From positions 186,001 to 250,000 of the forward strand of contig NZ_CP102275.1 in NCBI RefSeq assembly GCF_025149465.1: DNA of 64,000 nucleotides. Reading direction: 5' to 3'. A program made the position numbers and the translations under genes. This DNA is from Thomasclavelia spiroformis DSM 1552 (GTDB lineage Bacteria > Bacillota_I > Bacilli_A > Erysipelotrichales > Coprobacillaceae). This document shows positions 1 to 64,000 of the stretch, piece after piece (positions within the stretch are counted from its first letter, which is position 1; each line of letters opens with the position of its first letter). Below the pieces are notes generated by a model. It saw nothing but the letters and a program-made list of their open reading frames with translations. It had not been told where the DNA came from and searched no databases.

Positions 1-164
1 CTGAAAAGATTAGAACATATAATTATCCACAAAATCGTGTAACTGATCATCGTATTGGATTAACAATTCAACAATTAGATCGAATTATTGAAGGTAAATT
101 GGATGATATTATTACAGCGTTAATTAATGAAGATCAACGTTTAAAATTGGAAGGACAAAATTAA
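1..164 (+). CDS. prfA: Peptide chain release factor 1, C-terminal end (partial)
   Basis: The frame open from the window edge encodes the last 53 residues of RF1, including [15 protein letters not shown] and a tail beginning [16 protein letters not shown], both characteristic of class I release factors. RF1 releases finished peptides at UAA and UAG; the catalytic GGQ loop lies outside the window. The TAA stop overlaps the ATG of prmC by one base (TAATG), so the two are translationally coupled. This is the usual prfA-prmC pairing, since PrmC methylates the GGQ glutamine of RF1. Confidence 0.95.
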
Positions 165-1021
165 TGACAACTGTAAAAGAGTTAATTAAACAAGCTGAAA
201 GTCGTTTGGATGATAGTAATAAGGATGTAAATGCTGCAAAAGTTTTGTTTTATCATTTAGCCAATAAAGAACCACATGAACTTTATTTGATGTATGATGA
301 AGAAGTTGATAAAGAATTAGAAAAGCAGTTTTTAATGGGAATGGAAGAATACTATAATGGTAGACCGATTCAATATATTAAAGGAGTAGAAACATTTTTT
401 GGACGTGATTTCAAAGTAAATGAAAATGTTTTAATTCCTCGTTATGAAACAGAAGAATTAGTTGAAAATATTTTATATCGTATCGATGATTATTTTTCAG
501 GTTATAAAAATATTACATTGTGTGATGTTGGAACAGGTAGTGGAGCAATTGCAATAAGTTTAGCTTTAGAAGAACCTAAATTAAAAGTCTATGCTACAGA
601 TATTTCTGATTTAGCACTTACTGTTGCAAAGGAAAATGCTAATAATTTAAAAGCAGATGTTGAATTTTTAGTTGGGGATATGTTACAGCCTTTAATTGAG
701 AAAAATCTTAAAGTAGATATATTTGTTTCTAATCCACCTTATATACCTCAAGAACAAGAAATAGAAGCTGTTGTTAAAGATAATGAACCGCATGTGGCAT
801 TATTTGGTGGAAATGACGGATTGTATTTTTATCGTAAGATTTTTGAAAGGGTAAATGAGTTATTGAACGAACGCGCATTGTTAGCTTTTGAAATGGGCTT
901 CGATCAAAGAGAACTGATGGAAGAAGCGTTGCAAAAATATTTTCCTAATGATCCGTATGAAATTATTAAAGATATAAACGGCAAAGACCGTATGTTATTT
1001 ATTTATCGGAATTTAAAGTAA
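164..1021 (+). CDS. prmC: Release factor glutamine methyltransferase PrmC
   Basis: A 285-aa SAM-dependent methyltransferase that N5-methylates the glutamine of the GGQ motif in release factors. The SAM-binding motif DVGTGSGAIAISLA is followed by the catalytic NPPYIP motif (Asn at about residue 190) that binds the substrate glutamine amide. An N-terminal helical domain of about 80 residues precedes the Rossmann fold, as in HemK/PrmC. The length is normal for the family. The start ATG overlaps the prfA stop, so no separate ribosome site is needed. The next feature downstream is a strong hairpin. Confidence 0.96.
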   Translation: MTTVKELIKQAESRLDDSNKDVNAAKVLFYHLANKEPHELYLMYDEEVDKELEKQFLMGMEEYYNGRPIQYIKGVETFFGRDFKVNENVLIPRYETEELVENILYRIDDYFSGYKNITLCDVGTGSGAIAISLALEEPKLKVYATDISDLALTVAKENANNLKADVEFLVGDMLQPLIEKNLKVDIFVSNPPYIPQEQEIEAVVKDNEPHVALFGGNDGLYFYRKIFERVNELLNERALLAFEMGFDQRELMEEALQKYFPNDPYEIIKDINGKDRMLFIYRNLK

Positions 1022-1164
1022 GAAACAAATAAATATGAAAACATTCATTGTGTTAATAAGCTCTATGGATGTTTTTATTATGAAGTAAATACCACATGCT
1101 ATGTGCGTGTTAAGTGTTAGTTTTAATATTATAAAAAATTTCCAATGATATTTATTGGCGTTAT

Positions 1165-1214
1165 AAAATCTGATAGGGACTTGAAATTTTTGTTTCAAGT
1201 CCCTATCAGATTTT
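1165..1214 (+). terminator. Very strong perfect hairpin, probable terminator of prfA-prmC
   Basis: Arms at 1165-1186 and 1193-1214 are perfectly complementary over 22 bp (core TGATAGGGACTTGAAA), with a 6-nt loop. The left arm begins AAAA and the right arm ends TTTT, so it can act on both strands. The stem is unusually long for a simple terminator, and the T-run is short. Confidence 0.75.
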
Positions 1215-1629
1215 AAAAAGCACCTTTATTCCCATTTAATTTTATAATACCTATTTATTTAAATTATCTTGTTAAGCTTTTAATAATTATTAAAAAGTTA
1301 AAATAGATATATTATAATATAGTTGTATTAAGTAATTTTTTAGATGTCAAAAGTAGGTTTAAATTTTAATAATTTAAATACAAATACATAATATTATTAT
1401 ATAAAGTAGAGTTTACTATAAATTTAAGATATACTGAGTTATTTTTAATAGAGAAGATGTAAATGAATTTTAAAATTTATATAGGAAAGAATGACTGAAT
1501 ATTTAATATTAAAAAGTTATTGGATAAGAGATAGGAAAGGAAATAATGGTAACTTTAAAGAGGAAAAAATATTGTAATATAGATAGATAATATTTTTTTG
1601 TTTAAAGTTACTTTATAAGGGTAAGAAAA
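1215..1629. other. Gene-free AT-rich spacer with one candidate promoter
   Basis: No supported coding region is present. A TATAAT at 1313-1318 has only a weak -35 (TTAAAA, 1290-1295). A short AAATATT/AATATTT inverted repeat followed by T residues lies at about 1565-1598. Nothing else with clear function is seen. Confidence 0.5.
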
Positions 1630-2127
1630 TTGGAAAGTTTTGAAACGCAACGATTATTAATAAGAGAATTACAAATGTCTGATGCAATGAGATTAAGTGA
1701 ATATCGAAATAAAAAGGAAGTGGCTTTTTATCAATCTTGGTGGCATTATCCATATAATAAAGCTGTTAAAAGAATAGAATATTGTATAAAACATCCTTTT
1801 GAAGGAAAAAGAGGGACATATCAACTAGGAGTGGTATTAAAAGAGACAGGGTGTTTGATAGGTGATTATTTTTTTGAAGTTATTGAACCTAGTTCAATAA
1901 CTATCGGTTATACTTTTGATAGTGATTATTGGCATCATGGTTATGCAACAGAGTCGTTAAGAGCATTATTAACAATTTTAAAAGATGAATATTATTTTGA
2001 GCGAGTTTTTGCACATGTTTATAATGATAATTATAGATCAATTAGATTATTAAAAAATATGGGTTTTGTGCAATATGAAAAGTCTATACTTATGGGAGAT
2101 ATTGGATTTAAATTAGATTTGAAATAA
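1630..2127 (+). CDS. GNAT-family N-acetyltransferase (RimJ/RimL type)
   Basis: A 165-aa protein opening with ETQRLLIRELQMSDA, the typical start of RimJ/RimL-like acetyltransferases. It then has GYTFDSDYWHHGYATESLRALL, containing the acetyl-CoA pyrophosphate-binding region (a variant of the Q/RxxGxG/A motif), and a C-terminal N-R-S-x-R-L-L-x-x-M-G-F segment. These features support an acetyl-CoA-dependent acetyltransferase; the substrate (ribosomal N-terminus, drug or metabolite) cannot be read. The start is TTG at 1630, preceded by an AAGGG site at about 1617-1621; no better in-frame ATG keeps the conserved N-terminus. Confidence 0.82.
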   Translation: MESFETQRLLIRELQMSDAMRLSEYRNKKEVAFYQSWWHYPYNKAVKRIEYCIKHPFEGKRGTYQLGVVLKETGCLIGDYFFEVIEPSSITIGYTFDSDYWHHGYATESLRALLTILKDEYYFERVFAHVYNDNYRSIRLLKNMGFVQYEKSILMGDIGFKLDLK

Positions 2128-2158
2128 ATAGATAGCTTTTTTATGTTTGTTTTAAATT

Positions 2159-2191
2159 ATGACAAATTATTTATTTTAAAATACATATAAT
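2159..2191 (+). promoter_or_regulatory. Candidate spoIIE promoter with 21-bp spacing
   Basis: ATGACA (2159-2164, five of six to TTGACA) and TATAAT (2186-2191) are separated by 21 bp. A spacer this long is atypical for the vegetative sigma factor, but it is what Spo0A-dependent spoIIE and spoIIG promoters of Bacillus show (established knowledge). The assignment here is inference from position and spacing. Confidence 0.5.
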
Positions 2192-2212
2192 TTGTATTAC
2201 GAGGTGAATGAA

Positions 2213-4417
2213 ATGGATTTGTCAGTAGAAAAGAGTAAAACAAAGATAAAAAATATTAGGATGGTCTATGTAGCAATTTTTGGTTTAACAATTCTTTTGA
2301 GTTTAGTAAAGATGTATGATACATCACTATGCTTTGTAGTTTCGATGTTGGTGATTTCTTTTATGTGTGGTTATCAGCATTTGATTATATATATGGCAGC
2401 ATTAGTATTAACATCATTATTATTTTATGATAGTTATATGGAGGTACTGATATCTTTAACAAGTGTAGTAATGATGCAGGTATTGATGTATTTTAAATTT
2501 ATTAAAAGTAAGCATATTACTTTGATTATAGGTTTAGTAAGTTTAATTTATTTATATATATATAACTATAGTTATGTTGAAATATTAGTTGTTTTAAGTT
2601 TTACTTTAATACATAGTATATTGAGCTTAGAAATTGTACCGCTTTTTATTCATAATACAATTGATGTTTATACAAATAAGCGGATGATGATTCTTTCGAT
2701 AATGATAATGTTTGCAATTGTTTCGTTGTTGGAAGTTAATCAAATTTATATGATGTTATTATTACGTTTTTATTTATTATTGAGTGTTTATTATTTAGGT
2801 ATTAATAATACAATGCCCCCAATGTTATATATGTCAATTACATTAATGTTTATTAGTTCATCATTTAAAGATAATATATTATCTTTAATACTGCCATTTA
2901 GTGTTTTCTTTATGTATAAGCCACCTAATAAACTTATATGTTCAACTGTATATATTTTAAGCCATCTTATTTTACCGTTTTTTATTGAATATGATTATTA
3001 TTATTATAACTTTATTATTATAATAAGTGCTGCTTTATTTTTATTTGTTCCTAATATAAAAAAACGTTCAAATTTACTTACTGATGAATATAAAAATATC
3101 ACAGGGCGTAACAAATTGATTCAACGAGTTAATACATTTGCTTCTTTGTTTAGACAATTGACTAATATTTTTCAAGAATTTAATCGAGATGTAAATATTG
3201 GAGAGTTTGTTGGATATGTATATGAAGATGTGTGTTTACATTGTCCAAGTCGAGATTTATGTTTTTATCAAGATGGTGGGATTAGTCGATTAGGTAAGTT
3301 GATTAATAAGGGATTTAAGTATAATTTTAATAATGAAGATAATGAATATATAAAACATAACTGTATTAATCCTCAAAAAATTATTGATGCGATTGATGAA
3401 TACAGGGAAAGTTATGAAAAAATTAAACGAGTTAATCAAGAAAATTTTTATTTGAAAAAGGATTTATTTTATGAATTTTCTTTGTTAAGTGAAGTATTTG
3501 ATAATTTTAGTGATTCTTTAAAACAAATGCCATTTGAAAATGATTTGTTGAAAGAACATTTATTAGGTTATCAATTTAATGTTACATATTTATATAAACA
3601 CGATATCTCATTAAATGTTTATACATTAGAAATAGGATTATTAGACATAAGTAAAGAAGAAGTTATCAATGAATTAATACCAATTGTAGAAAGTTATTTA
3701 AATGAATCACTAGAAGTTGTTTCGATTAAAGATATAATGCATCATTTAGGCTATACTTCAGTAGTGTTAAAACATCAACCTAATTTTTCTTTACAATATG
3801 GGATACAACAATATGCTTTAGAACCACTATATTGTGGGGATTCTTTTAGTACATTTCATCAAGATAATGATCATTATTTAGCTTTAAGTGATGGAATGGG
3901 ACAAGGAAAAATAGCAGCTAGTGAAAGTAAACTAACACTAGAAGTATTATCAAAATTGATTTTAAATGGAATTAGTTTAAAAGATACTATTGATTCTGTT
4001 AATGCATTGTTAAAAATTAAAAATCATAATGATATGTTTACAACCTTAGATTTATGCAACATTAATTTAGCTAATGCAAAGATGAAACTGATTAAATATG
4101 GAGCTAATCCTAGTTACCATATAAGAAATAAGATCATTGAAAAAATTACGACTAATTCCTTACCAGTAGGAATTGTTTCTAAATTAAAGATGTCATCTTA
4201 TGAAATGGCATTAAAAAGTGATGATATTATTATTATGTCAAGTGATGGAACAGGAGATAATTTTGAAAATATTATTAATGATAATTTGGATTTGATTGAT
4301 CAATTACATCCTCAAGAAGTAGCTACATTATTGATGGATAAAGTTTTAGAAGATAATAATTTGGATGATATAAGTATTATTGTTGTAAAGGTAGTTAATG
4401 CAAGAAATGATAATTAG
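2213..4417 (+). CDS. spoIIE: Stage II sporulation protein E, membrane PP2C phosphatase
   Basis: This protein of about 734 aa has an N-terminal domain of some ten membrane helices (residues about 20-290), a central linker/oligomerisation region with CLHCPSRDLCF, and a C-terminal PP2C-type serine phosphatase with ALSDGMGQGKIAASES, SSDGTGD and LDDISIIVVKV, which carry the metal-binding aspartates. SpoIIE sits at the polar septum and dephosphorylates SpoIIAA to activate sigma-F in the forespore. The ATG at 2213 is chosen because GAGGTG lies at 2201-2206; the upstream TTG at 2192 lacks a site. Its place before tilS-hpt-ftsH matches the Bacillus gene order. It shows that the organism is a spore former. 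Confidence 0.95.
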   Translation: MDLSVEKSKTKIKNIRMVYVAIFGLTILLSLVKMYDTSLCFVVSMLVISFMCGYQHLIIYMAALVLTSLLFYDSYMEVLISLTSVVMMQVLMYFKFIKSKHITLIIGLVSLIYLYIYNYSYVEILVVLSFTLIHSILSLEIVPLFIHNTIDVYTNKRMMILSIMIMFAIVSLLEVNQIYMMLLLRFYLLLSVYYLGINNTMPPMLYMSITLMFISSSFKDNILSLILPFSVFFMYKPPNKLICSTVYILSHLILPFFIEYDYYYYNFIIIISAALFLFVPNIKKRSNLLTDEYKNITGRNKLIQRVNTFASLFRQLTNIFQEFNRDVNIGEFVGYVYEDVCLHCPSRDLCFYQDGGISRLGKLINKGFKYNFNNEDNEYIKHNCINPQKIIDAIDEYRESYEKIKRVNQENFYLKKDLFYEFSLLSEVFDNFSDSLKQMPFENDLLKEHLLGYQFNVTYLYKHDISLNVYTLEIGLLDISKEEVINELIPIVESYLNESLEVVSIKDIMHHLGYTSVVLKHQPNFSLQYGIQQYALEPLYCGDSFSTFHQDNDHYLALSDGMGQGKIAASESKLTLEVLSKLILNGISLKDTIDSVNALLKIKNHNDMFTTLDLCNINLANAKMKLIKYGANPSYHIRNKIIEKITTNSLPVGIVSKLKMSSYEMALKSDDIIIMSSDGTGDNFENIINDNLDLIDQLHPQEVATLLMDKVLEDNNLDDISIIVVKVVNARNDN

Positions 4418-4438
4418 ATCGTTTATAACGGTCTTTTT
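4417..4438 (+). terminator. Terminator after spoIIE
   Basis: A GATCGTT/AACGGTC stem with one G-T pair and a TATA loop is followed by TTTTT. It separates spoIIE from the tilS operon. Confidence 0.7.
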
Positions 4439-4447
4439 ATTTGAAAG

Positions 4448-4476
4448 TATTAATTTTATAAATTATCTGTTATAAT
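4448..4476 (+). promoter_or_regulatory. Promoter of tilS-hpt-ftsH
   Basis: An extended -10 element (TGTTATAAT, TATAAT at 4471-4476) lies 25 bp before the tilS start. The -35 is weak, as expected for an extended -10 promoter. Confidence 0.5.
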
Positions 4477-4500
4477 GGGGACAATACTTGAGGTGGTACA

Positions 4501-5745
4501 ATGGAAAATTTGAAAAAATTACTGAATTTTAATAAATTATATGTAGTGGGTGTATCTGGTGGTTGTGATTCGATGGCTTTATTGGATATTATGCAAAAAA
4601 AAGGTTATCGAATGGTTGTTTGTCATGTAAATTATCATTTACGAAATGATAGTGATTTGGACCAAAAGACAGTAGAAGATTATTGTAAGATGCATGATAT
4701 TGCTTGTTTTGTTAAAGAGATTGATAGTAAACTGTATAGTAAAGAAAATTTTCAGATGCAGGCTAGGGAATTGCGTTATCAATTTTATCGGGAAATTGCT
4801 AATAAATATAACACTAATGAAGTTGTTTTAGCTCATCATTTGGATGATGTAATTGAAAATATTGTAATGCAACTGCAACGTAATAATACAAAAGGTTATT
4901 TAGGGATTAAAGATGTAAGTGATGTTTTTGGGGTAGTTGTAATTAGGCCTTTTTTAGAGGTTAGAAAGCAAGCTTTAAGAAATTATTGTCATGATTATAA
5001 TGTATTTTATCGAGATGATTATACTAATTTTGAAACTGATTTTACTCGTGATTTTGTTCGTAATGTTACTTTAAAGAAGTATAGTGAAAAACAAATTGAG
5101 GAATTATTAATCCAGGCAAAACATCATAATGAAAGATATTTAAAAAATCTTGAGTTAGTTCAAGTTTATATTCATCAGTATCACCAAAAAGAAATGATTG
5201 ATTATCATTTAATACCTGATAATCTTTTGGAATGTTTTATTTATGAAATTATTAAAGAAAATGTTTATCCACCATTAATAAGTGATTCTTTAATTAAGGA
5301 AATAATTAAACAAATTAATAGTGACAAACCTAATATTGAAATGGATTTACCTGTTAATATTAGGTTCATAAAAGAATATAATAATATACGTGTTTCAAAG
5401 TCAAAAAATAGCTCTGGTTATTGTTTAAAATATGAACAATTAGTTTATGATAAACATGAACACTTTTATTTAAGTAAAAAAGGTCATTTAAATGAGGGGG
5501 TATATTTGACTGATGAAGACTTTCCTATCATGATAAGGTCTTATAAACCTGGTGATGTAATTGTTACTTCTGGAGGAACTAAGAAAATATCACGTCTATA
5601 TATTGATAATAAAGTTCCTAAAAGCCAAAGAGAAAATTGGCCAATTGTTGTAAATAGTGACAATGAAATTATTTTAGTACCGCATCTTGCAAAAAATATT
5701 AGGTATTTATATTCAAAACCTAATTTATATGTGGTAAAATTATAA
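4501..5745 (+). CDS. tilS: tRNA(Ile)-lysidine synthase TilS
   Basis: A 414-aa N-type ATP pyrophosphatase with the P-loop SGGCDS at residues 19-24, followed by VCHVNYHLR and LAHHLDDVIEN, hallmarks of TilS. It ligates lysine to C34 of tRNA-Ile(CAU), changing its codon specificity from AUG to AUA, and is essential. The C-terminal third (IMIRSYKPGDVI, KISRLYIDNKVPK) matches the tRNA-binding TilS C-domain. The ATG at 4501 follows GAGGTG at 4490-4495. hpt follows 26 bp downstream, the widely conserved tilS-hpt-ftsH arrangement. Confidence 0.95.
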   Translation: MENLKKLLNFNKLYVVGVSGGCDSMALLDIMQKKGYRMVVCHVNYHLRNDSDLDQKTVEDYCKMHDIACFVKEIDSKLYSKENFQMQARELRYQFYREIANKYNTNEVVLAHHLDDVIENIVMQLQRNNTKGYLGIKDVSDVFGVVVIRPFLEVRKQALRNYCHDYNVFYRDDYTNFETDFTRDFVRNVTLKKYSEKQIEELLIQAKHHNERYLKNLELVQVYIHQYHQKEMIDYHLIPDNLLECFIYEIIKENVYPPLISDSLIKEIIKQINSDKPNIEMDLPVNIRFIKEYNNIRVSKSKNSSGYCLKYEQLVYDKHEHFYLSKKGHLNEGVYLTDEDFPIMIRSYKPGDVIVTSGGTKKISRLYIDNKVPKSQRENWPIVVNSDNEIILVPHLAKNIRYLYSKPNLYVVKL

Positions 5746-5771
5746 TCATGTATGGATTAGAGGTGATTTAA

Positions 5772-6302
5772 ATGCATAAGAATATAAAAGAAATTTTAAT
5801 TAGTGAAGAACAAATTATTGAAAAATGTAAAGAATTAGGAAAAATTATTGATAAAGATTATGAAGGTAAAGAAGTTTTATTAGTAGGATTATTAAAAGGT
5901 TCTGTACCTTTTATGGCAGAACTTGCTAAGCATTTAAATAGTGATGTTACATTTGATTACATGAATGTAAGTAGTTATGATGGTGTTGAATCTAAAACAC
6001 TTGTAGTTAAACAGGATTTAAAGGAAGATGTTAGTGGCAAGAACATTTTAATTGTTGAAGATATTCTTGATACTGGAAAGACATTATACAATGTTAAAGA
6101 GATGCTTTTAAAGCGTAATGCTAATAGTGTAAAAATTGTTACGATGTTAGATAAAGAAGAAGGTCGTATTATTGATATGAAAGCTGATTATGTTGGATTT
6201 AAAATTCCAAATGCTTTTGTTGTTGGATATGGCTTAGATTTTAATGAGAAATATCGTCAATTGCCATATGTAGGTATTTTAAAAGAAGAATGTTATAAGT
6301 AA
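5772..6302 (+). CDS. hpt: Hypoxanthine phosphoribosyltransferase
   Basis: A 176-aa type I phosphoribosyltransferase with the PRPP-binding loop VEDILDTGKTL, the upstream LLVGLLKGSVPF segment and the C-terminal YVGFKIPNAFVVGYGLD, all typical of Hpt/HprT. It converts hypoxanthine or guanine plus PRPP to IMP or GMP in purine salvage. The ATG at 5772 follows GAGGTG at 5761-5766. It lies between tilS and ftsH with short spacers, so it is co-transcribed with them. Confidence 0.96.
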   Translation: MHKNIKEILISEEQIIEKCKELGKIIDKDYEGKEVLLVGLLKGSVPFMAELAKHLNSDVTFDYMNVSSYDGVESKTLVVKQDLKEDVSGKNILIVEDILDTGKTLYNVKEMLLKRNANSVKIVTMLDKEEGRIIDMKADYVGFKIPNAFVVGYGLDFNEKYRQLPYVGILKEECYK

Positions 6303-6311
6303 GGAGAGTTT

Positions 6312-8258
6312 ATGAACAGTAAGAACGGATTATTAAAATCAATTCTTCCTTGGCTACTAGTACTGATTGTAATAGGCGGAATGGTTACTTTTATGAATCA
6401 AACCACTGGTAGAGAACTTAAGTACAATGAGTTTGTAGAAGTAGTGCAAGAAGAAAAAATTAAGGAAGTTGAAATTGTTCCATCATCATTAGTTATTGAT
6501 GTTTCAGGAAGCTATACTAAAAAGAATGATGGAAAATCATCTGAAGTATCATTTACAACAACTATTCCTAATACAGAAGCAGAGATGCAATCGTTGACAA
6601 GTTTATTAAACGAAAAAGATATTGAAACTACTGTTGTAGATCCTAATGATCGAGGAATGTTTACAAGAGTACTTTTAAATATACTACCATATGTACTGTT
6701 ATTAGGTGGAATGTTTTTTATTTTTAAAATGATGTCACAAGGTGGTGGAAATGCTAAAGCATTTGAATTTGGAAATTCTAGAGCTAAATTAGAAAAAAAT
6801 CAAACAACAAGATTTTCTGATGTAGCCGGAGCAGATGAAGAAAAAGAAGAATTGAAAGAATTAGTTGAATTCTTAAAAAATCCAAAGAAATTTGCTCAAA
6901 TGGGTGCTAGAATTCCTAAAGGAGTATTACTTGTAGGCCCACCAGGTACTGGTAAAACATTACTTGCAAGAGCTGTTTCTGGTGAAGCGAGTGTGCCATA
7001 TTATTCTATTTCTGGTTCTGAATTCGTAGAAATGTTTGTCGGAGTTGGAGCTGGACGTGTTCGTGATATGTTTAAAAAAGCTAAACAAACAGCACCATGT
7101 ATTATTTTCATTGATGAAATTGATGCTGTAGGACGTCAAAGAGGAACTGGAATGGGTGGCGGCCATGATGAACGTGAACAAACATTGAACCAGTTATTAG
7201 TTGAAATGGATGGATTTAGCGGTAATGAAGGAATTATCATTTTGGCAGCAACTAACCGTGTTGATGTATTAGATCCGGCATTATTACGTCCAGGACGTTT
7301 TGACCGTCAAATTCAAGTGGCAAACCCTGATAAAAATGCACGTACTGAAATTTTAAAAGTACATGCACGAAATAAAAAATTTGCACCAGATGTTGATTTT
7401 ACTAATATTGCTCAAAGAACACCAGGTTTTTCAGGAGCTGAATTGGAAAATGTTTTAAATGAAGCAGCATTATTAGCGGTTCGTGAAAATCATAAAGTTA
7501 TTTCAATGGGTGATATTGATGAAGCAATTGATCGTGTTATGGGTGGACCGGCAAAGAAATCACGTAAATATAGTGAAAAAGAACGTCGTTTAGTAGCTTA
7601 TCATGAAGCTGGGCATGCAGTTTTAGGATTAGCACTTGAAGATGCTAATAAAGTTCAAAAAGTTACAATTGTTCCTCGTGGACAAGCAGGTGGATATAAC
7701 CTAATGACACCAAAAGAAGAAACTTATTTCCAAACAAAGACGCAATTAGAAGCTAATATTGCAGGATTTATGGGGGGACGTGTTGCTGAAGAAATTTTCT
7801 TTGGTGATGTAAGTTCTGGAGCTCATAATGATATTGAACAGGCAACAAGAATTGCTAGAATGATGGTTACAGAATTAGGTATGTCTGAACTGGGACCTAT
7901 TAAATATGATTCTGAACAAGGAAATGTATTTTTAGGACGTGATTATACACAACATAGCAATTCACATTCAGGGCAAATTGCTTATGAAATTGATGTACAA
8001 GTTCGTAAGATCATTGATGAATGTTATGCTAAAGCTAAGGAAATTATTGAAGCTAATAAAGATAAGTTAGTTATTATTGCAGATGCATTGTTAGAGTATG
8101 AAACATTAGCAGGAGAACAAATTGAAGCATTATTTAATACTGGCCGTATGTTAGATCGTCATGATGGAACAAACGATGAAAATAGTGATAATTCAAATGA
8201 TAATCAAACAACTGTTTCATTTGATAATGCAGATGATTTATTAGATGATATGAAATAA
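6312..8258 (+). CDS. ftsH: ATP-dependent zinc metalloprotease FtsH
   Basis: A 648-aa membrane-bound AAA+ protease. A first helix at residues about 9-27, an extracytoplasmic region and a second helix at about 122-142 precede the AAA module, which has Walker A GPPGTGKT at 209-216, Walker [10 protein letters not shown] and the second region of homology [20 protein letters not shown]. The peptidase has the zinc motif HEAGH at 431-435. It degrades misassembled membrane proteins and short-lived regulators. The acidic, Asn-rich tail is usual. The start follows AAGGAGAG at 6301-6308. The length is normal. Confidence 0.97.
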
Positions 8259-8277
8259 AGCGGTATCCGCTTTTTTT
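8257..8277 (+). terminator. Terminator after ftsH
   Basis: AAAGCGG/CCGCTTT stem with a 3-nt loop followed by seven T residues; the stem begins inside the ftsH stop codon. Confidence 0.85.
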
Positions 8278-8297
8278 CATATTTAGAGGTGATGATA

Positions 8298-8390
8298 GTG
8301 GATAAAGTCAAACGTAAAGTATTTATTTTGTTTATTATTGCTTGCATGATAATACCGATGGTATTATCATCAATTGTTGTATTTTTATAG
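8298..8390 (+). CDS. Small single-helix membrane peptide, 30 aa
   Basis: A GTG start at 8298 follows a strong GAGGTGAT site at 8286-8293 and opens a 30-codon frame. The peptide has a basic N-terminus (MDKVKRKVF) followed by one hydrophobic helix of about 20 residues ending VVFL. The TAG stop at 8388-8390 abuts the hslO ribosome site GGAGAA, so translation may be coupled. It lies immediately after the ftsH terminator. No family is recognised. The size and membrane character recall small membrane peptides that bind FtsH-type proteases, but that is speculation. Confidence 0.5.
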   Translation: MDKVKRKVFILFIIACMIIPMVLSSIVVFL

Positions 8391-8399
8391 GAGAATGGT

Positions 8400-9269
8400 A
8401 TGAAAGATTATTTAGTTAGAGGATTAGTGAATAGTAAAAATTGTCGTGTTTTTGCTTGTAGAACAACAAATCTAGTAGATGTAGCAAGAAAAAATCATAA
8501 TTTATGGCCTACTGCCTCAGCTGCGCTTGGAAGAATGATGTCAGCAACTTTAATGATGGCAAGAATGAATAAGAATTCTGAAAAAATGACAGTCATCATT
8601 AATGGTGGTGGTCCAATTGGAACAATGATCAATGTTACTAATGGTGATGGAAATATTAAAGGTTTTGTGGCTAATCCAGAAGTTCATTATACATATAATG
8701 ATACTGGTAAATTGGCAGTAGGAGTAGCAGTTGGTCATGAAGGGACTTTACAAGTAGTTAGAGATATGGGGTTAAAAGAACCGTTTACTGGCTCAGTGCC
8801 ACTTCAAACAGGTGAAATCGGAGATGATTTTAGTTATTATTTTGCAGTAAGTGAACAAACACCTTCCGTTGTTTCAGTTGGTGTATTAGTCAATGATACA
8901 AATGAAGTATTAGCTTCAGGAGGGTTTATAATCCAATTACTTCCAGAAGCTACTGAGGAAGATATTACTTATATTGAAAATGCAGTTAAACAATGTCCGC
9001 CAGTTTCTCAATTGATTAATGAGGGAAAAACACCTGAAGATATTTTAAGATCATTATTTGATGATGTAGAGATTACAGAAACACAAGATTTATTTTTTAA
9101 ATGTGATTGTTCTAAAGAAAAATTATCAGAAGCATTGATTACTGTTGGTAAAGATGAGTTACAAGCGATGATTGATGAAGATCATGGATGTCAATTACAT
9201 TGTCAGTTCTGTAATACTGAATATAATTTTAGTGAAGATGAATTAAAAGAAATTATAGAAAAGATTTAA
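8400..9269 (+). CDS. hslO: Redox-regulated chaperone Hsp33
   Basis: A 289-aa homologue of Hsp33. The N-terminal domain begins MKDYLVRGLV and has the conserved NGGGPIGTMINVTNGDG region. The C-terminal zinc switch is CDC at residues about 237-239 and the CxxC of HCQFC near 269-272; these four cysteines bind zinc and form disulfides on oxidation, activating holdase function. The start ATG at 8400 follows GGAGAA at 8390-8395. hslO lying after ftsH is common in Firmicutes. Confidence 0.96.
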   Translation: MKDYLVRGLVNSKNCRVFACRTTNLVDVARKNHNLWPTASAALGRMMSATLMMARMNKNSEKMTVIINGGGPIGTMINVTNGDGNIKGFVANPEVHYTYNDTGKLAVGVAVGHEGTLQVVRDMGLKEPFTGSVPLQTGEIGDDFSYYFAVSEQTPSVVSVGVLVNDTNEVLASGGFIIQLLPEATEEDITYIENAVKQCPPVSQLINEGKTPEDILRSLFDDVEITETQDLFFKCDCSKEKLSEALITVGKDELQAMIDEDHGCQLHCQFCNTEYNFSEDELKEIIEKI

Positions 9270-9291
9270 AATAGAATTGATTTTATATGTT

Positions 9292-9330
9292 AACCTTCTA
9301 TTAACAAGTGAGTTAATAGAGGGTTTTATT
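9292..9330 (+). terminator. Terminator after hslO
   Basis: A 14-bp stem (9292-9305 with 9312-9325, one G-T pair) and a 6-nt loop are followed by TTTTATTTAT. Confidence 0.8.
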
Positions 9331-9348
9331 TATATTCTAAATAAAATA

Positions 9349-9454
9349 AAAGAAAGGCGGGGGAAGCCTTTCTTTGTTGGAATCCAACATATTAGGATTA
9401 TAACTAACTAGATAACTTACTCTATTAAAAATAGCGGGGAAGTTGTAAGTTATC
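9349..9454 (+). ncRNA. Three consecutive hairpins before dus; candidate structured RNA
   Basis: Hairpin 1 pairs AAAGAAAGGC (9349-9358) with GCCTTTCTTT (9366-9375). Hairpin 2 is GTTGGAATCCAAC (9376-9388). Hairpin 3 pairs GATAACTTAC (9411-9420) with GTAAGTTATC (9445-9454) and contains an inner CTATT/AATAG pair. The unpaired part of hairpins 1 and 3 shares a CGGGG(G)AAG sequence. No known RNA family is recognised. Hairpin 1 could simply be a second terminator for hslO. Confidence 0.35.
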
Positions 9455-9544
9455 TATAAATAGTATGATCATTTAAAATAATTTTATACTTTTATATTCC
9501 ATTTTTTTTTAATAATTGGTAAGATACACAAGAGGAGTGAGTTG

Positions 9545-10525
9545 ATGTTTAAGATTGGTAATATTGAAATAAAAAATCAAGTAGTGATGGCACCAATGGC
9601 AGGAATCACAAATATGGCATTTAGAAAGATAATTAAGGATTTTGGAGCTGGATTAGTTTATTCTGAAATGGTTAGTGACAAAGCTTTATGTTACGGAAAT
9701 ACTAAAACAATTGATATGCTTCAAGTGGATGATGGAGAACATCCTGTTAGTATTCAGTTATTTGGTGGTGAAGTAGGGACTATGGTAAAGGCAGCTAAGT
9801 TTATTGATCAACATTCTAATTGTGATATTATTGATATTAATATGGGATGTCCGGTTAATAAAGTATTAAAAGCTGATGCTGGTAGTAAATTATTGCTTTA
9901 TCCTGATAAAATTTATGAGATTGTTAAGGGAATAGTGGACAATGTTTCAAAACCGGTAACTGTAAAGATTAGAAGTGGTTTTGATTCAAAACATATTAAT
10001 GCTGTTGAAGTCGCTAAATTAATTGAAAAAGCTGGAGCTAGTGCGATTGCAATTCATGGAAGAACACGGTCACAAATGTATGAAGGCAAAGCTGATTGGA
10101 AGATCATTGCAGATGTTAAAGCAGCTGTAAAGATACCGGTAATTGGAAATGGTGATGTTAGAAGTGTTGAAGATGCTAGAAGAATGTTAGAAGAAACAGG
10201 TGTTGATGCTGTAATGATTGGAAGAGCAGCTTTAGGAAATCCTTGGTTAATCAAGCAAGTTGTTCAATCGCTTGAAACAGGTGTTATTATTGAAGAACCG
10301 ACTTATCAAGAAAAAATAGCTCAATGTTTATCACATGCAAAAAAATTAATGGAAATAGAACCAGAGAAAGTAGCTATGTTTCAAATGCGAGGACATGCTC
10401 CATGGTATATTAAAGGGTTAAAGTCTTCTGCAAGAGTTAAAAATGAATTATCAAAAATTAATACTTTTGAAGAATTAGAGACGATATTAAAGGATTATCA
10501 ACAATATCTTGATGAAGTTATTTAA
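9545..10525 (+). CDS. dusB: tRNA-dihydrouridine synthase (DusB type)
   Basis: A 326-aa FMN-dependent TIM-barrel enzyme that reduces uridines in tRNA D-loops. The opening VVMAPMAGITN, the NMGCPVNKV segment with the catalytic Cys, IHGRTRSQMYEGKADW and VMIGRAALGNPW are all Dus signatures. The start is set at ATG 9545, 7 bp after AGAGGAG; a TTG directly upstream (9542) is less likely. hslO-dusB adjacency is conserved in Firmicutes. DusB is the usual paralogue in this context. Confidence 0.93.
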   Translation: MFKIGNIEIKNQVVMAPMAGITNMAFRKIIKDFGAGLVYSEMVSDKALCYGNTKTIDMLQVDDGEHPVSIQLFGGEVGTMVKAAKFIDQHSNCDIIDINMGCPVNKVLKADAGSKLLLYPDKIYEIVKGIVDNVSKPVTVKIRSGFDSKHINAVEVAKLIEKAGASAIAIHGRTRSQMYEGKADWKIIADVKAAVKIPVIGNGDVRSVEDARRMLEETGVDAVMIGRAALGNPWLIKQVVQSLETGVIIEEPTYQEKIAQCLSHAKKLMEIEPEKVAMFQMRGHAPWYIKGLKSSARVKNELSKINTFEELETILKDYQQYLDEVI

Positions 10526-10528
10526 TTG

Positions 10529-10556
10529 TTGCATGAAAAAAATATTTTGATATAAT
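10529..10556 (+). promoter_or_regulatory. Promoter of folD
   Basis: TTGCAT (10529-10534), a 16-bp spacer and TATAAT (10551-10556) stand 28 bp before the folD start. Confidence 0.6.
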
Positions 10557-10583
10557 TGTGTGTAATAATTAAAGGGGGATTTA

Positions 10584-11435
10584 ATGATGATTATTAGTGG
10601 TAAGGATATATCTTTAAAAATTAAAGATCAGTTAAAATTGGAAGTTGAAGAGATAAAAAAAAGATATCCTCGTTTACCTAAATTGACAGTTATTTTAGTT
10701 GGCGATAATCAAGCAAGTCAAACTTATGTTAGAAATAAGGAACGTGGATGCAAGTATATAGGGATTGAATCTGATCTTTTATATCATGATAGTTCATTTA
10801 GTGAAGAAGAATTGTTACAGGAAATTGATAAATTAAATAAGGATGATAATGTTGATGGAATTTTGGTACAGTTACCATTACCTGAACATATTGATGAACA
10901 AAAAGTTTTAAATGCAATTGATCCTAGTAAGGATGTAGATGGTTTTCATCCTAATAATATTGCTAATCTTTTTCTTGGAGAAAAGTCATTAGTCCCTTGT
11001 ACACCTAAAGGTATGTTAGTTTTGTTAGATGAAATTGGCTATGATTTAGAAGGGAAAGAAGTGGTAATTGTTGGACGGAGTAATATTGTTGGAAAACCGG
11101 TAGCACTATTATGTTTACAAAAAAACGCAACTGTAACTATTGCTCATAGTAAAACCAAGAATTTAAAAGAAGCATGTAAAAGAGCGGATGTTTTAATTGC
11201 TGCAATTGGAAAAGCAAAGTTTTTTAATCATGAATATGTTAAAGATGGAGCAATTATTTTAGATGTAGGAATCAATCGCGATGAAAATAATAAATTATGT
11301 GGTGATGTTGATTTTGATGATGTAAAGGATATTGTAAAAGCAATTACTCCAGTACCTGGGGGAGTTGGACCAATGACAATAACGATGTTGATGAAAAATA
11401 CTATTGATGCTTTTTATAAACGGAATGGTGGTTAA
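10584..11435 (+). CDS. folD: Bifunctional methylenetetrahydrofolate dehydrogenase/cyclohydrolase FolD
   Basis: A 283-aa enzyme interconverting 5,10-methylene-THF, 5,10-methenyl-THF and 10-formyl-THF with NADP. The signature segments are YVRNKERGCKYIGIE with the catalytic Lys-type region, GILVQLPLPEHID, KDVDGFHP, the nucleotide-binding IVGRSNIVGKPVALL and the C-terminal TPVPGGVGPMT. The length is typical. The start is ATG 10584 or the adjacent ATG 10587; AAAGGGGG lies at 10571-10578. It supplies one-carbon units for purine and formyl-Met-tRNA synthesis. Confidence 0.96.
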   Translation: MMIISGKDISLKIKDQLKLEVEEIKKRYPRLPKLTVILVGDNQASQTYVRNKERGCKYIGIESDLLYHDSSFSEEELLQEIDKLNKDDNVDGILVQLPLPEHIDEQKVLNAIDPSKDVDGFHPNNIANLFLGEKSLVPCTPKGMLVLLDEIGYDLEGKEVVIVGRSNIVGKPVALLCLQKNATVTIAHSKTKNLKEACKRADVLIAAIGKAKFFNHEYVKDGAIILDVGINRDENNKLCGDVDFDDVKDIVKAITPVPGGVGPMTITMLMKNTIDAFYKRNGG

Positions 11436-11436
11436 G

Positions 11437-11616
11437 ATGGAATATAAATTAAATGATATTGTGGAAATGAAAAAACCGCATCCATGTAAAAAATCTAATC
11501 AATGGCAAATTATTAGAATGGGTGCAGATATTAAAATTAAATGTTTGGGTTGTGGAGCAATTGTAATGTTTTCACGACGTGAGTTTGAAAAAAAATTAAA
11601 GAAGATAGTTGTTTAG
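11437..11616 (+). CDS. DUF951 family small protein
   Basis: A 59-aa protein with LNDIVEMKKPHPCK near the start and CLGCG around residues 37-41. This matches the DUF951 family of short cysteine-containing Firmicute proteins of unknown function, predicted to bind nucleic acid or zinc. The ATG at 11437 directly follows the folD stop and is preceded by GGTGG; an upstream frame start at 11404 lies inside folD and is rejected. It is probably co-transcribed with folD. Confidence 0.8.
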   Translation: MEYKLNDIVEMKKPHPCKKSNQWQIIRMGADIKIKCLGCGAIVMFSRREFEKKLKKIVV

Positions 11617-11617
11617 T

Positions 11618-11677
11618 ATGGATGAAGAATTTGATGATGATTTAGACAATATTATAGATATTTATTGGGCTAAATAA
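11618..11677 (+). CDS. Possible 19-aa acidic peptide
   Basis: An ATG one base after the DUF951 stop opens a 19-codon frame rich in Asp and Glu (starts MDEEFDDD, ends WAK) that closes just before the terminator. Its snug fit between stop and terminator is the only support. There is no independent ribosome site, so translation would depend on re-initiation. It may be chance. Confidence 0.2.
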   Translation: MDEEFDDDLDNIIDIYWAK

Positions 11678-11679
11678 TA

Positions 11680-11705
11680 GGAGTTTTATGATAAAACTCC
11701 TTTTT
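11680..11705 (+). terminator. Terminator of the folD operon
   Basis: GGAGTTTTA/TAAAACTCC stem with a 3-nt loop followed by TTTTTG. Confidence 0.85.
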
Positions 11706-11781
11706 GTATATTTTAAAAAATATAAGTTCATCAATAAGGCTATTTAGTATATGATTTCAAATTAATCTTTATTTAATATAA

Positions 11782-11826
11782 AAGAGAATAAATTATTGTG
11801 ATAGGTTTTCAATAATTTATTCTCTT
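11782..11826. terminator. Bidirectional terminator between convergent genes
   Basis: A perfect 17-bp stem (11782-11798 with 11810-11826) and an 11-nt loop have A residues before and T residues after. It separates the folD operon from the leftward gene ending at 11855. Confidence 0.8.
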
Positions 11827-11854
11827 CTTTATATTTAGAATAATAAAATGATTT

Positions 11855-12346
11855 TTATCTAGTCTGTTGTAATGCTTTTTTAAGTTTAAAATCATCGATA
11901 AATCGAAGTGATGTTTCATATGATTTTTGTCCATATATAAATCTTAGTTTACTAGATTTAGGATAAGTAACACGTTTGATTTTACGATAATCTAATTTAA
12001 TTTTACCAATCATCATTTGGCGATGTCCTACATAGATTATTTGCTGTAATAAAATACAAGTAATCAAAGATACAAAAGTTATTATAAGTAATGGCATATA
12101 AATATTATTTAAGATGCCATTGATAAAACATAAAATTGAAAATATTATAAAAAATAAAAGAACACAAATGTATATAATTAAAAGGATTATATAAAAATAT
12201 TTACCGGTATCACTTAGACAAGAAGTTAAAGTACGATCTTCTTTACGAGCTTGATGTAAGTTAAAAGCGTAAGATATATTTATATATGTAAACCACAATA
12301 AAAATAAAAATACTAAAAAAGGTAAAACATTAAAAATAGCCTCCAT
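11855..12346 (-). CDS. Membrane protein of unknown function, YcxB-like tail
   Basis: A protein of about 163 aa with an N-terminal helix (residues about 5-25) and two further helices at about 45-70 and 80-105. A cytoplasmic C-terminal segment follows, with KIKLDYRKIKRVTYPKSSKL and a short TSLRFIDDF strand region. That tail resembles the PH-like YcxB domain of small Firmicute membrane proteins, but the match is weak. The start at 12346 is chosen because AAGGAG lies at 12355-12360; the longer frame from 12367 would place that site inside the gene. It is probably transcribed after the VanY gene upstream. Confidence 0.6.
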   Translation of the reverse strand: MEAIFNVLPFLVFLFLLWFTYINISYAFNLHQARKEDRTLTSCLSDTGKYFYIILLIIYICVLLFFIIFSILCFINGILNNIYMPLLIITFVSLITCILLQQIIYVGHRQMMIGKIKLDYRKIKRVTYPKSSKLRFIYGQKSYETSLRFIDDFKLKKALQQTR

Positions 12347-12391
12347 TAAATATACTCCTTCTTTCATTAATTTTATTATACAAGATTTTTT

Positions 12392-13282
12392 TTAATTATC
12401 CAATATAAAATTACGAGCATAATATTCATCGTATGTTAATTTACTATCAATAACTTTTTTAGCTAAATTAACTCCTAAATAACGAATATGCCACGGTTCA
12501 TAACTATAACCAGTTAACGATTCTTTTCCTTCAGGATAACGAATGATAAATCCATAATCAGCTAAAATACTAGCAAACCACGGATATTTAGGATGATTGG
12601 TAATATTTTCAAAACTGTAATTGTCTAAAGCAATATCACATGCAAGTCCAAGTGTATGTTCACTATGACCAGGACGACTACATGTTTTATCAGCTTCAGC
12701 AATACTATATGTATCTGCCATATGTTGATAACTTTTTCTTTGACTTGCAGTTGAACGATAACCACTTACAACATATAAATTAATTCCATTTTCCCGACAC
12801 TTGTTTCGAAGAGCTACAAAATCATTGTAAAGACGTTTTGATGCTTGATGCTTTCGATATTGATAAGCGGGATCATCATGACTTGTATAGGCATCATTAA
12901 TATAAACTAAATCAGTTGGTGCAAAGCTTTCATCTAATTTATAGTATTTATTTACTAATGTATTTAAATCATTTGGCTTGGCCTGAATAATTGTATGGGC
13001 ATAGAAGTTATGATCAAGATTCATATTTACTCTTGTTACAATATCTTTATTTGATAACTCAGGGTGATTAGCTTTATAGTTATTATAGCGCTTTTTATAT
13101 GATGGAATGTAATAATTTATTGATGTTAATGAATCTTTTGTTTTTATCTTTTTTTGTTTAGATGGAGGACTTGGTGAAGAAAATAAGTTACTAATTAAAA
13201 TTATCATAGATGAAATTATTATTGTATTTACAATAATAAGAATGGTGACATTTTTCTTATTTATTTTTCGTTTTCGCTTCAA
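12392..13282 (-). CDS. VanY-type D-alanyl-D-alanine carboxypeptidase
   Basis: A 296-aa LAS-family zinc peptidase anchored by one N-terminal helix (residues about 10-33, after KRKRKINKK). The catalytic domain has VVSGYRSTASQRKSY, GHSEHTLGLACDIAL, which carries the zinc His and Asp, and EPWHIRYLG with the third ligand and catalytic base. It trims the terminal D-Ala from peptidoglycan stem peptides on the outside of the membrane. The start is TTG at 13280-13282, chosen because GAGGTGAT lies at 13288-13295; the longer frame from 13354 has no site. No van resistance genes accompany it, so wall maturation is the likely role. Confidence 0.9.
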   Translation of the reverse strand: MKRKRKINKKNVTILIIVNTIIISSMIILISNLFSSPSPPSKQKKIKTKDSLTSINYYIPSYKKRYNNYKANHPELSNKDIVTRVNMNLDHNFYAHTIIQAKPNDLNTLVNKYYKLDESFAPTDLVYINDAYTSHDDPAYQYRKHQASKRLYNDFVALRNKCRENGINLYVVSGYRSTASQRKSYQHMADTYSIAEADKTCSRPGHSEHTLGLACDIALDNYSFENITNHPKYPWFASILADYGFIIRYPEGKESLTGYSYEPWHIRYLGVNLAKKVIDSKLTYDEYYARNFILDN

Positions 13283-13405
13283 TTTTATCACCTCAACTTT
13301 GATATCATATATTAATAATATCACATAAATCTTTACTTTTTTATTAACATACACTATACATTATTAATTTTTTACATTATTATTGAGATAACAAGGGGGT
13401 ATATT

Positions 13406-14149
13406 ATGGAAAATAAAATCTCATCTTTAAAATTATTAATACATGGACAAGAGTGTGATTATAGTGGTAATTATAAAATCTCAGATTTGATGTCTAAATT
13501 ATCAGATTTAGCGACAATTAATGCTAAGGAAATTGAAATTTGGAATGAAAAGATTGCTAAAGACTATACGTTTGTTTTAACAAAAGAAACAATTATTTTA
13601 AAAAGACCGATAAAAAGCAATGAATTAATAAATTTATATACACGAGCTAGTGGCTATAAAAGAATTCAGTTTTCACGTAATTATTGGGTTGAGGATGAAA
13701 ATAAAGAAGAGATTGCAGCAATTTATTCAGTATGGACATTAATAGATATTCAAAAAAGAAGAATTATTAAACCAGATAAAGCAGGAATAAAAATGCCAGA
13801 AATTATTTCATATCCATATACACTTGATAATTTTCATGAAATTAAAGATAATTTAGAATTATCTTTAGTAATGGAAAGAACTGTTTTGTATAGTGATGTT
13901 GATATAAATCAACATTTTAATAATAGTAGATATATTGAGTGGGCTTTTGATGTTATGCCAATTGAATTTTTTAAAGATCACTATTTTAAGGAAATAAGTG
14001 TGATTTTTAAAAAAGAGATGATTCCTAATGCTAAAGCTAAGATATATCGTTTTATTGATGATAATTATGTAAAGATTGTTTTTAAATCAAGTGATGATAG
14101 TATTGTTTATTTTGAATTTGGGGGATATATCGGGGATATTGATTATTAA
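13406..14149 (+). CDS. Acyl-ACP thioesterase (FatA/FatB-like)
   Basis: A 247-aa double hot-dog protein. The first half contains NAKEIEIWNEK and KDYTFVLTKETIILKRP. The second half contains TVLYSDVDINQHFNNSRYIEW, where the Asp-x-N-x-H-x-N pattern is the catalytic signature of the bacterial acyl-ACP thioesterase family. It hydrolyses acyl-ACP to free fatty acid and sets chain release in fatty-acid synthesis. AAGGGGG precedes the ATG. The gene is alone between divergent and downstream promoters. Confidence 0.9.
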   Translation: MENKISSLKLLIHGQECDYSGNYKISDLMSKLSDLATINAKEIEIWNEKIAKDYTFVLTKETIILKRPIKSNELINLYTRASGYKRIQFSRNYWVEDENKEEIAAIYSVWTLIDIQKRRIIKPDKAGIKMPEIISYPYTLDNFHEIKDNLELSLVMERTVLYSDVDINQHFNNSRYIEWAFDVMPIEFFKDHYFKEISVIFKKEMIPNAKAKIYRFIDDNYVKIVFKSSDDSIVYFEFGGYIGDIDY

Positions 14150-14211
14150 AATTTCAAAACTTGAAAATAGATTTTCATCATTTGAAAACAATTTGTTGAA
14201 ATATGTGGTAT

Positions 14212-14317
14212 TATAATCTTGTCCCAAATATCTATAGTTGTATTCATTTTCCCGTAGAATACATAATAGGACTTAACTATAAAGTTTAGATTTAACTTTA
14301 TGTGTTAAGTCTTTTTT
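14212..14317 (+). promoter_or_regulatory. Promoter plus attenuator-like leader (or a roughly 95-nt sRNA)
   Basis: TATAAT at 14212-14217 is followed by a compact structured segment. A terminator (GACTTAAC with GTTAAGTC, 14270-14277/14304-14311, inner TAAAGTT/AACTTTA) ends in TTTTTT at 14312-14317. Upstream, TATAGTT (14233-14239) can instead pair with AACTATA (14275-14281), enclosing a GTATTC/GAATAC hairpin (14240-14245/14257-14262). The two pairings overlap and are mutually exclusive. No known riboswitch class is recognised. Confidence 0.45.
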
Positions 14318-14407
14318 CTTTTAAAAATTAATTGGTTTTTACTATTTAAAAAAATATTTATTTGTTATACTTAAAAGTAAGTAGATATTTTATAGGGGGA
14401 AAATATT

Positions 14408-15070
14408 ATGAATTCGATTCTTGTTTTAGAAGATGATAGAGAATTAAATAATATAATTTATCATTCTTTAATGAAAGAAAATTATCGTGTTTTTAGTGCT
14501 CATTTATGTAAAGAGGCAAAGTCATTGATTGATAAGAATACTATTGATCTTACTATTTTGGATGTTAATTTACCTGATGGAAATGGATTTGAGTTTTGTA
14601 AATGGTTAAAAGCACGATATAATATACCGGTTGTTTTTCTTTCAGCACGAGATTTGGAAGATGATGTTTTAAGTGGTTATGAATTAGGAGCAGATGATTA
14701 TGTTACAAAACCATTTTCAATGAAAATATTATTGAAAAAGATTTCGGTGATATTATCAAGAGAGCAAAAAAAATTAAATGTATTTGATGATGGCTTTATT
14801 AAAATTGATTTTGAATTAGGAACAGTTAAAAAAGAAGATGATGAATGTGCATTAACACCTACTGAGTATCGAATTTTAAAAAAATTAATTGAACATAAAG
14901 GGCAATTACTTACATATTCACTACTTCTAGATTCTCTTTGGGATGAAGGAATACAATTAATGGATAAACATACTTTAGCTGTTAATATTAATAGATTACG
15001 TAAAAAAATTGAAACTAAAGAACATACTTATATTTCAAATGTATATGGAATGGGATATATATGGAAGTAG
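14408..15070 (+). CDS. OmpR/PhoB-family response regulator
   Basis: A 220-aa regulator. The receiver domain (residues 1-115) has the acidic pair EDD near the start, the phospho-acceptor Asp in LTILDVNLPDGNG and the conserved Lys in DDYVTKPF. The winged-helix domain (about 125-220) has LTPTEYRILKKLIEH, VNINRLRKKIE and the final GMGYIWK. It overlaps the kinase gene by 10 bp and stands before an ABC exporter, the layout of peptide-antibiotic sensing modules. It should bind the promoter at about 16030, but no repeat was proved there. Confidence 0.93.
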   Translation: MNSILVLEDDRELNNIIYHSLMKENYRVFSAHLCKEAKSLIDKNTIDLTILDVNLPDGNGFEFCKWLKARYNIPVVFLSARDLEDDVLSGYELGADDYVTKPFSMKILLKKISVILSREQKKLNVFDDGFIKIDFELGTVKKEDDECALTPTEYRILKKLIEHKGQLLTYSLLLDSLWDEGIQLMDKHTLAVNINRLRKKIETKEHTYISNVYGMGYIWK

Positions 15071-15981
15071 TTTTATTTTTTATAATTATTTTTTTAGTAG
15101 GATTAATAGTTTATTTGATATGGAAAAATCATTGTTTGCAACGTGATATTTATGATTTTAATCATAAATTGGATAGTTGTTTAAATGATTTACTTAATGA
15201 AAAAGAAATAGAATCAAAATCATATAATAAAGATAGCTTATGGGAGATGATTTATGAACGATTACTTCGTCTTTCAAACATGTATAGTCTAAAAAACAAA
15301 GAAATTATTAAAGAAAAAGAAACATTAAAAGAATTAGTAGGAGATATTTCACATCAAACTAAAACACCAATTGCAAATATTAAACTTTATTTAGAAATAT
15401 TATTAGATAAAAAAGATATTGGTAGTGAGATTGAGTATTTAAAGAAAATAAATGTACAAGTAGATAAATTAGATTTTCTGTTACAAAGTATGGTAAAAAT
15501 ATCTCGTTTAGAAACTGATGTAATTAAAATTCAAAAGAAAGTAAATTCAGTTTTTGAGATGCTCGTTGTAGCAATAAATGCAGTGGTTTTAAAAGCAGAT
15601 AAAAAAAATATTACAATACATGTCGATTGTGATGAAAAGATTCTTTTGAATTTTGATAAAAAATGGACTGGTGAAGCAGTTTTTAATATTTTAGATAATG
15701 CGATAAAATATACTGAGTCAAATGGTAATATTTATGTTTCTGTATGTAAACAGGAAATTTTTACAAAAATAGCAATTCAAGATACTGGAAAAGGAATTGC
15801 TTTAAATAGACAAGGACTAATTTTTTCAAGGTTTTATCGTGAACCGGAAATCCACGATGATGAAGGGATTGGAATTGGTCTTTATTTAGCAAGAAAAATA
15901 ATTACGTTACAGGATGGTTATATTGAAGTTAAATCTGAAGTTGGACAAGGAAGTACGTTTATTATCTATTTACCAAATTAA
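15061..15981 (+). CDS. Sensor histidine kinase
   Basis: A 306-aa kinase with one membrane helix (residues about 3-21) and almost no external domain. Its H-box is GDISHQTKTPIANIK (phosphorylated His), followed by an N-box LDNAIKY, G1 DTGKGIA, F-box and G2 EGIGIGLYLARKI. The lack of a sensor domain suggests that it senses through its membrane segment or partner transporter, as kinases next to FtsX-type exporters do. The ATG lies inside the regulator stop region, so the two are translationally coupled. Confidence 0.92.
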   Translation: MEVVLFFIIIFLVGLIVYLIWKNHCLQRDIYDFNHKLDSCLNDLLNEKEIESKSYNKDSLWEMIYERLLRLSNMYSLKNKEIIKEKETLKELVGDISHQTKTPIANIKLYLEILLDKKDIGSEIEYLKKINVQVDKLDFLLQSMVKISRLETDVIKIQKKVNSVFEMLVVAINAVVLKADKKNITIHVDCDEKILLNFDKKWTGEAVFNILDNAIKYTESNGNIYVSVCKQEIFTKIAIQDTGKGIALNRQGLIFSRFYREPEIHDDEGIGIGLYLARKIITLQDGYIEVKSEVGQGSTFIIYLPN

Positions 15982-16004
15982 AATCACAATTTTGTGATTT
16001 TTTC
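15981..16004 (+). terminator. Weak terminator between kinase and ABC genes
   Basis: AAATCACA/TGTGATTT stem with a 4-nt loop and a T-rich tail. It starts inside the kinase stop codon. The ABC genes likely have their own promoter just downstream (TATTGTATGAT near 16030-16040). Confidence 0.6.
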
Positions 16005-16064
16005 TTTTTGTGAAAGGTTTGTGATTTTTATATTGTATGATGATTAGTAGATGGAGGTGAAAGT

Positions 16065-16760
16065 ATGAATGATATTATTGTAAAAACACAAGCATTAAAA
16101 AAATATTATTATGTTGGAAATCATATTGTAAAAGCAATAGATGGAATAGATTTTGTGGTGAAAAAAGGAGAATTTGTTTCAATTATTGGAAAGTCAGGGA
16201 GTGGCAAAAGTACGCTTCTTCATATGATAGGTGGATTGGATATTCCTAGCGAGGGAACAGTTATTGTTGATGACATTGATCTATCTAAAATGAACAATGA
16301 GCAAATGGCAATATTTAGAAGAAGAAAAGTAGGTTTTGTTTTTCAGCAATATAATTTAATTCCTGATTTAAATGTGTATGAAAATATTACTTTTCCTTTA
16401 AAACTAGATGGAGCATACATAGATCAACAATTTATTCAAGAACTACTAAAAAATCTTAATATTAGTGATAAAAAAGAAATGTACCCAACTATGCTTTCTG
16501 GTGGTGAACAACAAAGAGTAGCAATTGCTCGAGCTTTGGCAATAAAACCGGCAATTATTTTAGCTGATGAACCAACTGGAAATCTTGATACATTAGCAAG
16601 TCATGATGTAATTGGATTATTAAAAGTACTTTCCAAAAAATACCAACAAACTCTTATTGTAATTACTCATGATAATGATATTGCACAAATGGCAGATAGG
16701 ATTGTACAAATTGAAGATGGAAGAATTCTAATTGGAAGTGATTTAAATGCTAAAGAATAA
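16065..16760 (+). CDS. ABC transporter ATP-binding protein (MacB/LolD type)
   Basis: A 231-aa ATPase with Walker [10 protein letters not shown] (around residues 43-51), Q-loop [11 protein letters not shown], signature [16 protein letters not shown], Walker [13 protein letters not shown] and the switch His in VITHDND. This is the MacB/LolD class that pairs with FtsX-domain permeases and often expels antimicrobial peptides. The start ATG follows GGAGGTGAAAG. Its end overlaps the permease start by 14 bp. Confidence 0.94.
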
Positions 16761-19224
16761 TAATAGTATGATCATTGATAGATTAGCTAAAAAGACAATA
16801 AAAAATAATAAAAAGAGCTTTAGTATTTTGTTTTTTACAATCGTTTTATCTGCTTTAATGCTTTTTTGTGTGATAACAATTGGAATTACTTATTTAGATT
16901 TAAGCAGGTTACAAAATACCAGATTAAATGGAGCCCAATATGATATTGCAATAATGAATGGTTTTAATGATCAGCAATTGAATCTTTTAAAAAATAACAA
17001 TAAAGTTGAAAGCGTTGGAATTGAAGCGTATGCAGGTTTTATTAAAAATACAGAATTTGATGAAACTGTAGAAGTTGGTTTGTTATGGTGTGATGATGTT
17101 TTTTGGCAAAAGCAAGCTTTATTAGCTAAAACTAAAATAGAAGGAACTTATCCACAAGCTAAAAATGAATTAATGGTTACAAAAGAAGCTTTAAAAAATT
17201 GTGGAAAAGAGAGTTTGACTGTCGGTGATAGGATATTAATGACTTATGAAAATAACATGGGAGTTTACAATGAGGAATTTATTATTAGTGGAATATGGGA
17301 TGGTTATGGTGATAAGTCAGTTATTTATGTTTCTAAGGAGTTTTATGAGCAAACGGGATATAATTTAGAATATGATGGGATTTTATGTATTAAATTAAAA
17401 AGTAATTATGTTATGAAATCAACAATAGATAAAATGGAGCAATCATTAAATTTATCACAAAGACAATCTTTTCAACCGTTACCTTATATTGAAAATTCTT
17501 TTAAAGTACTATTAGGTATTTGTGGTTTAGGTTTTGTGATTTGTTTAAGTGCATATCTTTTAATTTATAATATGTTGTATTTGTCAGTTTCTAGAAATAT
17601 TCGATATTATGGATTGTTGCAAAGTTTAGGGATGACAAAAAAACAGTTAGTTAAATTTATTAGGAAACAGATATTATATATTGGAATAATTGCTATTGTA
17701 TTAGGAATCTTTTTAGCCATAGTAATTTCTTTCTTTTTGGTTCCTTATGTAATGAAGATATTAGGGATTTCAATAAGTAATCTGGAGATACATTTTTATC
17801 CTAGTGTTTTGATTTTAAGTGTTGTTGTTAGTGTAATAGCTATTTTATGGGGAATAAAAAAACCAATTAAGATGGCAGCTAATATTTCTCCAATCGAAGC
17901 AACGAAATATTATCAAAAAAATATGAAAATTCGTAATTATAAAAAAACCCAAAATGGAAATTTATTTTGGCAAATGGCAGTTGAACAAGTAAAAAAAGAT
18001 AAGAAGAAGACAAGTATAGTATTTTTGTCTTTAGCTACTAGTTTATCAGTTTTTTATTGTTTTACTACGATTATTGATAGTCAGGGGAAACGAACTGTTA
18101 TACCTAATTATTGGGATGGTGATTTTATTATTCAAAATTCAACTCAAACATCTGAAAATATTAATTCAATTCAACCAATTATTACAAATTATTTGTTAAA
18201 AGAAATCAAAGAAATTAAAGGTATAAAAGAAGTGCATAAAACAACAGGAGTACCAATAATTTTTCCATATGATGATTTTTCTAATAGTTGGATCAAGAAT
18301 TTTATTGAAATACGACCTTATATGTCATATGAAGAAACAATTTCTAAGTATCAAAGTAATCCAGAAAACTATTATGGTATGTTAAAAGGAATTGATGAGG
18401 CTGAATTTGATTATTTAAATCAAATCCTTAATGGGGTTGTTGATAAACAAGATTTTTTAGCAGGCAAGACATGTATTATTCAATATCCAGGTTTTGAAGT
18501 GGATCAAGATTATATAAATAATGATAAGATTAATTTTTATTTAGGTAATCAGTTAAATGAAATTAAAATTGGGGCTATAAGTTATGAAGGTTATTATGGC
18601 GCTACAAGAAATATTGGAGCTGATTTTATTATTAGTCAGGATTATTTAGATACATTAACTGATGAATCTTATATTTTAAATCTTAATATAAAATATGATA
18701 ATAGTTATGATGAACAAGTTGAAAATCAAATTTTGAATTTATTGAAAAATAATGATGATAGTAATGATTTATTAATTGAATCAAAATTGGATAATATGAA
18801 AGTAATTCAAGCTTCACAAACAGATATGATGAAAGTAGGAACGATTATTGCACTTTTATTATTGATAGAAGGTATATTAAATTATACAAATACGATAGTT
18901 TGTAATATCCAAAATAGGAAAATGACTTTTTCGATTATGGAAAGTATTGGAATGTCAAGAAAGCAAATAAATAAATTGTTAATTAGAGAAGGTTTAATTT
19001 ATGCCATTTGTTCTATTTTAATTACTTTAACAGTTGGTACATTAATTACTTATTTATGTTTTCAATCAATGAATTATATGGAAATTTCCTTTACGATTCC
19101 TGTTATACCGCTACTATGTGCAATTATCATAGTTATTATAATATGTATATTTGTGCCATTATTTGCTTATAAAAAATTATTTAATCAAAGTTCTCTTATT
19201 GAACGTTTAAAGGAGTCTAAATAG
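16747..19224 (+). CDS. FtsX-domain ABC permease
   Basis: An 825-aa permease with two FtsX domains. One helix near residues 25-50 is followed by an external domain and three helices at about 255-375, then a second helix near 425-445, a second external domain (about 450-690) and three C-terminal helices. The region ISRNIRYYGLLQSLGMTKKQ-like (about residue 280) and MTFSIMESIGMSRKQ (about 730) are the cytoplasmic coupling segments of each repeat. With the ATPase it forms a probable peptide or lipid exporter or detoxifier under the adjacent two-component system. Confidence 0.9.
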   Translation: MLKNNNSMIIDRLAKKTIKNNKKSFSILFFTIVLSALMLFCVITIGITYLDLSRLQNTRLNGAQYDIAIMNGFNDQQLNLLKNNNKVESVGIEAYAGFIKNTEFDETVEVGLLWCDDVFWQKQALLAKTKIEGTYPQAKNELMVTKEALKNCGKESLTVGDRILMTYENNMGVYNEEFIISGIWDGYGDKSVIYVSKEFYEQTGYNLEYDGILCIKLKSNYVMKSTIDKMEQSLNLSQRQSFQPLPYIENSFKVLLGICGLGFVICLSAYLLIYNMLYLSVSRNIRYYGLLQSLGMTKKQLVKFIRKQILYIGIIAIVLGIFLAIVISFFLVPYVMKILGISISNLEIHFYPSVLILSVVVSVIAILWGIKKPIKMAANISPIEATKYYQKNMKIRNYKKTQNGNLFWQMAVEQVKKDKKKTSIVFLSLATSLSVFYCFTTIIDSQGKRTVIPNYWDGDFIIQNSTQTSENINSIQPIITNYLLKEIKEIKGIKEVHKTTGVPIIFPYDDFSNSWIKNFIEIRPYMSYEETISKYQSNPENYYGMLKGIDEAEFDYLNQILNGVVDKQDFLAGKTCIIQYPGFEVDQDYINNDKINFYLGNQLNEIKIGAISYEGYYGATRNIGADFIISQDYLDTLTDESYILNLNIKYDNSYDEQVENQILNLLKNNDDSNDLLIESKLDNMKVIQASQTDMMKVGTIIALLLLIEGILNYTNTIVCNIQNRKMTFSIMESIGMSRKQINKLLIREGLIYAICSILITLTVGTLITYLCFQSMNYMEISFTIPVIPLLCAIIIVIIICIFVPLFAYKKLFNQSSLIERLKESK

Positions 19225-19234
19225 AATAATTGAT

Positions 19235-19253
19235 AAAAAAAGCTAATTTAATT
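19235..19253 (+). terminator. Left half of a terminator split by IS insertion and inversion
   Basis: AAAAAAAGCTAATTTAATT runs directly into the IS end. Its missing partner, AATTTAATTAGC followed by T residues when read on the other strand, is at 32161-32177, next to the second IS. Rejoined, they form a symmetrical terminator for the convergent permease and rlmA-like genes. The AATTTAATT at 19245-19253 is the left copy of the original target duplication. Confidence 0.75.
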
Positions 19254-20890
19254 CAATGTCATTAAGTTAAGATGACAATATTCAACCAGGAATTATATGA
19301 AAATATATCTTTCCTGGTTTTTAATATTTATTCAAGCTAAAAAAGTGTAGTCTTGAAACTACATCTGTCAAGGTATATAATAAATTATGTTAGTTATATC
19401 TATAGTTAAAGTATACGACAGTCTTTGGCCTGACATGTCGCTTGTATTTTCTGCCAGGGCGGATCGGCAGGATCTCTTTAGCTATCAGATGCTCTACAGG
19501 TGGATTCTTTCCACCTTTTTTTCTTAAAAACTCTCTGATGATATGTACAGATCTTGTGAAATTAACCTGATATGTATATTTAATCTTGTCCTTTTTAGGG
19601 ATTTTTATTTCCTGTACAATCCTTTGACAGAAATTATACATAAGCATGCGTGCATAGATTTCCTGCTGTATCAGTTCTCTTTTTTTGGCATGCAGTGCAT
19701 TGAGTCCAATGGCATACTTGAGTTCTCGAAATGAAGTTTCCTCTCCCCATCTCATATTGTAAATTTCGCAGATATCTTCCATTGAAAACTCATTTCTGCT
19801 CAAATTGGTAATGACAGTTTCATAGGTGTTTTCGGTAATTTTGAGTCTCACGACTCTGCAGTTGAACTCATACCAAGGATTTTGCTTGTTCATAAAATCA
19901 AATCTCATATTCTTAGGTACAAATTTATATACATCAGGACAAGCCTTTATCATTTTTGTTTGTTTCAAGGTCAGCATTCTAGACACATCAACATCAAATT
20001 CACCATCAGGAAACGGACCAAGTGATTTTGTGATACTTGATTGAGATTCGATATCCCTGACACGAATCAAATATTTATGTCCTGAGTGTACAACGTGTTC
20101 AAAACCATTGTAGGATTCATAGCCTCTATCGGCAATGAAGATGGCCTTTTGACCATCATATCTGTCAACAAGCTGACAGAAGGCACCATGTTCATCCCTT
20201 TTAGCTTCGCCCTGTATGATAATGTCATCATAGGTACGTTCCATCAGATCATAACTCGCATTTAAGTGATAGGCAGAAAAAGTTTTTGCAAGAGTGCCAT
20301 GTCTTAATACCGTTGTTTCATCATCAAAGATGGTATTATCAATAGGCAGTTCACTGCCATCAATGGCCAATAGCCTATAGCCATGATATAACTTTTTCTT
20401 GAATGTCTTTTTGTTGAAGCCATCAAACAAAGTCCTGAATGCTTCAGGCTTAATCTTGCTTCTAGCCTGGACAAAGGCAGAAGCAGAAGGTGTAGTAATA
20501 GAAAAGTCATTGAATTTAAGAAGCTCATCCTTGATAGGAGAAGCACCCGTACAAAGGACAATCTTCATGGTTGTTTCAAAGTCAAGCATTCTGTTTCTGG
20601 TGAAATCAGTATCAGGATTGACACAGAAGATAGAGCAGACATCAGAAAGATTTTTGATATTGTGAAAAAGAACGTTTTTAAGATGTTTATAACTATTCAT
20701 GTTCAAGTACCTCCAACATATACCTATAAACAATAGGCCTATTATCAATAGAAAATTGATGATAGGCCGCACACTATCACTGTAATGTCAATACTTATCT
20801 TTAAAAAACAATAAATATTTCAAACAAAAAAGAGAGGTACATTTTCATATACCTCTCAAGCGCCATTAAAACCTTAACTTAATGACATTG
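19254..20890 (-). mobile_element. IS4-type insertion sequence, copy 1 (1637 bp)
   Basis: The ends are an 18-bp perfect inverted repeat beginning CAATGTCATTAAG (19254-19271 and 20873-20890). Inside are one transposase gene, an AACCAGGAA-type hairpin near the transposase 3' end, and a hairpin with a T-run at about 20829-20860 that would stop read-through into the transposase. No matching target duplication flanks this copy as it stands; the partner sequences lie at copy 2. Confidence 0.9.
19390..20700 (-). CDS. IS4-family transposase, copy 1
   Basis: A 436-aa DDE transposase. The catalytic acidic residues lie in LLAIDGSELPI, AIFIADRGYES and RWGEETSFRELKY; the last fits the IS4 pattern of R and E followed by K. 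The start is ATG 20698-20700, preceded by TGGAGGTACTTGAAC; the longer frame from 20772 is rejected because the ribosome site would be internal. The gene is intact and nearly identical to copy 2, differing in a cluster around residue 315 (NEFSMEDICEIYN against EEFLMEEISEIYD), so both may be active. Confidence 0.93.
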   Translation of the reverse strand: MNSYKHLKNVLFHNIKNLSDVCSIFCVNPDTDFTRNRMLDFETTMKIVLCTGASPIKDELLKFNDFSITTPSASAFVQARSKIKPEAFRTLFDGFNKKTFKKKLYHGYRLLAIDGSELPIDNTIFDDETTVLRHGTLAKTFSAYHLNASYDLMERTYDDIIIQGEAKRDEHGAFCQLVDRYDGQKAIFIADRGYESYNGFEHVVHSGHKYLIRVRDIESQSSITKSLGPFPDGEFDVDVSRMLTLKQTKMIKACPDVYKFVPKNMRFDFMNKQNPWYEFNCRVVRLKITENTYETVITNLSRNEFSMEDICEIYNMRWGEETSFRELKYAIGLNALHAKKRELIQQEIYARMLMYNFCQRIVQEIKIPKKDKIKYTYQVNFTRSVHIIREFLRKKGGKNPPVEHLIAKEILPIRPGRKYKRHVRPKTVVYFNYRYN

Positions 20891-20938
20891 TTCATAACCT
20901 ACTATAAACATAGTAATTTTAGAAATCTCTTATTAATT
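20891..20938 (-). terminator. Truncated GH89 terminator, interrupted by the IS
   Basis: Read on the minus strand, AGAGATTTC and the inner TACTAT/ATAGTA hairpin follow the GH89 stop, but the closing GAAATCTCTTTTT is absent because the IS begins. That missing arm is at 33823-33836 beside copy 2. The complete version of the same terminator follows the GH20 gene at 38850-38896. Confidence 0.75.
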
Positions 20939-20939
20939 A

Positions 20940-23900
20940 TTAATCTTCTTTTCTTCTTAATACTGCATATCCAGCTACGCTTAATAATGCAAGGCCTGCT
21001 AACATTCCAGCTAAGCTTTCATCTCCTGTTTTTACACTTACAGTAGTATCACTTTTATTTACTGGTGTTTTTACTGTGTTATCAGTTGTTACTGTTTGTA
21101 ATCCAGCAAGAGCTTTTGCTAGAACATCTTTTGCACTATCTACTTCTTTTTGCGTTGCATCTGGATTATCAAATACTACTTTTGCTTCATCTAATGCTTT
21201 TGTTAATCCATCAAATGATTCTTTTGTATAATTTGCTACGTTTAATCCATTTGCTTGATTGATTAATTCTTCTAATAGACTCTTATCTGAAATTAATCTT
21301 AAGTTCAAGAATGCTGTTACTAAATTAGTATATGCTTCATTTACTTCTTCTTGCATTGCATTTACATCACCATATACATCATTTGCTGCTGTTAATGCAT
21401 CATTAAATGCTGTCCATGTAGTTTGAGTATATTTAGTTGCATCTAATCCTGTAACATCATCAATAAATGCTTTTAATGCTTTTTTATCTCCTTTGAAAAA
21501 TTCTAGTTTTTGCATTGCACTAGCAAGTCTATCAAATGCATTGTTTACTTCATCTTGAGTAGCACTAACATTGTTATAAACTGCATTTGCTTCATCTCTA
21601 GCTGCTTTGAATTCATTAGCTACTACTGGTACAACATTAGCTAAATCTTCATCAGTAAGTGCATTAGCTAGGTCTACTGCAATCTTTAATGCTGTTTTAT
21701 CAACCTTTACTTTTACTAAATCATCAATTGCTTTCAATAAATTATTTTTAGCATCTTCAACTTGTTTATTTGTTACTTTTTCAGTTTCCAAAACAGTTTT
21801 TGCTTCCATCAATACTTCTTGCATTGCATTCCATGATTCTTTAGTATAGTCATTTTCATTTAAATTAGTCGCGTCATCAATTACAGCTTTTAATTCTGTC
21901 TTATCAACTACAATAATATTATCATTAAATGTTTCAATAGCTTCTTTTAAACTATTAATAATCTCTTCTACATCATCAGCAGTAATTGCATCAGCATATC
22001 CCTTTTCAATGTTATCAATTGTATTTTTAAATACATCCATTGTTTCTTGACTAACATTTCCATTATATTCACCGATTTCTGTAGTCTCAATTAATTCTTT
22101 TGCAATTGCTAATTGTTCTTGATAAATTTCTTGTTTAGAAATAAGTAATAGTGCTTCATCTTTTGCTTCTTTTAATAACTTTGTACTATTATCTAATTCT
22201 ACTTGAGTTACTTTATATGTATCATAAACATTTTTAGCATTTACATAAGCTTCATTTAATAAAACATTATCTTTTAAGCTATCTAATTTTAATAATTCAT
22301 TTACTTCAGTTAATTCTACTAATAATGCAGTTCGATCAACGCTAATATATGATCTTAAAAACTCATTATATGCCTTATTTAATTCCTCTTGCTGTTGTTT
22401 AACTTCTAATGAATTAATATCACTATCAATCAATTCTCTTGTTTTAGAAATCTTATCATCTAATACTTGTTTAGCTTCTAAAGAATAATTTCCAGCGTAT
22501 TCACCAATTTCAACTTTAGATACTTTATTTTCGATATTACCAATATATGATTCTAATTCAATAGTTGGATCATAACGATATACATTAAATCCGCTTATAT
22601 TACAACTATTATTAAATATAGTCAAACATACTTTATTTGTTAAAACGGCATCAAACTCTCCTACATATTTACTACTATTATCTAAATTATTACTTTCATC
22701 ACTTAAAACTTCCCAATTATTATCACTTGATAAATATTCCACTTTATATTGAAGTGCTTCATCACTTAACTTATATAATTCATAAGCATAAATATCAACT
22801 AATTTATCAAATTCAAAAATAAGTTCTTTTTCTTCATTTGAATTAAATTCAACACTAGTAGCATTATCATTATCAATTAATGCTGATTTTTGTTCATCAG
22901 TTAAAGACATATTTCCACTAACTTTACTATCATTAGTAATTGTTTCTGGTTTAGCGAAAACTTCTATTTCAGTCATTGCTGGTGAAGCTAAATAAAATTC
23001 ACCACCAGGAGCTCTTCCCTCAATAACTACATTAACCTTAGCACCATTTACTTTAGCATCAATAGTATATGATGCATCTAAATCATCAACATTATCTGTT
23101 TTATCCAAAATTACTGTTTTATTTCCAGCTAAGTCTTCTACTTCAACTTTAAACTTAAATCTAATTCCTGGTTTTTCAAAATAAATCTTTACTTCTTCAA
23201 TAAACTGTTCACTACCTAAATCAACTTGGAAAGTAGTAGGGAAATCATCATGTCCTACATTTTCTAAACCAGTAGTTGATCCATCAGTTAATTTACTACT
23301 ATCATATGAATTTTGATTAATTACATGCCCTGGTTTTCCATAAGCAATATTTTGATATTCAAATTCAATTTCAGTTTCTTGTAATAACTTAATTTCAGCT
23401 AAAGCTGGCCATGCTAAATAGAATTCTCCTCCTGGTGCTCTTGCCATTAAATTAACATATACTTTCTGTACTTTTTGATTTACTGGTAATCTATACATTC
23501 CTGCTAAATCTTCAGTATTATCACTTTTATCTTGAAGTGTTGTTTTGTTTCCATTACCATCTTCAATTACAACATCATATTGATATCTTAATCCAGGTTT
23601 TTCAAAATATAATTCTAGAACATCTACATATTCTTCTTTACCTAAATCCAATGTTAATAATGCTGGATACTTATCTCCATTTCTTACCCACAATGTACTA
23701 GGATCGTCATCTGTAATTTTTGTAGTTGTTCCCTCTGGAGTAGTTACTGGTGCACCTACTGCAATATTTTTATAATTTGGTTGTTTTTCAACTTTACCAT
23801 AAATTGCAAGTTCAGCAACTTCAGGAATAATTGAAGTATCAGTAGTATTAAATGTAAATCTTACTTTACTTGCAATCCCTTTATAATCTATTAATGTTTG

Positions 23901-26900
23901 ACTTGTTATTTCTCCATCATCATTTTGAGCAACAACATTCCATTGATTTTCACTAAAAACTTCTACTTTATATGTATATGGAAAACCACCTGCTATTTGT
24001 TTTAATGATATTTCCATTCCATCAATACTTGATTCAGCTTCTAAATCCACTGTTAAATCAAAACTAGAAACATTGCTTTCACCTATCCAAGTAGTTTCTT
24101 TATTACCATCTGTTAAATTATCTGTTGGATTAGTAGGTACATTATTTATTGATGCACTAACTTTTTTTCCTAATGCAATATTTTCCTTTTCTTCAACATT
24201 TCCCACTAAATTTTCCAAGCTTGATATTGAATATTCATTATAAGCTTTCATTGCTAATTCATCTAAAGCCAAATTTGAAGCTTCAATACTATATTCATTA
24301 CCTTCATCAGATTTTAAATTTGCCCACTCCCATTCCATTAAAAACCAATCAGTAGAAGGAACAGCAGTGTTATTTTTCATTGCTTCTTTAACATCATTGA
24401 TCCATTTTTGCCATCTTGGATAATAATAATCTTTTGTAAGACCAGCCCATTGACGATTTGAATAATCTCTTAAACCGCCACCATTGGCATTTTTCAAACC
24501 ACCCCATGTTGTAATTAAATCACGGGCATTAAATTCAAATAAGTCTTTTGTCCAATCATCACTATCTTCGATCATTGTTCTTGCTTGTTCTATCCATTTA
24601 CCAACTAAAAAGTCACTATTAGTTGATAAAATTTGATCTTGTAATAAAATCATTTCTAAAAATTTATCAGATAAAACTTCAAATTCACTAAGATTCCCTG
24701 CTTGATAAGCATTTACCATAGCTTTATGATATTCTTGAGCTGAATTAGAAATCAATTGTCTAGTAATATCAGATAAATCATAAATAAATGCTGGACTATC
24801 TTTAAACTCATCATAATTTTTTGCCATTAAATAAACAGCGCGTTCTAGTTCTTCTTTATCATAATTAATTGTACTATGTCCCCAAGAAGAAGCTGATGTA
24901 AAGTTTGTTGTTGGACGAGCATTAATTACTGACTCAGGCGCTCCTTGATAGTAATTATCTTTTCGATTATATCCAGTATCTAATAAAATATTCCAAACTT
25001 CTTCAATATCTTCGTTAGTTCCTCCATATATACGTTTAGCATAATCTTGGCACCATTGACGAAAATCAATTGGATCTTTTGTCCAAGTCATATCCCAAAG
25101 TAATTCATAAGCCATTGGTGAATTTTCAATTGCTTCTGGAGTCATTCCAATTCCTACCATATGTTCACTATTTTGATATGTATTAGGAATATTTTGTGAA
25201 ACTTTTTCAGGATTTGCATCTAATCCCATACGTCCCCCAAAGTTATGAAGCATATTCCAAATCCATGGTGTATCAGCAGCTTCTAATGCTGAATTTCTTG
25301 GACTTACTTCAGAAAATAAATCTAAAACAATTACATGTTCTTTATCCAAATTAATTAATTTACTTGGATTACTAGCTATACTTCCTGACCATTCTTGAAT
25401 TAACCAAATTGCATCTTCATCATTTTCCATCATTTTCTTTTGAACTGTTTCATACACTTTAGTATAATTCATATCCCCAATTTTTCCACCTTCATGGAAT
25501 GGATCAACTGCATAAATATTTGTTACATCACCAAAGATATCACGCTGTGCTTTATAGAAAACATCAGCCATTTGTGAAAAATAATCTGTTCCACCATTAT
25601 CAACATATGTTCTTAACATATCAGGTCTTTCATAACCACACCAACTACCTTGTGCTACATATTGTACATCTTGGTATTTATCTTTAAAATTAGTTGGCAC
25701 TTGCCCTGAAAAGCCACTTAATACAGGTGTAATTCCATATGTTTGCATTCTATCATGCATCTTTCTAGCTAATTCAACACGTTCTTCAAACCAATTATTA
25801 GGTAATTTTCCACCATAGCTAGTCATATTTTGCATATAGAACCATGCAAAATATCCAGGACCTGCAATATATTCTTTTATTTCTTCATCGCTATATCCAT
25901 ATGCACTTAAAGTACGTCGAATTACTTCTTCTTGCCCTACAATATCTAACATTGTATTAATACCAGACATTGCTGCCCAATCTAAAAATGCCTCATATTC
26001 ATCCCAATTCCAAAATGCCATTGTATATGAATATGTACAGAAATTTAAAGCATAACGATAATCGTACTGTGTCTCTTTTACAATTTTACTATTTAATTGC
26101 GGTAATGTTTCTGGCATCTTTAATTGCGAAGCAAAAAGTGGATTATAATCAACATTACAATAATATCTTAAATAATAATTGAAAGCTGATGCCATCGAAA
26201 CTCCATCATTTCCACGAATAACGATTTTTCCATTTTCACCATTTTCAATTTCAAAAACATCTTTACCATCATTTGCTTCTCTTATTTCAAATACAAATGA
26301 ATCTTGCCATTTTTCTCCAATAACACGTCCAACTAAAGCAGACATTTCTTTAATTGTTTTATCATTAGCATAATTTTCATCAGTAGAAAATTTTTCATAC
26401 TCTTTGACCCATTTTGTATCTTTAAAATCAGCTACTTCTATTTTTTCAATTTTATCATTTAACTCGCCAACTTTAGAGCCATATAATTCTACTTCAGCCA
26501 AATTTCCTTCCATTTGATTTGAATTATAACTTAAATTAATTCTTACATGACTAGCATTGACATCTAAAGTATATTCATCCCCTGTATCGCTAGCCATTTT
26601 ATCATCAGATTTATAAGCAACTTTATCATAATTAACACCATCACTAGATGTATAAATCTGATAATGATTATATGAGCCTTCGTTGTTATAAATAACAATT
26701 TTAGAAAGTTCATATATCCCATCTAAATTTAAATCAATATTACGATAATGATCTTGCATCGTATTAGAAGCTGGCGTCATATAATAAGTATCCTTATTTC
26801 CATCAATTGCCAAATTAGCTTCATGATTACTACTGCTTTTACCACTAGCGCTAATATTTGTGATTCTACCATTTTCTTGAGCCATTACTTTATAGTTTGG

Positions 26901-26960
26901 TACTACAAGCATGCTCGAACATAATAAGGTAGACAAAAAAATTTTCCCTATCTTTTTCAT
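20940..26960 (-). CDS. Cell-wall-anchored GH89 alpha-N-acetylglucosaminidase
   Basis: A 2006-aa secreted enzyme. A signal peptide (1-28, ending VMA-Q) leads to an F5/8-type (CBM32) module and then the NAGLU-like N-domain and catalytic barrel. The general acid is Glu490 in YAVDPFHEGG and the nucleophile is Glu609 in GMTPEA, by alignment with human NAGLU. At least three more CBM32-like modules follow (about 970-1480), then seven FIVAR repeats (about 1520-1950), SVKTGD at 1975, a hydrophobic helix and the RRKED tail. GH89 enzymes remove terminal alpha-GlcNAc from mucin or heparan-type glycans. AGGAGGAGG precedes the ATG. The gene lies inside the inverted segment and has lost half its terminator. 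Confidence 0.92.
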   Translation of the reverse strand: MKKIGKIFLSTLLCSSMLVVPNYKVMAQENGRITNISASGKSSSNHEANLAIDGNKDTYYMTPASNTMQDHYRNIDLNLDGIYELSKIVIYNNEGSYNHYQIYTSSDGVNYDKVAYKSDDKMASDTGDEYTLDVNASHVRINLSYNSNQMEGNLAEVELYGSKVGELNDKIEKIEVADFKDTKWVKEYEKFSTDENYANDKTIKEMSALVGRVIGEKWQDSFVFEIREANDGKDVFEIENGENGKIVIRGNDGVSMASAFNYYLRYYCNVDYNPLFASQLKMPETLPQLNSKIVKETQYDYRYALNFCTYSYTMAFWNWDEYEAFLDWAAMSGINTMLDIVGQEEVIRRTLSAYGYSDEEIKEYIAGPGYFAWFYMQNMTSYGGKLPNNWFEERVELARKMHDRMQTYGITPVLSGFSGQVPTNFKDKYQDVQYVAQGSWCGYERPDMLRTYVDNGGTDYFSQMADVFYKAQRDIFGDVTNIYAVDPFHEGGKIGDMNYTKVYETVQKKMMENDEDAIWLIQEWSGSIASNPSKLINLDKEHVIVLDLFSEVSPRNSALEAADTPWIWNMLHNFGGRMGLDANPEKVSQNIPNTYQNSEHMVGIGMTPEAIENSPMAYELLWDMTWTKDPIDFRQWCQDYAKRIYGGTNEDIEEVWNILLDTGYNRKDNYYQGAPESVINARPTTNFTSASSWGHSTINYDKEELERAVYLMAKNYDEFKDSPAFIYDLSDITRQLISNSAQEYHKAMVNAYQAGNLSEFEVLSDKFLEMILLQDQILSTNSDFLVGKWIEQARTMIEDSDDWTKDLFEFNARDLITTWGGLKNANGGGLRDYSNRQWAGLTKDYYYPRWQKWINDVKEAMKNNTAVPSTDWFLMEWEWANLKSDEGNEYSIEASNLALDELAMKAYNEYSISSLENLVGNVEEKENIALGKKVSASINNVPTNPTDNLTDGNKETTWIGESNVSSFDLTVDLEAESSIDGMEISLKQIAGGFPYTYKVEVFSENQWNVVAQNDDGEITSQTLIDYKGIASKVRFTFNTTDTSIIPEVAELAIYGKVEKQPNYKNIAVGAPVTTPEGTTTKITDDDPSTLWVRNGDKYPALLTLDLGKEEYVDVLELYFEKPGLRYQYDVVIEDGNGNKTTLQDKSDNTEDLAGMYRLPVNQKVQKVYVNLMARAPGGEFYLAWPALAEIKLLQETEIEFEYQNIAYGKPGHVINQNSYDSSKLTDGSTTGLENVGHDDFPTTFQVDLGSEQFIEEVKIYFEKPGIRFKFKVEVEDLAGNKTVILDKTDNVDDLDASYTIDAKVNGAKVNVVIEGRAPGGEFYLASPAMTEIEVFAKPETITNDSKVSGNMSLTDEQKSALIDNDNATSVEFNSNEEKELIFEFDKLVDIYAYELYKLSDEALQYKVEYLSSDNNWEVLSDESNNLDNSSKYVGEFDAVLTNKVCLTIFNNSCNISGFNVYRYDPTIELESYIGNIENKVSKVEIGEYAGNYSLEAKQVLDDKISKTRELIDSDINSLEVKQQQEELNKAYNEFLRSYISVDRTALLVELTEVNELLKLDSLKDNVLLNEAYVNAKNVYDTYKVTQVELDNSTKLLKEAKDEALLLISKQEIYQEQLAIAKELIETTEIGEYNGNVSQETMDVFKNTIDNIEKGYADAITADDVEEIINSLKEAIETFNDNIIVVDKTELKAVIDDATNLNENDYTKESWNAMQEVLMEAKTVLETEKVTNKQVEDAKNNLLKAIDDLVKVKVDKTALKIAVDLANALTDEDLANVVPVVANEFKAARDEANAVYNNVSATQDEVNNAFDRLASAMQKLEFFKGDKKALKAFIDDVTGLDATKYTQTTWTAFNDALTAANDVYGDVNAMQEEVNEAYTNLVTAFLNLRLISDKSLLEELINQANGLNVANYTKESFDGLTKALDEAKVVFDNPDATQKEVDSAKDVLAKALAGLQTVTTDNTVKTPVNKSDTTVSVKTGDESLAGMLAGLALLSVAGYAVLRRKED

Positions 26961-26980
26961 TTTTCCTCCTCCTTGCTTTT

Positions 26981-27026
26981 ATTATATCATTAAATTATTA
27001 GTAAAATTTTACAATCATTAGTAAAA
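26981..27026 (-). promoter_or_regulatory. GH89 promoter with AraC-like operator repeats
   Basis: TATAAT (minus strand, 26981-26986) is preceded by two TTTTACTAAT copies (27017-27026 and 26997-27006) 20 bp apart, plus the palindrome GTAAAATTTTAC. A 46-bp segment of the same layout and very similar sequence occurs at 38920-38965. AraC-type activators typically bind direct repeats spaced by about two helical turns. Confidence 0.6.
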
Positions 27027-27034
27027 ATCAACAC

Positions 27035-27066
27035 AAAAAAAGTGACACTTAACCAAAAGTATCACT
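27035..27066 (-). terminator. Terminator of murA
   Basis: On the minus strand AGTGATACTT pairs with AAGTGTCACT (one mismatch) and is followed by TTTTTTT. Confidence 0.75.
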
Positions 27067-27092
27067 ATTTTTATAAATATTTACATTAAATA

Positions 27093-28361
27093 CTAATCCT
27101 CAACTTGACGACGAGTAATAACTGCTCCTAAAGAAACAAGTTTATGATCAATATTATCATATCCACGATCAATATGATAAACATTACCAATTTCTGTAAC
27201 TCCTTTTGCCATTAATCCTGCAACGATCAAAGCAGCACCACATCTTAAATCAGTTGCATAAACTCTTGTACCGTGCAATGGAGTTGGCCCATTTACAAAA
27301 CACATCGCTTCTTCTTGAATAATATTAGCTCCCATTGAATTTAACTGATAACAATGTCCAAAACGTTCTGGATAAATTGTTTCAACAACTTGTGATTCAC
27401 CTTGACACTGTGTCAATAAAGTAGTTAGAGGTTGTTGTAAATCTGTTGCAAAGCCTGGATATACTTGCGTTCTTATATCAACTGGCTTTAAATTTTCTAT
27501 TCCGCCATGAACAATTATACTATCACCAACAATATCCATTTTAACACCAATTTCTTTTAATTTAGATGTTACAGCTTCTAAATGTTGAGGAATAACATTT
27601 TGCACAATTACTTTTTCACCAGCAGCTGCAGCAATTATCAAAAATGTTCCGGCTTCAATACGATCGGGAATTATTTCGTGATTACAACCATTTAATTTTT
27701 CAACACCTTCAATTGTAATAGTATCCGTACCAGCTCCACGAATTTTTGCTCCCATTTTTGTAAGTAAGTTTACTACATCAATTATTTCTGGTTCTTTAGC
27801 AGCATTTTCAATTGTTGTTTTACCTTCAGCTTTAACAGCAGCAAGTAAAATATTAATTGTCGCTCCTACTGAAGCAAAATCTAAATATATTTTATTTCCT
27901 ACTAATCGCTTAGCTTCTATCGTATATGTTCCATCATTACTATAATCAACTTTAGCGCCTAAAGCCTCAAATCCTTTAATATGTAAATCTATAGGACGTG
28001 GGCCTAAAAAACAACCACCTGGCATCTTCATCGTAACTTTTTTGCATTTACCTAATAATGCTCCCATAAAATAATAAGAAGCTCTTAATTTATCAACTGC
28101 TTCACCTACTAATGGTATATTTTCTAAATTAGTAGGATCAACTACTAATATATCTTCATTTTTTTCAACCTTACAATTTAATTCTTTTAATAACACTCCT
28201 AATGCATCAACATCAGAAATATTTGGCACACCATATACAGTTACAGGACTATCTGCTAAGACAATTGCGGGTATAAGTGCAACCGTTGCATTCTTTGCAC
28301 CACTTATAACTACAGTTCCATTTAATTTATTTCCACCCTCAATAGCAATTACTTCACTCAT
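27093..28361 (-). CDS. murA: UDP-N-acetylglucosamine 1-carboxyvinyltransferase MurA
   Basis: A 422-aa enolpyruvyl transferase that commits UDP-GlcNAc to peptidoglycan synthesis. SGAKNATVALIPA at the N-terminus carries the conserved Lys-Asn. PGGCFLGPRPIDLH holds the loop Cys that fosfomycin alkylates, so the enzyme is predicted to be fosfomycin-sensitive. GTRVYATDLRCGAALIVAGL is the second-domain signature. The length is normal. AGGAGG stands before the ATG. The gene is within the inverted segment; in the ancestral order it would point rightward like its neighbours. Confidence 0.95.
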   Translation of the reverse strand: MSEVIAIEGGNKLNGTVVISGAKNATVALIPAIVLADSPVTVYGVPNISDVDALGVLLKELNCKVEKNEDILVVDPTNLENIPLVGEAVDKLRASYYFMGALLGKCKKVTMKMPGGCFLGPRPIDLHIKGFEALGAKVDYSNDGTYTIEAKRLVGNKIYLDFASVGATINILLAAVKAEGKTTIENAAKEPEIIDVVNLLTKMGAKIRGAGTDTITIEGVEKLNGCNHEIIPDRIEAGTFLIIAAAAGEKVIVQNVIPQHLEAVTSKLKEIGVKMDIVGDSIIVHGGIENLKPVDIRTQVYPGFATDLQQPLTTLLTQCQGESQVVETIYPERFGHCYQLNSMGANIIQEEAMCFVNGPTPLHGTRVYATDLRCGAALIVAGLMAKGVTEIGNVYHIDRGYDNIDHKLVSLGAVITRRQVED

Positions 28362-28585
28362 CTTAGTCCTCCTTCTATTTTTAATCTCTGCTACTACTAT
28401 ATATTAATTTATTGTTAAAAACAACCTAAATTTGTATTTTTAAACAATTAAAATAGTAAAATATTTTTTATAATTTCACATAATTATAGTTATAAAAGTA
28501 TTACAGGATTTATTAATATCATCACTTTATTAATATATACACTAATTATTTAAATATTTTGTAGAATAAACAAATACTTTATAAA

Positions 28586-28612
28586 GAAAAAAAGAATCTC
28601 TAATCGAGATTC
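28586..28612 (-). terminator. Terminator of fba
   Basis: A perfect GAATCTC/GAGATTC stem (28594-28600 and 28606-28612) with a 5-nt loop, followed on the minus strand by TTTTTTTCTTT. The rest of the 28362-28629 gap is AT-rich and presumably holds the murA promoter. Confidence 0.85.
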
Positions 28613-28629
28613 CTTAAATAATAATTTAA

Positions 28630-29496
28630 TTATGCTTTACCAATGCATCCAAAGATTTCCATTTTTTCTTTAACACATTGTTTAATTGCTTCTGCTCCAG
28701 GAGCTAATAATTTACGAGGATCGAATCCTTTACCTTCTAAATCTTTTCCAGCTTCAATATATTTTCTTGTAGCTTCTTGGAAATATAATTGACATTCAGT
28801 ATTTACATTGATTTTAGAAACACCTAAATTAATAGCTTTTTTAATCATTTCTTCAGGAATTCCAGTTCCACCATGTAATACTAAAGGTAATTTTCCAGTT
28901 TCTTGTTGAATTGCATCTAATGCATCAAAATCTAAACCTGCCCAATTTTCAGGATATTTACCATGAATATTTCCGATACCTGCTGCTAAGAAGTCAACTC
29001 CTAAATCAGCAATCATTCTACATTCTTTTGGATCGGCAACTTCACCTTTACCAATAACACCATCTTCTTCTCCACCGATAGATCCAACTTCAGCTTCAAT
29101 AGAAACACCTTTTGCATGGCATAATTCAACCATTTCTTTAGTTTTTTCTAAGTTTTCTTCAATTGAATAATGAGACCCATCAAACATGATTGAAGAGAAT
29201 CCTGCTTCTAATGCAGCTTTAGCTCCATCATAGCTACCATGATCTAAGTGTAAAGCTACTGGTACAGTAATTCCTAAAGAATCAACCATTGCAGCTACCA
29301 TAGCTGAAACAGTTTTAAATCCAGTCATATATTTAGCAGCACCTTCAGATACTCCTAAAATTACTGGTGCCTTTAATTCTTCTGCAGTTAAAAGAATAGA
29401 TTTTGTCCATTCTAAGTTATTAATGTTAAATTGACCAACTGCATAATGTCCTTCTTTTGCTTTATTTAACATTTCTGTTGCTGATACTAATCCCAT
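28630..29496 (-). CDS. fba: Class II fructose-1,6-bisphosphate aldolase
   Basis: A 288-aa zinc aldolase of the FbaA/GatY family. It has VALHLDHGSYDGAKAAL with a zinc-binding His, SIEAEVGSIGGEEDG, GIGNIHGKYP with a second ligand, LVLHGGTGIPEE and SKINVNTE. It cleaves fructose bisphosphate to GAP and DHAP in glycolysis; a tagatose bisphosphate role is possible for close relatives. A strong AAAGGAGA site precedes the ATG. It is transcribed alone, with its own terminator. Confidence 0.92.
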   Translation of the reverse strand: MGLVSATEMLNKAKEGHYAVGQFNINNLEWTKSILLTAEELKAPVILGVSEGAAKYMTGFKTVSAMVAAMVDSLGITVPVALHLDHGSYDGAKAALEAGFSSIMFDGSHYSIEENLEKTKEMVELCHAKGVSIEAEVGSIGGEEDGVIGKGEVADPKECRMIADLGVDFLAAGIGNIHGKYPENWAGLDFDALDAIQQETGKLPLVLHGGTGIPEEMIKKAINLGVSKINVNTECQLYFQEATRKYIEAGKDLEGKGFDPRKLLAPGAEAIKQCVKEKMEIFGCIGKA

Positions 29497-29620
29497 AATA
29501 TTTCTCCTTTTCTTTTATCACATATATAATACTATTATTTAAATCAAATTTCCATAGTATCATTTAGATTTTTGTCTATTTTCTTTAATTTTACTCATAG
29601 TAAGCGATTACTTTGTTTTA

Positions 29621-30361
29621 CTATCTTAAAACTTGCTTTGATTTAAATATATCTTTAGAAAAATGATACAATGTTATCCCCAAAGCCATCGACAAATTTA
29701 ATGAATCAATTTTATCACTATGCGGGATAAAAATACTTTGTCCATAATTTAAAAACTCATCTGGTAATCCACTGCTTTCATTACCAAAAACCAAAGAATA
29801 ATTTTTATCATCAGGCTCAATTAAATGAATATTTTTTGCCCCTTTTAACATTAATGGATAAATATCTCTATTAGGATATTTATGTAAATAATCATCAAAA
29901 GTATCAAAATATTCAAAATTAATATTAAATATCGCTCCCATTGATGCTCTAACAACCTTAGGATCAAATACATCTACTCCAGGTCTAATAATCGCTAAAT
30001 CATTATATCCAAACCCAAGCATTGTTCTAATAATTGTTCCCATATTTCCCATATCACCTGGATTTACTAATACAACATGATTAGTATTTTTTAATTCCAT
30101 ACTGTATTTTTTAATAATCGCAATCGCAAAACAATTATCTTTTTTAGATAACTTATTAATAGTATTATCACTTTCAATCAAATCAATCTTATTTCTTTTA
30201 CATAAATCATCAATAATACCAATACCTTTATTTTTATAAGAATTACTTTTAATATATACTCTTAATACTAAATCAGGCTTATTTTTTAATAACTCAATGG
30301 TTTCAAACACCCCTAAAGTATAAGTATATTCAAAACTTTTATGATATGCTTTAATCTTCAT
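29621..30361 (-). CDS. SpoU/TrmH-family RNA 2'-O-methyltransferase
   Basis: A 246-aa SPOUT methyltransferase. The three family motifs are NPGDMGNMGTIIRTMLGFG, LVFGNESSGLP and SLNLSMALGITLYHF, forming the knotted SAM site. The N-terminal 90 residues form a small substrate-binding domain. It methylates a ribose in rRNA or tRNA; the target cannot be named. The start overlaps the upstream small gene by 11 bp, indicating coupling, and AAAGGG lies ahead of the ATG. Confidence 0.88.
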   Translation of the reverse strand: MKIKAYHKSFEYTYTLGVFETIELLKNKPDLVLRVYIKSNSYKNKGIGIIDDLCKRNKIDLIESDNTINKLSKKDNCFAIAIIKKYSMELKNTNHVVLVNPGDMGNMGTIIRTMLGFGYNDLAIIRPGVDVFDPKVVRASMGAIFNINFEYFDTFDDYLHKYPNRDIYPLMLKGAKNIHLIEPDDKNYSLVFGNESSGLPDEFLNYGQSIFIPHSDKIDSLNLSMALGITLYHFSKDIFKSKQVLR

Positions 30362-30620
30362 AATTCAATCCCTTTAACAAATCAATCTGTTTCTTTAAAT
30401 CTTGCTTTAACATTTCAAAATGTTGACGATCATAATCAACACCTTGATCAATCAATTCCAATAACTCATCATATTTATGATAAGCTAGTTCAAATTGTGA
30501 AATTTGGATTTCAAAATCCATTTCTCGTTGCCCACTTGCAACAATTTCATTAATCTCTTTGTATTTTGCTTTAAATAACTCATCTAAATCAACTTGTTTC
30601 TTCTTTCTAAAAAAAACCAT
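30351..30620 (-). CDS. Small coiled-coil protein of unknown function
   Basis: An 89-aa protein that starts MVFFRKKKQVDLDELF and continues as charged, leucine-periodic helix without Cys, typical of a short coiled coil. No family is recognised. AGGAGGTAAAG precedes the ATG, and the end overlaps the trmH-like start by 11 bp. It lies between the GNAT and the methyltransferase on the same strand, so it is a real operon member. Its context suggests an RNA- or ribosome-linked role, but this is conjecture. Confidence 0.7.
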   Translation of the reverse strand: MVFFRKKKQVDLDELFKAKYKEINEIVASGQREMDFEIQISQFELAYHKYDELLELIDQGVDYDRQHFEMLKQDLKKQIDLLKGLNYED

Positions 30621-30629
30621 CTTTACCTC

Positions 30630-31181
30630 CTAATTAAAATAATCTAATAATGAAAAAGGGATAACTTTAGGTGGATTTAAAGTATGTTCTCCAACTATTT
30701 TTTCCATCCATATCATATCATACCACTTATCAAACTTATAACCACATTGATGAAAATAAGCAACTTCTAAATAACCCATTTTCTTATGAAAAATAACACT
30801 TCCCTCATCAGGAATAGCAATACAAGCATTCATATTTAAAATATTTTGTAACTTAGTTATCTTTTCTAATTCATCATACAACAATTTACCAATTCCTAAG
30901 CCACGATAGTTCATATCAATATAAATAGATGTTTCAACAGCCCAATCATATGCTGCTCGATTTTTAAATGCTGAGGTATAAGCATACCCTACAATTAAAT
31001 CATCTTTTTTAGCCACTAGATACGGATATTTAATTAGCGTATTTTCAATTCTTTGTTCAAACTCTTCTACTGTAGGAATAGTATATTCAAATGTAATTGC
31101 AGTATTTAAAATGTAAGGTGTATAAATGTCAAGTAGTCTTCTGGCATCTTCTTTTTTAGCCGGTTCTATCTTTATCTCCAT
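30630..31181 (-). CDS. GNAT acetyltransferase, phosphinothricin acetyltransferase-like
   Basis: A protein of about 183 aa with IEPAKKEDARRLLDIYTPYI, then TAITFEYTIPTVEEF, AYTSAFKNRAAYDW, the acetyl-CoA loop YRGLGIGKLLYDEL and FHQCGYKFDKWYDMIWMEK. This order is that of the PAT/YwnH/MnaT group, which acetylates phosphinothricin, methionine sulfoximine or related amino acids. The start is ATG 31179-31181, seven bases after AAGGAG; the upstream frame from 31217 would include the ribosome site. It is the first gene of the leftward GNAT-small protein-trmH unit. Confidence 0.85.
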   Translation of the reverse strand: MEIKIEPAKKEDARRLLDIYTPYILNTAITFEYTIPTVEEFEQRIENTLIKYPYLVAKKDDLIVGYAYTSAFKNRAAYDWAVETSIYIDMNYRGLGIGKLLYDELEKITKLQNILNMNACIAIPDEGSVIFHKKMGYLEVAYFHQCGYKFDKWYDMIWMEKIVGEHTLNPPKVIPFSLLDYFN

Positions 31182-31230
31182 AAACATCTCCTTATCCGCC
31201 TTAAAATTACATATCATAAATAAAAAACTA

Positions 31231-31326
31231 ATTTTATATTAATATTATCTCTTTCAAGATAATATTATACCATATTTTATATTAATATTATCTCTTTCAA
31301 GATAATATTATACCATATTTTATATT
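31231..31326. repeat. 43-bp tandem repeat, each unit containing a hairpin
   Basis: Unit 1 (31231-31273) and unit 2 (31274-31316) are identical, with 10 bases of a third. Each carries the perfect inverted repeat TAATATTATC/GATAATATTA around an 8-base loop. The array is in the divergent promoter region of the GNAT and rlmA-like genes. Confidence 0.9.
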
Positions 31327-31354
31327 TATGTTATAATAGCTTCGAGGTGAAATT

Positions 31355-32170
31355 ATGCATAAATTAGCATGTCCAAAATGTCATAAACCAATCGTACAAG
31401 TAAATAATTCATATAAATGTGAAAATAATCATTGTTATGATATTGCTAAAAGTAAATATCTAAATTTACTTTTAAATCCTGATAAAGCAACAAATAACCC
31501 AGGTGATAGTAAAGAAAGTCTTATTGCAAGAAAAGCATATCTAACAAAAGGTTATTATGATATCATCCTAGAAAATGTAATTAATTGTATTAAAAAATAT
31601 CGTAATAATAACTCTTTAGATATTCTAGATTTAGGTTGTGGTGAAGGATATTATACAAAAAGTTTAAAAGAAGCATTTAAGAAAGATAATATTTATGGCT
31701 TAGATATTTCAAAAGAAGCAATAAATATGGCAACTAAATATACAAAAGAAGTATATTGGTTAGTTGGTAATAGTAAAAATTTACCAATCATTGATCATTC
31801 TTTAGATTTTATTACTGCATTATTTACCGTAGTTAATCTTGATGAATTAAAAAGAACATTAAAACCTGGTGGCTATGTAATCCACGTTACTGCTAATCCT
31901 AATCATTTAATTGAAATCAAGCATTTAATTTATGATGAAATTAAAGTTAAGAGTGATAAATATATTAGACTAGATTTAGAAAAAGTGGAAAGTTATGATC
32001 TTGTACAACAAATAAAAATCGATAATCGTGAAGATGCTTTAAATCTTCTTAAAATGACACCACATTATTACCATATCAAAAAAGAAAAACGTCATGTTTT
32101 AGAAACATTACAAAATTTAAATGTTACAATTGATGTTAAATTCACTATTTATCGTACAGAAAAAAGCTAA
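31355..32170 (+). CDS. rlmA: 23S rRNA (guanine-N1)-methyltransferase, RlmA family
   Basis: A 271-aa protein with an N-terminal zinc finger CPKCHKP...CENNHC (residues about 5-28), then NLLLNPDKATNNPGDSKE, ARKAYLTKGYY and the SAM motif ILDLGCGEGYY. This combination defines RlmA/TlrB enzymes, which methylate G745 or G748 in 23S rRNA helix 35. In Gram-positives the RlmA(II) form can influence macrolide binding. GAGGTGA precedes the ATG, and TATAAT is at 31331-31336. Its 3' end abuts IS copy 2; before the inversion it faced the ABC permease gene. Confidence 0.85.
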   Translation: MHKLACPKCHKPIVQVNNSYKCENNHCYDIAKSKYLNLLLNPDKATNNPGDSKESLIARKAYLTKGYYDIILENVINCIKKYRNNNSLDILDLGCGEGYYTKSLKEAFKKDNIYGLDISKEAINMATKYTKEVYWLVGNSKNLPIIDHSLDFITALFTVVNLDELKRTLKPGGYVIHVTANPNHLIEIKHLIYDEIKVKSDKYIRLDLEKVESYDLVQQIKIDNREDALNLLKMTPHYYHIKKEKRHVLETLQNLNVTIDVKFTIYRTEKS

Positions 32171-32177
32171 TTAAATT
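32161..32177 (-). terminator. Detached half of the split terminator
   Basis: Read on the minus strand this is AATTTAATTAGCTTTTT, the exact complement-type continuation of 19235-19253. It overlaps the end of the rlmA-like gene. The AATTTAATT (minus strand of 32169-32177) is the second copy of the original 9-bp target duplication. Confidence 0.75.
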
Positions 32178-33817
32178 CAATGTCATTAAGTTAAGGTTTT
32201 AATGGCATTCGAGGGTTATATTGCAAATATACCCTCTCTTTTTTATGAGATTTTTTATCATTTTTAAAAAAGAAAAGTATTGACATTACAATGATAGTGT
32301 GCGGCCTATTATCAATTTTCTATTGATAATAGGCCTATTGTTTATAGGTATATGTTGGAGGTACTTGAACATGAATAACTATAAACATCTTAAAAACGTT
32401 CTTTTTCACAATATCAAAAATCTTTTTGATGTCTGCTCTATCTTCTGTGTCAATCCTGATACTGATTTCACCAGAAACAGAAAGCTTGACTTTGAAACAA
32501 CCATGAAGATTGTCCTTTGTATGGGTGCTTCTCCTATCAAGGATGAGCTTCTTAAATTCAATGACTTTTCTATTGCTACACCTTCTGCTTCTGCCTTTGT
32601 TCAGGCCAGAAGCAAGATTAAGCCTGAAGCATTCAGGACTTTGTTTGATGGCTTCAACAAAAAGACATTCAAGAAAAAGTTATATCATGGCTATAGGCTA
32701 TTGGCCATCGATGGCAGTGAACTGCCTATTGATAATACCATCTTTGATGATGAAACAACGGTATTAAGACATGGCACTCTTGCAAAGCCTTTTTCTGCCT
32801 ATCACTTAAATGCGAGTTATGATCTGATGGAACGTACCTATGATGACATTATCATACAGGGCGAAGCTAAAAGGGATGAACATGGTGCCTTCTGTCAGCT
32901 TGTTGACAGATATGATGGTCAAAAGGCCATCTTCATTGCCGATAGAGGCTATGAATCCTACAATGGTTTTGAACATGTTGTACACTCAGGACATAAATAT
33001 TTGATTCGTGTCAGGGATATCGAATCTCAATCAAGTATCACAAAATCACTTGGTCCATTTCCTGATGGTGAATTTGATGTTGATGTGTCTAGAATGCTGA
33101 CCTTGAAACAAACAAAAATGACGAAAGCTTGTCCTGATATATATAAATTTGTCCCTAAGAATATGAGATTTGATTTTATGAACAAGCAAAATCCTTGGTA
33201 TGAGTTCAACTGCAGAGTCGTGAGATTCAAAATTACCGAAAACACCTATGAAACTGTCATTACCAATCTGAGCAGAGAGGAATTCTTAATGGAAGAAATC
33301 AGTGAAATATACGATATGAGATGGGGAGAGGAAACTTCATTTCGAGAACTCAAGTATGCCATTGGACTCAATGCACTGCATGCCAAAAAAAGAGAACTGA
33401 TACAGCAGGAAATCTATGCACGTATGCTTATGTATAATTTTTGTCAAAGGATTGTTCAGGAAATAAAAATCCCTAAAAAGGACAAGATTAAATATACATA
33501 TCAGGTTAATTTCACAAGATCTGTACATATCATCAGAGAGTTTTTAAGAAAAAAAGGTGGAAAGAATCCACCTGTAGAGCATCTGATAGCTAAAGAGATC
33601 CTGCCGATCCGCCCTGGCAGAAAATACAAGCGACATGTCAGGCCAAAGACTGTCGTATACTTTAACTATAGATATAACTAACATAGTTTATTATATACCT
33701 TGACAGATGTAGTTTCAAGACTACACTTTTTTAGCTTGAATAAATATTAAAAACCAGGAAAAATATATTTTCATATAATTCCTGGTTAAATATTGTCATC
33801 TTAACTTAATGATATTG
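32178..33817 (+). mobile_element. IS4-type insertion sequence, copy 2 (1640 bp)
   Basis: The ends are CAATGTCATTAAGTTAAG (32178-32195) and its inverted partner with one change (CTTAACTTAATGATATTG, 33800-33817). It has the same internal layout as copy 1 in the opposite orientation. The hairpin ahead of the transposase differs in both arms from copy 1 while still pairing. Confidence 0.9.
32371..33681 (+). CDS. IS4-family transposase, copy 2
   Basis: A 436-aa intact transposase with the same DDE residues as copy 1 (LLAIDGSELPI, FIADRGYES, RWGEETSFREL). The ATG at 32371 follows TGGAGGTACTTGAAC. Codon use contains more C and G than the flanking genes, consistent with foreign origin. Confidence 0.93.
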   Translation: MNNYKHLKNVLFHNIKNLFDVCSIFCVNPDTDFTRNRKLDFETTMKIVLCMGASPIKDELLKFNDFSIATPSASAFVQARSKIKPEAFRTLFDGFNKKTFKKKLYHGYRLLAIDGSELPIDNTIFDDETTVLRHGTLAKPFSAYHLNASYDLMERTYDDIIIQGEAKRDEHGAFCQLVDRYDGQKAIFIADRGYESYNGFEHVVHSGHKYLIRVRDIESQSSITKSLGPFPDGEFDVDVSRMLTLKQTKMTKACPDIYKFVPKNMRFDFMNKQNPWYEFNCRVVRFKITENTYETVITNLSREEFLMEEISEIYDMRWGEETSFRELKYAIGLNALHAKKRELIQQEIYARMLMYNFCQRIVQEIKIPKKDKIKYTYQVNFTRSVHIIREFLRKKGGKNPPVEHLIAKEILPIRPGRKYKRHVRPKTVVYFNYRYN

Positions 33818-34091
33818 GATTACGAAATCTCTTTTTATGTTTATTGAAATGAATTTAAAAGTTGATAGATGAAGAAATTGAAGCTTAAAAAGTTATGGGA
33901 TTTGTTTTATTGGTAGATAATAATGTTTTTAAAAATGATTTTAAAGATTATATATATAATAATTTATTTATGTTTATTTTGTGTAAAAATAAAGTACACT
34001 TATTGCTAGATTATGTTATTTATGTAATAATATCCATACTGATAGCTTTGATAACGCTATCAATTCGAAAGGAAGGAAAAGGATATAGATT
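33818..34091 (+). other. Spacer before GH20: terminator remnant and promoter region
   Basis: GATTACGAA (33818-33826) is a degenerate target-site copy of GGTTATGAA at the copy 1 junction. GAAATCTCTTTTT (33824-33836) is the orphan 3' arm of the GH89 terminator. The rest is AT-rich. A hairpin GATAGC/GCTATC lies near 34041-34060 without a T-run. A short frame at 33895 lacks a ribosome site and is not called. Confidence 0.6.
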
Positions 34092-37000
34092 ATGAAGGAC
34101 GTAAAAATTAAAGTAGCCAATGCCTTACTAGTTGGAGGAATGGTATTAAGTACTGTTTCACCACAACTATTAGGGGTTCAGGCTCGAAATGATGCAGCTG
34201 CGTTACTTGATACTGAACCGGGAACAACTGATTTAGTTAACCTTGCTAAGGGTAAAACAGCAACTGCTAGTGAAGAAGAGTCGGGAACAGAATTTAAAGC
34301 TACTAAAGCGGTTGATGGAATTGTCAATCGTGATGCAGAAAATAAAGCAGATCAATCTCGTTGGGGAACTAGTCAACTTAATGGGACTGAAGAAGCTTGG
34401 TTGAAAGTTGATTTAGGTGAAACTAAAACTTTCCAATCATTTGTAATTGCATGGGAAAGACAAAATATTACCGAATATCAAATTCAAACATCAAATACTG
34501 GTGATGGTGATTGGGAAACAGTTTACACTAAAGATGGTAATGGAGAAATTTCTGATGTAGTAGAAACAATCCATTTAGATGAAGCTGTAACTGCTCAATA
34601 TGTACGTTTACTAGTTACTGGATACAATGGTAAATATGTTGACGGCAATCCAGATGCTGATTGGAAATCAGTTTCAGTATATGAATTCCAAGTATATGAA
34701 AATGATATTCCAGATGATTTATTGCCAGATGAAAACTACAATCGTGAAGGAAAAGCAACAGCTAGTAATTCTGAAAGTGGAACATCATTTACACCAGATA
34801 AAGCTATTGATGGAAATACTAAAGATAAAGCTTCACGTTGGGCAACTGATACTAATTCTAGTAATTTAGCTCGAACATTGACAATTGAGTTACCAGTAAG
34901 TCAACGAGTAAGGTCTTTCAAGATTTTTTGGGAAAGAGCAAATATTGAACAATATACGATTTCAGTATCTAATGATGGCACAAGTTATGAAGATGTCTAT
35001 ACAAGTAGTGAAGCTGTAAGTGAAACTGAAGAAGTTATTACTTTAGATAAAGCTGTATGGGCAAAATATGTTAAGTTAAATGTTACTAAATATAATGGTG
35101 GTAACAATAATTGGCCAAATGTTTCATTGTATGAATTTGAAGCATATGCAAATGTGCCAAAAGTTGAAAGTCCAGATATTGAACCTGATGATACAGCAAA
35201 AGAAGCTGCTGCTAAGTTAAAAACAGCACCTACTTTTAATGAAGATCAAACAGCTTTAGTTTTACCAGAAGTTCCAGAAGGATTTAAGGTTGAATTTTTA
35301 GCTGATTTAGAACAAATCGTTGCAAAAGATGGTAAGATTTATCAACCATTAACAGATACAGCAATAAAAGGAATTTATAAAATTACAAAAGGTGAAGAAA
35401 CTGCTGAATCTACAACAGAATTAGCGCTTACAATTCCAGGTATTCATGAAACAGCTGGAGAAAATACAAAACCAACTGTAATTCCTGAACTAGCTGAATG
35501 GCATGGAGAATCTGGTGACTTTAAAGTAAAAGCAAGTACACGTTTAGTAATTGATGCTAGTGCTAAAGATATTGCTACTAAAGCCGCACAAGCTTTCCAA
35601 GCTGATTATAAAGAAGCTAGCGGTAAAGAATTAGAGATTGTAACTGATGAAACAGCTAAACCAGGAGATATCTTCTTTACAAAAGATACTACTAATAATT
35701 TAGGTAAAGAAGGATATATCATGGATATCGATGATATCGTAACAATTAAGGCAGAGCAATCAACTGGGGCGTATTGGTCAACTAGATCGATGTTACAAAT
35801 TTTAAAACTAGAAGATGATACAATGCCAAAAGGTTTAACTCGTGATTATCCTAAATATTCAGTACGTAGTTTCAGTTTGGATGTAGCTCGTAAACCAGTT
35901 TCAATGGAAACATTAAATTCTATCGCTAAAGAAATGGCATATTATAAAATGAATGATTTCCAAGTGCATTTAAATGACAATTTAATTTTCTATGAAGATT
36001 ATGGTTCAGTTGAAACTGCGATGGAAAAAGCATATACAGGATTCCGTCTAGAATCTGATATTAAAAAAGGACAAGTAATTGAAGGCGATTCTAAAGGTGT
36101 TGCTAATGCTGCTGATTTGACTTCAACAGACTTATCTTATTCTAAGAAAGAATTTAGAGAATTTATTTTAGACAGTCGAGAAATGGGTGTTAATATTGTT
36201 CCTGAATTTGATGCTCCAGGACATTCTGGTGCTTTCATGGATGTTCGTCCAGATTTACATTTAAAGAAAACAGTTGAAGGAAATGCTGCAAGAGCAGGGG
36301 AACAATTTGACTTATCTGATGAACATTATGCTGATAGTTCTAACTTTGTTAAAAAGTTATGGGATGAATATTTGACAGAAGATATGTTTGATTCAAGCAT
36401 GGTAGTTCATGTTGGTACTGATGAATACTATGGTGATGCAGAAGCATTCCGTAAGTTCTCTGATGATATTATTGAACATGTTCAAGAAACTAATCCAACT
36501 GTACGTATGTGGGGAAGTTTATCACATAAAAATGGAAGTACACCAGTTCGTAGTAAAAATGTACAAATGAATTGCTGGTATAATCCGTATGCACAGCCTA
36601 AAGATATGTATGAACAAGGATATCAATTAATTAATACAGTTGATGGTGATTTATACATGGTACCTGCTGCAGGATATTATGGAGATTACTTAAATACACA
36701 AAGATTATTTAATAATTGGCAAGTTAATAGTATTGGTGGTGTAGAAATTTCTGCAGCATCTGAACAAATGTTAGGAAGTACATTTGCGATTTGGAACGAT
36801 AGTATTGATACTCGTGCTAATGGTATTAGCGAAGTAGATATTTATGATCGTTTTATTCAAGCAGTGCCAACTCTTGCTTCTAAAAACTGGGGTGACGCTA
36901 AAGAAACAACTTATGCTGAATTAACTGAAACAGTTGAACAATTAGGTGATGCACCAGGTCATAATCCATATCATAAAGCATCTGCTAAAGATGGAAAATA

Positions 37001-38840
37001 TATGGAATATAAATTTGAAGCTAATGACACTAAAGGTGATGCATCAGAAAATAATCGTGATTTATTAACAGATGTTAATGCTAAATTTGAAAAAGGTGCT
37101 TTAACATTAAGCGGTGATGAAAGCTATGTGACAACACCAATTGAAAAATTAGCAACAGGAAATACATTAGAATTTGATATTACATTAAATCAAGAAGCAA
37201 AACCAGGAGAAATTTTATTTGAAGCAGATGCACCAGGTAATGAACGTTATGTGCATGATATTCGCATCTTGGATGATGGTACTTTAGGATATAAACGTGA
37301 ATTATATGATTTCTCATTTGGATATAAATTACCAGTTGGCCAAAAAGTTCATTTAGCTATTAGTACTGATGGTATTCGTACTTACTTATTTGTTAACGGT
37401 GAAAAATATAATGCTGTTGGTAAATATGTGGATGAAACTGGTGAAGTAAAACAAGAAAATATTAAACCAGGTTTAAGTCTAGGAAATAATAATGGTGGTT
37501 ATGGTGTTGGAACATTATTATTACCAATTCAAAGAATCGGTTCAACAAGCAATGCAATCGATGCAACAATCGATAATGTAGTTGTTAGTGAAGGAGTTCA
37601 AAAAGATACTACAATACTTGATGGTAAAACTTTCACTGTAACTACAAATAATGAACAATCAGATATGGGTACAGAAGGACCTATTAGTTATGCATTTGAT
37701 GGTAATTTATCAACAATTTGGCATACATCTTATAGCCCATACAAAAACTTACCAGCAGAAGTTATTGTTGATATGAATAAAACATATGATATCAATAAAT
37801 TAACATATATACCTCGTTCAAGTGGAACAAATGGTAACATTACTAAATATTCATTATATTATCAAGTAGAAAATAGTGATGAATGGGTTCCAATTATTGA
37901 AGAAGGAACTTGGGATGGTAATGGTGAAGAAAAGATAATTAAATTTGACCAGGTAACAGCTAGAAAATTAAAATTTATTGCACTTGATGGTGTAACAAAT
38001 AATCCAGGTAAACCATTTGCTGCTGCTGCTGAATTCTATGTTCATCAAGTAGTATCTGATCAACCAGATGTTGAAGCAGATAAAGAATTGTTATCAATTG
38101 CAATTGCAGCTGCAAAAGAAATAACTCAAGAGCATTTAGATACTGTGATTCCTGTAGTAGCAAAAGAATTTAAAGAAGCGCTTGCTAATGCTGAAGCAGT
38201 TTATGCTGATGATAAAGCAACACAAGAAGAAGTTAACAATGTATTTGATAGATTGGCTAATGCAATGCATATGTTAGACTTTATTAAAGGTGATAAAGCG
38301 TCATTAAAAACATTTATTGATAAAGTAAGTGGTTTAGAAAGTAGCAAGTATACAGAAGATACATGGACACCATTTAATGATGCATTAACAGCAGCAACTA
38401 ACGTATATAACGATGAAAATGCAATGCAAGAAGAAATAAATACAGTATATACTGAGTTAGTAAAAGCATTTGTAAACTTAAGATTAATCCCTAATAAAGA
38501 CTTATTAGAAGATTTAATCAATCAAGCAAATGGATTAAACGTAGCAAACTATACAAAAGCATCATTTGATGGATTAACAAAAGCATTAAATGAAGCAAAA
38601 GCGGTATTTGATGATCCAAATGCAACTCAAGAACAAGTAAATAGTGCAAAAGATGTTTTAGCCAAAGCAATGGCTGGATTACAAACAGTAACAACTGATA
38701 ACACAGTAAGTACACCTGTAAGTAATGGCGATACAACAGTAAGTGTAAAAACAGGTGATGATGCACTAGTAGGAACATTAGCAGGACTAGCATTATTAAG
38801 TATTGCAGGAGCTAAAGTTCTTAGAAAAAAAGAAGATTAA
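34092..38840 (+). CDS. Cell-wall-anchored GH20 beta-hexosaminidase (possible lacto-N-biosidase)
   Basis: A 1582-aa secreted enzyme. The signal peptide (1-31, ending VQA) is followed by two CBM32 modules (about 50-208 and 216-354), a GH20b-like domain (about 455-585) and the GH20 barrel from YPKYSVRSF. The catalytic pair is Asp777-Glu778 in HVGTDEYYG, which uses substrate-assisted catalysis on the N-acetyl group. A LamG-like beta-sandwich (about 969-1175), a third CBM32 (about 1182-1317), three FIVAR repeats, SVKTGD at 1551, a helix and the RKKED tail complete it. The GTDEY form instead of GGDE is seen in lacto-N-biosidase-like GH20s, so either beta-GlcNAc or lacto-N-biose release is possible. 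Confidence 0.9.
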   Translation: MKDVKIKVANALLVGGMVLSTVSPQLLGVQARNDAAALLDTEPGTTDLVNLAKGKTATASEEESGTEFKATKAVDGIVNRDAENKADQSRWGTSQLNGTEEAWLKVDLGETKTFQSFVIAWERQNITEYQIQTSNTGDGDWETVYTKDGNGEISDVVETIHLDEAVTAQYVRLLVTGYNGKYVDGNPDADWKSVSVYEFQVYENDIPDDLLPDENYNREGKATASNSESGTSFTPDKAIDGNTKDKASRWATDTNSSNLARTLTIELPVSQRVRSFKIFWERANIEQYTISVSNDGTSYEDVYTSSEAVSETEEVITLDKAVWAKYVKLNVTKYNGGNNNWPNVSLYEFEAYANVPKVESPDIEPDDTAKEAAAKLKTAPTFNEDQTALVLPEVPEGFKVEFLADLEQIVAKDGKIYQPLTDTAIKGIYKITKGEETAESTTELALTIPGIHETAGENTKPTVIPELAEWHGESGDFKVKASTRLVIDASAKDIATKAAQAFQADYKEASGKELEIVTDETAKPGDIFFTKDTTNNLGKEGYIMDIDDIVTIKAEQSTGAYWSTRSMLQILKLEDDTMPKGLTRDYPKYSVRSFSLDVARKPVSMETLNSIAKEMAYYKMNDFQVHLNDNLIFYEDYGSVETAMEKAYTGFRLESDIKKGQVIEGDSKGVANAADLTSTDLSYSKKEFREFILDSREMGVNIVPEFDAPGHSGAFMDVRPDLHLKKTVEGNAARAGEQFDLSDEHYADSSNFVKKLWDEYLTEDMFDSSMVVHVGTDEYYGDAEAFRKFSDDIIEHVQETNPTVRMWGSLSHKNGSTPVRSKNVQMNCWYNPYAQPKDMYEQGYQLINTVDGDLYMVPAAGYYGDYLNTQRLFNNWQVNSIGGVEISAASEQMLGSTFAIWNDSIDTRANGISEVDIYDRFIQAVPTLASKNWGDAKETTYAELTETVEQLGDAPGHNPYHKASAKDGKYMEYKFEANDTKGDASENNRDLLTDVNAKFEKGALTLSGDESYVTTPIEKLATGNTLEFDITLNQEAKPGEILFEADAPGNERYVHDIRILDDGTLGYKRELYDFSFGYKLPVGQKVHLAISTDGIRTYLFVNGEKYNAVGKYVDETGEVKQENIKPGLSLGNNNGGYGVGTLLLPIQRIGSTSNAIDATIDNVVVSEGVQKDTTILDGKTFTVTTNNEQSDMGTEGPISYAFDGNLSTIWHTSYSPYKNLPAEVIVDMNKTYDINKLTYIPRSSGTNGNITKYSLYYQVENSDEWVPIIEEGTWDGNGEEKIIKFDQVTARKLKFIALDGVTNNPGKPFAAAAEFYVHQVVSDQPDVEADKELLSIAIAAAKEITQEHLDTVIPVVAKEFKEALANAEAVYADDKATQEEVNNVFDRLANAMHMLDFIKGDKASLKTFIDKVSGLESSKYTEDTWTPFNDALTAATNVYNDENAMQEEINTVYTELVKAFVNLRLIPNKDLLEDLINQANGLNVANYTKASFDGLTKALNEAKAVFDDPNATQEQVNSAKDVLAKAMAGLQTVTTDNTVSTPVSNGDTTVSVKTGDDALVGTLAGLALLSIAGAKVLRKKED

Positions 38841-38849
38841 TAATTAACT

Positions 38850-38896
38850 AGAGATTTCTAAAACTACTGCTTATAGTAGTTATGAAATCTCTTTTT
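38850..38896 (+). terminator. Terminator of the GH20 gene
   Basis: AGAGATTTC/GAAATCTCT outer stem and ACTACT/AGTAGT inner stem, followed by TTTTT. The same design follows both GH89 genes. Confidence 0.85.
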
Positions 38897-38919
38897 ATTT
38901 AAATATATGTAGTGTATAA

Positions 38920-39021
38920 TTTTACTAATCATTGTAAAATTTTACTATTTGTTTAGTGATATAATATGTGTAGATAGAAGGAGTAATGAAAAATATATTT
39001 GTTTTAAGCTCATTTTATTAG
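38920..39021 (+). promoter_or_regulatory. GH89-like promoter feeding an 11-codon frame
   Basis: 38920-38965 repeats the GH89 promoter layout: two TTTTACTA boxes 20 bp apart and TATAAT at 38960-38965. Downstream, AGAAGGAG (38976-38983) and ATG 38986 open an 11-codon frame (MKNIFVLSSFY) that stops at 39021. The frame looks like the start of a signal peptide that has been cut off, or a leader peptide. Confidence 0.5.
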
Positions 39022-39400
39022 AATTGAATATATTGTTGTTTTTAATAATTTGCTTTAAATAGGTTTAGTTATTCATGTTAAAAGGTTGAGTATTAAAAGT
39101 GATAAAATATTGATAATTTCATTTTTTTTCAAATTTAATAGATTAGATTTAGTATTTTTTGTAAGAGTTAAATGATATAATAATTATATGATCTACGCTT
39201 ATAATCAAGTGATTTTGATATTTTTAATTTAAATGAAAAGGGGGAATTATTGAAAATAGGAGTTAGGATAAATATAAAAATTATTGGGGAATGTAGTTTG
39301 TAATGAGTTATATTTATATGGGTTTAAAAATTAATGGAGGTAAACGTTATAAAATCACTTGTTTTATAAAATATTAATGGGGAAGAAGTGTTATAAAGCG
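39022..39400. other. AT-rich region before the second GH89 gene
   Basis: No long coding frame is supported. A GGAGG (39336-39340) precedes a 12-codon frame ending at 39369. The second GH89 start is therefore uncertain, and this stretch may be a long leader or a decayed gene. Confidence 0.4.
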
Positions 39401-42400
39401 ATGATAAACGTGAACAAATTAATTAAAAAGACCTTGAGTTTTATTGTTTGTATATGTTGTATGGTGAGTTTATTGTCACAATCTATTGTAGTAGGCGATG
39501 CCTTGAATTTAGATGATGAGATGAATATTGCTGGTGATGGTGATGCTTATGCACAATCAACAATTGCAACAGTTGGTGATGTTACATTTTTAAATGATGG
39601 AAATTATCAAACTGTTTGGTCAGCACAAACATCTATGGCATATGCAGGGATTAAGTTACATAATAAATATAGTATTGATAAGGTTAGAGTTGTTTTTAAA
39701 AATTATGATGAAAGTTATGAAAATCAATTAAGTTTTAAATTTTCATATTATGATAGTATTACTAATCAATTTGTAGATTTGTATAGTGGAACAAATTATG
39801 ATGAAAATAATGATACAACAACTGTTGGTCATAAATACTATAGTGAATATGTATTACCAGAAGCAATTGTTACTAATGAAATTAAAGTGACAATTACTAG
39901 TAATAATAGTCAAGATATGGCAATTATTGCAGAAATAGAAGCATTTGGACAAGAATATGATGAATCTTTAAGTCCAACTAATTTAGCACTTAGAAAAAAA
40001 ATCACTGCATCAAATACCGATTATGAAAGAAATCCTGAAAGAATTGTTGATGGAAATAAAGGAAACTATTGGGATGGTGGAAAATACGGTGATAATGGTC
40101 AATATTTTATAATTGATCTAGGTGAAGAGTGTGTTATTGAAGAAATGAAAGCAACACCTGTTTTAGAAAAGAATCGTTACTATTTGTATTATATTGAAGT
40201 AAGTTTAGATGGTAAAAATTGGCAAAAAGTTGCTGATCGTAACGAAACTTATGGAACGGTTGATGCTTTTGAAGATGAAACATATACTTTTGATTCTCTA
40301 AATACTAGGTATATTAAAGTTACTATGACTTACAATAATGCCAATCAATCAGTACATATGGCTGAATTTGAAGTTTGGGGTTTTGTGGCTAGTGATGATG
40401 AAAATGTTGCTTTGCATAAAAACGTTTCAGCTACTAATTCAGATAATGGAACAGTACCTGATGTAATTACTGATGGTTCAACTACAGGAGAATTCTGGGA
40501 TGGTGGTGCGGCATCTGAAGAATCGCCACAAAGTTTTATTATTGATTTAGGCAGTGGTTATTTTATAAATAAAATGAAAGCTTATCCATATGTCGATGGA
40601 ATTAGATATTATGAATATAATATTGAAGTGAGTTTGGATGGGGCAAAATGGCAAGAAGTAGCTAAAAGAACTGCTGAAGATGGTTTAGCATATGCTGGTG
40701 AAACATTTGTTTTAGATCAGCCTGTCAATGCACGTTTTGTTCGAGTTAATATGACATATAATTCTAAAGTTATTGTTGAACCAACGAATAAAAGTGTGCA
40801 TATGTATGAATTTGAAGTTTATGGAAAAATTGATCCTGATTATCAAGCACCAATTGGTGATCCTAGTGATCCTGAAAATATTGCTTTTTCAAAACCAGTA
40901 ACAAGTCATTTAAATACGAAAGCAATTAATAATATTAATGACGGTTTTGATGTTACTTATTGTACAGGTGCATTTGCACCAGCTTATTTTGATATTGATT
41001 TATTAGAAAATTATGATTTATCAGAAATAATTATCAAAGTACCAGTAAAAGAAGGACGCTATTATTATTTTAGTATTTATGGCAGTGTTGATGGTTCTAA
41101 TTATGATCGTCTTTATAAAGAACGTAGCAAAGATACAGCTGATAATGATGGATATAAGATTGATTTAACGAACTTAGAGAATTCAACTTATCGAATTGTA
41201 CGTGTTTATTTAGAATATGTTAGTGATACGAGTACTTCGTTGTTATCTGAAGTAAGAATTCATGGGAAGGCTACAAATGAAAATAAAGAAGTACTAAGAA
41301 CAGGAACAATTGATGAAATCTTAGGTATAGAACCATATGATAAAACAAGTTATGCTACAGAAATTACTGAAGCAGAAACAATAGAAAATGTATATGGCAT
41401 TATTGATCGTAATTTAGGTGAAAAATATCGTGATTGGTTTACTTTTAAATTAGCAAAAAATCCTAAACAAGAATACGCTGAGTATGATTATTATACTGTT
41501 AGTAATGCAAATGATAAAATTTTAATTACAGGAAATGATGGTATCTCATTAGCAACAGGTTTAAATTATTATTTAAAAAATTATTGTAAAGTTAATATTT
41601 CTGAGCAAGCTAATCAAACAAAGATGCCAGATAAACTTATTAAGGTAGACAAGACAATTTATCAATATACACCTTATGAAATTAGATATGGTTTTAATTA
41701 TTGTACTCTTAATTATACTTTTTCATATGCTGATGCAAAGATGTTTCAAAAAGAGTATGATTGGTTAGCGTTAAATGGAGTTAATGTAGTTTTAGATTTA
41801 GCAGGACAAGAAGCTGTTTGGATTAAATTTTTAATGAATTTTGGTTATGATTTTGATAGTGCTAAAGATTGGCTTGCGGGACCAACGTATTATGCATGGC
41901 AATTTATGGATAATATGGAAGTAATTGGTGGACCGGTATCTGATGAATGGGTAAAGGGACGCTTGGAAATGGCACGTGAAAATCAAAGGTGGAAAAATTC
42001 TTTAGGAATGCAGACAGTGCTTCAAGGTTATGCAGGAATGGTACCAAACAATTTTACTGATTATCAAGATGTTGAAATTTTGGAACAAGGAAATTGGTGT
42101 GGTGTACCACGTCCAGATATGATTAGAACAGATGGTGAGCTTTATGATCAATATGCAAAATTATTTTATGAAGCACAAGAATGGGCATTTGGTAAGACAA
42201 GTAATTATTATGCTGTTGACCCATTCCATGAAGGTGGAAAAAGACCATCTGATTTAACTGATGATGTTATTTCTAGAGAAGTATTAAATTCACTTTTGGA
42301 ATATGATCAAGAAGCTGTTTGGATGGTTCAGGCTTGGTGGAGTAATCCAACTAATGATTTGTTAAAAGGAATGGGTGATGATCGCGAAGATCATGTAATT

Positions 42401-44749
42401 ATTTTGGATTTAAATGGATTAAATGATGCCTATGATTCATATTGGGATAAAACTGAATATAATGGTACAGTATTAGAAAGTGATGAGTTTAATTCAACTA
42501 GTTGGGTATGGTGTATGCTTGAAAATTATGGTGGTAATCCATCAATGGATGGAAGACCAAAAGAAATTATTAATCGAATTAATAAAGCATCTACTCAAGC
42601 TGAACATATGAAAGGAATTGGATTTATTTCAGAGGCAACTTATGATAATCCGATGATATATGAATTGCTTTTAGATATGGCATGGCAACAAGATACTATT
42701 GATTTAGATGATTGGCTAGATGAATATGTATTGAGGCGTTATGGAGATTATTCTGAAAGCGCAGGAGAAGCTTGGGATATTTTATTGAAGACTGTTTATA
42801 GTCGAAGTGGTAAAACAACTGATGTTATTGCAAGAAGCGATCCTAGTTTAGTGCAATATGGTTTACCATACACTGCTAGTGAATTAGAAGAAGCATTGGA
42901 ATTATTGTATAAAGATTATGATAAATTATCTGCAAGTGAAGCATATCGTTATGATTTGACTGAAATCATGCGACAAGTAGTAAATAATTATGCTGTTGTA
43001 AGATTAGGTGATTTAAAGACGGCATATGATGCTAAAGAAATAGATAATTTTAAATCATTAAAAGAACAATATTTAAATGCAATTGATCTTTTAAATGAAG
43101 TATGTGGAACACAACAAGATTTATTGATTGGTGAATGGGTAGGCCGTGCTGTTGATTGGGCAAAAGATACTAATAGTGACGATTTTGCCTATGATTCAAT
43201 GATTATAAATGCTAAAACATTAATTACTGTATGGGCTCCTTCAACAACTTTAGGTACTTATGCTTATCGTAATTATGAAGGAATGATTAATGATATTTAT
43301 AAAGTTATATGGCAAGCATATTTGGATCAAAGTGAAGAAATATTAGAATTTGGTAGTGCTAAAACTAATTTAGTTAATTATCATGATTTATGTATGGATT
43401 GGATCTATGCTGATTGGGATTTACAAAATTATCAAAGATATGCTGATAATTTACCTGAAAATGTAAAAACAGTTGTAGAAAGAGTAATTAATGAATGTTC
43501 TACTTATGTAGAAGTACCAGAAAATGTTGGTAACATTGCATTAGAAAAAGATGTTTTTGCTAATCAAGAACGTCCTGATAGCCCTGGAGCTCCAGGTGGT
43601 GGTTATGCAACAAATGTAAATGATGGAATAGTTGATACATATTGGGATGGTATTGCTTGGAATGGTGAAGTTACACCATATATCATCATTGATTTAGGAA
43701 AAGATTATTTAATTGACCGTATGAATGTTGTTAATTATTATGATGGTAAACGTTATTATGATTATGATCTATATGTAAGTAAAGATAATGAAACATGGCA
43801 AAAAGTAGCGAATCGTAAAGAAACATATGGAGAAGCACCATCATTAGTTACTGGTGATACATATGAATTTAGTGCTGATCAAATAACTGCGCGTTATATT
43901 AAATTGGTAGGGTTGTATAATTCAGCTAATGAAGGTTTCCATGTAAAAGAATTACGTGCCTATGGTAATGAAATAACAGATAAAACAGCATTAAAGATTG
44001 CACTTGATTTAGCTAATGCAATTACTGATGAAGATTTAGAAAATGTAGTAAAAGCAGTAGCTGATGAATTTAAAGCTGCTAGAGATGAAGCTAATGCAGT
44101 TTATAACAATGCTAGTGCAACTCAAGAAGAAATAAATAATGCATTTGATCGACTTGCAAGTGCAATGCATATGTTAGACTTTGTAAAAGGTGACAAAACA
44201 GCATTAAAAGCATTTATTGATAAAGTTAGTGGACTAGAAGCTGATAAATATACAGAAGCTACATGGACGCCATTCAATGATGCATTAGTAACAGCAAATA
44301 ATGTATATAATGACGAAAATGCAATGCAAGAAGAAGTAGATGCAACTTACAAAGAGTTAGTAACAGCATTCTTGAATTTAAGATTAATTCCAGATAAGAG
44401 CTTATTAGAAGATTTAATTAACAAAGCAGAAGGATTAAATTTAGCTAGCTATAGTAAAGCAACAGTTCAAGTTGTAAATGATGCTTTAGCAAATGCTAAA
44501 AACGTATTAACAAATAAAAATGCAACTCAAAAAGAAGTAGACAATGCTAAAGCTACATTAGAAAAAGCGATCAATAGCTTAGAAACTAATGTAAATACAC
44601 CAGCAGATAACACAGTAAGTGCACCAGTAAATAATGGTGATACAACAGTAAGTGTTAAAACAGGTGATGAAAGCTCTGTAGGAATGTTTGTGACAATTGC
44701 ATTATTGAGTGTAGCTGGATATATAGTATTAACAAGAAAGAAAGATTAA
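39401..44749 (+). CDS. Second cell-wall-anchored GH89 family enzyme, divergent paralogue
   Basis: About 1782 aa from ATG 39401 (signal peptide MINVNKLIKKTLSFIVC..., cleavage near VVGDA). It has an N-terminal CBM32-like module, two closely related CBM32s (ALRKKITASN and ALHKNVSATN), a further discoidin-like module, then the NAGLU-like core. Glu944 in DPFHEGG and Glu1078 in GFISEA align with the catalytic acid and nucleophile. The conserved LDLFSE strand of the first GH89 is LDLNGLND here, with a longer insert, so specificity may differ. One more CBM32, three FIVAR repeats, SVKTGD (1751) and the RKKD tail follow. Starts at 39377 or 39359 are possible; no start has a good ribosome site. Confidence 0.88.
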   Translation: MINVNKLIKKTLSFIVCICCMVSLLSQSIVVGDALNLDDEMNIAGDGDAYAQSTIATVGDVTFLNDGNYQTVWSAQTSMAYAGIKLHNKYSIDKVRVVFKNYDESYENQLSFKFSYYDSITNQFVDLYSGTNYDENNDTTTVGHKYYSEYVLPEAIVTNEIKVTITSNNSQDMAIIAEIEAFGQEYDESLSPTNLALRKKITASNTDYERNPERIVDGNKGNYWDGGKYGDNGQYFIIDLGEECVIEEMKATPVLEKNRYYLYYIEVSLDGKNWQKVADRNETYGTVDAFEDETYTFDSLNTRYIKVTMTYNNANQSVHMAEFEVWGFVASDDENVALHKNVSATNSDNGTVPDVITDGSTTGEFWDGGAASEESPQSFIIDLGSGYFINKMKAYPYVDGIRYYEYNIEVSLDGAKWQEVAKRTAEDGLAYAGETFVLDQPVNARFVRVNMTYNSKVIVEPTNKSVHMYEFEVYGKIDPDYQAPIGDPSDPENIAFSKPVTSHLNTKAINNINDGFDVTYCTGAFAPAYFDIDLLENYDLSEIIIKVPVKEGRYYYFSIYGSVDGSNYDRLYKERSKDTADNDGYKIDLTNLENSTYRIVRVYLEYVSDTSTSLLSEVRIHGKATNENKEVLRTGTIDEILGIEPYDKTSYATEITEAETIENVYGIIDRNLGEKYRDWFTFKLAKNPKQEYAEYDYYTVSNANDKILITGNDGISLATGLNYYLKNYCKVNISEQANQTKMPDKLIKVDKTIYQYTPYEIRYGFNYCTLNYTFSYADAKMFQKEYDWLALNGVNVVLDLAGQEAVWIKFLMNFGYDFDSAKDWLAGPTYYAWQFMDNMEVIGGPVSDEWVKGRLEMARENQRWKNSLGMQTVLQGYAGMVPNNFTDYQDVEILEQGNWCGVPRPDMIRTDGELYDQYAKLFYEAQEWAFGKTSNYYAVDPFHEGGKRPSDLTDDVISREVLNSLLEYDQEAVWMVQAWWSNPTNDLLKGMGDDREDHVIILDLNGLNDAYDSYWDKTEYNGTVLESDEFNSTSWVWCMLENYGGNPSMDGRPKEIINRINKASTQAEHMKGIGFISEATYDNPMIYELLLDMAWQQDTIDLDDWLDEYVLRRYGDYSESAGEAWDILLKTVYSRSGKTTDVIARSDPSLVQYGLPYTASELEEALELLYKDYDKLSASEAYRYDLTEIMRQVVNNYAVVRLGDLKTAYDAKEIDNFKSLKEQYLNAIDLLNEVCGTQQDLLIGEWVGRAVDWAKDTNSDDFAYDSMIINAKTLITVWAPSTTLGTYAYRNYEGMINDIYKVIWQAYLDQSEEILEFGSAKTNLVNYHDLCMDWIYADWDLQNYQRYADNLPENVKTVVERVINECSTYVEVPENVGNIALEKDVFANQERPDSPGAPGGGYATNVNDGIVDTYWDGIAWNGEVTPYIIIDLGKDYLIDRMNVVNYYDGKRYYDYDLYVSKDNETWQKVANRKETYGEAPSLVTGDTYEFSADQITARYIKLVGLYNSANEGFHVKELRAYGNEITDKTALKIALDLANAITDEDLENVVKAVADEFKAARDEANAVYNNASATQEEINNAFDRLASAMHMLDFVKGDKTALKAFIDKVSGLEADKYTEATWTPFNDALVTANNVYNDENAMQEEVDATYKELVTAFLNLRLIPDKSLLEDLINKAEGLNLASYSKATVQVVNDALANAKNVLTNKNATQKEVDNAKATLEKAINSLETNVNTPADNTVSAPVNNGDTTVSVKTGDESSVGMFVTIALLSVAGYIVLTRKKD

Positions 44750-44757
44750 TAAATAAT

Positions 44758-44810
44758 AAGAGATTTCAAAAAAACTATTGTATGTACAATAGAACATGAA
44801 ATCTCTTTTA
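44758..44810 (+). terminator. Terminator of the second GH89 gene
   Basis: AGAGATTTCA/TGAAATCTCT stem with an inner CTATTGTA/TACAATAG stem, followed by TTTT. Confidence 0.8.
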
Positions 44811-44848
44811 AATTAAATTTAAATTTACTAAATGCATCAAATATATTA

Positions 44849-44870
44849 TAAAGGTACTCAAAAGAGTACC
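44849..44870 (-). terminator. Terminator of the leftward esterase gene
   Basis: GGTACTC/GAGTACC with an AAAA loop (44853-44870), followed on the minus strand by TTTAT; the T-run is short. Confidence 0.6.
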
Positions 44871-44902
44871 TGATGTTATGAGTTATATAGTTGTTTAAAA
44901 TA

Positions 44903-46492
44903 TTAATTAGTTATTTTTTCATTTTTGTTAATTGTAATTATAATTATTAAAGAAATAATCATAATACTACCAGTCAATACAGTATTAACTGAATCTCCTG
45001 TTTTTATAGACGTTGCTATGTTATTAGATGTTAATGAACTGTTTTCATCAATAAATGGTAAAACTGTATCAGCAATATCATATCTAATGTTTGTTGTTAA
45101 ATTACGAGATAGTGAAGTATAATTTAGTACACCTTTTTGTGTTGCAAGATCTAAAACAATATTTCCTTGTTCATTAACACTTACTTTTTCAACATCAATA
45201 TTAATAGGGTTATCAACTGTACCAAAAATTCCTTCTGATTTTACATTATCAACTGCTAAACCACTAGCATCTGTATTATATCCAGTAATTTTAAACATTT
45301 CTGGTGTCAATTTTGTAGAATCGATCTTTTTGCCATTCATATTAATTTCAATAGAAGTTATTTTTTCTCCGCTATTTGTTACAGTAGCAATTAAGTTGTA
45401 AGTATATGTATTGGCTTTATCTACTGGTTGAGATACTTGATTACTAACTAATTTGGGTTGATATGTATTAGTTGATGTTGATAGTGATTTAAACCAAGTG
45501 ATGGTATCTAATCCGGTATTAGTTGATGCATACACATCTCCGTTTAACATTTTTATCCATGACCAATGCCCACTACTATAAGTTTCATCAGGATAACTAA
45601 CATTTTCAATTAAACCACAATATACATCACCATCTAATCCGTTAGTTTCACGATAATTTTTAATAGTATTATAAGCTAATTCTGTCCATTTATAATAAAT
45701 AGTTGGATCATTATAACAATGAACCATAAAAATTGGTACATTACTTTTTGCAATATTTTCTAGCCAAATATTATAATTATTTAAATATTGATCATAATCA
45801 TTAGGTTTTTTAAATGTTTTTCCGTCAGTATATGAGTCATTAGCATCTAAATATTCAGTAGCATTACTATAATCGCCACCAAGACCTTCGATATATTGGT
45901 CATTTTTAGCAATTGCAGAACAAGAAATTAAAGCACCTGAAAAATAATTACCATACGTAGCTAACATTCTTTGAGACATTAGTCCACCAGCTGAAAGTCC
46001 AGAAATAAATACTTCTTTAATATTAAATTCATCAACTGCTTGATCAATAATGGCTTTTGCTTGTTGGGTATAATCATTGTACCAATAATCAGGTGCTTGG
46101 AAAGCTAATACATATGCACCTTTAAAAGCGCTTTGTAACTCGTCAGTTGTGTATGTAACTGCTAAACGATTACCAGCTAGTTGAGCATAGTTATTACAAA
46201 TGCCATCAACCCCACCTTCACCATTTCCATGAAATACTACAATTAATGTATCTCCAGATAGTGGTTTGTAAATTTTTGAAGCTATGCTTGTATAATTTCC
46301 AGCACTTCCTTCAACATTACTATAAGCTTCAAATTGATCTGTTTCATAATTAACATATCCAAATGTATTTGCAGTATTTACATTTTGGATAAATTCACTG
46401 TTTATATCTAATGCATTAAGATTAGATGTAAACATTGTTGCAATTAACATTGCAGAAATAAATGATAATAAAAATTTTTTAATTCTTTTCAT
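44903..46492 (-). CDS. Secreted alpha/beta-hydrolase (esterase) with SIKTGD sorting signal
   Basis: A 529-aa exported hydrolase. A signal peptide (MKRIKKFLLSF..., cleavage after LNA) is followed by an oxyanion region GNGEGGVDG, the nucleophile Ser167 in ISGLSAGGLMS, and candidate triad members Asp in HCYNDPTI and His in SSGHWSW. A C-terminal Ig-like domain (NLIATVTNSGEKITSIEINM) precedes SIKTGD, a hydrophobic helix and NKNEKITN. It has no FIVAR repeats. The core matches the secreted esterase at 52450. These hydrolases commonly act on acetyl, feruloyl or peptide esters; the substrate is not evident. AAGGAGG precedes the ATG. An AraC gene is just upstream on the same strand. Confidence 0.8.
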   Translation of the reverse strand: MKRIKKFLLSFISAMLIATMFTSNLNALDINSEFIQNVNTANTFGYVNYETDQFEAYSNVEGSAGNYTSIASKIYKPLSGDTLIVVFHGNGEGGVDGICNNYAQLAGNRLAVTYTTDELQSAFKGAYVLAFQAPDYWYNDYTQQAKAIIDQAVDEFNIKEVFISGLSAGGLMSQRMLATYGNYFSGALISCSAIAKNDQYIEGLGGDYSNATEYLDANDSYTDGKTFKKPNDYDQYLNNYNIWLENIAKSNVPIFMVHCYNDPTIYYKWTELAYNTIKNYRETNGLDGDVYCGLIENVSYPDETYSSGHWSWIKMLNGDVYASTNTGLDTITWFKSLSTSTNTYQPKLVSNQVSQPVDKANTYTYNLIATVTNSGEKITSIEINMNGKKIDSTKLTPEMFKITGYNTDASGLAVDNVKSEGIFGTVDNPINIDVEKVSVNEQGNIVLDLATQKGVLNYTSLSRNLTTNIRYDIADTVLPFIDENSSLTSNNIATSIKTGDSVNTVLTGSIMIISLIIIITINKNEKITN

Positions 46493-46556
46493 AATATCCT
46501 CCTTTTCGTGTTTACTTTAGCATAGGAGAATATTCATTTATTGTTATATATTTATT

Positions 46557-47402
46557 TTAATCTTCATTAATCTTTATATATTGTTTTTTTCGATATTGTT
46601 TTGGGGTAATTTTATATATTTCTTTAAAAATACGATTAAATATTTGAATATTTGCAAATCCGTTATTTAGTGCAATTTCAACAATGGTATTATTTTTATA
46701 TTTTAAATCTGATAAGCAATGTTCTAAACGAACATTACGTAAATATTCAAAAATTGTAATACCGGTTTTCTTTTTGAAAATATTTGATAAGTATGATTTA
46801 TTATAATTAGTAATAAGTGCTAGTTTATCTAATGTTATTTTTTGCTGATAATGTTGATTAATGTATTTTATGATAGAAATAACTAATTCATAACTTTCAT
46901 CATCATGTTTTTCTTTAATATAAAATCCATCAACAATTAATTTCTCAGCTAAGATTTTAATAATTTTTAAAACAATAATATGTGCATCCAATAAGTTGTT
47001 TTTTTCATGAGCAGTAACTAATTTAAATAAATAATCAATAATTTCTTTACTAGCGTCTAAATTTGTTTTTAGACTAAAACCATGATCTTTACATTTAGGA
47101 CAAATACTATCTATATAATCTCGATCAATCAATAAAACAATTCCTTCTAATCCATTTTTAACATCTATATCGTGAATTACTCCTGAATTGACTAATAAAA
47201 GTGTCCCAGTTGGAGCAATAATTTTTTCATCTTCCATACATTGTACTTTTAATCCTTTCACAACATAGGTAATCTCGATGCTATTATGACAATGATAATC
47301 GATATAATTGTCTTTATCGTGATGGGTGTGAAGTAAAGTATAAAATGTATTTTTTGAATAATTAATTCTTTCATGCTTACGCACAACTATACGTTCTCTC
47401 AT
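46557..47402 (-). CDS. AraC-family transcriptional regulator with cupin sensor domain
   Basis: A 281-aa regulator. The N-terminal cupin (YIDYHCHNSIEITYVVKG, residues about 33-50) would bind a sugar. The C-terminal pair of helix-turn-helix motifs includes ITLDKLALITNYNKSYLSNIFKK and the second motif IVEIALNNGFANIQIFNRIFKE, ending ITPKQYRK. It is upstream of the esterase and divergent from the GH3 gene, so it probably controls one or both. Confidence 0.92.
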   Translation of the reverse strand: MRERIVVRKHERINYSKNTFYTLLHTHHDKDNYIDYHCHNSIEITYVVKGLKVQCMEDEKIIAPTGTLLLVNSGVIHDIDVKNGLEGIVLLIDRDYIDSICPKCKDHGFSLKTNLDASKEIIDYLFKLVTAHEKNNLLDAHIIVLKIIKILAEKLIVDGFYIKEKHDDESYELVISIIKYINQHYQQKITLDKLALITNYNKSYLSNIFKKKTGITIFEYLRNVRLEHCLSDLKYKNNTIVEIALNNGFANIQIFNRIFKEIYKITPKQYRKKQYIKINED

Positions 47403-47612
47403 TGTTTCTTATTTTATTCCTTTCGCATATAAACTTTTTTAAATATCAATAAATGATATAGATGTTTTTCGTAAAAATAATATCATGTATTACTTGATTC
47501 ATAAAGTTATAATAAGTAATTAAACACAATACCTTGTTTAAATTTTAGTTTGCAAATTCAGTAGTTATAAATGGATAAAATTTAGTTAAATTAAAAATTT
47601 AACCGTATACTA

Positions 47613-47755
47613 TTTACATTTTAGTAAATATTTTTTATAATTTAGACAGTTAAATAAGTTGTTAAATAGTGTGTAACTAGTAATGTAGGCATTAACTATA
47701 CTCAACCTTAGAAAGTTTATGACTTTGTAGGATTAGTATTGTTAATGCCTTTTTT
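47613..47755 (+). promoter_or_regulatory. Promoter plus RNA antiterminator (RAT) and terminator ahead of GH3
   Basis: TTTACA (47613-47618), 17 bp, TATAAT (47636-47641). The transcript begins with GTGTGTAACTAGTAATGTAGG (within 47669-47696), which resembles the RAT of BglG/LicT-type antiterminators. Its 3' part overlaps a perfect 9-bp terminator stem, GGCATTAAC (47688-47696) with GTTAATGCC (47741-47749), followed by TTTTTT. RAT folding and terminator folding exclude each other. Confidence 0.8.
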
Positions 47756-47828
47756 AATAGAAATGCGCGCTTTCTATTAAACATTAGCTAGAAATTATTT
47801 GCAACTTAATCGTGAAAGGAGAGAAAGC

Positions 47829-50800
47829 ATGAAAAAAACATATAAGCGAGTGCTTGCAACTTCTATGTCAGCTGCACTTGCGATGACAAGTATGGTTCCA
47901 GCATTTGCTAAAACAACTGATGGTAGTATTTCAGCACGTGAAGAAAAAAATGCTGAACTTTCAATGAACCTTGCGACACAAGGAATGGTTTTATTAGAAA
48001 ATAACAACAATGTTCTTCCGATGGCATCAAGTGGAAATGTTGCATTGTTTGGTGGAGGTGCAGTAAAAACAGTAAAAGGTGGTACTGGATCAGGTGATGT
48101 TAATCAACGTAGTGTAACAAGTGTATGGGATGGATTTAAAAATGCCGGATATAATGTTACATCTGAAAATTAGTTAAATGAATTTGAAGCATATTATGAT
48201 GAAGAAACAGGTGGCTCATCTGGAGGTCTATTGGGATCACCAAAAGTAGAAGATACACTTATTAGTGATGCTCAAATTGAAGAAGCCAAACAAGATGGAA
48301 CAACTACTGCAGTTTATGTAATTGCGCGTAATTCGGGGGAATTTGCGGATCGATTAGATGCAGAAGGTGATTATCAATTATGGAGTAATGAAGAAGAAAA
48401 CTTGAAAAAAGTGGTAGCTAACTTCGATAATGTAATTGTTGTATTGAATGTTGGAGGAATTATTGATACTAAATTCTTCCATGAAATTGAAGGATTAGAT
48501 AGTTTATTACTTATGTCACAAGCTGGTATGCGCGGTGGTGACGCTGTTGTAAAAGTACTAAATGGTGAAGTTACACCATCAGGAAAACTTACAGATACAT
48601 GGGCAGTAAATTATGAAGATTATTCATCATCAGAAACTTTTGGTAAAAATGATGTAAATACTACACAAGAAGATTATACAGATGATATTTACGTAGGATA
48701 TCGTTATTTTGATACATTTAATGTAACACCTGCATATGAATTCGGTTATGGTTTATCATATACAGATTTTAATATTGATGTTAAAGATGTAACTGTAGAT
48801 GAAGAAAATGTAACAGTCGATGTTAAAGTAACAAATGTAGGAAAACAATATTCTGGAAAAGAAGTAGTAGAAGTATACTTCTCTGCACCGGATGGGGCTC
48901 TTGAAAAACCATATCAAGAATTAGCAACATATGGAAAAACAGATACATTGGCACCTGGTGAGTCACAAACATTGACATTATCATATGCAACTACTGAAAT
49001 GTCTGCTTATTCAGAAGATTTAGCAGCATATGTAATGGAAGATGGAGATTATTTAGTTAGAGTTGGAAATAGTTCAAGAAATACAAGTGTAGAAGCAGTA
49101 ATTAACTTAGATTCAAATAAAGTAACAGAACAATTAAGTAATCAAATGGTACAAGATGAAGAAATAGACACTTTATCAAATGAAGGTGCTACACCATATA
49201 CATATGAAGGAGAAGCTGAAGAAATTGCAAAAGCTGAAAGATTTGAACTTGATGCAAATGCAATTGAAACAGTAAATAATGCTTCAGAATATGATGATGA
49301 AAGTGTAATCTCATATGTTTATGAAGGCAGTGATTATACAGTAGTGGATCAAGAAGCTAATCCACGTTATACAAAAGCTCCAAGTGGAAACAATACAACT
49401 CCAAGTCAGTTGATTGAACCATATGAAGAAACTATTCAATATGTAGAAAAAACAAAAGAAAATCCAACATTATTAGATGTATATCAAGGAACTGTAACAA
49501 TGGAAGAATTGCTTGCAAGTCTTTCTGTTGAAGAAATGTCTAATATTGTTGAAGGACTTGGATGGGGTGGAGGTAGTGAACCAATTATCGGTGCCCAAGC
49601 AAATAGTGTAAAAGGTGCTGCAGGTGAAACTACATCTAAATATTATGAAACAAGAGCTATTCCAAATACAGTATTAGCAGATGGGCCAGCAGGAATTCGT
49701 ATTACTCAAAGTTATGAAGAAGATGGAACAACTTATTATCAATATTGTACAGCTTTCCCAATTGGAACATTAATTGCACAATCTTGGGATAAAGACGTTG
49801 CAAAACAATTTGGTGAAGCTATTGGAGAAGAAATGCTTGAAATGGGTGTAACTATGTGGTTAGCGCCAGGTATGAATATTCATAGAAATCCATTATGTGG
49901 ACGTAACTTCGAATATTATTCAGAAGATCCATTAGTAGCAGGAGTAACTGCAGCTTCAACAACATTAGGTGTTCAAAGTCATGAAGGTATTGGAGTTACA
50001 TTGAAACATTATGCAGCAAACAATCAAGAAGATAATCGTAATGCAGTTAATAACACAATTACAGAACGTGCTTTACGTGAAATTTATTTAAAAGGATTTG
50101 AAATTGCAGTAAAAACTGCTAACCCAATGGCGCTTATGACATGTTATAATTTAAATAATGCTATGCCAGGTGCTGATGACTATGATTTATGTACAGATAT
50201 TCCTAGAGGAGAATGGGGATTCAATGGATTGATTATGACAGACTGGGGTGGAGGACAATCAACACCAGTAAACTCTATGCATGCTGGAAATGACTTAATT
50301 ATGCCAGGTGGATCTTCAAAATCAATTGCAGAAGCAACTGGAGTAACACTTCCATTAGGAGATTTACAAAAAGCAACTCGTAATGTATTAAATGTAATTA
50401 TGGATTCAACACAATTTAAGAAAATTGGTGTTGAAAATGGTGTAGAAGTAGAAATTGGTAAATTTACTGAATCTGCAGGATTAGGATTATTCTTAGATGT
50501 AACAAAATCAGAAGTAACATCAGTAAATAAAACAGCATTGCAAATCGCAGTAGATGTAGCAAGCAATATAGCAGATGAAGAATTAGAAAACGTAGTACCA
50601 GCTGTAGCAAATGAACTTAAAGCAGCATTAGAAGAAGCAAAAGCAATCTTAGAAGATGCTACTGCAGAACAAGAAACAGTAGATGCATCATTTGATCGTT
50701 TAGCAACAGCTATCCAAATGCTAGATTTCATTAAAGGAGATAAAGCAGCATTACGTTCATTCATCACAAAAGTAGAAAATACAGTTGAAGAAGAATATAC

Positions 50801-51326
50801 ACCAGCTACATGGACAGCATTTGCAGCAGCATTAGGAACAGGAAATACAGTATTAGCAAATGAAAATGCAATGCAAGAAGAAGTAGATAATGCATATACT
50901 AATTTAGTAAAAGCATATTTGAACTTAAGATTAGTACCAAATAAAGATAAATTAGAAGATCTAATCAATCAAACAAAAGCATTAGTAGCAGCAAATTATA
51001 CAGCTGATACATGGAAAAATGTAAGTGATGCATTAGTATTAGCAGAAAATGTAATGAGCAATGAAAATGCAACAAGTGAAGAAGTTGCAAATGCCGAAAC
51101 TGTATTAACAAAAGCAGTAGAAGGATTAGTAGTAAATAATACGCCAGTAACTCCAAGTACACCAGCTGTAGACAATACAGTAGACAGTACAGTAAAAACA
51201 CCAGTAAACAGTGGAGATACAACAGCAAGTGTAAAAACAGGAGATGAAAGCTTAACAGGATTATTTGGAGGAATCACATTATTAAGCTTAGCTGGAGCAG
51301 TATTACTTAAAAGAAAAGAAAATTAG
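47829..51326 (+). pseudogene. GH3 glycoside hydrolase with in-frame TAG at codon 115
   Basis: The frame reads through as one 1165-codon gene except for TAG at 48171-48173. The signal peptide is MKKTYKRVLATSMSAALAMT... after AAAGGAGAG. The domain order is permuted: the GH3 C-domain comes first (VLLENNNNVLPM, then past the stop LNEFEAYYDEE), followed by a fibronectin-like domain and then the catalytic barrel with VLADGPAGIR, LKHYAANNQE and nucleophile Asp805 in MTDWGGG. Three FIVAR repeats, SVKTGD (1134) and the KRKEN tail finish it. Family members usually have Trp-Leu at this spot, so TGG to TAG is likely. The downstream part alone would lack a signal peptide. Activity is probably beta-glucosidase or beta-hexosaminidase. 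Confidence 0.85.
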
Positions 51327-51379
51327 TAAATAGATAACAGAAATGTTTTTCTCAAAAATATAGACAGATTTCCTTGTAA

Positions 51380-51419
51380 AAACTCATAGAAATGAAATTC
51401 ATTTGCTATGAGTTTTTTT
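51380..51419 (+). terminator. Terminator after GH3
   Basis: AAACTCATAG/CTATGAGTTT stem (51380-51389, 51406-51415) followed by a continuous T-run. Confidence 0.85.
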
Positions 51420-51534
51420 ATAAAAATAAAATTAATGAGATAGGTAAAATACGATTATAAATAAAGATTAATTATATGATAAATAATGTTATACTGTTAA
51501 AATAAAAGCTAATAAAAATGGATGTGATTAATAG

Positions 51535-52368
51535 ATGTATAAATATGAAAAAATTGTATATAATGACAATTTGCCTATAAAATTATATGATTTTTTTAAT
51601 GAAGAAAGTGAAGGAAATATAATTGAAAAACATTGGCATAGTAGTATTGAAATTTTAATACCTTTATATGGCAAATTTGAATTATGGGTGAATGGAATCA
51701 ATGTGGAGATAAGTGCTGGAAAAGTATACATTATTAACTCAAAAATTATTCATGCTATTAATGGAATAAAGGATGAAAAAATATATAAAGGGTATGCTTT
51801 ACAAATTAGTTATGATTATATGAAAGAATGTTGCCCACAAATAGATATATTTTCTTTTCAACAACCCGATGAAAAAGTTAATAAAGCATTAATGCGTACT
51901 TTAATAGAGATAATTAGATTTTATGAAAGTAAGGAAAAGTATAATGATATAAGAATGAAAAGTTATCTTCAAAAAGTTGTATTTATTTTATTAAGTAAAT
52001 TATCTAGAGAAAAAAGTGATTGCTTAAAATTGAAAGACAATAAGTGCAAAAATAAGATTGTAAAAATTACAAAATATATAGAAGATAATTATCAAAATGA
52101 GCTGACAGTACAACAAATTGCAGATACATTTAAAATATCATCAGGATATCTATCTAAATTATTTAAAGAAAATTTAAATTTAACAGTGAAAAAATATCTA
52201 TATCAAATAAGGTTGGAACATGCAGAAGAAGAATTGATTGAAACTGATTATTCAATTATTGATATTGCCTTTGAAAATGGCTTTCCAAATACTAAATCAT
52301 TTTGTCAAATATTTAAACGGAAAAATCATATGACTCCAGCAAAATTTAGAAATATGATGAGAAAATGA
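51535..52368 (+). CDS. AraC-family transcriptional regulator
   Basis: A 277-aa regulator with an N-terminal cupin (IEKHWHSSIEILIPLYGKFEL) and a C-terminal AraC domain: LTVQQIADTFKISSGYLSKLFKE, then SIIDIAFENGFPNTKSFCQIFKR and MTPAKFRNM. It lies directly upstream of, and in the same direction as, the esterase gene whose promoter has two direct repeats, making that gene the likely target. The ribosome site is weak. Confidence 0.92.
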   Translation: MYKYEKIVYNDNLPIKLYDFFNEESEGNIIEKHWHSSIEILIPLYGKFELWVNGINVEISAGKVYIINSKIIHAINGIKDEKIYKGYALQISYDYMKECCPQIDIFSFQQPDEKVNKALMRTLIEIIRFYESKEKYNDIRMKSYLQKVVFILLSKLSREKSDCLKLKDNKCKNKIVKITKYIEDNYQNELTVQQIADTFKISSGYLSKLFKENLNLTVKKYLYQIRLEHAEEELIETDYSIIDIAFENGFPNTKSFCQIFKRKNHMTPAKFRNMMRK

Positions 52369-52370
52369 CG

Positions 52371-52420
52371 CTATTTAGTAAAAAAATTGCCCTATTTAGT
52401 ATAGAAAATTTTTATATAAT
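52371..52420 (+). promoter_or_regulatory. Esterase promoter with two AraC-like direct repeats
   Basis: CTATTTAGTA occurs at 52371-52380 and 52392-52401, 21 bp apart (two helical turns). The second copy overlaps the -35 position for TATAAT at 52415-52420. This is the geometry of AraC-family activator sites. Confidence 0.7.
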
Positions 52421-52449
52421 ATATATATTAGAAAGAAAGGAGAATAAAG

Positions 52450-54564
52450 ATGCTAAAAAAATTAATGAGTTGCCTGATTTGTATGCTCATGGTCATTGGA
52501 ATATGTAAAACCCCTACAATGGCTATAAGTGAAGTTACAGCATCAGGAACACAAAAAGCGTATATTGTTGGTGATGACTGGGGACCAGCAGTAACAAAAA
52601 CAGTAATCGAATTAGATAAAGCGATTGACAGTAGCTCAGTCAGTAAAGAAAAATTCAATGTAGTAGAAGAAAAACAATCTTATACAAATCAACCAGTAGC
52701 TAGAACAGTGACAGATGCATATACATCTGATGCTAATGGTAATAAGGTTGAAAGCAGTTCAAACTATATTACAATTGAAATGTATGTTTCACCAAGTGAA
52801 GGATCACCATTCTTCTATGATTTCATGAGCGGAAGAAATGTATGGTGCGAAACATATAAATTAAATGTATCATTAGTAGATGGCATGACATTGACAGCTG
52901 GAGAAGAAACAGTTAATGCATTAGCAATTGAAGCAGACATCAATGTATCAGACCCAGCTGAAAGAATCTGTCCACAGTTAGATGGTTTTGATACAACAAA
53001 AACATATACTGCAACAGATGGAACAACATATTCATATGCAGAATACTTACCGGCAGAAGATAATCAGAAAAATGCATTAGTAATCTGGTTACATGGAGCA
53101 GGAGAAGGTGGAGTAGATCCAACAATCGATTTACTTGCAAATGAAGTAACAGCATTAGCAGGAGATGAATTCCAAGAATTATTTAAAGGAGCATATGTAT
53201 TAGCACCACAATCACCAACAATGTGGATGGATGATGGTACAGGGGCTTATCAAAATGGAGACAAGGGATCATGCTATGCAGAAAGCCTATTTGAATTGAT
53301 AGAAACATATGTAAAATCAAATGAAGATATCGATACAAATCGTATAATCATCGGAGGATGTTCAAACGGTGGATATATGACAATGGAAATGATTTTAAAA
53401 CATCCAGATTATTTTGCGGCAGCATATCCGATTTGTGAAGCATTCCAAGATCAATATATAAGCGATGAACAAATAGAATCAATCAAAGATATGCCAATCT
53501 GGTTTACATATGCAAAAACAGATAGAACAGTAAATCCAGAATTATGTACAGAAGCAACAGTAGCAAGATTAATAGAAGCAGGAGCAAAAAATATTCATGT
53601 ATCAGCATTTGAAGATGTACATGACACAACAGGAAGATTTACAAATGCAGATGGAACACCATATACATATGATGGACACTGGTCATGGGTATACTTTGAT
53701 AACAACGAATGCTATGATGAAAATGGAGTAAATGCATGGCAATGGCTTGCAAAACAAAATAAAGTGAGTGGAGAAGTTGTAGACAAAACAGCATTAAAAA
53801 TTGCAGTAGATCTAGCTAATGCAATTACTGATGAAGATTTAGCTAATGTTGTACAAGCAGTAGTTGATGAATTCAAAATGGCAAGAGATGAAGCTAATGC
53901 AGTATATAATAATGTTAGTGCTACTCAAGAAGAAGTAAATAATGCATTTGATAGGCTTGCTAACGCTATGCATATGTTAGACTTTAAACAAGGCGATAAA
54001 ACAGCATTAAAAGCATTTATCGATAAAGTTAGCGGATTAGAAGCTGCTAAATATACAGAAGCTACATGGACAGTATTTGAAACAGAATTAAATGAAGCAG
54101 TAGCAGTATATGAAGATTTAAATGCAATGCAAGAAGAAGTAAACAATGCATACAGTGAATTAGTAACAGCATTCTTGAACTTAAGATTAATTCCAGATAA
54201 GAGCTTATTAGAAGAATTAATCAATAAGGCAGAAGGATTAAACGGAGTAAACTATACAAAAGCATCATATGCTGCAGTAGAAAATGCTTTATTAACAGCA
54301 AAAGCAGTATATGAAAATCCAAATGCAACACAAGAAGTAGACAATGCAAAAGCAACATTAGAAAAAGCAATAGCCGGATTACAAGCAAATCCAAGTACAC
54401 CATCAAATGTAGACAATACAGTAAAAACACCAGTAAATAATGGTGATACTACAAGTGTAAAAACAGGTGATGATGTTAATATGTTAGGAACATTAGCAGG
54501 GCTTGCGTTATTAAGTATTGTAGGAGCTAAAGTTCTTAGAAAAAAAGAAGATTCATGTAATTAA
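52450..54564 (+). CDS. Cell-wall-anchored alpha/beta-hydrolase (esterase)
   Basis: A 704-aa exported hydrolase. After the signal peptide (cleavage near TMA) comes an Ig-like domain (residues about 30-165), then the hydrolase core with WLHGAGEGGVDP, nucleophile Ser305 in IIGGCSNGGYM, Asp region YAKTDRTVNP and His410 in YDGHWSWVYF. Three FIVAR repeats, SVKTGD and the RKKEDSCN tail follow. The core resembles secreted feruloyl/acetyl esterase and peptidase-like hydrolases. One FIVAR repeat lacks a codon found in its paralogues (ATQEVDN against ATQEEVDN), and the linker has DTTSVKTG instead of DTTVSVKTG. GAAAGGAG precedes the ATG. Confidence 0.85.
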   Translation: MLKKLMSCLICMLMVIGICKTPTMAISEVTASGTQKAYIVGDDWGPAVTKTVIELDKAIDSSSVSKEKFNVVEEKQSYTNQPVARTVTDAYTSDANGNKVESSSNYITIEMYVSPSEGSPFFYDFMSGRNVWCETYKLNVSLVDGMTLTAGEETVNALAIEADINVSDPAERICPQLDGFDTTKTYTATDGTTYSYAEYLPAEDNQKNALVIWLHGAGEGGVDPTIDLLANEVTALAGDEFQELFKGAYVLAPQSPTMWMDDGTGAYQNGDKGSCYAESLFELIETYVKSNEDIDTNRIIIGGCSNGGYMTMEMILKHPDYFAAAYPICEAFQDQYISDEQIESIKDMPIWFTYAKTDRTVNPELCTEATVARLIEAGAKNIHVSAFEDVHDTTGRFTNADGTPYTYDGHWSWVYFDNNECYDENGVNAWQWLAKQNKVSGEVVDKTALKIAVDLANAITDEDLANVVQAVVDEFKMARDEANAVYNNVSATQEEVNNAFDRLANAMHMLDFKQGDKTALKAFIDKVSGLEAAKYTEATWTVFETELNEAVAVYEDLNAMQEEVNNAYSELVTAFLNLRLIPDKSLLEELINKAEGLNGVNYTKASYAAVENALLTAKAVYENPNATQEVDNAKATLEKAIAGLQANPSTPSNVDNTVKTPVNNGDTTSVKTGDDVNMLGTLAGLALLSIVGAKVLRKKEDSCN

Positions 54565-54619
54565 CGTAAAGGATGCTTTTAATAATTAAGTGCTTTAGTG
54601 AAAATTGCTCTAAAATGTA

Positions 54620-54653
54620 AAGGGAATATTGATTATGATCAATATTCCTTTTT
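54620..54653 (+). terminator. Terminator of the esterase gene
   Basis: GGAATATTGAT/ATCAATATTCC perfect 11-bp stem (54623-54633, 54638-54648) with a 4-nt loop followed by T residues. Confidence 0.85.
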
Positions 54654-54729
54654 AAAATACCTATCGCTTTTAAAAGAGGGAGATGCGGATAATTTCTTGG
54701 GTCAGAAATAACGTATTGGAAGAAAATTT

Positions 54730-55242
54730 ATGTCATATACAAAATAAGAAAAACAACTAGCACTTTCAGTATATGATCAAACCGGTTCAATGGCTAAAGT
54801 AATCAATAAACTAAGGTATCCTACTAGATAAAATATGTATACATGGATTAAAAATAGAAATATCGAAATTAAGAAACTGAACCATGTTGATTATTGAGAT
54901 ACACCTGAGCACAGAAGACATCCATCACTAGAATTAAAATTATCAATCATTCGTCGTTGCTTTCAAGAAGGAGAAGAGATAAAATCAGTATCAGAGGAAA
55001 CTGGTTACTCAGGAGCGAGTATCTATCTTTGGAGAAGAAAATATGTTGTTGGAGGTGCATCTTCATTGGTCAGTAAAAAGAAACATTTACCTCGTGGTAA
55101 AATCATTACAGATACGTCCGGCCATGATTCTAGACAAGAAGAACTTGTATCAAAAATCAAAGAATTAGAAATGGAAAATGATATTCTTAAAGAGACAATT
55201 AAAATATTAAAAAAGATCAGGGCATCGATCAGTTTAATTTAA
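54730..55242 (+). pseudogene. IS3-family orfA remnant
   Basis: Reading from ATG 54730, three in-frame stops (TAA, TAA, TGA) interrupt a helix-turn-helix protein. The C-terminal part is clear: SIIRRCFQEGEEIKSVSEE, GASIYLWRRKY and the leucine-zipper segment ELEMENDILKETIKIL. It is not functional as read. Confidence 0.8.
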
Positions 55243-55259
55243 AAAACAAAGAAAAGACA

Positions 55260-56140
55260 ATGATCATCGATGCCCTAAGAGATAAATATTCATTGTCATT
55301 GCTTTTGAAAAGGATGGATATTTCAAAAAGTAGTTATTGCTATCAGCATAAGATTATCTATTCAAAAGGAAAATACGAAGTGACAACTAATGAAATTATG
55401 CATTTATTTCATAAAAATGATAGCAGATATGGCTATCGAAGGATCTATGCCTTGCTGAAAAAACAAAATATCATTATATCCGAAAAAATTGTTAGAAGGA
55501 TTATGAAAGAAAATCATTTGGTAGTTAAAATCAAAAAGACCAAGAAATACAGTTCCTATATAGGAGAAATTTCGAAAGCAGCTGAAAATCTTATTAACAG
55601 GAATTTCCATTCTGACAAACCTAATCAGAAAATGCTGACAGATATTACTGAATTTTCGATACCGGCTGGAAAGGTATATCTTTCACCAATCATAGATTGT
55701 TTTGATGGGATGGTGACTGCATGGAAAATCAGTACAAATCCAAATGCAGAACTCGTCAACAGTATGTTAGATGAATACCATAAAACACTGAAAAACGGAG
55801 AAAAGCCCATCATACACAGTGACCGTGGAGCGCATTATCGATGGCCAGAATGGATCAATAGAATGAATAGGTATGGATTTCAAAGAAGTATGTCCAGAAA
55901 AGGCTGTTCGCCAGATAACTCAGCATGCGAAGGGTTCTTTGGAAGAATGAAAAATGAAATGATATTAGTATAGAAGAATTTATATTTCTTATAAACGAGT
56001 ATATTGTATGGTACAATACTAAAAGAATAAAGAAATCGTTAAATTATCTAAGTCCGAAAGAGTACAGACAATTACTGGATCTTGAAATAAAAAGGTCCAA
56101 GAAATTGTCCGCACCTCCGCCTGTAAATTATTTTGTGTAA
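55260..56140 (+). pseudogene. IS3-family orfB transposase, frameshifted
   Basis: An intact N-terminal part of 237 codons has the HTH_21 region RYGYRRIYALLKKQN and DDE-domain pieces: Asp in MLTDITEF, Asp in IIHSDRGAHY and Glu in NSACEGFFGRMKNE. It then stops early at 55973. The expected C-terminus (SIEEFIFLINEYIVWYNTKRIKKSL...) continues in another frame to 56140. A short deletion around 55960-55970 explains both the missing residues and the shift. Confidence 0.82.
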
Positions 56141-56147
56141 AGTCTAT

Positions 56148-56445
56148 TTCCAATGATATATAACTTCCCAATTACCATATGGGACATTTTATTTACTTGT
56201 TATTTTATTCTAAGCTAAGTACAAAGATTTAAATAAATTTTTAAGTATTACATTCTCTGTTATGTGATGTTCTAATTACTTATTGTATTTAAATACTTCA
56301 CGATTTGCATTATTAACAGATTTCGATTATAAAATTCTGTTAAAAAATAACAAGTTTACATTTTTATAATATGAAGAATATATTAACTTTTTTAGTTAAA
56401 TAATAACATTATTTTATGATATAATAAAAAAATCAACATAATCAG
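56148..56445. other. Gene-free AT-rich spacer
   Basis: About 300 bp between the IS3 relic and the man promoter, very AT-rich. A TATAAT-like element occurs near 56420, but no coding frame or strong hairpin is seen. Confidence 0.5.
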
Positions 56446-56581
56446 TAGACATAATTGATATTAAATGGTATAATTATAAATGTAAAAAGTGTGTAACTGG
56501 TCAAGCAGGCATTAACTATACAAAATTATATATTGAGTCTAGTAGACTTTGTATATTTTTGAGTACAGTTAATGTCTTTTT
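56446..56581 (+). promoter_or_regulatory. Promoter plus RAT antiterminator/terminator ahead of the man PTS operon
   Basis: TAGACA (56446-56451), 17 bp, TATAAT (56469-56474). RAT-like GTGTGTAACTGGTCAAGCAGG begins at 56489 (element 56489-56516). It overlaps the left arm of a terminator, GGCATTAACT (56508-56517) with AGTTAATGTC (56567-56576), extended by TATACAAA/TTTGTATA, then TTTTT. The sequence is nearly identical to the element at 47669 ahead of GH3, with CTG/CAG replacing CTA/TAG in the RAT stem. Confidence 0.85.
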
Positions 56582-56667
56582 AATTGTTTGAGAGTTTTCT
56601 CAATAATATTAAGTTACATCGTTTTATGAAATTAATAAAAATTCATACTAAAAGGGAGGAGAAAAAG

Positions 56668-57654
56668 ATGGTAGGAATTATTCTTGCTAGTCATGGAGAA
56701 TTCGCAAACGGAATCCTACAATCCGGATCAATGATCTTTGGAGAACAGCAGGATGTAAAAGCTGTAACATTACAGCCTAGCGAAGGACCAGATGATTTAA
56801 AGGCAAAGATAGAAGAAGCAATTGCTACATTCGAAAATCAGGAACAGGTCTTGTTTTTAGTTGATTTATGGGGTGGTACACCTTTCAATCAATCTAATGG
56901 ACTAATCGACGGACATGAAGACACATGGGCAATCGTTACTGGTTTGAACTTGCCAATGCTGATTGAAGCTTATGCTTCTCGTCTATCAATGCAAACTGCA
57001 CATGAAATTGCAAAACATATCGTAGAAGTTGCAAGAGAAGGTGTAAAAGTAAAACCTGAAAAACTGGAACCGGTAAAAGCAGCTCCAGCAGCTACAAAAG
57101 CAGCAGTTCAAGGAGCAATTCCGGAAGGAACAGTGATCGGAGACGGAAAGATCAAATATGTACTTGCACGTATCGATACACGTTTGCTTCATGGACAGGT
57201 AGCTACAACATGGACAAAGACAACAAATCCAAATCGAATCATCGTAGTATCAGATTCAGTAGCACGAGATGATCTTCGTAAGAAAATGATCGAACAGGCA
57301 GCGCCACCAGGAGTAAAAGCTAATGTAGTACCAGTTGATAAAATGATCAAGGTAGCTAAGGATCCACGATTTGGAAATACAAAAGCGATGCTGCTGTTTG
57401 AAACACCACAGGATGCATTGAAAGCAATCGAAGGTGGAGTAGAGATCAAAGAACTAAACATCGGATCAATGGCGCATTCAATTGGAAAAGTGGTTGTAAA
57501 TAAAGCAATCGCAATGGATAAAGATGATGTAAAAACAATCGAGAAAATAAAATCGAAAGGAATCAAATTTGATATCCGCAAGGTACCAAGTGATTCAAAA
57601 GAAAATATCGATAATCTTCTTAAAAAGGCAAAAGCCGAATTAGGAAATGCTTAG
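56668..57654 (+). CDS. manX: PTS mannose-family EIIAB component
   Basis: A 328-aa two-domain protein. The EIIA domain (1-130) carries phospho-His9 in ILASHGEFANG and DLWGGTPFNQ. An Ala/Pro-rich linker (about 130-160) leads to the EIIB domain with His175 in ARIDTRLLHGQVATTW. It relays phosphate from HPr to sugar entering through EIIC/EIID. GGGAGGAG precedes ATG 56668; the longer frame from 56584 overlaps the terminator and is rejected. The family imports mannose, glucose, fructose, GlcNAc or glucosamine. Confidence 0.94.
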   Translation: MVGIILASHGEFANGILQSGSMIFGEQQDVKAVTLQPSEGPDDLKAKIEEAIATFENQEQVLFLVDLWGGTPFNQSNGLIDGHEDTWAIVTGLNLPMLIEAYASRLSMQTAHEIAKHIVEVAREGVKVKPEKLEPVKAAPAATKAAVQGAIPEGTVIGDGKIKYVLARIDTRLLHGQVATTWTKTTNPNRIIVVSDSVARDDLRKKMIEQAAPPGVKANVVPVDKMIKVAKDPRFGNTKAMLLFETPQDALKAIEGGVEIKELNIGSMAHSIGKVVVNKAIAMDKDDVKTIEKIKSKGIKFDIRKVPSDSKENIDNLLKKAKAELGNA

Positions 57655-57666
57655 GAGGAAATTATA

Positions 57667-58485
57667 ATGTCAATCATAACAGTAATATTAATTATTATAG
57701 TTGCCCTGCTAGCAGGTATGGAAGGGGTATTAGATGAATTCCAGTTCCATCAACCACTAGTGGCATGTACCTTAATAGGTATCGTAAGCGGACATGCAAC
57801 AGAAGGAATCATTCTAGGAGGTTCGCTACAGATGATTGCACTTGGATGGGCAAACGTAGGTGCTGCAATTGCACCTGATGCTGCACTTGCATCAGTAGCA
57901 TCAGCAATCATCATGGTGTTAGGATTAGAAGGAGGAAGCACTGATGTGCAAACTGCTATTTCAACATCAATTGCAGTAGCAATTCCACTTTCAGTAGCTG
58001 GATTATTCTTAACAATGATCTGCCGTACAATTGCAATTCCAATGGTACACTTCATGGATGCAGCAGCAGAAAAAGGAAACATGAGATCAATGGAAATGTG
58101 GCAAATCTTAGCGATCTTATTACAAGGTGTCAGAATCGCAATCCCAGCAGCTGCACTTTGCTTCGTACCAGCATCAGCAGTAACAGGGGCATTGAATCAA
58201 ATGCCATCATGGTTAGCAGACGGTATGACAATCGGTGGGGGAATGGTAGCAGCAGTAGGTTACGCAATGGTAATCAACATGATGTCAACAAAAGAAACAT
58301 GGCCATTCTTTGCACTAGGGTTCGTACTAGCAGCAATTGGAGAATTAACATTAATTGCACTAGGGGCAATTGGAATCGCATTAGCATTAATCTATTTAGG
58401 ATTAAAAGAAAATGGCGGATCTAATGGAGGAAACGGAGCCGGAGGTTCTGGAGACCCATTAGGAGATATCTTAAACGATTATTAA
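57667..58485 (+). CDS. manY: PTS mannose-family EIIC component
   Basis: A 272-aa membrane protein with repeated helices. It opens ITVILIIIVALLAGMEGVLDEFQFHQP and contains GIILGGSLQMIALGWANVGAAIAPD, both diagnostic of ManY. It forms the sugar channel with EIID. The tail is Gly/Asn-rich (KENGGSNGGNGAGG), longer than in many relatives. AGGAGG precedes the ATG, and the spacing to the neighbours is short. Confidence 0.95.
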   Translation: MSIITVILIIIVALLAGMEGVLDEFQFHQPLVACTLIGIVSGHATEGIILGGSLQMIALGWANVGAAIAPDAALASVASAIIMVLGLEGGSTDVQTAISTSIAVAIPLSVAGLFLTMICRTIAIPMVHFMDAAAEKGNMRSMEMWQILAILLQGVRIAIPAAALCFVPASAVTGALNQMPSWLADGMTIGGGMVAAVGYAMVINMMSTKETWPFFALGFVLAAIGELTLIALGAIGIALALIYLGLKENGGSNGGNGAGGSGDPLGDILNDY

Positions 58486-58507
58486 TCTTGAAGGGAGAAA
58501 AATAAAC

Positions 58508-59425
58508 ATGGCAGAAAAATATAAGTTAACAAAAAAAGATCGTATGTCTGTTGCATGGCGTCATCAGTTCCTTCAAGGTTCATGGAACTATGAACGTATG
58601 CAAAACGGAGGATGGTGTTATTCAATAATACCAGCCATCAAAAGACTATATCCAAATAAAGAGGATCAAATAGAAGCATTAAAGAGACATATGGAATTCT
58701 ATAATACACATCCATATGTATCAGCACCAGTAATGGGTGTAACATTAGCGTTGGAAGAAGAAAGAGCAAATGGAGCAGAAATCAACGACCAGGCAATCCA
58801 AGGGGTTAAGGTCGGAATGATGGGGCCATTAGCCGGAGTAGGGGATCCAGTATTCTGGTTTACATTAAGACCGATATTAGGTGCCTTAGGAGCATCACTT
58901 GCATTAAGCGGAAATATCGTGGGGCCATTACTATTCTTCTTTGCATGGAACATAATCAGAATGGCATTCATCTGGTATACACAAGAATTCGGATACAAAG
59001 TAGGAACATCAATAGCGAAAGACTTATCAGGAGGGCTATTAGGAAAGATCACACAAGGGGCATCACTATTAGGGATGTTCATAATCGGATCACTGGTACA
59101 ACGCTGGGTAAGTATTTCATTTACACCAACAGTATCAGAAGTAACACAATCAGCAGGAGCATTCATTGACTGGTCAAATCTGCCATCAGGAGCAGAAGGG
59201 ATCAAGTCAGCATTGACAACATACAGTCAATTGGGAGCTTCAGCATTGGATGAAGTAAAAGTAACAACATTACAACAAAACTTGGATCAGTTAATTCCAG
59301 GGCTTGCAGCATTATTATTAACATTACTATGCTGCTGGCTATTAAAGAAAAAAGTGTCACCAATCATAATAATCATCGCATTATTCATAGTAGGTATTGG
59401 AGCACATTTAATAGGAATCATGTAA
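58508..59425 (+). CDS. manZ: PTS mannose-family EIID component
   Basis: A 305-aa membrane protein with LTKKDRMSVAWRHQFLQGSWNYERMQ at the N-terminus, then GVKVGMMGPLAGVGDPVFWFTLRPI, both ManZ signatures, and several C-terminal helices. It completes the EIIC/EIID channel. AAGGGAG precedes the ATG. A hairpin after the stop reduces transcription into manO. Confidence 0.95.
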   Translation: MAEKYKLTKKDRMSVAWRHQFLQGSWNYERMQNGGWCYSIIPAIKRLYPNKEDQIEALKRHMEFYNTHPYVSAPVMGVTLALEEERANGAEINDQAIQGVKVGMMGPLAGVGDPVFWFTLRPILGALGASLALSGNIVGPLLFFFAWNIIRMAFIWYTQEFGYKVGTSIAKDLSGGLLGKITQGASLLGMFIIGSLVQRWVSISFTPTVSEVTQSAGAFIDWSNLPSGAEGIKSALTTYSQLGASALDEVKVTTLQQNLDQLIPGLAALLLTLLCCWLLKKKVSPIIIIIALFIVGIGAHLIGIM

Positions 59426-59430
59426 AAGAA

Positions 59431-59455
59431 AAGCTCGGGGAAACCGAGCTTTTTA
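59431..59455 (+). terminator. Intra-operon terminator between manZ and manO
   Basis: AAGCTCGG/CCGAGCTT perfect 8-bp stem with a 5-nt loop, then TTTT. It is likely partial, since manO follows 24 bp later without an obvious promoter. Confidence 0.75.
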
Positions 59456-59478
59456 TACAGAGAAATAGGAGAATACAG

Positions 59479-59865
59479 ATGGTACAGTCAATGAATACAA
59501 AAGTAGACTATACAGTAGCGGCGACATCATATCTGGGGATGGCGAACTATGGGAAGGTGATGATAGGGGACAAGGCATTTGAATTCTATAATGAAAAGAA
59601 TCTCAAGGACTATATCCAGATACCATGGGAAGAGATAGACTATGTGATGGCATCAGTAAACTTTAAAGGGAAATGGATACCGCGCTTTGCGATAGTGACG
59701 AAGCAAAACGGAAGGTTTACATTTTCAACAAGAGACAACAAGGCGACATTGAGAGCAGTAAACAAATATATAGAATCGAACCGGCTGGTAAAGTCACTGA
59801 GTTTCTTTCAGGTAGTAGGCCGAGGACTGAAGAGACTGTTTAGAATCAAGACGAAGAAAAAATAA
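59479..59865 (+). CDS. manO: DUF956 family protein ManO
   Basis: A 128-aa protein with TSYLGMANYGKVMIGDKAFEF, IPWEEIDYVMASVNFKGKWIPRF and FSTRDNKATLRAV, matching the DUF956/ManO family that commonly follows Firmicute mannose PTS operons and is thought to modulate them. AGGAG precedes ATG 59479. Codon use is strikingly rich in C- and G-ending codons relative to the flanks. The longer frame from 59329 lies inside manZ and is rejected. Confidence 0.9.
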   Translation: MVQSMNTKVDYTVAATSYLGMANYGKVMIGDKAFEFYNEKNLKDYIQIPWEEIDYVMASVNFKGKWIPRFAIVTKQNGRFTFSTRDNKATLRAVNKYIESNRLVKSLSFFQVVGRGLKRLFRIKTKKK

Positions 59866-59882
59866 TATTAATACTTATATTG

Positions 59883-59930
59883 AAAATATCCTTTTGTTGT
59901 AAATATGGGATATTTTTATTTTTTTTTTAT
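59883..59930 (+). terminator. Terminator of the man operon
   Basis: AAAATATCC/GGATATTTT stem (59883-59891, 59908-59916) followed by a long T-rich run. Confidence 0.75.
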
Positions 59931-60026
59931 AAAAAGATTAATTTTTTTTAAATAAAAATTTATTTTTTTAATTATTTAGTATAATATAGTAATAACGGGA
60001 TATTTTTAAATTATATAAAAGCAGTA

Positions 60027-60049
60027 TTACGATATATACTGTATCGTAA
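60027..60049. promoter_or_regulatory. Palindromic operator or hairpin ahead of the EIICBA gene
   Basis: TTACGATA/TATCGTAA inverted repeat with a 7-base centre. No RAT-like sequence and no terminator with a T-run are seen between this repeat and the EIICBA start, so control here differs from that of the man operon. Confidence 0.45.
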
Positions 60050-60095
60050 AATTATATTTAAATTTGGGATTTAATTTTATGATATGGAGGGAAAA

Positions 60096-62186
60096 ATGAA
60101 AAATAGAATATTAAGTACAATGCAGCGTATTGGCAAAAGCTTTATGTTACCTATTGCAATATTGCCAATTGCGGGATTGTTGCAAGGAATTGCAATGGCA
60201 TTGACTAATCAGTCAATGATTGAAGCATATCAGCTTGAATCAGTTTTGGGAGAGGGGACATTGATTTATTCTTTTATGCTTATTTTAAAAAATGTTGCAA
60301 GTGCAATATTTGATGATTTGCCATTAATTTTTGCTGCTGGTGTTTCTTTGGGAATGGCAAAAAAAGAAAAAGGAGTCGCAGTGTTATCAGCAGTCATTGC
60401 CTTTTTTGTTATGCATACAACAATAAATTCAATGTTGATGATTGATGGACAGTTATTATCTGATGGAACTGTATCTAGTGATGTTATTCAAGGTACAATA
60501 ACTTCAATGTGTGGTATTCAAACTTTAGAAATGGGCGCCTTTGGAGGAATTTTAGTAGGCTTAGGAGTCTCTTTTTTACATAATCGTTATTATAAAATTG
60601 AATTTCCTGATGTTTTTTCTTTTTTTGGAGGAACACGGTTTGTACCAATTATTTCTACATTAGTATTTATTATAGTTGGCATAATAATGTTCTATATTTG
60701 GCCAATTATCCAAAATAGTATATATTCATTAGGTCATTTTATTACGGGAACAGGATATATTGGCACATTTATCTTTGGAATTATTAAACGTTGTTTAGTT
60801 CCTTTTGGGCTTCATCATTTATTTTATTTACCATTTTGGCAAACTGCAGTTGGTGGTACTATGGTTGTGGATGGGACGATAGTACAAGGAGCACAAAATA
60901 TATTTTTTGCACAAATGACTGATCCTAATCTAGTCCATTATAGTGTTGAAGCAACAAGGTATTTTACTGGAGAATTTATTTTTATGATTTTCGGGTTACC
61001 AGGAGCAGCTTTGGCTATGTATCAATGTGCTGATTCTAAAAATAAAAAAGCATGCGGAGGTTTATTGTTATCAGCAGCCTTAACTAGTATGTTTACTGGT
61101 ATCACAGAACCAATTGAATTTTCTTTTATATTTGTTGCACCAATTTTATTTGGAGTTCAGGTTTTATTAGCAGGTAGTGCATATATGGTTGCACATATTT
61201 TAAATATTACAGTTGGGTTAACATTTTCTGGTGGTTTAATTGACTTTATTATGTTTGGTGTTCTACAAGGACAAAGTAAGACTAATTGGATGATGATCAT
61301 CCCTGTAGGTATTGTTTATTTTTTATTGTATTATATAATATTCAAGTATTTAATTATAAAATATAATCTTAAAACGCTTGGACGAGACGGTTATCAAGAG
61401 ATTACAGTTTTTAAAAATTCAGAAAAGTCTAAAGATGAAAATAATACAGTTGATTTACAATCAGTTTATGTAATCAAAGGATTAGGAGGACGTAGTAATT
61501 TTAAAGAACTTGATTGTTGTGTAACGAGATTACGTGCAACAATTTTAGATATGAATAAGATTGATGAGGGGTTATTGAAACAATCTGGTGCTGCTGGTGT
61601 TGTTTGTAGTGGGGAAGTTATTCAAGTTATATATGGACCACGTGCTTCGATTATTAAGGCTAAATTAGAGGAATATTTAGAAAATAATCGAGATGATGAT
61701 ATTGAAAGTAGTATAGTTGATAATAATATTTATGAACTTAATAGTATTGTTAATGGCGTGGTTAAAGAATTAAGTGATTCCAAAGATGAGATGGTGGCTA
61801 AAAAGTTATTGGGTGATGGACTAATAATATTACCAGAGGATAATATTATTAGATCTCCATGTAAGGGTAAAATAACAATGATTTTTCCAACTAAACATGC
61901 TATTGGGATTACACTTGAAAATAACTTAGAATTATTGATTCATTTTGGTATTAATACAGTTGCTTTAAATGGAAAAGGATTTGAACTTTTTGTTGAAAAT
62001 AATCAGGATGTTATGCCTGGAGATATATTATGGAAAGTTGATCTTGACTATATTAAAGCTAATGCTGTAAGTGAAGAAATTATGATTATTGTTATAAATG
62101 CATCAAAAGATACGGAATTTGTGAAATTATATGGGTATAAAGAGCAAGGTGAATTAATTGGATTTATTAAAAAGGAGGAACGTTGA
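60096..62186 (+). CDS. PTS glucose-family EIICBA transporter
   Basis: A 696-aa protein in C-B-A order. EIIC (residues about 1-415) begins SFMLPIAILPIAGLLQGIAMAL and has FGLHHLFYLPFWQTAVGG and TSMFTGITEPIEFSFIF. EIIB carries Cys475 in LDCCVTRLRAT. EIIA carries His616 in ELLIHFGINTVALNGKG. The C-B-A order fits PtsG/NagE/MalX-type rather than beta-glucoside (B-C-A) transporters. Substrate could be glucose, GlcNAc or an alpha-glucoside; nearby GlcNAc-releasing enzymes make GlcNAc attractive but unproven. GGAGGG precedes ATG 60096. Confidence 0.9.
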   Translation: MKNRILSTMQRIGKSFMLPIAILPIAGLLQGIAMALTNQSMIEAYQLESVLGEGTLIYSFMLILKNVASAIFDDLPLIFAAGVSLGMAKKEKGVAVLSAVIAFFVMHTTINSMLMIDGQLLSDGTVSSDVIQGTITSMCGIQTLEMGAFGGILVGLGVSFLHNRYYKIEFPDVFSFFGGTRFVPIISTLVFIIVGIIMFYIWPIIQNSIYSLGHFITGTGYIGTFIFGIIKRCLVPFGLHHLFYLPFWQTAVGGTMVVDGTIVQGAQNIFFAQMTDPNLVHYSVEATRYFTGEFIFMIFGLPGAALAMYQCADSKNKKACGGLLLSAALTSMFTGITEPIEFSFIFVAPILFGVQVLLAGSAYMVAHILNITVGLTFSGGLIDFIMFGVLQGQSKTNWMMIIPVGIVYFLLYYIIFKYLIIKYNLKTLGRDGYQEITVFKNSEKSKDENNTVDLQSVYVIKGLGGRSNFKELDCCVTRLRATILDMNKIDEGLLKQSGAAGVVCSGEVIQVIYGPRASIIKAKLEEYLENNRDDDIESSIVDNNIYELNSIVNGVVKELSDSKDEMVAKKLLGDGLIILPEDNIIRSPCKGKITMIFPTKHAIGITLENNLELLIHFGINTVALNGKGFELFVENNQDVMPGDILWKVDLDYIKANAVSEEIMIIVINASKDTEFVKLYGYKEQGELIGFIKKEER

Positions 62187-62188
62187 CA

Positions 62189-63019
62189 ATGTATGAGATT
62201 GTAAAAGTATTGAATAACAACACGCTTTTAGCTTTAAAAGATAATCAGGAAGTTATTTTTTTAGGTAAAGGAATAGGATTTAAAAAGAAGGTTGGAGAGT
62301 TATTTCAACCAGATGAGCAATGTCAAGAATATGCATTGGTAGAAAAAGGAAATGGAAAAAGAAATATAGAAAAAGATATCGTTAGTATTAATCCTATCTT
62401 TATCGAAATAGCGTCAGAAATTATTCGTTTAGCTAAAATACAATTTGATCATGTTGACGAAAAAATATTATTACCATTGGTTGATCATATCGAATTTGCA
62501 ATTTCAAGGTTAGAAAATAAAATGGAAATAAATAATCCTTTTACTAAAGATATAGAATTACTTTTCCCAGAAGAATATAAGATAGCTTTAAAAGGGCGAG
62601 AAATCATTGAAAAATATACTCAGTATAAAATTCCTGATAATGAGGTTGGATACATTACATTACATGTTCATTCAGCAATAAGTACAAGTAAAACAACTGA
62701 ATCAATTCAAGTAATGGAAGTTATTCGTGAAAATATTGATCAGTTAAGAAAAGATTTAAGAATTACTATTGATGAAAATTCAATTTCTTATACACGTTTA
62801 ATGAATCATCTCAAATATTTATTATTAAGATTAGATACTAAAGAAAAATTACAAATGGATATTAGTGATTTTACAAAAACTAAATTTCCGTTTGCATATG
62901 AACAAGCAACAAATATGTGCCAACAGCTATCAAAAGTATTAGATAAAGAAATTCCAGAAACAGAGATAGGTTATTTAGCTTTACATTTGGAACGTATTTT
63001 ATCATTGGAATTAAAATAA
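62189..63019 (+). CDS. BglG/LicT-family transcription antiterminator
   Basis: About 276 aa. The CAT RNA-binding domain (1-55) starts MYEIVKVLNNNTLLALKDNQE and includes FLGKGIGFKKKVGE, a classic LicT/GlcT signature. Two PRD domains follow, with conserved His in FDHVDEKI, LVDHIEFAI, LHVHSAIS and ALHLERIL, where PTS phosphorylation controls dimerisation. It binds RAT hairpins and prevents terminator formation. The start ATG 62189 follows AAAGGAGGA; the TTG at 62183 is the alternative. It overlaps or abuts the EIICBA gene, its likely negative regulator. The RAT elements at 47669 and 56489 are candidate targets. Confidence 0.92.
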   Translation: MYEIVKVLNNNTLLALKDNQEVIFLGKGIGFKKKVGELFQPDEQCQEYALVEKGNGKRNIEKDIVSINPIFIEIASEIIRLAKIQFDHVDEKILLPLVDHIEFAISRLENKMEINNPFTKDIELLFPEEYKIALKGREIIEKYTQYKIPDNEVGYITLHVHSAISTSKTTESIQVMEVIRENIDQLRKDLRITIDENSISYTRLMNHLKYLLLRLDTKEKLQMDISDFTKTKFPFAYEQATNMCQQLSKVLDKEIPETEIGYLALHLERILSLELK

Positions 63020-63070
63020 GAGTGTTTAATTAATAAATTGTTATTTTGTGGAATAAAATTTAAAATTTAC

Positions 63071-63099
63071 TTGAAAAAATAAGATATTAATGTTATCAT
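63071..63099 (+). promoter_or_regulatory. Promoter of rpmE
   Basis: TTGAAA (63071-63076), 17 bp, TATCAT (63094-63099), followed by a leader of about 50 nt. Confidence 0.65.
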
Positions 63100-63155
63100 A
63101 CATAAGAAACTTACTTTGTAGTAAAGAAGACTATAAGGCGGAAGGAGATAAAAAA

Positions 63156-63359
63156 ATGAAAAAAGGAATTCATCCAAATTACAAAAAAGTAAAAGTAGTT
63201 TGTACTTCTTGTGGAAACGAATTTGAAAGTGGATCAGTTTTAGATGAAGTACGTGTTGATACTTGCTCAAATTGTCATCCTTTTTATACTGGTAAACAAA
63301 GATTTGCTAGTGCAGATGGACGAGTTGATAAATTTAATAAAAAATACGGATTCAAATAA
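63156..63359 (+). CDS. rpmE: 50S ribosomal protein L31, zinc-containing type A
   Basis: A 67-aa protein, [20 protein letters not shown] at the start. Cysteines 16, 19, 37 and 40 form two CxxC pairs for one zinc, making this the C+ type A form rather than the zinc-free type B. The length is normal. GAAGGAG precedes ATG 63156; the longer frame from 63090 is rejected. It is a single-gene unit with its own promoter and terminator. Confidence 0.96.
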
Positions 63360-63369
63360 TTTAAAAATT

Positions 63370-63392
63370 AAGGGGCTTAGTCCCCTTTTTTG
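63370..63392 (+). terminator. Terminator of rpmE
   Basis: AAGGGG/CCCCTT stem with a 6-nt loop followed by TTTTTT. Confidence 0.85.
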
Positions 63393-63477
63393 ATTTATTT
63401 ATTAAAAAATTATTCATTAACTGTAAACAAAAAATATTTATGTTATAATACTTTTACAAAAAAGAGGGAGTGAGTAG

Positions 63478-64000
63478 ATGCAATTTCATGTTTTAGCGAG
63501 TGGTTCTAAAGGAAATAGTACTTTTATTTTTGATGAAGGAATTGGAATATTAATTGATTGTGGAATCAGTAGAAAACAGCTATTATATAAATTAAATAAC
63601 TTGGGTTTTAATGAAAATAATATTAATTATGTACTTTTAACACACGATCATTATGATCACAATAAAAATATAAATATATTTGATAATAAGATATGTTATT
63701 GTGGTAAAGGGTGTATAAAAGATATTGATACTGCTCATGAACTAACCCCATATAAATCATTTAATTTAGCACATTATGAAATTATGCCTTTAAGTATTTC
63801 TCATGATGCTACAAGTCCTCTAGCATATGTCATTAAAGGAAAAAAAGAAAGTATTTTATATATGACAGATACAGGATACGTTTCGCAAAAAAATCGACAA
63901 TATATTAATAATTTAGATTATTATATTATTGAAAGTAATCATGATGTTGAAATGCTAATGAAAACTAATCGTCCTTATTTTTTAAAGCAAAGAATTCAAG
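63478..64000 (+). CDS. walJ: MBL-fold hydrolase WalJ/YycJ (partial, runs off window)
   Basis: The first 174 codons of a metallo-beta-lactamase-fold protein. It starts MQFHVLASGSKGNSTFIF and has the zinc motif THDHYDH (about residues 60-66) and DTGYVSQKN further on, the pattern of YycJ/WalJ proteins, predicted nucleases linked to DNA replication and cell-wall control. AAGAGGGAG precedes the ATG, and an extended -10 (TGTTATAAT, TATAAT at 63444-63449) lies upstream. The C-terminus is outside the window. Confidence 0.9.
   Translation, partial: MQFHVLASGSKGNSTFIFDEGIGILIDCGISRKQLLYKLNNLGFNENNINYVLLTHDHYDHNKNINIFDNKICYCGKGCIKDIDTAHELTPYKSFNLAHYEIMPLSISHDATSPLAYVIKGKKESILYMTDTGYVSQKNRQYINNLDYYIIESNHDVEMLMKTNRPYFLKQRIQ

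Follow-up and report, generated by a model that had tools for sequence, protein, structure and literature searches.

Within the window analysed here, a stretch of 64,000 nucleotides from Thomasclavelia spiroformis DSM 1552, an 11.3-kb segment between two inverted copies of an IS4-family insertion sequence (IS) lies in the opposite orientation to that found in relatives. The order of its genes is inverted, the ISs sit at its breakpoints, the inner flanks of the two ISs are swapped, and the base composition of the segment is that of the old orientation. Two separate insertions of the IS into terminators, followed by homologous recombination that flipped the 11.3 kb, very probably account for this arrangement. 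The segment and its surroundings contain the following features.

19225..19253, no strand: outer left flank; half of the permease/rlmA terminator with the target copy AATTTAATT at its end; refolds with the reverse complement of 32139-32177
19254..20890, minus strand: IS4-family copy 1; transposase ORF 19390-20772, minus strand (ORF, BLAST between copies, domain profile)
20891..32177, no strand: inverted segment, 11,287 bp (synteny, GC skew, flank swap)
20891..20935, minus strand: inner left flank; 5' part of the GH89 terminator, minus-strand end GGTTATGAA (sequence, folding, flank comparison)
20940..26960, minus strand: GH89 (NAGLU) surface protein, at present opposed to replication (domain profile; dnaA position)
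27093..28361, minus strand: murA (profile match); directed toward yycJ in relatives
28630..29496, minus strand: fba, class II fructose-bisphosphate aldolase (profile match)
29621..30361, minus strand: TrmH/RlmB-like RNA methyltransferase (profile match under curated cut-offs)
30630..31217, minus strand: GNAT acetyltransferase (ArsN1-like match, under cut-off)
31355..32170, plus strand: RlmA-like 23S rRNA methyltransferase (match under NCBIfam cut-off); stop codon within the broken terminator
32139..32177, no strand: inner right flank; second half of the permease/rlmA terminator, AATTAAATT (sequence, flank comparison)
32178..33817, plus strand: IS4-family copy 2; transposase ORF 32299-33681, plus strand (ORF, BLAST between copies, domain profiles)
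33818..33840, plus strand: outer right flank; GATTACGAA plus the 3' half of the GH89 terminator, GAAATCTCTTTTT (sequence, folding, flank comparison)

Gene order in relatives

The first-pass annotation had proposed that the segment between the IS4 copies is reversed relative to the ancestor. The orientation of the genes in relatives, the GC skew and the flank swap all bear this out, and its coordinates proved correct when the flanks and IS ends were re-checked. For the synteny comparison we used stretches from 19 of 39 relatives. The 3' end of murA faces a co-directional yycJ in all seven same-genus genomes whose stretch includes the two genes (G002-G008) and in 8/9 genomes of other genera (G010, G011, G013, G015, G016, G018, G021, G023); in the exception, G022, yycJ is reversed. 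At the other end the 3' end of rlmA points toward w9-w11 in 6/6 same-genus genomes (G001, G002, G004-G007) and in 4/4 from other genera (G011, G018, G020, G023). The window shows the opposite orientation at both ends of the segment (murA/yycJ and rlmA/w9-w11). G012 and the second G008 contig have no marker adjoining murA or rlmA, and G015 and G020 are informative at one end.

Sister genomes that lack the ISs and share the orientation of the window had been named in advance as evidence against an inversion. The same-genus genomes without an IS match on the relevant stretches show the opposite orientation, the absence of ISs being judged among the matches listed, with 39 candidates scored per genome. 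The murA neighbourhood does rearrange now and then: in addition to the reversed yycJ of G022, fba is opposite to murA in G016 and w9-w11 are flipped in G001. A search with murA and its 10-kb flanks did not find a second strain of the species; the best of its 80 loci belong to other species, at 93% or less, in a search that may omit entries close to that of the window. Among 32 of these 80 loci (L071-L102) a yycJ match occurs in four, each time in the same direction as murA; two of these lie on the contigs already counted as G003 and G018, while the remaining two stand outside the counts given above.

No GH89 orthologue adjoining murA was found in the relatives searched; G001 has a 38%-identical GH89-like gene there. 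G007 has a GH89 with 77% identity at a contig end, but its murA adjoins yycJ. The old orientation of GH89 is therefore read from its terminator and from the skew.

GC skew and replication strand

The dnaA gene lies at C1:73 on the plus strand, which is therefore the leading strand. GC skew is positive in 25 of the 26 2-kb bins outside the interval from 20 to 32 kb, while all six bins of this interval, between the ISs, have values of -0.15 to -0.32. This reversal implies that the flip is recent, reversible or present in the assembly only. Skew at third codon positions points the same way: the inverted genes taken together have +0.41 versus -0.11 for the window's native minus-strand genes. The value for rlmA, which is now on the leading strand, is -0.36, close to the -0.37 of rlmA in relatives. 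Not every flipped gene follows this pattern; fba alone gives -0.13, against -0.33 for fba of relatives.

IS flanks and rebuilt terminators

As assembled, neither IS has a target duplication, in agreement with the first-pass annotation; the 9-bp flanks match at just 3/9 and 4/9 positions. The four 9-mers are AATTTAATT (outer left, 19245-19253), TTCATAACC (inner left, 20891-20899), AATTAAATT (inner right, 32169-32177) and GATTACGAA (outer right, 33818-33826), and the reverse complement of AATTAAATT is AATTTAATT. Swapping the inner flanks restores the duplications that had been claimed, with matches of 9/9 for copy 1 and 7/9 for copy 2. Per random intergenic 9-mer of the 64-kb window, the chance of a 9/9 match to AATTTAATT is 3e-4 and that of a match of at least 7/9 to GATTACGAA is 0.002. 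The 9/9 match carries less weight than its score suggests: AATTTAATT forms the middle of a palindromic terminator, which makes the match less independent than it appears. The imperfection of the second duplication is a point against the inversion. Inverted copies at both breakpoints and exchanged target duplications are nevertheless what an inversion by recombination between two ISs leaves behind, and relatives without ISs at the site have the opposite gene orientation.

The same swap was said to rebuild two terminators, one of permease and the rlmA-like gene and one of GH89, and folding supports this. The folding energies of the rebuilt structures are -9.7 kcal/mol (z -4.4) for the first and -16.9 kcal/mol (z -4.7) for the second; when junctions are compared, the rebuilt hairpins have z values of -3.7 and -3.9, versus -0.9 and +1.6 at the present junctions. 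The rebuilt GH89 terminator does resemble the intact one 3' of GH20, where GH20 is followed by AGAGATTTCTAAAACTACTGCTTATAGTAGTTATGAAATCTCTTTTTATT, and the next GH89 also ends in a terminator of this kind. Exact matches to AGAGATTTC-N(10-40)-GAAATCTCT occur at two places in the genome, after GH20 and after this next GH89. In seven related genomes the sequences just 3' of rlmA are unlike that of the window and speak neither for nor against the rebuilt hairpin.

The two IS4-family copies

Each copy contains an ORF of 460 amino acids, and both transposases match DDE_Tnp_1 (PF01609). Copy 2, which alone was scanned with NF033592 (transpos_IS4_1), scores 167.6 bits, above the cut-off of 115. The Y-(2)-R-(3)-E-(6)-K motif, as defined in PMC2266710, is present as YDMRWGEETSFRELK in copy 2 and YNMRWGEETSFRELK in copy 1. 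With a single-ORF DDE transposase, this motif and a target duplication of about 10 bp, the elements belong to the IS4 family. The IS ends, CAATGTCATTAAGTTAAG, do not fit subgroup IS231 (CAT-------AA--TAA in Table 1 of PMC2266710). They are compatible with the end pattern of subgroup IS4 (-AATR--------WTW), for which PMC2266710 gives repeats of 10-13 bp, against 9-10 bp here. Both ends and repeats are compatible with IS4Sa (CA------T, 8-10 bp; PMC2266710), yet the IS4 end pattern fits as well. The elements share with these two subgroups, as presented there, the single-ORF DDE transposase, the YREK motif, duplications of about 10 bp and the end CAATG....

The copies are 96.3% identical (1586/1647 BLAST columns, 5 of which are flank) and hence not perfect repeats; they differ in 61 to 65 columns and share identical tracts of up to 229 bp. 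Seventeen informative sites join copy 2 to the IS of G043, from another genus, versus copy 1 and most outgroups, and three show the opposite. By this measure the copies belong to different lineages, which favours two insertions and homologous recombination.

Alternative explanations

The strain may instead keep the ancestral order, or a mixture, with the contig mis-joined, or joined in a minority form, across the IS copies. Short reads can mis-join 1.64-kb repeats with 96% identity and a 229-bp identical tract, and a wrong join would leave the flank, skew and synteny signals all unchanged. However, the genome is one contig of 2,528,470 bases, and reads of several kb can resolve the differing columns; we consider such an error unlikely. 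A single IS could also have produced the inversion through intramolecular replicative transposition, the second copy being born in the same event. This route should likewise leave exchanged target duplications, and 3/20 informative sites are at odds with a separate origin of the copies. It predicts copies identical at birth, however, whereas the other 17 set them apart, and PMC2266710 describes IS4-family transposases as cut-and-paste enzymes. We regard the replicative route as quite improbable.

A gene segment between inverted IS4-family copies is also the layout of Tn5 and Tn10, so that the two ISs and the 11.3-kb core could be taken for a composite transposon of this type. Tn5 and Tn10 are composite transposons of IS50 and IS10 (PMC2266710). 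Here, by contrast, the outer flanks match at only 3/9 positions, without the outer target duplication of such an element, and the cargo consists of conserved genes at their usual locus, from w11 to yycJ. The position of the cargo and the missing outer duplication led us to reject the composite transposon, whose probability is negligible.

Proposed history of the segment

On the preferred explanation, two IS4-family copies would have inserted separately and in opposite orientations, each into an intrinsic terminator: one into the convergent permease/rlmA terminator, with the 9-bp duplication AATTTAATT, and the other into the GH89 terminator, where later divergence reduced the 9-bp duplication to a 7/9 match. 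The inverted copies would then have undergone homologous recombination, presumably of the RecA type, which flipped the 11.3 kb. The flip moved GH89, murA, fba, GNAT and the TrmH-like gene to the lagging strand and gave both ISs flanks of mixed origin, one from either insertion site. The assembled orientation is probably the main one in the strain.

Inversions between inverted IS copies are a well-known kind of event. Recombination-mediated inversions are named among the consequences of ISs in PMC2266710. The present case shares with them the inverted copies at the breakpoints, the exchanged duplications and the reversed genes in between; it differs in nothing essential, being short (11.3 kb) and having both breakpoints in terminators. 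Searches of a library of open-licence PMC papers listed no report of this 11.3-kb inversion. In both order and sense, the arrangement of murA, fba and the genes around them is a derived one in this genome and not that of the ancestor; comparative studies should therefore not take their head-on placement to be old.

Target preference of the IS lineage

While the inversion itself is of an ordinary kind, the preference of the IS for terminators is less so. Among related elements, 20 sites could be paired by their duplications, all of 9 or 10 bp (8-12 bp were sought); the 40 IS ends read were hand-picked rather than random, from a longer list for which 39 first-look candidates had been scored per genome. 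The rebuilt targets are hairpins in 12/20 cases, versus 258/5000 random sites; the remaining 8/20 have no stem of at least 8 pairs near the centre. A folding z of -2 is missed by 9 of the 20 paired sites and reached by 23/200 random 50-mers. The hairpin at the left end of the IS was assessed by single foldings, and that of copy 2 folds weakly (z -1.8).

It is possible, and we suggest it tentatively, that this IS4-family lineage lands in intrinsic terminators as safe sites, interrupting the hairpin close to the loop, and that it carries inward-acting terminators at both ends. Recombination between inverted copies would then flip whole transcription units uncut, because the copies sit at the edges of these units, and might here be a means of switching murA and fba reversibly into a head-on orientation to replication. 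A lineage with this preference places IS-IS rearrangements between transcription units, which may explain why such flips are tolerated.

According to PMC2266710, target arms are strikingly conserved in some elements of the IS4 subgroup; the word 'terminator' is absent from its main text, figures with target arms excluded. IS1272 and TnSha1 of staphylococci also have hairpin targets, several of them confirmed as transcription terminators (PMC4923244). IS1272, however, partly deletes the hairpin without duplicating its target (PMC4923244), whereas relatives of the present IS duplicate 9-10 bp around the loop; these duplications in related copies do not fit targeting of the IS1272 type.

Gene order in relatives

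In 19 of 39 relatives, namely all eight other genomes of the genus and 11 from other genera of the family, the regions surrounding murA and rlmA were compared with the proteins of the window. The usual order, read in the window's sense, is w9(-), w10(-), w11(+), rlmA(-), GNAT(+), trmH-like(+), fba(+), murA(+), yycJ(+), where w9-w11 are marker genes on the rlmA side and yycJ is the marker on the murA side; some genomes are without single genes. yycJ lies downstream of murA and co-directional with it in all seven same-genus genomes having both genes in view (G002-G008) and in eight of nine from other genera (G010, G011, G013, G015, G016, G018, G021 and G023; the exception is G022). The 3' end of rlmA points toward w9-w11 in 6/6 same-genus genomes (G001, G002, G004-G007) and in 4/4 from other genera (G011, G018, G020, G023). 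Compared with these relatives, the window is reversed at both the murA end and the rlmA end. The first-pass annotation had proposed an inverted segment between two ISs and had named orientation in IS-free sisters as a test able to refute it; the sisters proved opposite to the window, and the proposal stands. The sister stretches around murA and rlmA gave no IS match among the genus matches listed.

Local rearrangements were also seen (loci L233, L235 and L240): the w9-w11 block is itself flipped in G001, where folD beyond it is unchanged in direction, yycJ is reversed in G022, and fba is opposite to murA in G016. Between the segment and yycJ (63478), the window carries a block (34092-63000) of large surface glycosidases together with further genes. 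The sisters have murA near yycJ; the block was therefore either gained in the window genome or lost in the sisters. Within window positions 20940-44749, the GH89 protein taken whole has 53 matches in the genome, and dozens of genomic places match its FIVAR-containing C-terminal module; these module matches represent a large paralogous family of predicted surface enzymes.

IS copies, flanks and terminators

The genome is one contig of 2,528,470 bases, of which the window covers bases 186001-250000. Within the window, the 11.3-kb segment (20891-32177) is bordered by:

19254-20890, transposase on minus strand, IS copy 1
32178-33817, transposase on plus strand, IS copy 2

These are the only full-length copies among seven matches in the genome (40 of 72 first-look candidates scored). 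Each encodes an intact DDE transposase, that of copy 2 scoring above the NCBIfam IS4-family cut-off. The copies agree in 1586/1647 BLAST columns, differ in 65 columns of a MAFFT alignment and share stretches of complete identity up to 229 bp long.

As the earlier annotation had noted, neither copy has a target duplication in its present context (flanking 9-mers match at 3/9 positions for copy 1 and 4/9 for copy 2), and swapping the inner flanks restores duplications of 9/9 and 7/9. Among random intergenic 9-mer draws from the window, a full match to AATTTAATT occurred in 3e-4 and at least 7 positions matching GATTACGAA in 0.002. The claim that the swap rebuilds two terminators, the convergent permease/rlmA terminator and that of GH89, was likewise borne out. 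The rebuilt junctions fold better than shuffled sequence (z -3.7 and -3.9), and the present junctions no better (z -0.9 and +1.6). The rebuilt GH89 terminator is very similar to the intact terminator that follows GH20, as had been stated, and a third version sits at a second GH89 gene; the terminators of GH20 and of this second GH89 gene are the only exact genome-wide matches to the arm pattern.

All four IS ends carry a hairpin that faces inward and has a T run behind it, three with z below -4 and the copy-2 left end with only -1.8. These hairpins probably stand in for the terminators of GH89, rlmA and the permease that are now broken.

Base composition and origin of the inversion

dnaA is a plus-strand gene at base 73, which makes the plus strand the leading strand within the window. 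When GC skew is taken in 2-kb bins, the six covering 20-32 kb all fall between -0.15 and -0.32 and 25 of the remaining 26 are positive, a reversal that partly tracks gene strand. Third-position skew on the coding strand is -0.11 for native minus-strand genes of the window versus +0.41 for the flipped genes together; fba taken singly has -0.13. For rlmA, which the flip placed on the leading side, the value is -0.36. In relatives with the old orientation the values are +0.24 (murA), -0.33 (fba), +0.32 (TrmH-like), +0.59 (GNAT) and -0.37 (rlmA). murA and fba, which are among the flipped genes, are now oriented against replication. The segment keeps the composition of its old orientation. The flip is therefore recent, goes back and forth, or is present in the assembly only. 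The inversion may be fixed or live, and there is a small probability that it is an artefact of the contig.

Exchanged duplications would be expected both from recombination of two older inverted copies and from replicative inversion by a single copy. The latter, however, gives two identical copies, and here copy 2 agrees with the IS of G043, a genome of another genus, at 17 sites where copy 1 and most outgroups differ from them. The first 82 bases hold nine of the 17; three sites contradict the grouping and 35 are private to a single copy. Because of this 17 to three split of informative sites, replicative inversion is the less likely route, and these sequence comparisons favour two separate IS insertions that would have been followed by homologous recombination between the inverted copies. 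The outer flanks (3/9, no outer duplication) contradict a composite transposon, as does the conserved position of the genes.

Target sites of related ISs

A search of the genus and family for related ISs supplied seven complete copies, along with 40 IS ends picked by hand. Exact 9- or 10-bp duplications allowed 20 sites to be paired. Stems of 8 pairs or more, with their centre close to the duplication, occurred at 12 of these, compared with 258/5000 random sister-locus sites and 911/6953 intergenic positions of the window; a folding z of -2 was passed by 11/20 paired sites versus 23/200 random 50-mers. All six complete copies having a duplication are among the 12 stem sites. The seventh (G043, L179:1332-2957) has intact ends and mismatched flanks, which may reflect a further IS-IS rearrangement or an error in the draft contig. 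A left-end hairpin was found again in the five related copies folded, in most of them with a changed stem sequence.

The closest published case found in our literature search is IS1272/TnSha1 (PMC4923244), which removes part of the hairpin without duplication, whereas the related copies here have duplications of 9 or 10 bp.

One IS copy (G022, L188:110-2965) exceeds its relatives in length by about 1.2 kb. Its ends and a 9-bp duplication are present; the extra length suggests an insertion inside it. Two IS left ends lie 180 bases apart on contig G005:C58 (L190), suggesting two nearby insertions.

Follow-up and report, generated by a model that had tools for sequence, protein, structure and literature searches.

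Does a single antiterminator protein govern both a secreted glycosidase gene and a mannose-family PTS operon in Thomasclavelia spiroformis DSM 1552, and if so, which protein is it? The question is raised by two elements of similar sequence, here called E1 and E2, that lie 9 kb apart in the window we analyzed (the whole stretch of 64,000 nucleotides, positions 186,001 to 250,000 of contig NZ_CP102275.1), and which a sequence-only reading had taken for RAT/terminator leaders under one BglG-type protein. In gut Firmicutes, a large part of sugar uptake runs through mannose-family PTS operons, and a conserved antitermination leader together with a GlcT-like protein offers a testable account of how uptake is coupled to the release of sugar by surface enzymes. 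Our analysis supports, with a probability of roughly 0.83, the reading that E1 and E2 are the RATs recognized by a GlcT-like antiterminator, the product of the gene at 62183-63019, and that this protein would control read-through into the GH3 gene and the man-PTS operon. The two leaders and the genes behind them are as follows, in window positions.

47613-47641, + strand: predicted sigma-A promoter of E1, TTTACA-17-TATAAT (11/12 consensus match; 24 nt between the -10 and the RAT)
47666-47699, + strand: class-1 RAT E1 (models R1/R2; base pairs counted)
47687-47755, + strand: predicted intrinsic terminator over the 3′ half of the E1 RAT, AGGCATTAAC...GTTAATGCCT with a T-tract (-26.2 kcal/mol; z of the E1 leader -4.24)
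47829-51326, + strand: secreted, permuted GH3 (GH3_C, Fn3-like, then GH3_N; FIVAR; C-terminal anchor-like end; Pfam)
56446-56474, + strand: predicted sigma-A promoter of E2, TAGACA-17-TATAAT with TG before the -10 (11/12; 11 nt between the -10 and the RAT)
56486-56519, + strand: class-1 RAT E2 (models R1/R2)
56507-56582, + strand: predicted intrinsic terminator over the 3′ half of the E2 RAT, AGGCATTAAC...GTTAATGTCT with a T-tract (-26.1 kcal/mol)
56668-57654, + strand: mannose-family PTS EIIAB (PF03610, PF03830)
57667-58485, + strand: mannose-family PTS EIIC (NCBIfam NF011647, above cut-off)
58508-59425, + strand: mannose-family PTS EIID (TIGR00828, above cut-off)
59479-59865, + strand: DUF956 protein, last of the man operon (PF06115)

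Our search confirms both leaders where they had been placed. A 26-base pattern joint to E1 and E2 has two matches in the window against 0.00 expected by chance, and when up to three mismatches are allowed across the whole 2.53 Mb genome it still has two, with none for a reversed-pattern control. Both elements are imperfect hairpins with two internal loops and an ACU(G/A)...(C/U)AGGC core, both lie downstream of a consensus promoter, and, as the earlier reading held, both overlap a terminator, a strong one in each case. Examination of the overlap demonstrated that the 3′ half of each RAT (AGGCAUUAAC) is also the 5′ arm of its terminator, and since this segment belongs to both folds, the two folds are mutually exclusive. 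The RAT hairpins of E1 and E2 on their own show no extra stability over shuffled sequence, which is expected because a RAT needs protein to hold it, and we therefore left hairpin stability out of the evidence. A search of Rfam with E1 and E2 matched no family, i.e., no known RNA family model covers them. Downstream of E1 is the GH3 gene, downstream of E2 is the EIIAB-EIIC-EIID-DUF956 operon, and a transposase-like open reading frame lies nearby at 55260-55973.

The upper hairpin reads CUA/UAG in E1 and CUG/CAG in E2, so that pairing is preserved as originally described, and this comparison by itself comprises two sequences and a single changed pair. Among 34 distinct RATs of both classes, 33 could be scored at the third upper-stem pair, with G-C in 24, A-U in 6, C-G in 3 and no mispairs, the one gapped row being a shortened Faecalibacillus form. 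Over the whole structure, 92.3% of cells are paired, compared with 87.9 +/- 0.6% in shuffles (0/500 reaching the observed value), and slid versions of the structure pair at 45% or less. For class 1 within the genus alone, 32 of 500 shuffles reach the observed pairing statistic, a weak result because the sequences hardly vary. Judged from these alignments, the covarying pair is real, and it becomes strong evidence only once the relatives are added. These data bear directly on whether the hairpins could be ordinary terminators, with their common sequence a relict or a mobile repeat that has no regulatory role, as the strength of both terminators and the neighboring transposase-like frame might suggest. 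We consider this highly improbable, since only the RAT is common to the two leaders while their flanks and terminator loops differ, since compensatory changes maintain the pairing, and since several families conserve the location of the site, with a promoter on one side and sugar genes on the other.

The sequence-only reading had proposed a covariance-model search of the genome, and our search, using a model built from four RATs with E1 and E2 among them, returned exactly five sites (E 5e-7, versus 0.2 for the next). These fall into two classes. Class 1, with the consensus GUGUGUAACUR...YAGGCAUUAACUAU, consists of E1 and E2, which in this search are the only visible targets of the window protein in the genome. 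Class 2, with the consensus UGUUACUR-UUAAAU-YAGGCAU[UG]A, has three members, one upstream of a stand-alone EIIA gene that is divergent from a GlcNAc-type PTS and a LicT-like protein, and the other two each upstream of a gene for a secreted GH3 in which the NagZ-type motif KHFPGHG is present. A looser whole-genome pattern gave 19 matches, of which only five are leaders, the others that we inspected being intragenic and lacking an overlapping terminator. Both classes carry the core UGUNACU...AGGCAU, so cross-talk with a second antiterminator is possible. E1 and E2 resemble the RATs of LicT, SacY, SacT and BglG in their ACUG...CAGGC core, internal loops and terminator overlap, although the class to which they belong, UGUAACU...CAGGCAUUAACU, differs from the LicT-type RAT, UGUUACUG...CAGGCAAAACC. 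In the classical descriptions, the RATs of LicT, SacY, SacT and BglG head the PTS or hydrolase operon of the regulator itself, whereas E1 and E2 do not lie before the PTS of their proposed regulator.

Two genes downstream of the man operon complete the locus.

60084-62186, + strand: predicted glucose-type PTS EIICBA, ptsG-like, probable sensor/phosphorylator of the antiterminator (Pfam)
62183-63019, + strand: GlcT-like BglG-family antiterminator (CAT, PRD1, PRD2), proposed regulator (PF03123, PF00874)

The protein encoded at 62183-63019 has the domains of the BglG/SacY family, with PF03123 matched above cut-off and PF00874 likewise in two stretches; four PRD histidines (His 100, 159, 207 and 266) are invariant in its alignment with relatives, and its closest solved structure is 3rio, the PtsGHI operon antiterminator. 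Its best NCBIfam model is GlcT at 227.9 bits, below the equivalog cut-off of 320, and we therefore call it GlcT-like. The genome encodes only two CAT proteins, the window protein (A) and a second (LicT-B, or B) that adjoins the GlcNAc-type, NagE-linked PTS at genome position 416642 and has its own RAT class. This second protein had been overlooked in the earlier reading. As the only other CAT protein in the genome, and with a RAT of its own that has the same core UGUUACUA...UAGGCAUUAGC, LicT-B might control E1 and E2, alone or with the window protein, and it is the distribution of both proteins among relatives that makes this unlikely.

All nine of the genus genomes analyzed contain a class-1 RAT upstream of the man operon, and in these nine genomes every one of the 29 RATs overlaps a terminator, with a promoter matching at 10-11 of 12 positions in nearly all. 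An A-type glcT gene stands just before the RAT and man operon in seven of eight relatives, i.e., those whose contig is long enough upstream, and in the eighth (G006) the RAT is preceded, on a contig of 3.15 kb, by the end of a glcT-like gene. In the relatives that we read more broadly, ptsG is followed by glcT, the RAT and the man operon. One relative, G008, contains a single CAT protein, of clade A, and a single RAT, of class 1, which argues against LicT-B as the regulator of this class. B homologues accompany class 2 in six genomes (six of the six with class-2 RATs have B), and G006 and G008 lack both. This match is imperfect, as shown by a further relative, G002, in which B is divergent and class-2 RATs are lacking. 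In the CAT-protein tree, the window protein and the man-linked proteins form one clade (100/100) and the B proteins form another. With the covariance model, 18 of the 43 family genomes yield RATs; the 12 without a match to the window protein contain none, and three genomes with a good homologue (G012, G018 and G034) have no RAT at the threshold used, which counts against the pairing.

Outside the genus, the glcT-RAT-man operon arrangement recurs in other genera. The exact class-1 pattern occurs in 41 stretches among 84,980 species scanned, a count that is not an independent test because the window and its genus supplied the pattern, whereas the gene context of these stretches is independent. 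In Coprobacillaceae and their relatives the class-1 RAT is located upstream of a man operon or a secreted glycosidase, and in Lachnospiraceae, Eubacteriaceae and Clostridium it is located directly upstream of a ptsG homologue, followed in many cases where the contig reaches by an A homologue; in Lachnospiraceae and Clostridium this ptsG-glcT placement is the classical GlcT position. Terminator overlap is likewise found for all 29 elements examined outside the genus. The CAT proteins beside these RATs all match A better than B, mostly by about twofold (e.g., 214 versus 99 bits), and form a clade with 100/100 support, again at odds with control by LicT-B. This gene context and these scores are our strongest evidence for an association of class 1 with the A lineage. 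Because the class-1 RAT travels with the glcT lineage, and because G008 combines a sole CAT protein with a sole RAT, the window protein is the likely regulator of E1 and E2. RAT sites appear to move from operon to operon, with the protein-RNA pair remaining constant.

The proposal that one BglG-type protein serves both leaders is thus very probable on comparative genomic grounds; that its adjacent PTS gene is also a target is not borne out, as our search upstream of the ptsG-like gene at 60084-62186 found no RAT, and none was found upstream of its homologue in the relatives examined. Most known GlcT and LicT systems differ in this respect, and the operon of the window protein being free of a RAT counts against the protein as regulator. 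At this locus the RAT and the man operon are followed by a terminator-like hairpin and then by ptsG and glcT, and these ptsG and glcT genes are closest to a second paralogue known from G003 and Longibaculum muris, where a class-1 RAT and a GH63/YgjK-like glycosidase precede it. In L. muris, the RAT is followed by the glycosidase and then by a ptsG 71% identical to that of the window, and a distance of 5 kb separates the RAT and glcT. From this we infer that the man-linked copy has seemingly been lost here, and that the second paralogue would serve both leaders.

The GH3 gene behind E1 calls for two qualifications. The description of its product as a wall hydrolase was rejected, since it lacks a NagZ-type motif and its domains are those of a secreted, FIVAR-bearing, permuted beta-glucosidase-type GH3. 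In addition, an in-frame TAG at 48171-48173 (codon 115) interrupts the otherwise full-length gene, while four relatives have an intact GH3 without a stop at this site. The leader at E1 may therefore be decaying, with a working RAT, a non-functional GH3 and the man PTS alone as real output, a reading that we hold at somewhat short of even odds and that is compatible with control by the window protein but would limit what this control achieves. The lesion is single, so a recent event or a sequencing error is possible, and the E1 leader itself is fully intact. The interrupted target, like the possible cross-talk between RAT classes, weighs against the two-leader circuit.

In Bacillus subtilis, GlcT and LicT are phosphorylated on their PRDs and switched off when the permease is idle, and transport drains this phosphate so that the dimer binds the RAT. 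The window protein shares with GlcT/ptsGHI the CAT-PRD1-PRD2 architecture beside an EII that is probably of the glucose type, the overlap of RAT and terminator, the closest structure (3rio) and the best NCBIfam model, but differs in its score (228 versus a cut-off of 320), in having no RAT before the adjacent ptsG-like gene, and in its proposed RATs, which instead lead into a mannose-family PTS operon and the gene of a secreted glycosidase. By analogy with BglG, LicT, GlcT and NagY, transcription would start just upstream of the RAT and by default stop at the terminator whose 5′ arm it shares, with the idle permease phosphorylating the PRD histidines and keeping the antiterminator off. When the glucose-type permease (60084-62186) transports sugar, the PRDs would lose their inhibitory phosphate, and the CAT domain of the dephosphorylated dimer would bind and hold the RAT hairpin so that the terminator could not form and RNA polymerase would read through into the GH3 gene and the man-PTS operon. 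Glucose or a close relative is a more probable inducing sugar than an amino sugar of mucin, given that the linked EII appears to be of the glucose type, a weakly supported assignment because its best NCBIfam model (glucose-specific IIBC, 501 bits) falls below the equivalog cut-off of 592. The mucin sugars suggested earlier are thus not indicated for this circuit.

The proposed control of E1 and E2 is of a known kind in a new arrangement. We regard as evenly balanced the broader proposal that Thomasclavelia and neighboring genera have detached a GlcT-type antiterminator from the ptsG operon to which it belonged and turned it into a glucose-sensing switch for a mannose-family PTS and secreted glycosidases, beside a second, GlcNAc-type circuit with its own RAT class. 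Our search of the open-access literature found no relevant paper on PTS or antiterminators in Thomasclavelia. The nearest precedent is NagY of Enterococcus faecalis, a single BglG/SacY-family protein that acts through RAT/terminator leaders to control nagE and hylA, the latter encoding a distant, wall-anchored, FIVAR-bearing polysaccharide-degrading enzyme, with mannose-family PTS genes also reported as targets by RIP-seq (PMC9981650, PMC12502629). NagY is GlcNAc-linked and autoregulated via a RAT before nagY (PMC9981650, PMC12502629). As with NagY, one protein would control a PTS and a remote surface enzyme; unlike NagY, the protein is of a GlcT-like lineage, with no RAT before its own PTS and a conserved RAT before the man operon. 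The class-2 circuit of this genome, with its NagE-type PTS, stand-alone IIA and two NagZ-type GH3 genes, is closer to NagY than the circuit of E1 and E2, and two parallel protein-RAT pairs kept separate in one genome would offer a natural system in which to test RAT specificity.

The GH3 gene downstream of E1, the class-1 RAT ahead of it, carries an in-frame TAG at codon 115 (48171-48173), beyond which the frame stays open up to 51326, and this stop is absent at the corresponding position in four relatives. Class-1 RATs accompanied by decayed or apparently lost genes were identified in relatives at the following loci:

L094 (G003:C1:1904000-1916500), reverse strand: class-1 RAT, then a GH63/YgjK-like secreted glycosidase gene, a ptsG homologue and a glcT paralogue
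L060 and L061 (genomes G007 and G005): class-1 RAT and terminator, then only a surface-protein C-terminal remnant, then an AraC gene

At L094, the ptsG homologue is decayed, with many stops, and the glcT paralogue that follows it is intact. The leader at L060 and L061 seems to have lost its gene.

Variant class-1 sites occur in other genera:

L111-L113, L124, L129 and L150 (Faecalibacillus and relatives): class-1 RAT whose top is shortened (ACUUUAAGUAGG), ahead of the man operon
L149 (Butyrivibrio sp. MC2013): class-1-like RAT directly 5′ of an antiterminator gene, then EIIA and a NagE-type EII

The shortened-top RAT is the sole form in which the third upper-stem pair is not kept in obvious form, and the layout at L149 is a mixed arrangement.

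Of the class-2 RATs in the T. spiroformis genome (L005:4465-7476, L029 and L030), one lies ahead of a gene for a stand-alone EIIA and the other two ahead of genes for secreted GH3 enzymes of the NagZ type. The 34-nt RATs of these two GH3 leaders are identical, with differing flanks; the set appears to form a GlcNAc regulon of the NagY type.

The esterase gene and E2, the class-1 RAT of the man-PTS operon, flank a transposase-like ORF (55260-55973), judged by eye to be IS3-type, which may be linked to rearrangement of the local man cluster.
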